From Ferrovum sp. (GTDB lineage: Bacteria; Pseudomonadota; Gammaproteobacteria; Burkholderiales; Ferrovaceae): 33,613 nt of DNA. This document shows positions 1 through 33,613 of the stretch, piece after piece. Within the stretch, counting starts at the first letter, position 1, and the number at the start of each line of letters is the position of its first letter. The stretch covers positions 1 to 33,613 of the forward strand of contig JAAGNR010000094.1 in the NCBI GenBank assembly GCA_010435995.1, given 5' to 3'. The position numbers and the translations under genes were made by a program. Under the pieces are notes generated by a model. That model saw only the letters and a program-made list of their open reading frames with translations, ran no database searches and was not told the DNA's origin.

Positions 1-211
1 ATCCGTGATGCGCGCACAGGTGCAACATACCTTATCCACCCTGCATGGGCTCGTACTGTCTATCGGAGGCGCATGGAAAACAAATTCGAAGACTGGTGAG
101 CCAAAACGACTGATGCTATCGATCCCAAGAAAACATAGGGCTTGGTTCATTTCTATGTAGGCTAATGCATCGGGACCGCCTGACATTATGACAACGAAAA
201 ATCTCTAATGA
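1..211. other. Degenerate DNA upstream of the integrase remnant
   Basis: No intact gene is visible here. All forward frames are broken by stops (for example TGA at 97-99, TAG at 158-160 and TGA at 209-211). Frame 1 is open from the window edge to base 99, but I do not recognise the product. The stretch could be the decayed central part of the recombinase whose C-terminus follows, since the distance to the HxxR motif is about right. That is only an inference. Confidence 0.4.
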
Positions 212-448
212 ACAATTTGGATTCAACACTCATTCAAAGAATCGGCTCGATCCAAAGGACTCGGACATTTACACTTCCACGACCTGAGGCACTCTGCGGC
301 GAGTGAGATGATCAACCAAGGGGTAGATCTTTATACGGTTGGGGGAGTTTTGGGACATAAGGATTCGAGAAGCACGCAGAGATACGCCCATCTTGCCACT
401 GAAAGTTTAGCTGCAGCGATTATGAAAATCGGGAAGAAGGCAGCCTAA
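212..448 (+). pseudogene. Tyrosine recombinase/phage integrase, C-terminal remnant
   Basis: The reading frame between a stop at 209-211 and the TAA at 446-448 encodes the catalytic end of a tyrosine site-specific recombinase. Visible are the HxxR box (HDLRH, from base 278), the following LGHK segment with its conserved histidine, and the nucleophile region QRYAHL with the tyrosine codon at 383-385. These are the conserved C-terminal residues of the family. The N-terminal core-binding domain and the first catalytic arginine are absent, and there is no plausible start, so this is a truncated or decayed gene. Its 3' end points at the 3' end of the tRNA-Ser gene 78 bases away, the usual geometry of an element integrated in a tRNA. 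Family assignment is firm; loss of function is likely. Confidence 0.8.
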
Positions 449-525
449 TGGTCAAAAAATTCCCACTAATGAATTTTATTTTTATTTTTCAGATGTAGAA
501 AATCGGCTTGAAACCCTTGTGGATA

Positions 526-616
<91 letters not shown>

Positions 617-626
617 GAGCCCAGCA

Positions 627-2453
627 TTATACGGAAGTTTCACGGGTTTTGTCTTGTTTCTGCTCCAACTCCTCCCACCTACGATGCGCTTCCGACAGCC
701 GTTTTTCCAAATCGCTTTGGCGCAAAGTCAACGATTTCACTTGTTCCGGGGCCTCTCGATAGAGTGAACCTTCTGCCAATTCAAGTGCAACCTTCACCTG
801 TTCAGACTCCAGGGTTTCGATAAGGTCCGGCATAGACTCCAGTTCGCGTTGTTCTTTATAGGACAATCGCTCTGTTTTTCGTTTTTCTGGCTTTTTTATC
901 GCATTTTCAGATGCTAAACGAGCTTCTGGTACAGAAACAGGAGCGGATGCTTGCGTAGAATTCTTGTGGCTTGCAGCCACATATCGCATCCAGTCGGTAT
1001 ACCCACCAACATTTTCCATCACTCCCCCTTGACCATCCAGAACGATCACCTGGGTCACCACGGTATCTAGAAAAGCTCTGTCATGACTGACCAGAAAAAG
1101 GGTCCCCGTATATTCCACAAGCAGGGATTCCAATAATTCCAGAGTTTCAATATCAAGATCATTGGTGGGTTCATCCAGGACCAACACATTGGATGGACGG
1201 GAGAATAACCGAGCCAATAACAAGCGATTGCGTTCTCCTCCCGATAGAGATGCCACCTTGGCCCGAGCACGCTCAGGTGGAAATAAAAAATCTCCCAAAT
1301 AGCTGATGACATGCTTCCGGGTACCATTGAACTCGATAAACTCAGAACCCGGACTGATGGTATCAGCCAGCGTGGCCTGCTCATCAAGCTGCTCGCGCCA
1401 TTGATCAAAATAGGCCACTGTGATGCGGGTTCCCAGTTGCACGCTCCCGGAATGAGGAGGAATTTCTCCCAACAAAGTACGCAGGAGCGTGGTTTTCCCC
1501 GCCCCGTTGGGGCCCATGATGCCCACTTTGTCGCCGCGTTGGATACGCGTGGAAAAATTCGAAACCATTACGGTGTCATCATACCGCAGGGATACCTGCT
1601 GCAATTCCACCACCAACTGACCCGAACGATCCCCCACATCCAAAGACAAACGTACCTGCCCCACTCGTTCACGCCGTTGCTCGCGCTCGTGCCGCAACTG
1701 TTCCAAGCGTCGAACTCGCCCTTCATTGCGCGTACGGCGAGCTTCCACCCCCTTGCGAATCCAGACTTCCTCCTGACTCAGCAGTTTATCGAAGCGCCTC
1801 TGCTCCAGAGCCTCTGCCGCCAGTTGATCCGCTTTACGACGCTGATAGTCAGCAAAAGAATGGCCGAAAGAACTCAGTTTGCCCCGATCCAGTTCCACCA
1901 CGCGGGTGACGACACGATCAAGAAAATGACGATCATGGGTAATGAAAACCACCGCTCCATTAAAGGACCGCAACCATTGTTCAAGATTCTGAATGCCGGC
2001 GATATCGAGATGGTTGGTGGGTTCATCTAAAATCAATACATCGGGCTCATTCACCAAAGCTTGGGCCAAAGCCACCCGTTTCTTCCACCCACCCGAGAGA
2101 TCTCCCACGGGGGTCAGGGGAGACAATCCTAACAACGATAACTGTCGTTCAACTTTGTAGTCGGCGATAAATTCCCCGCCCAACCCCCGTGCCACGGCAT
2201 CAAATACCGTATCTGAAGCGATCAATTGGGGTTCCTGAGGCACATACCCCATTTTCAGCGCAGATTGGCGCCATACTTTCCCATGGTCAGGAGTGATTTC
2301 CCCCGTAAGTATGCGTAAGAAAGTGGATTTTCCACCACCATTGCGACCGATCAGACCAACACGCTCACCTGAGTCGAGCTGGAAATCTACCCGGTCAAGT
2401 AAAGCGTGCAGGCCATAAGCCAAGGAAACGGAATCAAGAGTCAGAAGAGGCAT
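627..2453 (-). CDS. uup: ABC-F family ATPase, Uup-like
   Basis: This is a soluble ABC-F protein with two ATPase domains and no membrane segments. Known family members act on ribosomes or, for Uup, in limiting tandem-repeat deletion and in ribosome function. Domain 1 has Walker A GRNGGGKST (about residues 36-44), signature LSGGW (119-123) and DEPTNHLD. Domain 2 has Walker A GPNGAGKTT (314-322), LSGGE (403-407) and DEPTNDLD (427-434). A charged linker separates them. The last ~90 residues form a Lys/Glu-rich coiled coil, the C-terminal extension that favours Uup over the shorter relatives EttA or YheS. I chose ATG 2453 (608 aa) because MPLLTLDSVS aligns with the usual N-terminus. A GTG at 2483 in the same frame would add ten unconserved residues. 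The stop is 10 bases before tRNA-Ser. Confidence 0.9.
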   Translation of the reverse strand: MPLLTLDSVSLAYGLHALLDRVDFQLDSGERVGLIGRNGGGKSTFLRILTGEITPDHGKVWRQSALKMGYVPQEPQLIASDTVFDAVARGLGGEFIADYKVERQLSLLGLSPLTPVGDLSGGWKKRVALAQALVNEPDVLILDEPTNHLDIAGIQNLEQWLRSFNGAVVFITHDRHFLDRVVTRVVELDRGKLSSFGHSFADYQRRKADQLAAEALEQRRFDKLLSQEEVWIRKGVEARRTRNEGRVRRLEQLRHEREQRRERVGQVRLSLDVGDRSGQLVVELQQVSLRYDDTVMVSNFSTRIQRGDKVGIMGPNGAGKTTLLRTLLGEIPPHSGSVQLGTRITVAYFDQWREQLDEQATLADTISPGSEFIEFNGTRKHVISYLGDFLFPPERARAKVASLSGGERNRLLLARLFSRPSNVLVLDEPTNDLDIETLELLESLLVEYTGTLFLVSHDRAFLDTVVTQVIVLDGQGGVMENVGGYTDWMRYVAASHKNSTQASAPVSVPEARLASENAIKKPEKRKTERLSYKEQRELESMPDLIETLESEQVKVALELAEGSLYREAPEQVKSLTLRQSDLEKRLSEAHRRWEELEQKQDKTRETSV

Positions 2454-2540
2454 AATCGTCCACAATAGTACTGAAAAACCCACTCATTTCAAACAAAAAT
2501 GAATAAGCGCTCGAGACTGCCAAGTCTCATCCATTTTCAT

Positions 2541-2575
2541 AAAAAAACACCCGAGAGAGTAAAACTCCTCGGGTG
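2541..2575 (-). terminator. Rho-independent terminator after ompA
   Basis: An inverted repeat, CACCCGAG at 2548-2555 and CTCGGGTG at 2568-2575, is followed on the minus strand by seven T residues (2541-2547). This is a textbook intrinsic terminator for the OmpA gene, 40 bases beyond its stop. It also insulates the ABC-F gene from ompA transcription. Confidence 0.9.
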
Positions 2576-2587
2576 AAAATACATCGC

Positions 2588-2609
2588 AGGGGCGCATGAT
2601 TGCGCCCCT
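2588..2609 (-). terminator. GC-rich hairpin between ompA stop and terminator
   Basis: AGGGGCGCA (2588-2596) and TGCGCCCCT (2601-2609) form a perfect 9-bp stem with a 4-nt loop starting seven bases after the ompA stop codon. It has no T tract of its own. It probably protects the 3' end of an abundant mRNA or acts with the following terminator. Confidence 0.65.
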
Positions 2610-2615
2610 TGACAG

Positions 2616-3806
2616 TTATTGCATCACGCGAACTTTCTTCTCTTCGCGCACAACATAGTTGACTTCCACATGGCGGTTCTGAGCACGACCTTCCACGGTT
2701 TTGTTGGAAGCCACAGGGTTTTCCATGCCGTAACCCTTGGTATGAACACGATCTGCCGCCACACCATGCTTGACCAAGTATGCTTTGACCGCATCAGCAC
2801 GACGTTGGGACAGTTTCAAATTGTAAGCCTTGGAGCCAGTGCTATCGGTGTAACCAGAGACTTGAACATCGGCTTCAGGATACTGCTTCGAAAAGTCCAC
2901 AACTTGTGTCAGCTTTTCGTCAGATGTTTTGTTCAACACGGCCGAATTGGTTTTGAAGTTGGCACCGTCGAGATGAACAGGCTTCTCTTCGGTAATCATG
3001 CGCCATCTGTCCACGGGAGCAGGAGCAGGTGCGGGTTCAGCAGCAACCGGAGCAGCAACCGGAGCAGGTGCTGGAGCAGCAGCAACATGGTGAGGCTTGG
3101 CAGCACTGAAGTAATAGTTGACACCCACGGTGTAGGTATTATTGTTCAGGGTATTGTTGTTATTGGAGGCGGACATGTTGTTCCACTCACCAGCAACACT
3201 CCAATGAGGAGCAAACAGGTACTCTAAACCCAATCCGCCATTTATGCCATTTGCAGCAAAGCCATTCGCCGCACCCGTACCCGTCAGGCGACCATAGCCC
3301 AACTTGGCGTAGGGCATCAGCGTGTCACTGACGGGAATCCCGAACTTCAGTCCCAGGGCGTAGTCATGGCTACCATAGGTAGGAATGCCGGAACTGCTGT
3401 TCGCCAACGAACCATAACGGCCAGTTCCATTGTAGTTGTAGGTGGCGTCCAGACCCAGAACTGTGGAGCCCAGCTTCCAGGCGTAGCCTGCTTCTGCGCC
3501 AACATCTGCACCATAGTTTTGCTGATAGTTTCCTGCAGTTCCGCCTGGAGCAGTAGTGTTGCCAACCTGCATTTTGGAATCATTGATACCCGTCTTCAAG
3601 CCAACGTAGGCGCCAGTAAAGGGGCCATTCGAGCCATCATCCAGAAAATTGTCTACATCCTTGACCACATCTTTGGCGCCATTGTCGATGGTGGAACCGA
3701 CGGCTTTGGCATCGGACTCGGCCGACGAAACGATACCATCAGCAAATGCTGACCCAACAGGAAGGCCCATCAGGGCAAGTATCAACAGTTTCTTTTGGAA
3801 TTTCAT
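2616..3806 (-). CDS. ompA: OmpA-family outer membrane protein
   Basis: A 396-residue outer membrane porin/anchor. Residues 1-22 are a signal peptide (Lys-rich start, hydrophobic core, AFA cleavage site). A short acidic segment follows, then a beta-barrel of about residues 60-232 with alternating aromatic strands (ending VGVNYYF). A Pro/Ala linker (PAPAPVAAP-type) comes next, and then the OmpA peptidoglycan-binding domain with the typical GYTDSTGS, NLKLSQRRADAVKAYL and RAQNRHVEV motifs. In the family the barrel sits in the outer membrane and the C-terminal domain binds diaminopimelate in peptidoglycan. The gene stands alone, followed by two hairpins, as expected for a highly expressed monocistronic gene. 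The start ATG has GGAGAG upstream. Several Asn runs near the last loops look like low-complexity extracellular loops. Confidence 0.93.
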   Translation of the reverse strand: MKFQKKLLILALMGLPVGSAFADGIVSSAESDAKAVGSTIDNGAKDVVKDVDNFLDDGSNGPFTGAYVGLKTGINDSKMQVGNTTAPGGTAGNYQQNYGADVGAEAGYAWKLGSTVLGLDATYNYNGTGRYGSLANSSSGIPTYGSHDYALGLKFGIPVSDTLMPYAKLGYGRLTGTGAANGFAANGINGGLGLEYLFAPHWSVAGEWNNMSASNNNNTLNNNTYTVGVNYYFSAAKPHHVAAAPAPAPVAAPVAAEPAPAPAPVDRWRMITEEKPVHLDGANFKTNSAVLNKTSDEKLTQVVDFSKQYPEADVQVSGYTDSTGSKAYNLKLSQRRADAVKAYLVKHGVAADRVHTKGYGMENPVASNKTVEGRAQNRHVEVNYVVREEKKVRVMQ

Positions 3807-3958
3807 GAGGAACGCTCTCCGATTGTAAAGTGCATATCAATAGTTCTTTTGCTGGTGTGATTGGCGAACTCGGGTTACATCGAAATCTCTCACCCACCAG
3901 ATTGTTGCATCTTAAGGTAAAACTCTAACTATGTCAGCAATATTTCCCTACAACTCCA

Positions 3959-3982
3959 TATTGTTGCAAATTTACAACAATA
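3959..3982. promoter_or_regulatory. 24-bp imperfect palindrome, candidate operator
   Basis: The arms TATTGTTG (3959-3966) and CAACAATA (3975-3982) are perfect inverted repeats. The 8-base centre is itself symmetric except for one position. It lies between the divergent ompA (minus) and tRNA-Arg (plus) genes. The half-site ATTGTTGCA recurs at 3901-3909, closer to ompA. This layout suits a dimeric repressor or activator site, but I cannot name the regulator. Confidence 0.4.
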
Positions 3983-3995
3983 GACGTCAAATCGG

Positions 3996-4021
3996 TTGCG
4001 AGCATGGAATAGTGATAAAAT
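3996..4021 (+). promoter_or_regulatory. Candidate promoter of tRNA-Arg
   Basis: An extended -10, TGATAAAAT, ends at 4021, thirteen bases before the tRNA. A weak -35-like TTGCGA lies at 3996-4001, only 14 bases upstream. The extended -10 (TGn) could compensate for the poor -35 spacing. Transcription would begin near 4028. Confidence 0.45.
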
Positions 4022-4033
4022 GTTCAGCCACGT

Positions 4034-4328
4034 GTCCCCGTAGTTAAATGGATATAACGGCCCCCTCCTAAAATTTGGGCACCCGTCATCGAAAGGGACG
4101 GCGTGAATGCATTCAAATTCGGTGAAACCCCTGTTGCAGAACGAGGCAATACCGAGCAAAGTCCCAGTATGGTTTGGGAAATGTGTAGAGACTTGACGGA
4201 TGCGGCCTACGACCTCCACGGAGATCATGGCCAAGGGAAAGTCCAGACCACGAACGAAATTTTTCGGCGGCGAAAGTCGAAGTGGGATGAAGGGGCAGTT
4301 ACAGGTTCGATTCCCGTCGGGGGCACCA
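4034..4328 (+). tRNA. tRNA-Arg (anticodon CCU), split by a group I intron
   Basis: The exons are 4034-4069 and 4290-4328. Joined, they give a 75-nt tRNA with acceptor strands GTCCCCG/CGGGGGC (one T-G pair), discriminator A and encoded CCA. The D stem is GTTA/TAAC, the anticodon stem GCCCC/GGGGC and the anticodon loop CTCCTAA, so the anticodon is CCT. The sequence closely resembles bacterial tRNA-Arg(CCU), which reads AGG. The intron follows the last anticodon base (position 36). The T stem ACAGG/CCCGT contains one A-C mismatch, which is unusual. Group I introns at this site are known from some alphaproteobacterial tRNA-Arg(CCU) genes such as that of Agrobacterium. Confidence 0.95.
4070..4289 (+). 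ncRNA. Group I self-splicing intron in tRNA-Arg(CCU)
   Basis: This 220-nt intervening sequence has all four conserved group I elements in order: P (AAATTCGGTGAAACC, 4115-4129), Q (GCAATACCGAGCAAAG, 4146-4161), R (GTGTAGAGACTTGACGG, 4183-4199) and S (AAGGGAAAGTCCAGA, 4233-4247). P4 can form from TTCGGT/ACCGAG, P7 from GACT/AGTC, and P3 from GCAT (4109-4112)/ATGC (4200-4203). The internal guide GGG (4077-4079) can pair with the anticodon CCU, putting a U-G wobble at the 5' splice site. The intron ends in G (4289), the omega-G. Length and core resemble the small IC3-type introns of bacterial tRNAs, such as the Azoarcus tRNA-Ile intron. There is no internal ORF, hence no homing endonuclease. Confidence 0.93.
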
Positions 4329-4332
4329 TCCA

Positions 4333-4360
4333 TTGTTGGCGTGATACTTTGGTGTAAAAT
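4333..4360 (+). promoter_or_regulatory. Candidate sigma-70 promoter for the DUF1178 gene
   Basis: TTGTTG (4333-4338) and TAAAAT (4355-4360) are separated by 16 bases. They sit between the tRNA-Arg 3' end and the downstream gene, whose start has AAGGAG upstream. The match is moderate. Confidence 0.4.
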
Positions 4361-4445
4361 ACTCGGATCTGAACACAATTGAGTACAACAAGAGGGGTGC
4401 CATGCAAACCGTTTTTCTTGGTACATCTTAAGGAGCGGTAGAGTC

Positions 4446-4955
4446 ATGGTACGTTACACACTCAAATGCTCATTGGGTCATGGATTTGAAGGCTGGTTTT
4501 CCTCGCCAGAAAGTTTTGATGCCCAAAAACGCGACGAATGGATTGCTTGCCCCTATTGTCATTCGACTCAAGTGGTGGGCAGCATTCCAGAACCCACCGA
4601 CATTTCCCAAGAAGCCTCCATTTCAATGGAGGGGCAAAGCATTATTGCCAATTTCCCATCCGCTATCCAGACGCTCGGGGAAGTGGGCGAAGCTCTTGCA
4701 TTGGCCTTGGCAAACCCACCGTCCGACAACGCAAGCCCTGCCGTACTGATTGCGAGCGCTCAATCACTGAACCTGTTACAGATCAAATTGATTCAATCGG
4801 TTTTAGGTGGCCTGGTCTCGCAGAACAAGACGGAAGATGGAACACCTGCTTTACCTTTGGTGGTCGTTGTACATGCCGCCCCCCTGGCGGAAGAAGAGGG
4901 CGACAGAAACGGCCTCATTCATCCGGAAGAAGGCCCTTCAGGCTACTTTCACTGA
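4446..4955 (+). CDS. DUF1178 family protein
   Basis: A 169-residue protein whose N-terminus (RYTLKCSLGHGFEGWF, then SFDAQ and ACPYCHS) matches the DUF1178 family as I remember it. The function is unknown. Cys8, His12 and the Cys35-x-x-Cys38 pair form a likely zinc-ribbon-like site. The rest is helical and acidic near the end, with no signal peptide or membrane segment. An AAGGAG ribosome site lies 11 bases before the ATG. The gene is alone on the plus strand and converges with gspF, whose stop is seven bases away with no hairpin between them. Confidence 0.8.
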   Translation: MVRYTLKCSLGHGFEGWFSSPESFDAQKRDEWIACPYCHSTQVVGSIPEPTDISQEASISMEGQSIIANFPSAIQTLGEVGEALALALANPPSDNASPAVLIASAQSLNLLQIKLIQSVLGGLVSQNKTEDGTPALPLVVVVHAAPLAEEEGDRNGLIHPEEGPSGYFH

Positions 4956-4962
4956 TTTCTCA

Positions 4963-6171
4963 TTACTGAACCATCTGGTTCATGTCCATGATGGGGGTCA
5001 GGATCGCCAATACAATCAAAGCCACCACCCCCCCCATGGCGAGAATCAGAGCAGGTTCCAACAAAGTCGTGAACAGCATGAGTCGACGCTCGAGCATGGC
5101 GCCTTCCGTAGTCGCCGCTCTGGACAACAATTCATCCAACCGGCCAGTCCGTTCTCCCGCATGGATCAACTGCACCAGAGTGCGCGGAAAGCACCCCTGC
5201 TCATCCAGGGCCCGAGCCAACCCGCTGCCTTCTCGTACCCGCTCCAATGCCACCATCACCGCCATCACCATGGCACGATTGCTCAGCGCTCCAGCAGTCC
5301 CCTGTAAGGCCGATAAAATGGGAACCCCCCCACCGACCAAGATTGCCAAGGTACTGGAAAACCGTTCCGTGTCATACCCTTGCGCCAATCGACCAACAAT
5401 GGGCCAGCGTAACCACTGGCGATCCCAACGCAAACGCCAAGTGGGTTGACGCCATAAGTAACGCACCCCCAAAACAACGACGAACAGCAAAACCAGCCCC
5501 ACTGCCCACCACTGGCGCAAACCATCCGACAAAAATATCAACCCTCTGGTCAGGGGCGGCAAGACCTGATGATTGCTGGCAAATACCGCCACCACCTGGG
5601 GAACCACCGATGACATCAAAAACAGCACGATTCCGATAGCCACCACCATCACCACCACAGGATAGGCCAGAGCCCCCCACACCTTGCCCTGCAACTGGTC
5701 CCGCGCTTCCGCATAATCTGCCAGCCGTTCCAGCACCCAGGCAAGTTTGCCGCTCTTTTCTCCGGCAGCAACCAAGGCTGGAAACAATGCCGGAAAATCT
5801 CGAGGGAAAAGCATCAATGCCTGAGCCAAGGGAGCCCCCCCCAAAACTTCAGCGCGAATCGCCAATAACCTTTGGCGCACCGCTTCTCGCCCCGCTTCTG
5901 CTGCTACCCCAGCCAGCGCCTCATCCAGCGGCACTCCTCCGCCCAGCAACACCGCCAACTGTCGAATCACCATCACCCGTTCCCGACCCGATAACCGACG
6001 CGGAGCCCATAAGACAGCTTTCCCTAGAGAAACGTTTTCTTCGCGCAGCACCACCGGAACCAATCCTCGGGATCTCAGCAAACCCCGTGCCTGGCGGACT
6101 GACTCAGCTTCGATCAGCCCCTTTTCAGATCGGCCTGACGGATCATAGGCCTCGAATCGAAAGTTCGACAT
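4963..6171 (-). CDS. gspF: Type II secretion inner-membrane platform protein GspF
   Basis: A 402-residue GspF/PilC-family protein that forms the inner-membrane platform contacting the GspE ATPase. The N-terminus (FRFEAYDPSGRSEKGLIEAE) is typical. Two duplicated helical cytoplasmic domains follow. Membrane segments lie at about residues 170-195 (ALAYPVVVMVVAIGIVLFLM), 222-240 and 372-395. The length is normal for the family. It is the last gene of the secretion operon, starting three bases after the gspE stop. Confidence 0.95.
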   Translation of the reverse strand: MSNFRFEAYDPSGRSEKGLIEAESVRQARGLLRSRGLVPVVLREENVSLGKAVLWAPRRLSGRERVMVIRQLAVLLGGGVPLDEALAGVAAEAGREAVRQRLLAIRAEVLGGAPLAQALMLFPRDFPALFPALVAAGEKSGKLAWVLERLADYAEARDQLQGKVWGALAYPVVVMVVAIGIVLFLMSSVVPQVVAVFASNHQVLPPLTRGLIFLSDGLRQWWAVGLVLLFVVVLGVRYLWRQPTWRLRWDRQWLRWPIVGRLAQGYDTERFSSTLAILVGGGVPILSALQGTAGALSNRAMVMAVMVALERVREGSGLARALDEQGCFPRTLVQLIHAGERTGRLDELLSRAATTEGAMLERRLMLFTTLLEPALILAMGGVVALIVLAILTPIMDMNQMVQ

Positions 6172-6174
6172 GAA

Positions 6175-7635
6175 TCAACCATCTCCCGTCACACGCAACA
6201 ATTCTTCCAGGGTAGTCTGTCCCTGCTCTACCCAGCGATCCCCATCTTGACGCAGAAAACGCATGCCCTGAGCCACAGCCTGATCCTTCAAGGCAGATTC
6301 CGCTGCCTGCGCATGAATCAATTGCTGTAATGGCTCAGTCACTTCGAGCAACTCATAAATCCCCATACGCCCCTGATAGCCACTTTTACCACAGGTTTCG
6401 CACTCTGCAGCATGCTCGGGACCCCCGCATACGGCACAGCAACGCCGAACCAAACGCTGACCCAATACTCCCAGTAATGAACTGGACAACAGGTAAGGTT
6501 CAATCCCCATGTCGAGCAAGCGCGTCACCGCACTGACGGCATCATTGGTATGCAGGGTAGCCAACACCAAATGTCCGGTCAGGCTCGCCTGAACCGCAAT
6601 TTGAGCGGTTTCGCCATCGCGGATTTCGCCGATCATGATGACATCAGGATCCTGACGCAAAATGGAGCGCAGCGCACGAGCAAAGGTAAGGTCAATACGA
6701 GCATTGACAGGTGTCTGTCCAATGCCATCCAGGTGATACTCGATGGGGTCCTCGACCGTCAATATGTTGGTAGTTTGACGATCCAGACGTAGCAGCGTGG
6801 CATACAGCGTAGTGCTTTTCCCGCTCCCAGTAGGACCGGTCACCAGCACGATTCCATGGGGACGATGTACCAGACGATCAAAACGAACCAAGGTATCTGG
6901 TGCCATCCCCAATCGACTCAAGTCAAGCCGTCCCAGATCCTTTTCCAGCAAACGCAATACCGCACGCTCCCCATGGCCCGTGGGCAGGGTGGAAACACGC
7001 ACATCCACCGCACGCCCCGCCACTTTAAGGGCAATTCTTCCATCCTGGGGCAAACGTTTTTCCGCAATGTCTAATTGCGCCATGATCTTGAGGCGAGAGA
7101 TCAAAGCAGCATGTAGTGCCCTTTTGAGTTGAACCACTTCGCGCAAGGTTCCGTCCACCCGAAAACGCACCTGACATTCCCGTTCTGCCGCCTCGATATG
7201 GATATCAGAAGCTCCTTCACGCGCCGCTTGTGCCAGCAAGGCATTGAGCATACGAATGATAGGAGCGTCATCCTTGGCTTCGAGCAAATCCTCCACCTCG
7301 GGCAAGTCCTGTAACAAGCGGGAAAGATCCGTCTCATCTTCCACTTCCCCTGCCACCAATGCCACCTCTCCCTGCTGGGCATGGTAGGCTGTAGCCCAAG
7401 CCTGCTGCCACGATTCGGTCTCCAGCATCACCCAGTGAATGGCGCCAAAACGCCGTCCCACCTCGGTCAATCCAGACCTGCAGGTATCTTTATGAATCCA
7501 TACCTCCGTCACCCCACCGTGTTGCCCTGCCACCAGAATGCCCTGGTCGCGTGCAAAAGCAAAGGGCAGGAGTCGCCCAGCCCCCCGTGTCCGCGGGGGG
7601 GGGTCTACCTGTTCTGGCGCTGAGGTCGCGTTCAT
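6175..7635 (-). CDS. gspE: Type II secretion ATPase GspE
   Basis: The hexameric ATPase that powers pseudopilus assembly. I start it at ATG 7635 (486 aa), which overlaps the gspD stop in an ATGA. The longer open frame upstream lies inside gspD and is not GspE-like. Motifs are the Asp box ASDIHIE (142-148), Walker A GPTGSGKST (267-275), Walker B DVIMIGEIRD (331-340), the His box around GHLVLATLHT (354-363), and a zinc-binding Cys cluster (C399/C400, C403, C412, C415). The N-terminal GspL-binding domain looks short. A run of nine C residues on the coding strand encodes part of Pro12-Pro14, so slippage there would abolish the protein. Confidence 0.95.
   Translation of the reverse strand: MNATSAPEQVDPPPRTRGAGRLLPFAFARDQGILVAGQHGGVTEVWIHKDTCRSGLTEVGRRFGAIHWVMLETESWQQAWATAYHAQQGEVALVAGEVEDETDLSRLLQDLPEVEDLLEAKDDAPIIRMLNALLAQAAREGASDIHIEAAERECQVRFRVDGTLREVVQLKRALHAALISRLKIMAQLDIAEKRLPQDGRIALKVAGRAVDVRVSTLPTGHGERAVLRLLEKDLGRLDLSRLGMAPDTLVRFDRLVHRPHGIVLVTGPTGSGKSTTLYATLLRLDRQTTNILTVEDPIEYHLDGIGQTPVNARIDLTFARALRSILRQDPDVIMIGEIRDGETAQIAVQASLTGHLVLATLHTNDAVSAVTRLLDMGIEPYLLSSSLLGVLGQRLVRRCCAVCGGPEHAAECETCGKSGYQGRMGIYELLEVTEPLQQLIHAQAAESALKDQAVAQGMRFLRQDGDRWVEQGQTTLEELLRVTGDG
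7595..7603. repeat. Nine-base G/C homopolymer in gspE
   Basis: Nine consecutive G on the plus strand (C on the coding strand), about 11 codons after the gspE start. A one-base slip would frameshift nearly the whole protein. Confidence 0.9.
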
Positions 7636-9947
7636 GGGCCTGAAGCAGGAAGCCTCGCGTCCGAAGCACTCCCCGGCAAAGGAATGGCAGTGGGGATGGT
7701 CGAAGCATGCAGCGGATCCACGAAAGGAGCGCCCGAACCCCGCGCCGAGGTCAACGGAGTCAAGGTTTCGTTGGACAAGACCCGGATATTCACCGGTTCG
7801 TTGTTCCGTATCCCCTGTGTCCATTCATAGCGATCGTTGGTCAGGGCATCGCTTTGTTCCGCCGTACGAATCACATAGGGCCGCAGAAACAGCATCAGGT
7901 TATCTTTGATCCGTGCTTTCCCTTCGTAACGAAACATCCACCCAAGATAAGGGATATCAGCCAGCCAAGGAGTCTTTTCCATGGAATCGGAATAACTGTC
8001 TGACAGAAGCCCGCCCAATACGATCAACTGCCCGTCCTGAACCAACACGCTGGAATCCACCGAACGCTTGTTATAGGTTGGTCCATTGACATTGTTCAGG
8101 GTGGAGGCATCCACCGTGGAGGACTCTTCGTAAATCTGCAGTTTGACCAACCCCCCCTCGGAAATCTGGGGCCGAATCCGCAGGGTCAACCCCACATCCT
8201 TGCGATCCACCGTGGTGAAGGGATTAACTGTCCCAGTAATACCGGTCTGGGCATAGGAACCCGTGACAAAGGGAATATTTTGAGCGATGATGATCTGCGC
8301 GGTTTCATTGTCCAGAGTCAATAAATTCGGTGTAGACAAAACATTCACCCCACTGATGAGACTCACGGCCCGCACCAGAGCCGCCATTCCCATAACCCCG
8401 TTGAAACTGTGGAGAATCGCCAGATTAGTACCCGCTGCCGGAGTCACCAACGGGGCCGTGCTACCTGCGCCCAAATTAAGTAAACTATTGGTCTGAGATC
8501 CCAAGGTTACGATATTGCCACCCGCATTGGCCGTATTGAAATTGGTACCGGCAAACCCCTGGGTTGACCCCCCCCCCAACAAACCCTGCAATTGCGTCCC
8601 AAACTCTTCCGTCTTGTTGTCGGAAACCTCAACGATCATGGATTCCACATAGATTTGAGGGCGGCGCGCATCCAGACGATCTATGACCTCACGCAAGTTG
8701 CGATATACCCGTTCGTTGGCGGTAATGATCAGGGAATTGGTCGCAGCATCGGCTTGAATCATCCCTGCAGGCAAACTCCCCCCAGAGCCTCCCGCACTGG
8801 CGCTCGTCGCATTGCTCTGGCCACTGCCCGCAGCAGAAAATGCCGGACCTGTCGCAGACGTTCCTGAAGACGAGGCCGCCCCCCCCATTGCCGTAGATGA
8901 GGTTGCGGAGCCCTGGGAAGTTCCCGAAGTTCCCGTCGACCCACCGGTGGTACTGTTCCCGCCGAAGGGACTGCCCTGACTCGAAAATGCAGTATCCGAG
9001 GCCGAAGAAGTCAATGCACCCGTGTCTGCGGTCACAATCCCACGCAGAGTTTTGGCCAGTTTGACGGCTTCAGCATTGCGCAACGAAATCACCCAAATAT
9101 TCCCCGGCTGCACTGTGGGTGTATCGAGTTTGCCGATCAAAACCCGCAGCTGCTCCGCGCGGGTTTCCGTAGAAGCTCGAAGAATCAAGCTGTTGGTGCG
9201 AGGTTCGGGTACCGCCACCGCCTTCAGGTTGGAATCCCCCCCCGCTCCGGGTTCAGCCAAGCGATTGACCAGAGCAGCCAGATCTATGGCCAATGCATGA
9301 TGCAAAGGAATCACCTCAGCCTCTCCCACGGCTGGCATATCGATGGAGTCGATCAGACGCCCGATGCGCTGCATATTCTCTGCGTAATCGGTAATCACCA
9401 GCGTGTTATTCCCCGGATATGCAGTAATGGTATTGTTCGGTGCAATCAAAGGGCGAAGCACCGGCACCAGATTATTGGCGGACTCATACTTGAGGTGAAA
9501 CACACGGGTGACCACTTGATCACCACTCGGCGTGGGTTCCGCCCCCCCTCCCAGACCGCGGGCATCCACAGAGACTTTCCCCCCCTGAACTTTGGCATCG
9601 GCTTCCGGAACCACGCGATAAGACCCCTGGCTCTCTACCAAAGAAAACCCCTGCATCCTCAGGCTGGCCGCCAACTCATTCAACGCTTCAGCTGCCGTCA
9701 CCGGTCGATCGCTGGCCAACGTCAGGGTTCCTTTGACCCGAGGGTCCACCAGAATGGTAACGGCGGCCGCTTCACCTACCGCCTTGATCACCCCTTCCAT
9801 ATCAGCATTGACAAAATTCAGTGTCATCAAAGTTGGCTGCGCCAAAGGCTGAGGCCCCCCCGGTCCAGCCAAAACCCTATCAGCCATCACCAGACAAAAC
9901 CAACCCACCAAGAGGCACTGTACAAATTTACGATTCGGGGCTCTCAT
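7632..9947 (-). CDS. gspD: Type II secretion outer-membrane secretin GspD
   Basis: A 771-residue secretin that forms the outer-membrane exit channel. Residues 1-27 are a signal peptide (cleavage near VLA-GPG). The N0 domain (LNFVNADMEGVIKAV) follows, then repeated N1-N3 domains with typical segments (VFHLKYESANNLVPVLRPL, VIPLHHALAIDLAALVNRL, VISLRNAEAVKLAKTLRGI). A Ser/Gly/Thr-rich low-complexity insert occupies about residues 312-392, within the N3 region. The secretin core includes VLSTPNLLTLDNETAQI, a VGLTLRIRPQISEGG segment and VDSSVLVQDGQLIVLGGL. The start has GAGGA upstream. A ten-G tract encodes Gly residues near 457-460. The gene lies between gspN and gspE, an unusual place for gspD. 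Confidence 0.95.
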   Translation of the reverse strand: MRAPNRKFVQCLLVGWFCLVMADRVLAGPGGPQPLAQPTLMTLNFVNADMEGVIKAVGEAAAVTILVDPRVKGTLTLASDRPVTAAEALNELAASLRMQGFSLVESQGSYRVVPEADAKVQGGKVSVDARGLGGGAEPTPSGDQVVTRVFHLKYESANNLVPVLRPLIAPNNTITAYPGNNTLVITDYAENMQRIGRLIDSIDMPAVGEAEVIPLHHALAIDLAALVNRLAEPGAGGDSNLKAVAVPEPRTNSLILRASTETRAEQLRVLIGKLDTPTVQPGNIWVISLRNAEAVKLAKTLRGIVTADTGALTSSASDTAFSSQGSPFGGNSTTGGSTGTSGTSQGSATSSTAMGGAASSSGTSATGPAFSAAGSGQSNATSASAGGSGGSLPAGMIQADAATNSLIITANERVYRNLREVIDRLDARRPQIYVESMIVEVSDNKTEEFGTQLQGLLGGGSTQGFAGTNFNTANAGGNIVTLGSQTNSLLNLGAGSTAPLVTPAAGTNLAILHSFNGVMGMAALVRAVSLISGVNVLSTPNLLTLDNETAQIIIAQNIPFVTGSYAQTGITGTVNPFTTVDRKDVGLTLRIRPQISEGGLVKLQIYEESSTVDASTLNNVNGPTYNKRSVDSSVLVQDGQLIVLGGLLSDSYSDSMEKTPWLADIPYLGWMFRYEGKARIKDNLMLFLRPYVIRTAEQSDALTNDRYEWTQGIRNNEPVNIRVLSNETLTPLTSARGSGAPFVDPLHASTIPTAIPLPGSASDARLPASGP
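8568..8577. repeat. Ten-base G/C homopolymer in gspD
   Basis: Ten consecutive C on the plus strand (G on the coding strand) encode the Gly triplet of LLGGGST just inside the secretin core. A slip would truncate the secretin. Confidence 0.9.
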
Positions 9948-9959
9948 TCTGCCTATTCC

Positions 9960-10694
9960 TCAATGACTCCATTCAAGACGTACTCCCTCTCCTTCAGGTT
10001 TCCCGAGAATACTCAAAAAACCCGATAGTAGAACCCGATCTTCCGGATCAACAGCCGCATGCCCAATAAAGTGAAAATGCCCTGCACTCTCCTCCCCATG
10101 CCCTTGCAAACGCAATGGACCCTGGTGGGTCACCAGAGTCATATGCCCCCCAGTTTGCCCCCCCATGAGACGAACCTCATAATCCCCCAACGGGGAAAGG
10201 GGAGCCATAGGAGTGCCCGCATGCATCCATATTCCATCCACTGTCCAGGGTGCCTGCCATCCCTGCCCGTTCCAGCGTGCTGCTCCCCAATGAAGATCGA
10301 CTAGACCAGAAGGGTGCAAAGTAGTGAACGGAGACCCCAAACCATCCAGCAATGCGGCCGGGAATTCTGCCTGACCAGGCTGCCATTCTCCTTGGCCCCA
10401 GCGCCATTGTCCTGAAAAATCCAAATGGGATTGAACATCCGCCTGATGCAATGACCATCGAAGCCCTCCCCAAACCGGTTGTAGCCGCCATTCTACTCTT
10501 CCCGGCCAGTGCACCGTTTGCGAATTGCCCAGCCAGTTAACTTCGGCAGAACCTTGCCACAGGGTGCCGGTTTCATTACTCAGTTTCAAATGCCCCTCAC
10601 TCCAGCCGAGCAACTTGACGGAAAACCACGTTGCTGGAAAATTGATCAGGAAAACCCCACAAAAAAGCATCCATCCCAGAAAAAGTCTCTTCAT
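9960..10694 (-). CDS. gspN: Type II secretion protein GspN
   Basis: A 244-residue protein with one N-terminal membrane anchor (about residues 5-27, FLGWMLFCGVFLINFPATWF). The periplasmic part has the GspN pattern: SNETGTLWQGSAEV, then repeated beta-strands with HWPGRVEWRL and FSGQWRWGQGEWQ. GspN is an accessory component, absent from many type II systems, and its exact job is unsettled. The start ATG overlaps the gspM stop as ATGA, and the gspD start follows 12 bases after its stop. Confidence 0.85.
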   Translation of the reverse strand: MKRLFLGWMLFCGVFLINFPATWFSVKLLGWSEGHLKLSNETGTLWQGSAEVNWLGNSQTVHWPGRVEWRLQPVWGGLRWSLHQADVQSHLDFSGQWRWGQGEWQPGQAEFPAALLDGLGSPFTTLHPSGLVDLHWGAARWNGQGWQAPWTVDGIWMHAGTPMAPLSPLGDYEVRLMGGQTGGHMTLVTHQGPLRLQGHGEESAGHFHFIGHAAVDPEDRVLLSGFLSILGKPEGEGVRLEWSH

Positions 10695-11161
10695 TTCCGT
10701 ACACCCAGCAGAAATCGGACATCGAAGTGGTCACTCTGCCGTTCGATGTCTGCCTCACGAACTTCCCATCCCGCCTGACCAGCCGCTCTGTCGAGGGCTT
10801 GCAGTACGGAAGTCAGCTCTTTGCCTTGCCAGTGCAAAGCGATCTCGTTGTCCTGCGCATGAACCTCCATACCTGGAAAGGTAATGGTCAGCTGTCGAAT
10901 CGCTGCTTCTCCCGTGCTACCAACTCCCGGCTTGCCACCGACGGGAGACAACGGTATGTCTTGGAGCTGTTCCACTGCGGCACGCAGTTCAGGCAATTGT
11001 CCTGTCAGCGTTTCCACCCCCTCATCCGCCCATTGCCAGACCTGCACCAGCACAGCCAATACCAGCACCAACCCCAGAAAAGCCAATAAACCCTGTTCAC
11101 GAGGTTGGCGTTGACCCCAAAGGGAAATCAGCAAATGTGACACAGCGCGCATCCAGTTCAT
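10691..11161 (-). CDS. gspM: Type II secretion inner-membrane protein GspM
   Basis: A 156-residue bitopic protein. A short cytoplasmic N-terminus with RQPREQ precedes one membrane helix at about residues 24-45 (GLLAFLGLVLVLAVLVQVWQ). A helical stretch and a small periplasmic ferredoxin-like domain follow. Length and layout fit GspM, which partners GspL in the platform. It overlaps gspL and gspN by four bases at each end, so translation is probably coupled. Confidence 0.87.
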   Translation of the reverse strand: MNWMRAVSHLLISLWGQRQPREQGLLAFLGLVLVLAVLVQVWQWADEGVETLTGQLPELRAAVEQLQDIPLSPVGGKPGVGSTGEAAIRQLTITFPGMEVHAQDNEIALHWQGKELTSVLQALDRAAGQAGWEVREADIERQSDHFDVRFLLGVRK

Positions 11162-12297
11162 GGTTGTCGCTCCTCCAGCACCCAGGTCTCTTTATCTCGG
11201 GCATGCCAGCGCAATCCACGGCGTTGTGCCTCGTCTACCAAAGCTCCCGGTTCAGTGCCTGGAGCGAATCGTACTTCCATTCGATGATCCCGAAAGTGCC
11301 AGGCCACAGGGGTCAAAGAGGAATGATGCGCCATCAATTCGGTCAGTTCGCTGCTCAGATGAACGAAGTCTCCCTGCAAACCCTTAGCCCCTGATGACAT
11401 CCATCGTTGCTGATGAACCCAAGCGTCCAGAGAATCCTCTGCCACCAACGCTCCGCCATGGAGCTGAACCTCACTTTGCTCCTCGCCGCGCAAGACGTGA
11501 TACTCCCAGCCCAATCGCGCCCACTGGGAAAATACCCCAAAATACGTCACTAGCAATAATCCCGCCATGGCATATCCTACGCCACGCCACACTCGCCACC
11601 ATTGTTGAAAGCCCCGGGAGGCCCAGTCAAACTGGCACAGATCGATCCCTCCCTCGTCTGGTCGCGAGTGCGTCAACCACTGTTCCTGAGTCATCTCCAC
11701 TCGCGTCAAACCCGCGCACCAAGGCAAACGATCCAATGCTTCATGGGTGCCGCCTCTCAGGCCGCCCCCCCTCCCCTGAAGATCGCACCAGCCGTGCGCC
11801 GTGCCATCATCCAGAGCTTCGAGGGTCGGAAATCGCCAACTTCCGGTCTGACCCCGGTCCAACCAATCCTGCGCCGGATGGATTCTGATGACACTGGCCC
11901 GATCCACGAAGGCTCCGTGAATGAAGGCCATCCACGCCCGATCCATAACTGCCACGTGAAACTGGTCGAGAATCTTTTCCGAAAGGGCAAAATGCAGCTC
12001 TTCCACTGCGCCCAGCAAGGCTGGTTCAAGTACATTGGGCAACGCCTCTCGCCATTGTCCTCGGGGAATCGCCTCGAGCCAGGCGGCATCGGTTTCAAGC
12101 ACGGTGACATCGCACGGGGGCAGGATCAGTTCCCAAACCTCCACCATGGGCAGTTGTTCGGGCAAAGCCACCCCCGAGCGCACCACCGCTTCCCCCGCCA
12201 TCACACAAAATGGTAATGGAATCCACTGCCACTCACTGGCAGGAAGCACCAATGGTTTGAGGGGGAGAAGCACGCGGCCAATTAATTTTCCTTTCAT
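11158..12297 (-). CDS. gspL: Type II secretion protein GspL
   Basis: GspL links the GspE ATPase to the inner-membrane platform. I start it at ATG 12297 (379 aa), where ATGA overlaps the gspK stop; an upstream in-frame start lies inside gspK. Residues 1 to ~235 form the cytoplasmic actin-like domain, with the segment LPPCDVTVLETDAAWLEAIP typical of GspL. One membrane helix lies at about 239-258 (GVGYAMAGLLLVTYFGVFSQ), followed by a periplasmic ferredoxin-like domain ending in a predicted strand (HRMEVRFAPG). Both position and architecture support the call. Confidence 0.88.
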   Translation of the reverse strand: MKGKLIGRVLLPLKPLVLPASEWQWIPLPFCVMAGEAVVRSGVALPEQLPMVEVWELILPPCDVTVLETDAAWLEAIPRGQWREALPNVLEPALLGAVEELHFALSEKILDQFHVAVMDRAWMAFIHGAFVDRASVIRIHPAQDWLDRGQTGSWRFPTLEALDDGTAHGWCDLQGRGGGLRGGTHEALDRLPWCAGLTRVEMTQEQWLTHSRPDEGGIDLCQFDWASRGFQQWWRVWRGVGYAMAGLLLVTYFGVFSQWARLGWEYHVLRGEEQSEVQLHGGALVAEDSLDAWVHQQRWMSSGAKGLQGDFVHLSSELTELMAHHSSLTPVAWHFRDHRMEVRFAPGTEPGALVDEAQRRGLRWHARDKETWVLEERQP

Positions 12298-13337
12298 CCG
12301 CCCCCCTCCGACTGCCCCCATCCCACGGTCCAACCTTGCTGCTCATGAATCACCTGGGTCTCTTGCCCTACTCCCTGGTGACGGGCTACCAATGCCTGCC
12401 TACGCTGCACCGCTTCTGACCGGCGCAACTCCTCCAATACAAAAAAATAATCGGACCCGACCCCCAACAAACCGACTGAAACACTTGGCAATTCGGGCAG
12501 AGCTGCGTTGAGACGACGCTGGAGATCTGCCATGTCGACAAAAAAATTCTGTTGCCGACCCTGTATCACCCCATTCAACCGAGCCGGATCCACCCCCAGC
12601 ATGGCCCCCAGCACTGTGGCTGAAGCAGTATTGGCATTCACGGTCGTAGGTCTGGGCAAAATGACGATGACATCATTCAGTCGTTTCAGCGTCATGGGAT
12701 CGGCATCTGGAAACCAGGCAGAGAGTTCACTGACGCTGCCTAACGGCATCGGCGCCTCCAGACGGGCGCGCTCATTCCACGGTGATGCACCGCCACCGGA
12801 TAAGCCACTGCCTTGGTGATTGGGAGCAGGATCAAAACGACTGGTCAGCACCCGTTGGGCAATGCTGCTTGCCTGTGCGGGATCCAAACCCAGCGCTGTC
12901 AACAGACGCTGAAAAGCCTCCAGCGCCTTGGTATCGATTTCTGTTGCCGCCACCCACCCCCGATCCCCTTGAGGGTTCCGTACTTTGACCAGAGACATGA
13001 GATTGAAGCGCCCTTGAGCGTCGATGATGCGCCCTGTCAAGCGGCTGTCGAATGAGTCCTCTCCCAGGACCTTGGATAAGGGAATATCACTGATGGGCAA
13101 AGCCCAGACTTCTCCCAAATGATCCACTGCCCCCGTTACGCGCAGATCATCCCGCAGAATGAGACGGGCCCAGTCCAGGGCACCTTCTCCCATTTGTTCG
13201 GTCTGATCTCGAACGCGTTGGTTTTCGAGCAGGCGCATCCGGCGCTGTTCGCCGCGCATCATGCCCCCCGCCAGCACAGCCACCAACACAGCCAACAGCA
13301 AAGCCATGAGCAGGGCGGCACCACGGTCCCGTGCCAT
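12294..13337 (-). CDS. gspK: Type II secretion minor pseudopilin GspK
   Basis: The large minor pseudopilin thought to cap the pseudopilus tip. ATG 13337 gives 347 residues and lies five bases after the gspJ stop with GAGGG just upstream. A TTG at 13364 is possible but would overlap gspJ. The N-terminus has a prepilin peptidase site after Gly6 (RDRG-AALLMALLLAVL). As usual for GspK, mature position 5 is not Glu. The globular part contains GRIIDAQGRFNL and a helix-hairpin-helix-like region (VNANTASATVLGAML), both typical. Confidence 0.93.
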   Translation of the reverse strand: MARDRGAALLMALLLAVLVAVLAGGMMRGEQRRMRLLENQRVRDQTEQMGEGALDWARLILRDDLRVTGAVDHLGEVWALPISDIPLSKVLGEDSFDSRLTGRIIDAQGRFNLMSLVKVRNPQGDRGWVAATEIDTKALEAFQRLLTALGLDPAQASSIAQRVLTSRFDPAPNHQGSGLSGGGASPWNERARLEAPMPLGSVSELSAWFPDADPMTLKRLNDVIVILPRPTTVNANTASATVLGAMLGVDPARLNGVIQGRQQNFFVDMADLQRRLNAALPELPSVSVGLLGVGSDYFFVLEELRRSEAVQRRQALVARHQGVGQETQVIHEQQGWTVGWGQSEGGG

Positions 13338-13342
13338 CGCCC

Positions 13343-13918
13343 TCAGTCCTGCCCCGTGAGGCAAACCTGGCGCAAGGGAATCTCTGTCCCTGCCAAAGGA
13401 ATAGCCAGTTCCATGCCCCGAATCAGGGTTCCTGGCGCAGTTGCTACTGCCGTTGCCCAGCCTGTATCAGACCACACGCGCGCCTGCAAGCCGATGCTTC
13501 CCGGTACGGTCAGTTCGCCCACCTTCCCGGTCAGTTCCCCTCCTTGAACCAAAGCCTGCCAATCCGCTTCCCAATCACCGCGATTCTGGAACGGGCCACG
13601 ATCGAGTCGTTTCAATCCCCCCCCCGCATACACATAACCGATGCGATGGACTCCATCCTCAGCTTGAACCAACCAGGCAATCTGGTTTTCCCCAATCTGT
13701 ACTGGAGGTCCATCACGCCATTGATCTGGGGGCAATAATCCCTGACAATCATGGCGCCATTGATTAAAAAAATATTGAGTCTCTTCCAACGCGTCTCCAC
13801 GGGATTTCAATATCGTCTGGGTGCGTGTCAGGGATTCCAGAACGCGCCAGGACATGATCGCCATCAATGAAACCAGCAACGCCACGACCATCACTTCCAC
13901 TAGGGTAAACCCGCGCAT
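13343..13918 (-). CDS. gspJ: Type II secretion minor pseudopilin GspJ
   Basis: A 191-residue minor pseudopilin. The prepilin site is MRG-FTLVEVMVVALLVSL, with the conserved Glu at mature position 5, followed by the hydrophobic helix and a globular C-terminus (DALEETQYFFNQWRHDCQ is GspJ-like). The ATG directly follows the gspI stop with no gap. Nine G on the coding strand encode Gly residues near residue 100. Confidence 0.93.
   Translation of the reverse strand: MRGFTLVEVMVVALLVSLMAIMSWRVLESLTRTQTILKSRGDALEETQYFFNQWRHDCQGLLPPDQWRDGPPVQIGENQIAWLVQAEDGVHRIGYVYAGGGLKRLDRGPFQNRGDWEADWQALVQGGELTGKVGELTVPGSIGLQARVWSDTGWATAVATAPGTLIRGMELAIPLAGTEIPLRQVCLTGQD
13617..13625. repeat. Nine-base G/C homopolymer in gspJ
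   Basis: Nine consecutive C on the plus strand (G on the coding strand) encode the Gly run of YAGGGLKRL in GspJ. Confidence 0.9.
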
Positions 13919-14314
13919 CTAGAGTACCTGCGCCGGATTATCCGGGATCACGGTGATGACATGAGCCAGCACGGGCGCCTCACCTTCCTGAGTCACCCCC
14001 ACTTCCACCCGGCGAAAAGAAGGATTAGGCGTATCGGTGACCACTTGGTGACAAACGAAACGATAACGCCCTTGGGCACAGGAAAAATCCTGACTGCCGA
14101 TTCCCGGCCAACTCCGTGCCAAGCGCAATTCATCCAAGGCGTTGACCGCGCTCCATTGTGCCGCCAATCTGGCGGGAACAGCCTCCCCCACCCGGGTGGC
14201 TCCACCTAATGTGCGCATCCCTGCGCCCAAAGACAACGCCATGATGAACAAAGCCACGAGCACTTCGAGCAAAGAAAAACCCTGTTCAAGGTTCCCAGTT
14301 GCCGATGTCCGCAT
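13919..14314 (-). CDS. gspI: Type II secretion minor pseudopilin GspI
   Basis: A 131-residue minor pseudopilin. I chose ATG 14314 because AAGGA lies five bases upstream. It gives a short leader ending in the prepilin site EQG-FSLLEVLVALFIMALSL, with Glu at mature position 5. Farther upstream starts would run deep into gspG. The WSAVNALDELRLARSW segment is characteristic of GspI. It overlaps the end of gspG by 29 bases. Confidence 0.93.
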   Translation of the reverse strand: MRTSATGNLEQGFSLLEVLVALFIMALSLGAGMRTLGGATRVGEAVPARLAAQWSAVNALDELRLARSWPGIGSQDFSCAQGRYRFVCHQVVTDTPNPSFRRVEVGVTQEGEAPVLAHVITVIPDNPAQVL

Positions 14315-14741
14315 CGTTATCCTTCCCTCCCGGTTGTCCATCTGCCCCCAGACTCCATACATCGATTTCCCCATGCTGCCCCGGATTGGCGTACTGGTAC
14401 GGGTGCCCCCATGGATCCTTAGGCAAGTTGTCCAAGGTCTGCATCCATCCCGAGGGAACGGGATCCTGCGCCGGTTGCTTGACCAATGCCGCTAGTCCCT
14501 GTTCCGAAGTAGGATAGCGCCCCACATCAAGTCGGTATAGCTTCAGCGCTTGCATCAAACTGGCGATATCCTGTCGAGCCGCCAACTTGCGTGCCTGATC
14601 AGGCCGATTCATCACACGCGGCACGATCATCCCCGCCAAAATCGCAATGATCACCATCACCACCATGATTTCGATCAGGGTGAACCCTCGCTCACCGCCA
14701 CCGTACCTCCCCTGCCGTCCCTCAACACTCGCTTTACTCAC
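14286..14741 (-). CDS. gspG: Type II secretion major pseudopilin GspG
   Basis: The 151-residue major pseudopilin that polymerises into the secretion piston. The leader ends at GERG-FTLIEIMVVMVIIAIL. The family motifs DIASLMQALKLYRLDVGRYP, TSEQGLAALV, DPWGHPYQY and the C-terminal calcium-site region WSLGADGQPGG...DADIGNW are all present. The start is GTG with a perfect AGGAGG (14749-14754 on the complement) seven bases upstream. It is the first gene of the minus-strand operon. No gspH follows: gspI comes next. Confidence 0.96.
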   Translation of the reverse strand: MSKASVEGRQGRYGGGERGFTLIEIMVVMVIIAILAGMIVPRVMNRPDQARKLAARQDIASLMQALKLYRLDVGRYPTSEQGLAALVKQPAQDPVPSGWMQTLDNLPKDPWGHPYQYANPGQHGEIDVWSLGADGQPGGKDNDADIGNWEP

Positions 14742-14775
14742 GCCCCAACCTCCTACCGTTCTAGCTTACCGCCGA

Positions 14776-14804
14776 AACCTACCAGACCTGCCCGAAGAAC
14801 ACAA
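14776..14804 (-). promoter_or_regulatory. Candidate promoter of the gsp operon
   Basis: On the minus strand TTGTGT (14804-14799) and TAGGTT (14781-14776) are separated by 17 bases, upstream of gspG. The rest of the 218-bp gap between gspG and gspC (14742-14959) shows no gene. It presumably also holds the gspC promoter. Confidence 0.3.
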
Positions 14805-14959
14805 GAACCCATTTTTCCATAACCAATGTTCCACCCCCGCAGTATCTCCGGATACGCGGTCAAGCACAACCATTCGCGGACCCAACGCCACAGCAAAACA
14901 CCGAATCCGTCTTTATAAGTCCTGATTTCCAGACTTTTAATGGGGTAGAATAGGATCTT

Positions 14960-15430
14960 ATGAAACCCATTTACGCCTTAAACTCCCCACGGTTTTCCCG
15001 CCTTCTGACAGAAACTCCTCGCGTGTTGCAGTGGGTGGTCTGGGGCGTGTCCGCAGGAGTATCAGGTTATTGGGCCAGTCAGTTGCTGGCACCGGCACCC
15101 CATCTCATGGCGCGCCCAGCCGCTGTTGCCGATCCCGCTCCGTCACACTGGATAGGTCTGTTTGCCGTACCAGAGAGCCATGTCACGGTCCAACTTCGCG
15201 GACTCGTGGCTGCAGACGAAGGGAGCGCCGGAGGAATTGCTCTGCTGGCCGTGGACAACGGCCCAACCCGAGCCTACCGAGTAGGACGAGAAATCGCACC
15301 GGGAGTCGTGCTACAGCATGTGGGCCAGCATGACGTGACCCTCACCCGCCACTCGGGAGACGAAACCCTGACGCTGGTTTCCCCTCCCCCTGCTAAGGGG
15401 ATCACATTTGGCCCGCCTCGCCCTCATTGA
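14960..15430 (+). CDS. gspC: Type II secretion protein GspC, short form without PDZ
   Basis: A 156-residue protein with a cytoplasmic N-terminus, one membrane helix (about residues 23-43, VLQWVVWGVSAGVSGYWASQ), an Ala/Pro linker and a periplasmic HR domain. The HR pattern is clear: IGLFAV, VQLRGLVAADEGSAGGIALL, then YRVGREIAPGVVLQHVG and VTLTRHSGDETLTL. In the family the HR domain binds the N0 domain of GspD and links the inner and outer membrane parts. The usual C-terminal PDZ or coiled-coil domain is absent, so this is a minimal GspC. AGGAT precedes the ATG. It is divergent from the other secretion genes and supplies the only component missing from them apart from GspH and the peptidase. 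Confidence 0.82.
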   Translation: MKPIYALNSPRFSRLLTETPRVLQWVVWGVSAGVSGYWASQLLAPAPHLMARPAAVADPAPSHWIGLFAVPESHVTVQLRGLVAADEGSAGGIALLAVDNGPTRAYRVGREIAPGVVLQHVGQHDVTLTRHSGDETLTLVSPPPAKGITFGPPRPH

Positions 15431-16109
15431 CCGCGGGCGCGGTCTGGCCATCGCCATGATGGTGGTGTTCCATGGTTGTTATGATTCCACCTATTTTGGT
15501 TTCACCCACTTTGATATGCTGGGTTCGCCCTTCTGGACCACTTGGCGCACCCTGATTGTCACCCTTTTCGTCTTCCTGTCTGGAATCAGTTTGACCCTCG
15601 GGCGCCAGGCGGCACCCTCGCGGGTCCGCCTCCGTCTCGTCAAACTGGGCGCAAGCGCCCTACTGGTGAGTGCCGTTACCGCCGTATTGTTTGGGGCCCG
15701 CTGGATTTACTTTGGAGTCCTGCACTTTTATTTCCTGGCCACCCTGATCACACGACGATGGCTGGGTTTCCCAAAATTACTCGGCTTGGCTGGAATTTTA
15801 CTCCTTGGAGTAGGACAACTGGGATGGACTTCCATGGACCCACGCTGGCTCAACTGGATTGGGCTGGCTGCAGACAAACCGGCCACCGAGGACTACGCCC
15901 CCTTGCTCCCCTGGCTGGGGGTACTGTGGATCGGCGTCTGGATGGGCAATCATCCGCTGCTGCACAGCCTGTCCAAGCAGGCGAAACCCCCTGGGCACCT
16001 GGGGGATCGTGCATTGCAAGGAATGGGACGACACGGCTTGCTGATATATCTGATTCACCAACCCATCCTGTTTGGCCTGTTCACTGCCTTACGAGCCCTG
16101 CAAGGATAA
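15408..16109 (+). CDS. DUF1624 / HGSNAT-like integral membrane protein
   Basis: A 233-residue polytopic protein of the DUF1624 group, related to the heparan-alpha-glucosaminide N-acetyltransferase catalytic domain. Visible are the N-terminal LIDRGRGLAIAMMVVFHGCYD, with a membrane-embedded His22, and about seven hydrophobic segments ending with GRHGLLIYLIHQPILFGL. Family members are thought to acylate sugars across a membrane; the substrate here is unknown. The start is TTG at 15408 with AAGGGG eight bases upstream. It overlaps the end of gspC by 23 bases in another frame, so translation is likely coupled. It converges with the EamA transporter, three bases away. Confidence 0.78.
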   Translation: MARLALIDRGRGLAIAMMVVFHGCYDSTYFGFTHFDMLGSPFWTTWRTLIVTLFVFLSGISLTLGRQAAPSRVRLRLVKLGASALLVSAVTAVLFGARWIYFGVLHFYFLATLITRRWLGFPKLLGLAGILLLGVGQLGWTSMDPRWLNWIGLAADKPATEDYAPLLPWLGVLWIGVWMGNHPLLHSLSKQAKPPGHLGDRALQGMGRHGLLIYLIHQPILFGLFTALRALQG

Positions 16110-16112
16110 GTT

Positions 16113-17009
16113 TCAGTCTTCGCTCTGACGCCGACTGCCCAGCCAGCCAATCACGGCGAGAAAGACCAGACCCATTCCGATGAGCAGTATGCCACTGACT
16201 TCTGCCCAGTGAAAACCCTCACCGGTCACCCAACGAGACGACAGAATCGCCACCACTGGAGTGCCGAGGACCGACAGACTGGCTTCCCAGGCGGGAACAC
16301 GATCCAGAATGTATAACCAGAGCCACCAACATAAGGCCGTGCTGGCCAAGGACATGAAGGCTAGAATTTCTCCATAGGATAGGGTCCAGTGAGTGGCATG
16401 TTCGGGCACCAGAGTAGCAGCCACCACCAGAGGAATGGCTCCCATGGCCATTTGCCACGCCGTCAGATTGAGCAGGTCTACCGCGTGTCGCTGACGCAAA
16501 CGTTTCACCAGTATGGTCCCGATGGCCCAGCATAGGGCGGCCAACAGCCCCAGACATTTGCTCAACAGACTGGTATGCATTTCCCATGGTTCGATGATCA
16601 GAAGCAAACCCGCCAAGGTTAGCCCCGCCGCAATCCATTGGGCCCCCTTCACCGGTTCACGCAGCACCAACCCTGAAAGCAGCAAAGTCCAAATGGGCAT
16701 GGTAAAGATGAGCACCGCAGTTTTACCCGGCCCTCCCGTCACCAGCGCCCAGGTTTGAAACAGCATGAATCCTGACACCTGAATCAAACCGATCACCAAG
16801 GTTTCCCGGGGCAATTGCCAGCGCCAGGAACGCCCCGTCAGGGGTAACAAAGCCAGCAAAGCCAATCCCCCCAGCACCGCCCGTTGCGCCGCAAAGTGCA
16901 ACGGGCCGGCATAGCTCAACCCTTCCTTGGCCGCCACCCAGCTATAGCCCCAAGTCAGGGAAAGCACCACCAGACCTAGCACAGGCCCCCATTCACGGGA
17001 AGATTTCAC
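16113..17009 (-). CDS. EamA-family (DMT superfamily) transporter
   Basis: A 298-residue inner-membrane protein with about ten hydrophobic helices arranged as two EamA repeats. The first begins VVLSLTWGYSWVAAKEGL and the second LGLLAALCWAIGTILVKRL. In this family the proteins export amino acids or other metabolites; the substrate cannot be told. I start it at GTG 17009, which has GGAG nine bases upstream. An upstream TTG in frame (17057) would put the start within the terminator-like hairpin of the previous gene. The last residues are positively charged (GSRRQSED). Confidence 0.85.
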   Translation of the reverse strand: MKSSREWGPVLGLVVLSLTWGYSWVAAKEGLSYAGPLHFAAQRAVLGGLALLALLPLTGRSWRWQLPRETLVIGLIQVSGFMLFQTWALVTGGPGKTAVLIFTMPIWTLLLSGLVLREPVKGAQWIAAGLTLAGLLLIIEPWEMHTSLLSKCLGLLAALCWAIGTILVKRLRQRHAVDLLNLTAWQMAMGAIPLVVAATLVPEHATHWTLSYGEILAFMSLASTALCWWLWLYILDRVPAWEASLSVLGTPVVAILSSRWVTGEGFHWAEVSGILLIGMGLVFLAVIGWLGSRRQSED

Positions 17010-17030
17010 GTTCGACCACTCCAAAAGAAC

Positions 17031-17055
17031 GGGCCCGCCCCCGAAGGTCGGGCCC
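17031..17055 (-). terminator. Terminator-like hairpin after the DUF1641 gene
   Basis: GGGCCCG (17031-17037) and CGGGCCC (17049-17055) form a perfect 7-bp GC stem with an 11-base loop. On the minus strand it is followed by GTTCTTTTGG, a short T-rich stretch. It lies 48 bases beyond the DUF1641 stop and is the only clear intrinsic terminator candidate in the 17-24 kb minus-strand gene series. Confidence 0.6.
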
Positions 17056-17103
17056 AATTTGGTAGTGTACTTGGAAATGGCGCGAATTTCAGCGCCACAG
17101 AAT

Positions 17104-17718
17104 TTATGACGCTTTGGCGCAACGATCCTGCATCTGCTGACTCAAGGACACCAGAAATTGCAGAGACTGCTGAGTTTCCCCATTGGTCATGAGTTGCCAC
17201 AAATTCCCAATCCCCCCTGCAGTCGGGGTGACTTTGGATTTGGTCGCAGCGCTTTCCAGACACGTCAACAAACCCGCCACCATGTCTAACTTATCCAGCA
17301 ACACAGGTAAGGTGTTGGCAATTTTTTCCAGGGCGCCCGTAGATTCGAGCTGCTCCAGCATCTGCACCAAGCGTCCTGCCCCCCCACGATTGAGACGATC
17401 CAGCAGAGACAATCCCTCTCCCATGGTTTCAGCCAGACGCCCCACCATTTCATCGGTGAGGGCATCCTGAGCCGACTGATAAACCCGTGCCAACTGGGAT
17501 ATCCGTTCCAGATCACCGTTATGGACCATGTCAGCAATCAGCGGTATGGCCTGGGCCAGTCCTGAACGACTGGCCCGATCTACCAAGTCCAGACCTTCAC
17601 CGCAAAATCCAGCCAGACGACTGACCATATCATCGGTCAGTGAGTCCCGCGCCGCCTCCACTAAGCGTTCTACCTCATGAGATGGGGCTAGCCCTGCTTC
17701 TTTAAGTTCTGTGGTCAT
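17104..17718 (-). CDS. DUF1641 protein with internal duplication
   Basis: A 204-residue, mostly helical soluble protein. From memory of gene neighbourhoods, DUF1641 proteins recur next to sulfide:quinone oxidoreductase-type genes, as here; their role is not established. Two copies of one helical unit can be seen. SLTDDMVSRLAGFCGEGLDLVDR (about residues 26-48) matches ALTDEMVGRLAETMGEGLSLLDR (about 85-107), and each is followed by a GLAQAIPLIADM / GAGRLVQMLEQL type helix. The C-terminus ends in a Gln-rich helix. AGGGGGG precedes the ATG, which lies 12 bases after the SQR stop, so it is co-transcribed. Confidence 0.8.
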   Translation of the reverse strand: MTTELKEAGLAPSHEVERLVEAARDSLTDDMVSRLAGFCGEGLDLVDRASRSGLAQAIPLIADMVHNGDLERISQLARVYQSAQDALTDEMVGRLAETMGEGLSLLDRLNRGGAGRLVQMLEQLESTGALEKIANTLPVLLDKLDMVAGLLTCLESAATKSKVTPTAGGIGNLWQLMTNGETQQSLQFLVSLSQQMQDRCAKAS

Positions 17719-17730
17719 GTCATTCCCCCC

Positions 17731-18864
17731 TCACAGAAGTCCACGGGCGGATACCCAGTAGAGCTTGTTATATGCCATTTTGAACCAATGGACCGCCTTG
17801 GTGGGGGCCTTGGGATCAGGCGGAGTCTGGTAATTGAACATGGCGTAGGTCGCCCGGTCCTTACCTGCTTCGATAAAACAGAATACCTTACCATCGTACT
17901 CACGTACCGGAGTTCCCATTTTTACCATGGCGGCGATGTTTTCACCCAAGGTATCCGCTTCGAAGTGAGCCGTAGAACCGGCTTTGCTGATGGGAATATT
18001 GGTGGTATCGCCCAGTACAAAGACATTTTCTCGCCCTTCCATATTCAGTTTGGTGCGGTTGGTGGGAATCCAGCCGTTCTGCCCCAACTTATTCTGCTCC
18101 ACCACTTCCATCCCGCGGTGGGCGGGGATGGTAATCAGCAAATCGTAGGGCACTTCCCCGCCCTCTTCACTGCGAACCACTTTTTTATCACCGTCCACTT
18201 CCTTCATATTGAAGAAGGTTTCGTAAGTGATGCCCAACCGATCCATTTCAGGAGCGGCCCATTTGGCCACGTTTTCGAGACTGTGAACCCGATTTATGGG
18301 GTAGGTGTAGTGCAACTGTACTTTATCGCTCATGCCCCGATCTTTGAAATAATCATGGAGCATGAAGGTGATTTCGAGAGGAGCCATAGGGCATTTATGG
18401 GGAACACCCACGGCAATCACCACTTTACCCCCTTCAAAAGATTGGAGTCGTTTGAACATCTTGAGGGCAGAAGCCTCGGTATAGAAGGTCTCGGCATGTT
18501 CTGCCAGACCAGGAATCCCTTCTGGATACATGCGCGAACCCGTAGCAATCACCATCAGGTCATAAGTATGCACTTTGCCGCTCTTGGTCTTGACCTGATT
18601 GGCATCGAGATGAAATTCTTCTACCGGATCCACATGAAAAAGGATACTGGGTTCCAGCAAACCGGCCTGATCACGGTACAGTTCATCTGGAGTCATGCGA
18701 CCCACCGCAAGATACAGCAAACCAGGTTGATACATATGCTTGTCCGAAGCAGACAGCATCGTGATCTGCGCTTTACCTGATTTCAATTCCTGAACCAGAC
18801 GACGCGCCAGATTGTTTGCCAAAATGGTCCCTCCCATACCCCCACCAACAATCAGAATCTTCAT
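17731..18864 (-). CDS. Sulfide:quinone oxidoreductase-like FAD enzyme
   Basis: A 377-residue flavoprotein of the SQR / flavocytochrome c sulfide dehydrogenase family. It probably oxidises sulfide and reduces membrane quinone. The N-terminal FAD motif is VGGGMGG (6-12). A second Rossmann region holds VIATGSRMYPEGIPG, and the FAD-binding VFVLGDTTNIP segment follows. Only two cysteines exist, Cys158 (PHKCPMAP) and Cys329 (KVFCFIEAG). They correspond in position to the redox pair of SQRs; the third cysteine of some SQR types is absent. The C-terminus (AVHWFKMAYNKLYWVSARGLL) is amphipathic, as for membrane docking. ATG 18864 has GGAGG upstream. The neighbours TusA, DsrE and DUF1641 support a sulfur role. 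Confidence 0.82.
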   Translation of the reverse strand: MKILIVGGGMGGTILANNLARRLVQELKSGKAQITMLSASDKHMYQPGLLYLAVGRMTPDELYRDQAGLLEPSILFHVDPVEEFHLDANQVKTKSGKVHTYDLMVIATGSRMYPEGIPGLAEHAETFYTEASALKMFKRLQSFEGGKVVIAVGVPHKCPMAPLEITFMLHDYFKDRGMSDKVQLHYTYPINRVHSLENVAKWAAPEMDRLGITYETFFNMKEVDGDKKVVRSEEGGEVPYDLLITIPAHRGMEVVEQNKLGQNGWIPTNRTKLNMEGRENVFVLGDTTNIPISKAGSTAHFEADTLGENIAAMVKMGTPVREYDGKVFCFIEAGKDRATYAMFNYQTPPDPKAPTKAVHWFKMAYNKLYWVSARGLL

Positions 18865-18974
18865 CTCTTCCTCCAATTATCTCTATGATTTTAAGTACAC
18901 ACGACGAACTTACTGGTGTTGATTGTGAGCCCCCACGCCCCGTCAAATTCTTGGGATACCTAATCGGTCACTCC

Positions 18975-19205
18975 CTACTTGGCCTTGCGTACCACAATGT
19001 GCCATACCCCGCCATCTTCGCTGCTGGAGACAAACTCGTGCCCGACTTTGCGCACCCATTCTGGAATGTCATTGGCCGAACCCTTGTCGGTAGATAACAC
19101 CTCCAACTCGTCACCCACTTGCGACTCCTTCAAAGCCACAATCAATTCCATCAGTGGCCCTGGGCAGAAACTCCCCTTACCATCCACAATTTTTCTTTCT
19201 GCCAT
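18975..19205 (-). CDS. tusA: TusA-family sulfur carrier
   Basis: A 76-residue protein with the TusA/SirA fold. The catalytic motif is SFCPGPLMEL, with Cys14 in a C-P-x-P context where the persulfide forms. The VGDELEVLSTDKGSANDIPEWVRKVGHE segment is typical. ATG 19205 was chosen over an upstream in-frame ATG (19235) because it has AGGAG nine bases upstream and gives the normal TusA length. Members of the family carry sulfane sulfur to DsrE-type proteins, tRNA thiolation or sulfur oxidation. The adjacent DsrE-like and SQR-like genes favour a trafficking role in sulfur oxidation. Confidence 0.88.
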   Translation of the reverse strand: MAERKIVDGKGSFCPGPLMELIVALKESQVGDELEVLSTDKGSANDIPEWVRKVGHEFVSSSEDGGVWHIVVRKAK

Positions 19206-19262
19206 TCTGTATTCTCCTGAGTATATTGTCCGCACTTCCTGCCTGAATCATTTTGCGCCGGC

Positions 19263-19655
19263 TCAAAAAGTCCAGATCTGTCCATTCTGAGCATCGCTCA
19301 AAAATTTGGTCAACCCAGTAGGTTCAGCCAGATAGCTTTCCAGATCTGCCGACTCCAGCCCCAATACATCCATGGCCATGGAGCAGGGGAAAACTTTCGC
19401 ATCTCCCAGCGCCACAGCTTGTTCAATGAGCATTTTGAATTCAGGAATTTTTTTGGTACGCATCAATTCCCCTATGGGCCCTTCATGAGGTGCCACGACA
19501 GAGGCTCCCCGAGTAAAATAGGACAGGGCATTCATGGACAAAAACACCAGCACTTCCTGACCACTGACAGCTGCCACTGACGCCACCATAGCAGCCATTT
19601 GCAGCCGTTCCAAAGACCCTGAGACCACCACCACGCACGCTTTTTGACCGGCCAT
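19263..19655 (-). CDS. DsrE/DsrF-like family protein
   Basis: A 130-residue protein of the DsrE-like (sulfur relay/peroxiredoxin-like) group. It has a beta-alpha start (ACVVVVSGSLERLQMAAMVAS), a central FLSMNALSYFTRG strand-helix, and the conserved Cys91 in KVFPCSMAMDVLGL, the probable persulfide site. A second Cys (Cys7) is near the N-terminus. GGGGGA lies just upstream of the ATG. TusA follows after 57 bases, and DsrE-TusA pairs exchange sulfur in known sulfur oxidisers. The 130 bases between its start and folC hold no gene, and no terminator is evident there. Confidence 0.8.
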   Translation of the reverse strand: MAGQKACVVVVSGSLERLQMAAMVASVAAVSGQEVLVFLSMNALSYFTRGASVVAPHEGPIGELMRTKKIPEFKMLIEQAVALGDAKVFPCSMAMDVLGLESADLESYLAEPTGLTKFLSDAQNGQIWTF

Positions 19656-19785
19656 CGCATCCCCCGTTCTGCCATGTTGATCGAATCACGATGTCATCAA
19701 TAGCACACAACGTCAAGCCACCCAAATGGGGTAACCCCCCCTCAATATTTCTTGAAAAGGTCACCCACGCCACGGTGAAATCGTC

Positions 19786-21072
19786 TCACACTCCCGTGGT
19801 CGATTCAGGGATGACCCAATCATGCGCCAAAATCTGACCCACGGTCATAAAGGAACCGCACACCACCACCCGATCCTCGGGAGCTGCCTCACGGCACGCT
19901 TGGTCAAAAGCCTGGAGAGGGGAATCGTGAAAGGACACGGGCGCACGCACTGTGGCCAGGAAAGGCACCAATTGTTCTCGGGAAGCTCCCCGCTCCATGG
20001 TCAGCGCCGCCGCATACCATCGATCGGTTTCCCTATCAAGGCAGTTCACTACCCCCTGGATATCTTTATCCTGCAACATCCCGAATACCAGCCGGGTTTT
20101 TCCGGCGCAGGAGTGTTGCCGCAGATTTGCCGCCAGTTCGGTGGCAGCATGGGGATTATGGGCCACATCGAGAATCACCTGCGGAGCCGAACCAAAAACC
20201 TGAAAGCGTCCAGCCAAAGTCACCTGCGACAAACCCTCACGACACGCCTCCGGCGTCACCGGGATCCTTTCTTTCAGGCGCCATAACCCTGCCAGCGCCA
20301 GGGCCGCATTGCGGGTTTGAAAAGCGCCTGCCAACCGCGGTGGGGGAAAGGGACCCCAGGTTTCTCCAGGAATCCTCAGCACCCACTCCCCCAGCACGGT
20401 TGCCTCCACGCCAAAATCCCGCCCCCAACACCACAACGGAACGCCCAACTTATCCGCATGCTCCAGAATGCTCGCAGGAGGATCAGGATCGGCGCAGAGT
20501 GCCACACTCCCTTCCCGAAAAATCCCCGCTTTCTCGGCCCCAATGGCCTCGCGCGTGGACCCCAACCAGGCCTCGTGATCCAGAGCAATACTGGTGATCA
20601 GCGCACAGTCTGGAGCGAATACATTGACCGCATCGAGTCGCCCGCCCAGCCCCACCTCCAACACAGCCACATCGACTTCTTGCTCGATAAAAATCAGCAT
20701 GGCCGCCAGAGTACCAAATTCGAAAAGGGTCAGACTCACCCCTTGACGCGCCGCCTCAATACGCTCAAAAGCGCGACACAAAACCCCATCGTCTACCCCT
20801 TGACCCTCAAGGGCGATGCGTTCGTTGTAGCGCACCAGATGGGGCGAGGTGTAGGTCCCCACGCGATACCCTGCCGCCTTCAGCACAGCAGTGAGGGTGG
20901 CACAGGTGGAACCCTTGCCATTGGTCCCAGCCACCATAAACACAGGAAAGGACGGAAACAGGCCCAAAGCGTCACGCACCCGCGACACCCGTTCCAGCCC
21001 CAACTCCATGACCTGGGAATGGAGCCGAGCCTGCCAATCGAGCCATTGCTCCAGAGTCCGAGTTTCAGCCAT
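19786..21072 (-). CDS. folC: Bifunctional folylpolyglutamate / dihydrofolate synthase
   Basis: A 428-residue Mur-ligase-type enzyme that adds glutamate to dihydropteroate and to reduced folates. The ATP site is GTNGKGST (49-56). YTSPHLVRYNERI and ALITSIALDHEAWLGST follow, with a DVAHNPHA motif in the C-terminal part. The N-terminal TRTLEQWLDWQ is typical of FolC. I start it at ATG 21072, two bases after the formate-THF ligase stop; a TTG two codons earlier is also possible. Placement after a folate-dependent C1 enzyme fits a need for polyglutamylated tetrahydrofolate. The usual neighbour accD is not in the window. Confidence 0.92.
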   Translation of the reverse strand: MAETRTLEQWLDWQARLHSQVMELGLERVSRVRDALGLFPSFPVFMVAGTNGKGSTCATLTAVLKAAGYRVGTYTSPHLVRYNERIALEGQGVDDGVLCRAFERIEAARQGVSLTLFEFGTLAAMLIFIEQEVDVAVLEVGLGGRLDAVNVFAPDCALITSIALDHEAWLGSTREAIGAEKAGIFREGSVALCADPDPPASILEHADKLGVPLWCWGRDFGVEATVLGEWVLRIPGETWGPFPPPRLAGAFQTRNAALALAGLWRLKERIPVTPEACREGLSQVTLAGRFQVFGSAPQVILDVAHNPHAATELAANLRQHSCAGKTRLVFGMLQDKDIQGVVNCLDRETDRWYAAALTMERGASREQLVPFLATVRAPVSFHDSPLQAFDQACREAAPEDRVVVCGSFMTVGQILAHDWVIPESTTGV

Positions 21073-21074
21073 GC

Positions 21075-22754
21075 TCAAAAAAGACCACTGATTCGTCCCT
21101 GGGCATCGATATCCACGGATTCGGCCGCAGGAACCTTGGGTAAGCCCGGCATGGTCATCATATCGCCACAGATCGCCACCACAAAACCTGCTCCTCGGGC
21201 AAGGCGCACTTCACGTACGGTGATGGTATGTCCTTCAGGCGCCCCACGCACGGAGGGATCAGCGCTGAAGGAAGATTGGGTTTTGGCCATGCACACCGGA
21301 AAATGACCAAATTCCTCATTCCAGGCAGTCAACTGACGCAACACTGCTGGAGGAAACGATACCTGGCCTGCCCGATAGATCTTTTGTGCCACCGCTGTGA
21401 TCTTATCTACCAAAGAAGCCGTGGCGGGATAGACGAACTGTGGAATAGCGGGAGCGGGACAACGCTCCACCTGCGCTACCACGGCCCGGGCCAATTCTTC
21501 CGCCCCTGCGCCACCCTCAGCCCAATGACGGGCTACCACGAAAGGAACACCCAACGTCTCTAGCCGGTTTTTCAACCATGAGACCTCAGCTGGCGTGTCA
21601 AAGGTGAAGTGATTCAGGGAGACCACACAGGGCAAGCGGTAATGATCGCGAATATTCTCCAAATGACGTGCAAGATTGACCCAACCCCGTTCCAAAGCCG
21701 CCACATCTTCCTGGTTGAGCTGGGCCTTATCCACCCCGCCGTGATACTTCAAGGCGCGGATCGTCGCCACCAAAACCACCACTGCAGGACTCAACCCTGC
21801 CAGTCGACATTTGATATCGATGAATTTCTCCGCTCCCAAGTCGGCTCCAAACCCCGCCTCGGTCACCACAAAATCCGCCAGTTTCAACCCCGCCCGAGTA
21901 GCGATCACCGAATTGCATCCATGAGCAATATTGGCAAAGGGTCCGCCATGAATCAAGGCCGGATTGTTTTCCAAAGTCTGTACCAGATTCGGTTTGATGG
22001 CATCCTTGAGCAAGGTGGCCATGGCGCCCTGGGCCTTGAGATCACAGGCATGAATGGGTTGACGCTGGCCCACCGTATAGCCCACCACAATACGTCCCAA
22101 GCGCGTTTTCAGATCTTCCAGAGAAGTGGCCAAACACAGAATGGCCATAACTTCGGAAGCCACCACGATATCAAACCCATCCTCCCGAGAAAATCCATTG
22201 GCCACCCCGCCCAAGCCCACCACAATTTTGCGCAGGGCCCGATCGTTCATATCCATTACCCTTTTCCAGGTAATCAGACGGGTATCAAAACCCAAGACAT
22301 TCCCTTGATGAATATGATTGTCGATCAACGCGGATAATAAATTGTGCGCCGCTGCGATGGCGTGAAAATCCCCTGTGAAATGCAGGTTGATGTCTTCCAT
22401 GGGAACGATCTGCGCATGCCCTCCGCCTGCTGCGCCTCCCTTTACCCCGAAGACGGGTCCAAGGGAGGGTTCGCGCAGACAAATCATGGTTTTTTTGCCG
22501 ATGCGGTTGAGAGCGTCTCCCAATCCTACCGTGGTGGTGGTTTTACCTTCTCCTGCCGGCGTTGGACTGATGGCAGTCACTAAAATCAAGTGCCCGTCGG
22601 GGCGGTCTTTCATTTCGTCCAAAGCGGCGAGGGAGATTTTGGCCTTGTAATGACCGTAAGGTTCCAGATGTTCGCTGGCAATCCCCAACCTTTCCTGTGC
22701 CAAATCCATTACCCGCTGCATGTGGGCTTGTTGTGCAATCTCAATATCTGACAC
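21075..22754 (-). CDS. ftfL: Formate-tetrahydrofolate ligase
   Basis: The 559-residue enzyme makes 10-formyl-THF from formate, THF and ATP, the entry of formate carbon into the serine cycle in methylotrophs. The P-loop is TPAGEGKTT (65-73). Other family signatures are [52 protein letters not shown] and [13 protein letters not shown]. The length matches the bacterial enzyme. The start is GTG with AGGA a few bases upstream. The gap to the preceding glycerate kinase gene (22755-22918) contains an ATCTCC/GGAGAT hairpin (22858-22876) but no gene. The name fhs is used in other organisms. Confidence 0.95.
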
Positions 22755-22918
22755 GATTCCTGTCCTCTCCCTATCTTCATTCTTGGCAAAAAAGAAATTA
22801 TCCCTCGCTTCAGCACTTTGGGGAAACTATTCGGCTTACCCACTCCCTGCGCGTTCAATCTCCCCCCAAAGGAGATCGACGGGTTGAGCCCTCGCTCCCT
22901 CCATGGACCCACAAGTGT

Positions 22919-24181
22919 TCAAAGAATTAAAATTGCCCTGAAATCATTGACATTAGTCAAGGTTGGACCGGTGACAATCAAATCTCCAAGGGCCAAGAAA
23001 AATCCATAGCCATCATTGTTGGCAAGATGATCTGCCGCACTCAACCCCAAGGACTGCGCCCGCATCCACGTATCAGGAGCCAGTATTGCACCGGCATTGT
23101 CTTCGGTCCCGTCAATTCCGTCCGTATCCCCTGCCATGGCATAAATCCCGTCGTCTCCGCGCAAGGCATGAACCAGGGACAGCAAAAACTCGGCGTTGCG
23201 CCCCCCTCGGCCTTTGCCTCGCACCGTTACCGTAGTTTCTCCTCCCGACAAGAGTACACACGGAGCTGCCACTGGTTGCCCATGACGACGCACTTGCCGC
23301 GCCATTCCAGCCATCACCACGGCCATCTCTCGTGCTTCGCCTTCAAGACTATCCCCCAGAATCAAGGGGGTAATACCCGCATTCAGCGCCACTTTTGCTG
23401 CCGCTTCCAGAGATTGCTGAGGCGTCGCAATGAGATGGGTGACGGCCGTGACCAAACGTGCATCTCCCGGTTTTGGGGTTTCATCCTGTGCCGCACACAA
23501 ATGTGCATAAGCTGCGACCTGATCTTGCAGACCGTACTTTTCTACCACAGCACGAGCCTCGGCAAAGGTTGTGGGATCCGGCACCGTAGGTCCGGAGGCA
23601 ATGATGGCCGGATCGTCCCCCGGCACATCGGAAATCAGCAGGGAAACCACGCGCGCCGGATAGCAAGCGGCCGCCAGCCGCCCGCCCTTAATGGCAGACA
23701 GATGTTTGCGCACACAATTCATTTCACCAATGGTGGCGCCACTGCGTAACAGCGCACGGTTCATGGCTTGCTTGTCGGCCAGGGTCAATCCCGGAGCTGG
23801 AGCCGCAAGCAAGGCGGATCCTCCTCCAGAAATCAGGCAAATCACCAGATCATCTGCCGTCAATCCTTGCACAGCCTGCAGAATGCGCGCGCTGGCATGC
23901 ACCCCCGCCTGATCCGGCACCGGATGCGCCGCCTCCAAAACGGTGATGAATCGGGTGGGTACTTTGTGCCCATAACGGGTCACTACCACACCGTCAAGAG
24001 GACCTGGCCAATGCACCTCCAGAGCTTGTGCCATAGCCCCGGCAGCCTTGCCAGCGCCGACGACCACCGTGCGCCCCCGTGGCACCTCAGGAAGAAAACC
24101 GGGCAACCGCAGATGAGGATCGGCAGCCGCGACAGCGGCATCAAATAAATCCCGGAGCAAAGGTCGAGCAGAGTGGGTCAT
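22919..24181 (-). CDS. gck: Glycerate 2-kinase (MOFRL family)
   Basis: A 420-residue kinase that phosphorylates glycerate to 2-phosphoglycerate, the step between hydroxypyruvate reductase and enolase in the serine cycle. Visible are [16 protein letters not shown] near the N-terminus, [10 protein letters not shown], the [13 protein letters not shown] motif, [32 protein letters not shown], and the MOFRL end with GGRNAEFLL and [16 protein letters not shown] took ATG 24181; an in-frame GTG at 24199 adds six residues. Neither start has a good ribosome site, which is odd for a central metabolic gene. It is divergent from glyA and heads the minus-strand series. Confidence 0.92.
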
Positions 24182-24216
24182 GATGGTATTATTTTTCACA
24201 GGCGAGGTTATAAATT

Positions 24217-24244
24217 TTCACATTACACCAAAAAACGTTAGAAT
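24217..24244 (+). promoter_or_regulatory. Candidate promoter of the serine-cycle operon
   Basis: TTCACA (24217-24222) and TAGAAT (24239-24244) are separated by 16 bases, about 50 bases before the GTG start of glyA. The 112-bp divergent gap between the glycerate kinase and glyA is AT-rich and is the natural control point for both arms of the pathway. Confidence 0.45.
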
Positions 24245-24293
24245 GGTGAAGACTCGCCCTGAAAATCATCTCTCAATCTTGGAGGAATCCCCC

Positions 24294-25541
24294 GTGTTTG
24301 ATTCAAGAAAACTTCTCGCCGACACCGATCCCGCTTTGTGGGACGCCATCCAAAAAGAATATCGCCGGCAGGAAGAACATATCGAGCTCATCGCTTCCGA
24401 AAATTACACCAGCCCAGCGGTATTACAGGCCCAAGGCTCGGTATTGACCAACAAATATGCAGAAGGTTACCCCGGCAAACGCTACTACGGTGGCTGTGAA
24501 TTTGTGGATATCGCCGAACAACTGGCATTGGATCGCGTCAAACAACTTTTCGGCGCCGAATATGCCAATGTTCAACCCCATTCCGGCTCCCAGGCCAATG
24601 CCGCCGTCTATATGGCCATGTTGCAACCGGGAGATACCATTCTGGGCATGTCCTTAGCCCATGGTGGCCATCTCACCCATGGAGCCAGCGTCAATTTCAG
24701 TGGAAAAATTTATCGCTCGGTGAGTTACGGCCTCCATCCGGAAACCGAACTGATCGACTACGACGAAGTGGAACGCCTGGCCCATGAACATAAACCCAAG
24801 ATGATCGTGGCCGGCGCTTCAGCCTACTCCATGGTCATTGACTGGGCGCGCTTTCGGGCCATTGCCGACGCCGTGGGTGCCTATCTGATGGTGGATATGG
24901 CCCATTATGCCGGACTCATTGCTGCCGGCGAGTACCCCAGCCCCATGGGCATTGCGCATTTTGTCACCTCCACCACGCACAAGACCCTGCGCGGCCCTCG
25001 GGGTGGCATCATTCTGTCTTCTGCCGAATTTGAAAAACCCCTCAACTCCATGATTTTCCCAGGAATTCAGGGTGGCCCGCTGATGCATGTCATCGCTGGC
25101 AAAGCAACGGCCTTTAACGAAGCCCTGAAACCCGAATTCAAATCCTACCAACGACGCGTCAAAGCCAATGCCAGCGCTATGGCAGAAACCTTCAAGGAAC
25201 GGGGTTTGCGCATTGTTTCTGGAGGTACCGAGAGCCATCTCTTCTTAATGGACTTGCGGGCACGCCAAATTACGGGGAAGGCCGCCGAAGCCGCACTGGG
25301 TCAGGTCAATATCACCGTCAACAAAAATGCCATTCCCAATGACCCAGAAAAGCCTTTCGTCACTTCCGGTATTCGCATTGGTTCTCCAGCCATGACCACC
25401 CGTGGGTTTGGTCACAATGAAGCGCGCAAAGTCGCTCACCTCATCAGCGATCTTTTAGAAGCTCCCGAAGACGCGGCAGTGCAAAAGCGCGTCATCGATG
25501 AAGTCGGCGTGTTATGCCAACGCCACCCCGTTTATCGCTGA
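24294..25541 (+). CDS. glyA: Serine hydroxymethyltransferase
   Basis: A 415-residue PLP enzyme that combines glycine and methylene-THF to give serine. The start is GTG 24294, eight bases after GGAGG (24281-24285). The frame stays open upstream, but that part is not conserved. Signatures are [56 protein letters not shown] and the PLP-lysine motif [14 protein letters not shown], with Lys230. The length equals that of typical bacterial GlyA. It opens a plus-strand operon of serine-cycle genes, which implies that this copy serves C1 assimilation; a second housekeeping copy elsewhere is possible. Confidence 0.96.
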
Positions 25542-25580
25542 GTACCAGTCTACAATTCATCATTTAGGAGTCGATTCATC

Positions 25581-26777
25581 ATGGCAGGCCATAATTTTCT
25601 TTTCGTTCCCGGCCCCTCTAATGTTCCCAACCGCGTCCTGCGTGCTATGGCCGTGCCTATGGAAGATCACCGCTCGGTGAAATTTCCTCAATTGACGCGG
25701 GAAATATTGGCGGGATTAAAGCGCATCTTCAAGACAGAAACCGCAAGCCCCATTCTCTTTCCATCTTCTGGCACAGGATGCTGGGAAGCCGCCCTGACCA
25801 ATTGCCTGAATCCCGGAGACCGCGTTCTGGCTTCCCGTTTCGGGCAATTCAGTCACCTCTGGTGCGACATGGGTCAACGGCTGGGTTTTGACATGAATAT
25901 TCTCGAAGTGGAGTGGGGCGAAGGAACTCCTACCGAGCGCTATCGTGCGGCCCTGGAAGCCGATACCGAACACCACATCAAAGCAGTGCTGGTGTGTCAG
26001 AATGAAACCGCCACCGGAGTAACCAGCGACATTGCCGCCATCCGTCAGGTGCTCAATGACACGGGGCACCCTGCCTTGCTCTTCGTAGATTCTGTCAGCG
26101 CCTTGGGGAGCATCGACTTTCGTATGGATGAATGGGGAGTGGATGTGTGTGTCGCGGGATCCCAAAAGGGGCTGATGCTGCCCGCCGGATTGGGAGTGAC
26201 CTGCGTCAGCCAGAAAGCTCAGGAAGCCGCAAAAAACAGCCGCCACCCGCGCTGTTACTTTGATTACCAGGATATGATCAAAAGCAACGGTACGGGATAT
26301 TTCCCCTACACTCCGTCCATCCCCATGCTCTATGGCCTCAAGGAATCCCTGACCATGATCGAGGAAGAGGGGTTGGAAAATGTCTTCGCACGCCACCGCT
26401 ATTTGGCCGAAGGGGTCCGTGCCGCCGTACAACAGGGCTGGAAGTTATCCCTCTGTGCCAAATCTCCCCACTGGTACTCCGACTCTGTTTCAGCCATCGT
26501 GGTTCCAGAAGGATTCAATGCGGCACAGGTCATCGAACGCGCTTTCCGCCGTTATAACCTGGCCCTCGGCACAGGACTGTCAAAAGTTGCCGGTAAAGTG
26601 TTTCGTATCGGACATTTGGGCGACCTCAATGAACTGATGCTCATGGCGGCCATCGCTGGCGCCGAAATGTCCATGCTCGATTGTGGGATTCCAGTCACTC
26701 CAGGAAGTGGGGTTGCCGCCGCATCCGAATACTGGCGGACCCACCAAGCCCCCGCTGCTTTGGGAGGCATGGCATGA
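25581..26777 (+). CDS. sgaA: Serine-glyoxylate aminotransferase
   Basis: A 398-residue class V aminotransferase. It moves the amino group of serine to glyoxylate, giving hydroxypyruvate and glycine, the diagnostic step of the serine cycle. Motifs are LFVPGPSNVPNRVLRAMA and MEDHRS near the start, FPSSGTGCWEAALTN, FVDSVSALGSIDFRMDEWGVDV, and the PLP lysine in AGSQKGLMLPAGL (Lys196). AGGAG precedes the ATG. It lies 39 bases after glyA and overlaps hprA by four bases (ATGA). The C-terminus matches the peroxisomal/bacterial SgaA type rather than the phosphoserine enzyme SerC. Confidence 0.95.
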   Translation: MAGHNFLFVPGPSNVPNRVLRAMAVPMEDHRSVKFPQLTREILAGLKRIFKTETASPILFPSSGTGCWEAALTNCLNPGDRVLASRFGQFSHLWCDMGQRLGFDMNILEVEWGEGTPTERYRAALEADTEHHIKAVLVCQNETATGVTSDIAAIRQVLNDTGHPALLFVDSVSALGSIDFRMDEWGVDVCVAGSQKGLMLPAGLGVTCVSQKAQEAAKNSRHPRCYFDYQDMIKSNGTGYFPYTPSIPMLYGLKESLTMIEEEGLENVFARHRYLAEGVRAAVQQGWKLSLCAKSPHWYSDSVSAIVVPEGFNAAQVIERAFRRYNLALGTGLSKVAGKVFRIGHLGDLNELMLMAAIAGAEMSMLDCGIPVTPGSGVAAASEYWRTHQAPAALGGMA

Positions 26778-27727
26778 GTGGGAAAGTCGTTTTCCTCGAC
26801 CGCGCCTCCCTCAAGGCGCGGGTGCGTTCCCCAGACTTCGCCTCTAGCTACGTGGAGTTCGATAAGACGGGAGCCGATGAAATCGTCGAACGCCTGCAGG
26901 GAGCCACGGTAGCCATCACTAACAAAGTCCCTCTGCGCGCTGACACCCTGCAGCAATTGCCTGATTTGAAGATGATTGCGGTGGCTGCCACAGGATACGA
27001 CGTCATCGACATCCCTGCCTGCCAAGCCCGCGGCATTCGCGTGGCCAACATCCGCAACTATGCCGTCCATACCGTGCCGGAACACGCCTTTGCCCTGATT
27101 TTGGCGCTGCGCCGTAACCTGCTGGCGTACCGTCAGGATGTGGAATCTGGGGTCTGGCAGCGTTCCCCTCAATTCTGTTTTTTTGACCATCCCATCGGCG
27201 ACCTGCATGGGGCAACTCTGGGAATTCTGGGAGAAGGGGTGCTGGGCCAAGGCACGGCACGGGTAGCTGAGCAAGGCTTTGGCATGCGCGTACTGTTTGC
27301 CGACCATACCCCACCCAAACGGGACGATGTCATATTTACCCCCTTTGAACAAGTGTTGGAAGAGGCCGATGTCCTTTCTCTTCACTGCCCCCTCACGGCA
27401 GATACCCGCAACATCATCGGCGCCAAGGAACTGCGGCGTATGAAGCCCACAGCTCTTCTCATCAACACCGCACGCGGTGGCCTAGTGGACGAGGCCGCCC
27501 TGATCCAGGCCCTGGACGAAGGATGGATTGCTGGGGCCGGATTTGATGTCCTGACCACCGAACCCCCCACCCAGGGACATCCCCTCCTCGATGTCCGCCG
27601 TCCCAACTTTATCCTGACCCCCCATGTCGCATGGGCTTCCGATGGTGCTATGCAATTTCTGGCAGATCAGTTGATCGATAATATCGAAGCATGGCAGCGG
27701 GGAACCCCGCAAAACCTAGTGATTTAA
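26774..27727 (+). CDS. hprA: Hydroxypyruvate reductase (D-2-hydroxyacid dehydrogenase)
   Basis: A 317-residue NAD(P)H-dependent enzyme reducing hydroxypyruvate to D-glycerate. The start ATG overlaps the sgaA stop (ATGA). The cofactor loop is GILGEGVLGQG. The catalytic triad is visible as Arg234 (NTARGGLVDE), Glu263 (TTEPP) and His284 (TPHVAW). Earlier segments VAVAATGYDVIDI and HTVPEHAFALILALRRN are typical of the family. Placement directly after the aminotransferase makes hydroxypyruvate the likely substrate. The 111 bases to mtkA contain a C-rich/G-rich possible stem but no convincing terminator. Confidence 0.94.
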   Translation: MSGKVVFLDRASLKARVRSPDFASSYVEFDKTGADEIVERLQGATVAITNKVPLRADTLQQLPDLKMIAVAATGYDVIDIPACQARGIRVANIRNYAVHTVPEHAFALILALRRNLLAYRQDVESGVWQRSPQFCFFDHPIGDLHGATLGILGEGVLGQGTARVAEQGFGMRVLFADHTPPKRDDVIFTPFEQVLEEADVLSLHCPLTADTRNIIGAKELRRMKPTALLINTARGGLVDEAALIQALDEGWIAGAGFDVLTTEPPTQGHPLLDVRRPNFILTPHVAWASDGAMQFLADQLIDNIEAWQRGTPQNLVI

Positions 27728-27838
27728 CACGCGAGCAACTTTTCCATTCCCCCTTGATTTTGCCGTTGCAGGAGCAGGGGGGAGTCGTTTTTCTGTCCAT
27801 CTCCTGTTATCATCGCGACATTCATTACAGGAGGTGTC

Positions 27839-29008
27839 ATGGATATTCACGAATATCAGGCGAAGGAACTGCTGGCGCAGCATGGGGTGTCCATCCCCCG
27901 CGGAAAGGTGGTGTATAGCCCAGATGAAGCCGCCCACGCAGCCACCAGTCTGGGAGGCGAAGTCTGGGCGGTGAAGGCCCAGATCCACGCAGGGGGTCGC
28001 GGCAAGGCGGGGGGAGTAAAACTGTGTCACAGCCTCGCGGAAGTGTCCAAAGTAGCAAATGGGCTGTTGGGCAACACCCTTGTCACTCACCAAACCGGCC
28101 CTGAAGGAAAAATCGTCCAACGCTTGTATGTAGAAGCCGCCGAACCCTTCGATCGTGAAATTTATCTGGGCTTTGTCCTAGACCGTAAAGCTCAACGGAT
28201 TCGACTCATCGCCTCCGCTCAGGGCGGTATGGAAATCGAGGAAATCGTCAAATCCCATCCTGAAGCTGTGCTCCAGGTGGAAGTGGAACCTGCCGTAGGA
28301 TTGCAGCCTTTTCAGGCACGTGAACTTGCTTTTGGTTTGGGCAGACTGACCATGAAGCAGGTGCATCAATTCGTCACCCTGACCATGGGTTGTTATCGCG
28401 CCTTTCGGGATCTTGATGCCACCATGGTGGAAATCAATCCCCTGGTGGTCACCAAGGAAGGGAGACTGGTGGCCCTCGACGCCAAGATGTCCTTTGATGA
28501 CAACGCCTTGTTCCGTCGTCCCGATCTTCATGAAATGCATGACCCCGCACAGGAAGATCCTCGCGAAGCCCAGGCACACCTCCATGGACTGAATTATGTC
28601 GGACTGTCAGGTGATATCGGCTGCATCATCAATGGTGCTGGCCTGGCCATGGCTACCATGGACATGATTAAGTACGCAGGCGGAGAACCTGCCAACTTCC
28701 TCGACGTCGGTGGCGGCGCTTCCCCAGAACGAGTGGCCGAAGCTTTTCGTCTGGTGCTTTCGGACAAAAATGTCAAAGCCATTCTGGTCAACATCTTCGC
28801 CGGGATTAATCGCTGTGACTGGGTCGCTGAAGGGGTCATTCAGGCAGCCCGTGGGCTGGGCGTGCCTCTGGTGGTGCGTCTGGCCGGAACCAATGTGGAA
28901 GCCGGTCAAAAGATCATCCGTGACAGCGGATTGCCCATCATCAGTGCGGACACTCTGGCCGAAGCGGCTGAACGCGCCGTAGCCGCCGCCCATGGTAAAG
29001 CGGCTTGA
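27839..29008 (+). CDS. mtkA: Malate-CoA ligase (malate thiokinase), beta subunit
   Basis: A 389-residue ATP-grasp protein of the succinyl-CoA synthetase beta (SucC) family. It starts [17 protein letters not shown] and has [29 protein letters not shown] and [15 protein letters not shown]. The C-terminal CoA-ligase part contains [31 protein letters not shown] and [11 protein letters not shown]. Together with MtkB it makes malyl-CoA from malate, CoA and ATP. Sequence alone cannot exclude succinyl-CoA synthetase, but the position between hprA and malyl-CoA lyase makes malate thiokinase much more likely. AGGAGGT lies upstream of the ATG. Confidence 0.9.
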
Positions 29009-29033
29009 GCCGCGCTTCAGGAGAACGAGTTTC

Positions 29034-29921
29034 ATGAGCATTCTTATCGACGAAAAAACCAAGGTCATCGTTCAAGGCATTACCGGTGATAAAGCCACGT
29101 TTCATGCCACCGAAATGATTCACTACGGAACGAATGTCGTGGGTGGAGTCACTCCCGGAAAAGGGGGCTTGATCCATCTCGACCGTCCGGTATTCGACAC
29201 TGTCCGTCAGGCGGTGGAAGCCACCGGCGCAGAAGCCAGTCTGGCTTTTGTTCCCCCTCCCTTTGCGGCCGACGCCCTGATGGAAGCCGCCGATGCCGGT
29301 CTGAAACTGGTGTGTATAATCACTGACGGCATACCCGCTCAAGATATGATGCGGGTCAAACGTTACCTTCTGCGTTACCCCAAAGAAACCCGCACCATGA
29401 TCGTCGGACCCAATTGTGCCGGGATCATCAGCGCCGGGCGCGCCATGCTCGGAATCATGCCGGGCCATATCTATACCCGCGGCCATGTGGGTATTGTTTC
29501 CCGTTCCGGAACTTTGGGCTATGAAGCGGCGGCCCAGATGACCGCCTTAGGTATCGGCGTTTCCACCAGCGTAGGGATTGGTGGAGATCCCATCAACGGG
29601 AGTTCGTTTCTCGATCACATGGCGCTGTTTGAACAGGATCCAGAAACCCACGCCGTGGTCATGATCGGCGAAATCGGCGGGCCTCAGGAAGCCGAGGCCT
29701 CCCAGTGGATCAAGGAAAACATGACCAAACCCGTGGTCGGTTATGTCGCCGGACTCACCGCTCCTAAGGGCCGTCGCATGGGTCATGCAGGAGCCATCAT
29801 ATCCGCCGAAGGCGATACCGCCGGCGAAAAAGCCGAAATCATGGAATCTTTTGGCTTGTTTGTCGCCCCGAGTGCAGCAGAACTGGGCTCCACCGTTGCT
29901 CAAGCCCTCGCCACATTGTAA
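29034..29921 (+). CDS. mtkB: Malate-CoA ligase (malate thiokinase), alpha subunit
   Basis: A 295-residue SucD-family protein carrying the CoA-binding Rossmann domain and the phosphohistidine. It begins MSILIDEKTKVIVQGITGDKATFH. The segments GPNCAGIISAGRAMLGIMP, GIVSRSGTLGYEA, GIGGDPINGSSFLD and KGRRMGHAGAI follow, with the probable active-site His251. I chose ATG 29034, which has AGGAG upstream; an upstream ATG in the same frame overlaps mtkA. It lies 25 bases after mtkA and 12 before the lyase. Confidence 0.91.
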   Translation: MSILIDEKTKVIVQGITGDKATFHATEMIHYGTNVVGGVTPGKGGLIHLDRPVFDTVRQAVEATGAEASLAFVPPPFAADALMEAADAGLKLVCIITDGIPAQDMMRVKRYLLRYPKETRTMIVGPNCAGIISAGRAMLGIMPGHIYTRGHVGIVSRSGTLGYEAAAQMTALGIGVSTSVGIGGDPINGSSFLDHMALFEQDPETHAVVMIGEIGGPQEAEASQWIKENMTKPVVGYVAGLTAPKGRRMGHAGAIISAEGDTAGEKAEIMESFGLFVAPSAAELGSTVAQALATL

Positions 29922-29933
29922 GGAGTTTCATTC

Positions 29934-30911
29934 ATGAGTTTTACCCAAATCCCCCCTGCCACCGCCCGTCTCCACCGTTCCGAACTGGCGGTCCCAGGGT
30001 CCAATATCAGTCTTTTTGAAAAAGCAGCCCGCTCCAAGGCCGATGTCGTTTTCCTGGATCTGGAAGATGCCGTGGCCCCCGATGACAAGGCGACTGCCCG
30101 CAAGAACATCATCCAAGCCCTGAACGACATCGATTGGGGCAGCAAGACCATGATGATCCGCATGAACGGACTGGACACCCACTATGCCTACCGCGATGTC
30201 GTGGACATTGTAGAAGCCTGCCCCCGTCTGGACATGATTCTTGTTCCCAAAGTGGGCGTTTCTCAGGATCTGTACGCCATGGACATGCTGGTGACCCAGA
30301 TCGAGAATGCCATGGGACGCACCAAACGCATTGGTTTTGAAGCCCTGATCGAAACCGCCCTGGGATTGGCCAATGTGGAAGCCATCGCCCAATCTTCCCC
30401 ACGACTCGAAGCCATGAGCTTTGGCGTGGCCGATTATGCGGCCTCCACCCGCGCCCGCACCACCATCATTGGTGGCGTTCACAAAGATTCTGGCGTACTC
30501 ACCGACAAGGACGAGGATGGCAAACGGGAATATTACTGGACCGATCCCTGGCATGCCGCCCAAACGCGGATGCTGGTGGCCTGTCGCGCCTATGGTTTGC
30601 GCCCAGTAGATGGACCTTTTGGCGATTTCAGTGACCCCGATGGCTTTATTGCCGCAGCCAACCGCGTGGCTGTTCTGGGTTATGAAGGCAAGTGGGCGAT
30701 CCATCCTTCACAAATCGATTTGTGCAACCAGGTCTTTACCCCAAGCGAAGCCGAGGTCACCAAAGCCAAGCGCATCATCGAAGCCATGGAACAAGCGGCC
30801 CGGGAAGGTCGTGGGGCGGTGTCTCTGGATGGTCGTCTGATCGATATCGCCAGTATCCGCATGGCCGAAAGCCTGCTCACCAAGGCCCGTGCTATGGGTC
30901 TGAACGCCTGA
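29934..30911 (+). CDS. mcl: Malyl-CoA lyase (CitE/HpcH-HpaI family)
   Basis: A 325-residue TIM-barrel enzyme splitting malyl-CoA into acetyl-CoA and glyoxylate, which closes the serine cycle. Motifs are RSELAVPGSN, the metal and substrate segments VFLDLEDAVAPDDK and IRMNGLDTHY, LVPKVG, IGFEALIETALGLANVE, MSFGVADYAAS and the GKWAIHPSQID end. The GIGNPF-like loop of plain citrate lyase beta subunits is lacking, and the length fits Mcl. AAGGAG precedes the ATG. It follows mtkB by 12 bases, with no PEP carboxylase gene inserted as in Methylobacterium. Confidence 0.93.
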   Translation: MSFTQIPPATARLHRSELAVPGSNISLFEKAARSKADVVFLDLEDAVAPDDKATARKNIIQALNDIDWGSKTMMIRMNGLDTHYAYRDVVDIVEACPRLDMILVPKVGVSQDLYAMDMLVTQIENAMGRTKRIGFEALIETALGLANVEAIAQSSPRLEAMSFGVADYAASTRARTTIIGGVHKDSGVLTDKDEDGKREYYWTDPWHAAQTRMLVACRAYGLRPVDGPFGDFSDPDGFIAAANRVAVLGYEGKWAIHPSQIDLCNQVFTPSEAEVTKAKRIIEAMEQAAREGRGAVSLDGRLIDIASIRMAESLLTKARAMGLNA

Positions 30912-30920
30912 CGATTTTAT

Positions 30921-32165
30921 ATGGCCCTGACGGCCCCACCGCCCGACCTCCCTGTACCTTCTCGCCCGCTGCGTCGCTGGGTTCTGGGGGTTACGGGGGG
31001 GATCGCCGCCTACAAAGCTGCCGAATTGATCCGCCTTATGGTCAAAGCAGGGTTGGAGGTGCAGGTGGTCATGACTGCAGCCGCTACCCGCTTCATTGCC
31101 CCTCTCACGTTTCAGGCCCTTTCTGGGCGCCCCGTGGCTACCGATCTTTGGGAAGCCTCTGAGGGTGCAGGAATGGATCACATCGACCTGGTACGCCAGG
31201 CAGATGCCGTATTGATTGCCCCCGCCAGCGCCGACTTTCTGGCGCGCATCGCTCAGGGAATGGCCGACGATCTGCTCACGACCCTGGTCGCAGCCCGCAG
31301 TGTTCCGCTATTTCTCGCTCCTGCCATGAACCAAGCCATGTGGCAAAATCCGGCGAACCAGCGCAATATTGCACTGCTCAAGGAAGATGGAGCTTACTTT
31401 TTAGGGCCAGGAGAAGGGGTTCAGGCCTGTGGCGAAGTGGGATTGGGCCGTTTCTGGGAGCCCACCATGATTCTTGATGCTCTGGCCCCCGTTCTGGGAT
31501 GGGAGAATGCCCCAGACCTACGGGGCAAGAAGGTATTACTCACGGCTGGCCCCACCGTTGAAGCCATTGATCCCGTTCGCACCCTCACCAATATCAGTTC
31601 TGGAAAGATGGGATATGCTCTGGCGGCCGCAGCCGTTGCCTGCGGTGCGGAGGTTGTGTTGATCAGTGGTCCCACAGCCTTGCCCCTCCCTGAAGGATGT
31701 CGAATGATTTCAGTACGCAGTGCCAACCAGATGCGCGATGCGGTTCTTGACGAAATTCACGACACTGATCTGTTTTTTGCCGTTGCAGCGGTTGCTGATT
31801 ACACGCCTGCCAATCCCAGCGGACATAAGATCAAAAAAACCGGAGAAGCTCTGACCCTGAAGCTGGTTCCCACCCCGGATATACTGGCCACGGTCGCTGC
31901 CTTGCCGCGTCCTCCCTTCTGCGTCGGATTTGCTGCAGAGAGCCAAAATCTCGAGGAATATGCCAAGCAAAAGCGACTCGCCAAAAAGATCCCCCTGATC
32001 GTAGGTAATCTGGCCCAACGCGCTTTGGGTCGCGACGATAATGAAATTATTTTATTTGACGATCAAGGGAGCCACCCTCTCCCGCCGGCTTCCAAATCCG
32101 AACTGGCGCATCACATTCTGAAGCATGCCTTTGCCTTGATGCGCCAACACACGCTTTCCTCTTGA
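30921..32165 (+). CDS. coaBC: Bifunctional CoA biosynthesis protein CoaBC
   Basis: A 414-residue fusion. The N-terminal flavin-dependent 4'-phosphopantothenoylcysteine decarboxylase (about residues 17-190) has [36 protein letters not shown] and the catalytic Cys170 ([10 protein letters not shown]). The C-terminal phosphopantothenate-cysteine ligase (about 195-414) has [25 protein letters not shown] and FAAESQNL. The two act in the CoA pathway. The ATG is only nine bases after mcl, with no visible terminator and a poor ribosome site, so it may be read from the serine-cycle operon. The downstream neighbour dut is a common partner in proteobacteria. Confidence 0.94.
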
Positions 32166-32179
32166 ATCGAGCGTTTACT

Positions 32180-32629
32180 ATGATCCCTTTGCAAGTACAA
32201 ATTCTTGATCCGCGCCTGCGCGATAACCTTCCCTCCTATGGCACAGCCGGTGCAGCTGGTCTCGACCTGCGCGCCTGTATCGCGGAACCTGTGGTGCTCT
32301 ACCCCGGACAAACCGAACTGATTCCAGCGGGCCTGGCACTCCACATCGGTAACCCCCATTATGCGGCCATGATTTTGCCTCGCTCCGGCTTGGGCCATAA
32401 ACACGGCATTGTCCTGGGAAACCTTGTGGGTTTGATTGACTCAGACTACCAGGGGCAGGTGTTTGTCTCCCTCTGGAATCGTGGCCATGACGTGTTCGAG
32501 ATCAAACCGATGGAACGCATGGCGCAACTCATCGTCGTACCTGTGGTTCAAGTCGAACTTGAGGTGGTAGACTCGTTTGCCCACAGTGAACGGGGAACCG
32601 GAGGCTTCGGCAGCACCGGAAGACATTAA
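32180..32629 (+). CDS. dut: dUTP diphosphatase
   Basis: A 149-residue trimeric dUTPase that removes dUTP and supplies dUMP for dTMP synthesis. The five family motifs are visible: [39 protein letters not shown] and [12 protein letters not shown] at the C-terminus. I start it at ATG 32180, which gives the typical N-terminus [13 protein letters not shown]. An in-frame TTG overlapping the coaBC stop is less likely. It lies 14 bases after coaBC and abuts the next gene directly. Confidence 0.95.
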
Positions 32630-33010
32630 GTGACCCGAGGCATCCTATTATTTGCCCACGGTGCGCGCGATCCCCGATGGGCCGAGCCCTTCAGGGAGAT
32701 TTGCTTACGGGTGAGATCCCTCCAGCCCACGGTCGCAGTGGATCTGTGTTTTCTGGAACTGATGACTCCGTCCCTGCAACAAGCCACTACTGATCTGGTG
32801 GTTCGCGGCATCACTCACCTGACCGTTGTCCCTTTATTCATGGCTCAAGGGGGCCACCTGCGCCAGGATCTGCCGGTGCTGATCGACAGCCTGCGCGCTC
32901 AATACCCCCAACTCACGATCCACGTCACCACTGCCCTCGGAGATTCTCCCGAACTATTGGGCGCCATTGCCCAATGGGTTGGTGTCATATCGGCTCAAAG
33001 CACAACATAA
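32630..33010 (+). CDS. CbiX/SirB-family chelatase-like protein
   Basis: A 126-residue single-domain protein of the CbiX small group. The N-terminal GILLFAHGARDPRW carries the metal-binding His, and LTVVPLFMAQGGHLRQDLP carries the second His region. Such proteins insert cobalt, nickel or iron into sirohydrochlorin-type tetrapyrroles; the metal here is unknown. The start is GTG placed immediately after the dut stop (TAAGTG), so translation is coupled. An iron insertion (siroheme) role or a cobalamin role are both possible. Confidence 0.85.
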   Translation: MTRGILLFAHGARDPRWAEPFREICLRVRSLQPTVAVDLCFLELMTPSLQQATTDLVVRGITHLTVVPLFMAQGGHLRQDLPVLIDSLRAQYPQLTIHVTTALGDSPELLGAIAQWVGVISAQSTT

Positions 33011-33032
33011 AAAACGGAAAGTTCGGACAAAG

Positions 33033-33062
33033 TTGCCTCCACCCTTGAAAATATGCGATAAT
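33033..33062 (+). promoter_or_regulatory. Candidate promoter of rpmB-rpmG-tRNA-Ser
   Basis: TTGCCT (33033-33038) and GATAAT (33057-33062) lie 18 bases apart, with a TG dinucleotide two bases before the -10. The -10 ends 41 bases before the rpmB start. No other promoter-like element was seen in the 93-bp gap after the chelatase gene. Confidence 0.5.
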
Positions 33063-33103
33063 CGTTGTTTACCTTTGTACAAACCTCATACGGGAGCAAC
33101 AAC

Positions 33104-33340
33104 ATGGCACGCGTCTGCGCGGTCACCGGGAAAAAACCCATGGTTGGCCACAATGTGTCACACGCCAATAATAAAACCAAACGGCGTTTCTTACCCAACT
33201 TGCAATACCGTCGTTTTTGGCTGGAAAGTCAAAACCGCTGGATTCGTTTACGCGTTTCCAATGCCGGTCTGCGCTTGATCGACAAAAAAGGCATTGAAGT
33301 CGTTCTCGCTGAATTGAGCGAAACCGCCTTGCAAGGCTGA
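33104..33340 (+). CDS. rpmB: 50S ribosomal protein L28
   Basis: A 78-residue basic protein of the large ribosomal subunit. The sequence [25 protein letters not shown] and [13 protein letters not shown] are textbook L28, and the length equals that of E. coli L28. ATG 33104 follows GGAG by seven bases. rpmG follows 17 bases later, the conserved rpmB-rpmG order. Confidence 0.97.
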
Positions 33341-33357
33341 TTTCAGAGGAAAAACTC

Positions 33358-33513
33358 ATGCGTGATAAAATAAAATTGGAATCGACCGCAGGTACCGGTC
33401 ACTTCTACACCACCACCAAGAACAAAAAAACCATGCCAGGCAAGATGGAAATCAAGAAATTTGATCCCGTTGCCCGCAAGCATGTGGCTTATAAAGAAGC
33501 CAAAATCAAGTAA
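33358..33513 (+). CDS. rpmG: 50S ribosomal protein L33
   Basis: A 51-residue basic protein beginning [20 protein letters not shown] and ending AYKEAKIK, clearly L33. It lacks the CxxC zinc motifs, so it is the Cys-less form usual in proteobacteria. AGAGGA precedes the ATG. Its stop codon is only eight bases before the tRNA-Ser gene, which suggests a shared transcript. Confidence 0.96.
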
Positions 33514-33521
33514 TTGTTCTC

Positions 33522-33612
33522 GGAGAGGTGGATGAGCGGTTTAAGTCGCACGCCTGGAAAGCGTGTTTAGGATAATATCCTAACGCGGGTTCGAATCCCG
33601 CCCTCTCCGCCA
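33522..33612 (+). tRNA. tRNA-Ser (anticodon GGA)
   Basis: A class II tRNA with acceptor GGAGAGG and encoded CCA (33610-33612). The anticodon stem CACGC/GCGTG encloses CTGGAAA, so the anticodon is GGA, reading UCC and UCU. A long variable arm and the T-loop GTTCGAATC are present. The acceptor stem and T arm are nearly the same as in the tRNA-Ser(CGA) at the other end of the window. Confidence 0.96.
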
Positions 33613-33613
33613 A

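Follow-up and report, generated by a model that had tools for sequence, protein, structure and literature searches.

The window, the whole stretch of 33,613 nucleotides of Ferrovum DNA analysed here, contains a tRNA-Arg(CCU) gene that is split in its anticodon loop. In intron mode ARAGORN placed the gene at exactly 4034-4328 on the plus strand, with a 220-nt intron between tRNA positions 36 and 37, so that the split tRNA described in the earlier note holds to the base in coordinates and length. The 5' exon (4034-4069) comprises the acceptor strand, the D arm, the 5' strand of the anticodon stem and the loop through U36, and ends in CTCCT. The intron follows at 4070-4289, and the 3' exon (4290-4328) includes the encoded CCA. 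Joined, the exons gave a complete folded 75-nt tRNA in ARAGORN. The default mode of ARAGORN passed over tRNA-Arg(CCU) and reported only two tRNA-Ser genes, at the window ends. The two exons abut without a gap in the intronless locus L016, and the intron was identified by ARAGORN, RF00028 and R2 matches with its ends set by intronless alleles. ARAGORN and these alleles both make the G at 4289 the final intron base, which is the 3' omega-G proposed earlier. A count of terminal G over the extracted introns is not independent because the extraction script demanded a final G.

The gene lies between an OmpA-family protein gene (2616-3806, minus strand) and a DUF1178 protein gene (4446-4955, plus strand), the latter followed by type II secretion genes. 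A promoter and terminator scan of 3807-4446 gave nothing above shuffles. A homing endonuclease inside the intron was considered and rejected; two of six frames are open over all 73 codons, yet the intron is too small to encode one. The tRNA-Arg(CCU) gene is single copy, with one matching place in its own genome (1.85 Mb, 87% complete). This genome also encodes tRNA-Arg(UCU), which could read AGG by wobble should splicing fail. The T stem of the tRNA has an A.C mismatch. The identical mismatch is found in intronless L016 and is therefore no sign of decay.

A group I core of P3-P4-P5-P6-P7-P8 with a P3/P7 pseudoknot was present in the intron, as evidenced by covariation and the R2 match. All elements lie on the plus strand. 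The internal guide GGG (4077-4079) faces the anticodon CCU through one U.G and two C-G pairs (P1), as the earlier note had it, and all but one of 32 Arg(CCU) introns have GGG. The U at the 5' splice site (4069) is paired to G4077 of the guide, as is characteristic of group I introns. The T's directly 5' of the guide could pair with AA of the 3' exon as a putative P10. The P2 hairpin (4080-4105) has a GAAA loop at 4091-4094. P3 is formed by GCATTC (4109-4114) and GGATGC (4198-4203), and P4 by TCGGTG (element P, 4119-4124) and element Q (4150-4155). P7, the guanosine-binding helix, is formed by GACTT (element R, 4190-4194) and AAGTC (element S, 4239-4243). The P8 hairpin (4204-4232) pairs GGCC (4204-4207) with GGCC (4229-4232). 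In the P9 domain (4248-4285), CCAC (4248-4251) pairs with GTGG (4282-4285) around a GAAA-loop helix. The order of P, Q, R and S and the P3, P4 and P7 pairings read from the sequence were all borne out by the full-length RF00028 match and by covariation. No P5(a-d)-type extension was seen within the 220-nt intron; according to PMC11835236, subgroup IC3 lacks P5(a-d). A reference title in PMC3984707 assigns the pre-tRNA introns of Azoarcus and Synechococcus to IC3. The folding energy of the intron was unremarkable (z -0.93, matched by 32 of 200 shuffles) and is uninformative as a test.

For covariation a structure of P3, P4, P5, P6, P6a, P7 and P8 was named from the window sequence and the cores of 52 Pseudomonadota tRNA introns were aligned. 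Standard pairs made up 98.6% of 1560 cells and 20 of the 30 pairs changed on both sides. P3, P7 and P8 were paired in 100% of cells (two-sided changes at 5/6, 3/5 and 3/4 pairs, respectively) and P4 in 99.4% (2/6 pairs). Two-sided changes were observed in 262 cells compared to 75.5 in shuffles. When the partners were slid by 1-3 columns as a control only 31-44% of cells were paired. The number of further pair types, one of five covariation measures, showed no excess (45 compared to 43.9 in shuffles). The structure was extended to P2 and P9 in the 23 betaproteobacterial Arg(CCU) introns, where 96.9% of 1053 cells were paired and 23 of 46 pairs changed on both sides. Both P9 helices were 100% paired in these introns, with two-sided changes at 0 pairs of the outer helix and 4/4 of the inner. 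P2 as a whole was paired in 82.7% of cells; its inner pairs hold in part of the 23 rows and are the weak part of the extended structure.

The Rfam model Intron_gpI (RF00028) matched the window at 4046-4266 along its whole length (model 1-253, 34.9 bits, E 2.2e-7), and this was its only match in the genome at E 0.001. The covariance-model check proposed in the earlier note thus returned a match with RF00028, as it did with R2 below, although the RF00028 score is lower than the gathering score of 50. The intron does not reach the curated Rfam cut-off and a gathering-level scan of the window gave no RF00028 match. Among 300 sampled genomes of the order 32 had an RF00028 match and 9 were above the gathering cut-off, which indicates a strict threshold rather than a feature missing in the window intron. 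At E 0.001 RF00028 matched 5 of the 32 Ferrovaceae genomes and recovered just 2 of the 14 Ferrovaceae Arg introns, so a model of our own, R1, was built as a counter. R1 found all 14 Arg introns, three Ile introns and one more in Ferrovaceae. Since its training rows include seven Ferrovaceae and six Alcaligenaceae Arg introns, R2 was built without them. R2 is made from 36 introns, none of them a Ferrovaceae or Alcaligenaceae Arg intron, and carries P7 but not P3. The 52 introns of set A2 were chosen from 78 extracted, set A4 is 36 of those 52 and set A3 is 100 chosen loci. R2 matched the window at 4109-4246 (110.1 bits, E 3.8e-28) and nowhere else in it, and none of the intronless loci L016, L017 and L018 gave a match. 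Chance or artefact as the source of the intron signal is ruled out by the match to this clade-free model together with the covariation. As both ARAGORN without the intron option and Rfam at gathering level miss the gene, the genome could be listed as one without tRNA-Arg(CCU).

Ferrovum is an iron-oxidising genus. The window genome belongs to a Ferrovum-type betaproteobacterium, and its order is taken to be the Burkholderiales of GTDB. The tRNA-Arg(CCU) intron was present in 14 of 32 Ferrovaceae genomes, an intronless gene in 10 (G004, G023, G027, G025, G012, G017, G026, G029, G021 and G009), and a complete gene was not found in eight (G001, G006, G010, G013, G018, G022, G030 and G016). G001, of the same genus and rated 100% complete, gave one match, which was tRNA-Arg(UCU). 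G016 holds a lone tRNA-Arg(CCU) 5' half (L249) which ends in the anticodon loop with CCTCCTAA. The same-genus genome G003 has a homologous gene at 7087-7385 of a 12,013-base contig, and the homologous gene of Ferrovum myxofaciens P3G (NZ_JPOQ01000128.1) matches that of G003 in position and gene start. The 13 other intron-bearing Ferrovaceae genes were 78-87% identical to the window gene over the whole length. Identity was 97-100% in the 5' exon and 87-97% in the 3' exon compared to 67-80% in the intron. In intronless G004, of the same genus, the two tRNA halves are joined exactly. Its upstream flank is common to the intron-bearing loci L001, L002, L004 and L005 (L003 gave no match) and its downstream flank to L005. 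Both flanks of intronless G023 and G027 are common to intron-bearing relatives. No relative matched the downstream flank of the window itself in this comparison. Exact intronless alleles share the locus with intron-bearing ones, so that at this one place the intron is either present or precisely absent. The bin G011 has, in addition to its Arg intron, a tRNA-Leu(UAA)-type intron (L159) at a contig end (C135, 48-188), which may be contamination.

Taken from sequence comparison, the window intron is predicted to be a functional group I ribozyme which removes itself from the tRNA-Arg(CCU) precursor, with a probability of about 0.9. Free guanosine would bind P7 (4190-4194 with 4239-4243) and attack after U36, which would be held by its U.G pair to the guide GGG in P1. 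The freed CCU-OH would then attack the junction behind the omega-G (4289), where P10 would align the 3' exon. Once ligated, the exons would form an AGG-reading tRNA.

A pattern for the intron-bearing tRNA was run against 84,980 species and found 39 loci. Introns were present in 23 of these, 22 by ARAGORN plus L071, which was cut by the segment. Thirteen were assigned to Ferrovaceae, nine were from Alcaligenaceae (Candidimonas, Paenalcaligenes, Paralcaligenes, Mesopusillimonas and one without a genus name) and one from Sideroxydans. The other 16 loci start as tRNA-Arg(CCU) 5' halves and have no intron. Such 5' halves, with the same ending as L249, stand upstream of a complete copy in L036 (4055-4640), L035, L054 and L072 from Clostridia and in L070 from Gallionellaceae. 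Several lie in tandem beside a phage-integrase-family gene in L036. The 5' halves look like scars of integration at the anticodon loop that introns also use.

R1 found a core of this kind in 17 of the 32 Ferrovaceae genomes and, across the order, in 63 of 399 genomes sampled. Introns of this class had been described in the earlier note as known in just a few bacterial tRNAs, but by this count they are not rare in the order. The host sites in the order were Leu(UAA) and Ser(UGA) after U34, Leu(CAA) after C34, Asn(GUU) after U35, Ile(CAU), Thr(UGU) and Arg(CCU) after U36, and Ile(CAU) after U33. Arg(UCU) introns were found at two positions outside the order. Host sites were taken from ARAGORN and the exon sequences, and several wrong ARAGORN names were corrected from the exons. 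In the Leu(CAA) introns L164, L171 and L184 the 5' exon ends in C, so that the splice-site U.G pair would be C-G. The Ile(CAU) introns after U33 stand before the anticodon and not at the Azoarcus site (L091, L095, L096, L099, L100, L101, L174, L175, L180, L181 and others). Twelve of 13 Ile(CAU)-33 introns formed one clade in the 100-intron tree (98/91) and L182 was placed elsewhere. The tRNA-Thr(UGU) genes with an intron after U36 included L032 (1823-2150), on a plasmid of the alphaproteobacterium Tritonibacter mobilis, and L079 and L158 from the order of the window.

Part of the window gene was matched by 1258 plasmid records, mostly from Enterobacteriaceae, of which L031 and L032 were inspected. 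L031 (1890-2186, CP041648.1) is an intron-bearing tRNA-Leu(UAA) on a Klebsiella plasmid, about 0.65 kb from two ORFs matching aminoglycoside 3-N-acetyltransferase. Its intron groups with L118, from outside the class of the window (97/86, 77-intron tree), which is a possible clue to the origin of that plasmid stretch.

The guide was compared to the host tRNA in 94 introns, a count which leaves out the Ile-33, Asn and Arg(UCU) introns. By a simple rule the guide triplet pairs with the 5' exon end in 81 of 94; 1000 shuffles of the exons gave 48 on average and at most 59. In a further 11 the fitting triplet was plain by eye and the rule took a neighbouring one; neither applied for two (L032 and L115). 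The guide GAG was found in the Leu(UAA) introns (32 by rule and 8 by eye, of 41) and GUG in the Ile(CAU)-36 introns (10 by rule and 2 by eye, of 12). The exception among the Leu(UAA) introns is L088, which is not close to the Arg clade and whose guide GGG matches CUU by way of two wobble pairs. This GGG can pair with both CUU and CCU, which would show that such a double fit is tolerated in a guide. Leu intron L081 has the guide context TTTGAGCACC, one letter apart from the TTTGGGCACC of the window.

Three trees were constructed, all of them unrooted and so giving no direction between Leu-to-Arg and Arg-to-Leu. The first comprised 77 introns and 195 columns with the guide excluded. The second used a model-based structural alignment of 100 introns and 135 columns. 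The third was a pruned tree from the structural alignment with nine long or unknown rows out (L182, L057, L167, L032, L109, L178, L126, L088 and L159). L097 (446 nt, odd boundaries) was dropped from the 77-intron tree, and L042 is absent there and included in the structural alignment and guide count. The duplicates L076 and L090 were left out, as were L073, L102 and L116, around which no tRNA was found.

In the 77-intron tree the 22 Ferrovaceae and Alcaligenaceae Arg introns formed a clade (99/88) adjoining the betaproteobacterial Leu(UAA) introns L015, L081 and L087 (100/98). L104-L107 and L124, which are Arg(CCU) introns of genomes outside the class, were placed elsewhere across a weak split (12/79). 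The database gives these as the same phylum outside the class, and they are inferred to be alphaproteobacterial. The Sideroxydans intron L057 fell beside the Ile/Thr group (92/94). The Arg clade was recovered again in the 100-intron tree, with 23 rows (98/97). A split at 91/99 puts it together with most of the betaproteobacterial Leu introns; these Leu neighbours were not a supported sister group of the clade. On the other side were most introns from outside the class, along with the Ile(CAU)-33 and Thr introns and two Leu introns of betaproteobacteria. L162 and L178, Arg introns of the order, were without placement in this tree. In the pruned tree the Arg introns and L015, L081, L087 and L169 formed a group at 94/91, not starred. 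The earlier note had likened the core to the Azoarcus type. On two of the three trees the nearest introns were instead betaproteobacterial Leu(UAA) introns and not Ile(CAU) introns, although an Ile grouping was not rejected in an AU test (p 0.128).

The Ferrovaceae and Alcaligenaceae clade was probably derived from a tRNA-Leu(UAA) intron whose guide changed from GAG to GGG and which moved to the Arg(CCU) loop, then to be inherited and precisely lost in some lines. An origin of these introns separate from that of the alphaproteobacterial-type Arg introns is favoured, though unproven. The trees favour transfer between tRNA sites, the question raised in the earlier note, but with 134-195 aligned columns they do not decide it.

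A single colonisation of the Arg(CCU) site is a rather unlikely alternative. Here the beta and alpha-type introns would descend from one ancestor at that site by same-site transfer, with no change of tRNA. The tRNA, position and guide GGG are all identical in both groups, and in AU tests a joint clade of beta and alpha-type Arg introns was not rejected (p 0.0877; p 0.103 in the pruned structural alignment). The log-likelihood was nonetheless 31 and 23 units worse with both groups held together, and all 29 Arg rows as one clade gave a borderline p of 0.047. L104, L105, L107 and L124 also lie beyond the deepest split in both full trees, among mostly non-beta Leu and Ile(CAU)-33 introns (12/79 and 91/99), which speaks against one ancestor at the site.

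It is improbable that the window intron was derived from the tRNA-Ile(CAU) introns at the Azoarcus site. A position-36 Ile(CAU) intron does occur in the same family (L028, G021), and Arg and Ile(CAU)-36 introns held together gave the AU p of 0.128 noted above (pruned structural alignment). Against this, ten Ile(CAU)-36 introns formed a clade of their own (100/95 in the pruned tree; 97/96 with two added rows in the 100-intron tree); two others, L077 and L078, were elsewhere in the 77-intron tree and are outside the structural alignment. All Ferrovaceae introns as one clade were rejected (p 9.8e-5; p 2.8e-5 in the pruned structural alignment), and the Arg and Ile introns of the family are therefore not one local radiation. 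It is very improbable that the intron has decayed and no longer splices, leaving a dead tRNA gene and AGG to be read by tRNA-Arg(UCU): that tRNA is in the genome and loss of CCU need not be lethal, eight of 32 Ferrovaceae genomes yielded no complete tRNA-Arg(CCU) and the window T stem is mismatched, but the 13 relatives retain their exons better than the intron, the core pairs are maintained by compensating changes in the 23 betaproteobacterial Arg(CCU) introns, and intronless L016 shares the mismatch.

The derivation from a Leu(UAA) intron may be part of a broader pattern, to which we give even odds. In Betaproteobacteria one lineage of small anticodon-loop ribozymes would have come to occupy at least eight tRNA sites (Leu-UAA, Leu-CAA, Ser-UGA, Arg-CCU, Ile-CAU at two positions, Thr-UGU and Asn-GUU), switching host by one- or two-letter guide changes, and the window intron would be a Leu(UAA) intron retargeted by one A-to-G change. 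With the exact boundaries of a set of introns from several host tRNAs in hand, movement between tRNA sites becomes testable, a single guide letter being the candidate step.

A 1999 paper by Paquin, Heinfling and Shub, cited in PMC7717549, names horizontal transmission and transposition of the tRNA-Arg(CCU) intron in its title. No tRNA-Arg(CCU) intron of betaproteobacteria was found in searches of an open-access library, one of which was directed at Ferrovum and none at Alcaligenaceae by name, and no paper there was found with all of Ferrovum, intron and tRNA. Alphaproteobacterial tRNA-Arg(CCU) introns are published, and the Bartonella intron BbgpI is described in PMC7717549 as spliced in vivo and self-splicing in vitro. 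The kind is thus known and the Ferrovum example is new. Introns of tRNA-Ile2 are described for Acidovorax and Burkholderia in PMC8450103. The case for a change of host tRNA is well posed and unproven.

The alphaproteobacterial tRNA-Arg(CCU) introns (the Agrobacterium family and Bartonella BbgpI) share with the window intron the same tRNA and a guide against CCU. L104-L107 and L124, taken as the alphaproteobacterial kind, also share the insertion after U36 and a similar size. They differ in bacterial class, tRNA body and branch of the intron tree. The Azoarcus-type tRNA-Ile(CAU) introns share the order of bacteria, the core helices and position 36, but have the guide GUG against CAU and a clade of their own, compared to the host tRNA-Arg(CCU) and guide GGG of the window. 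The betaproteobacterial tRNA-Leu(UAA) introns L015, L081 and L087 lie after U34 of tRNA-Leu and have the guide GAG rather than GGG. Their core and guide region are closely similar to those of the window intron, to which they are the nearest introns on two of the three trees.
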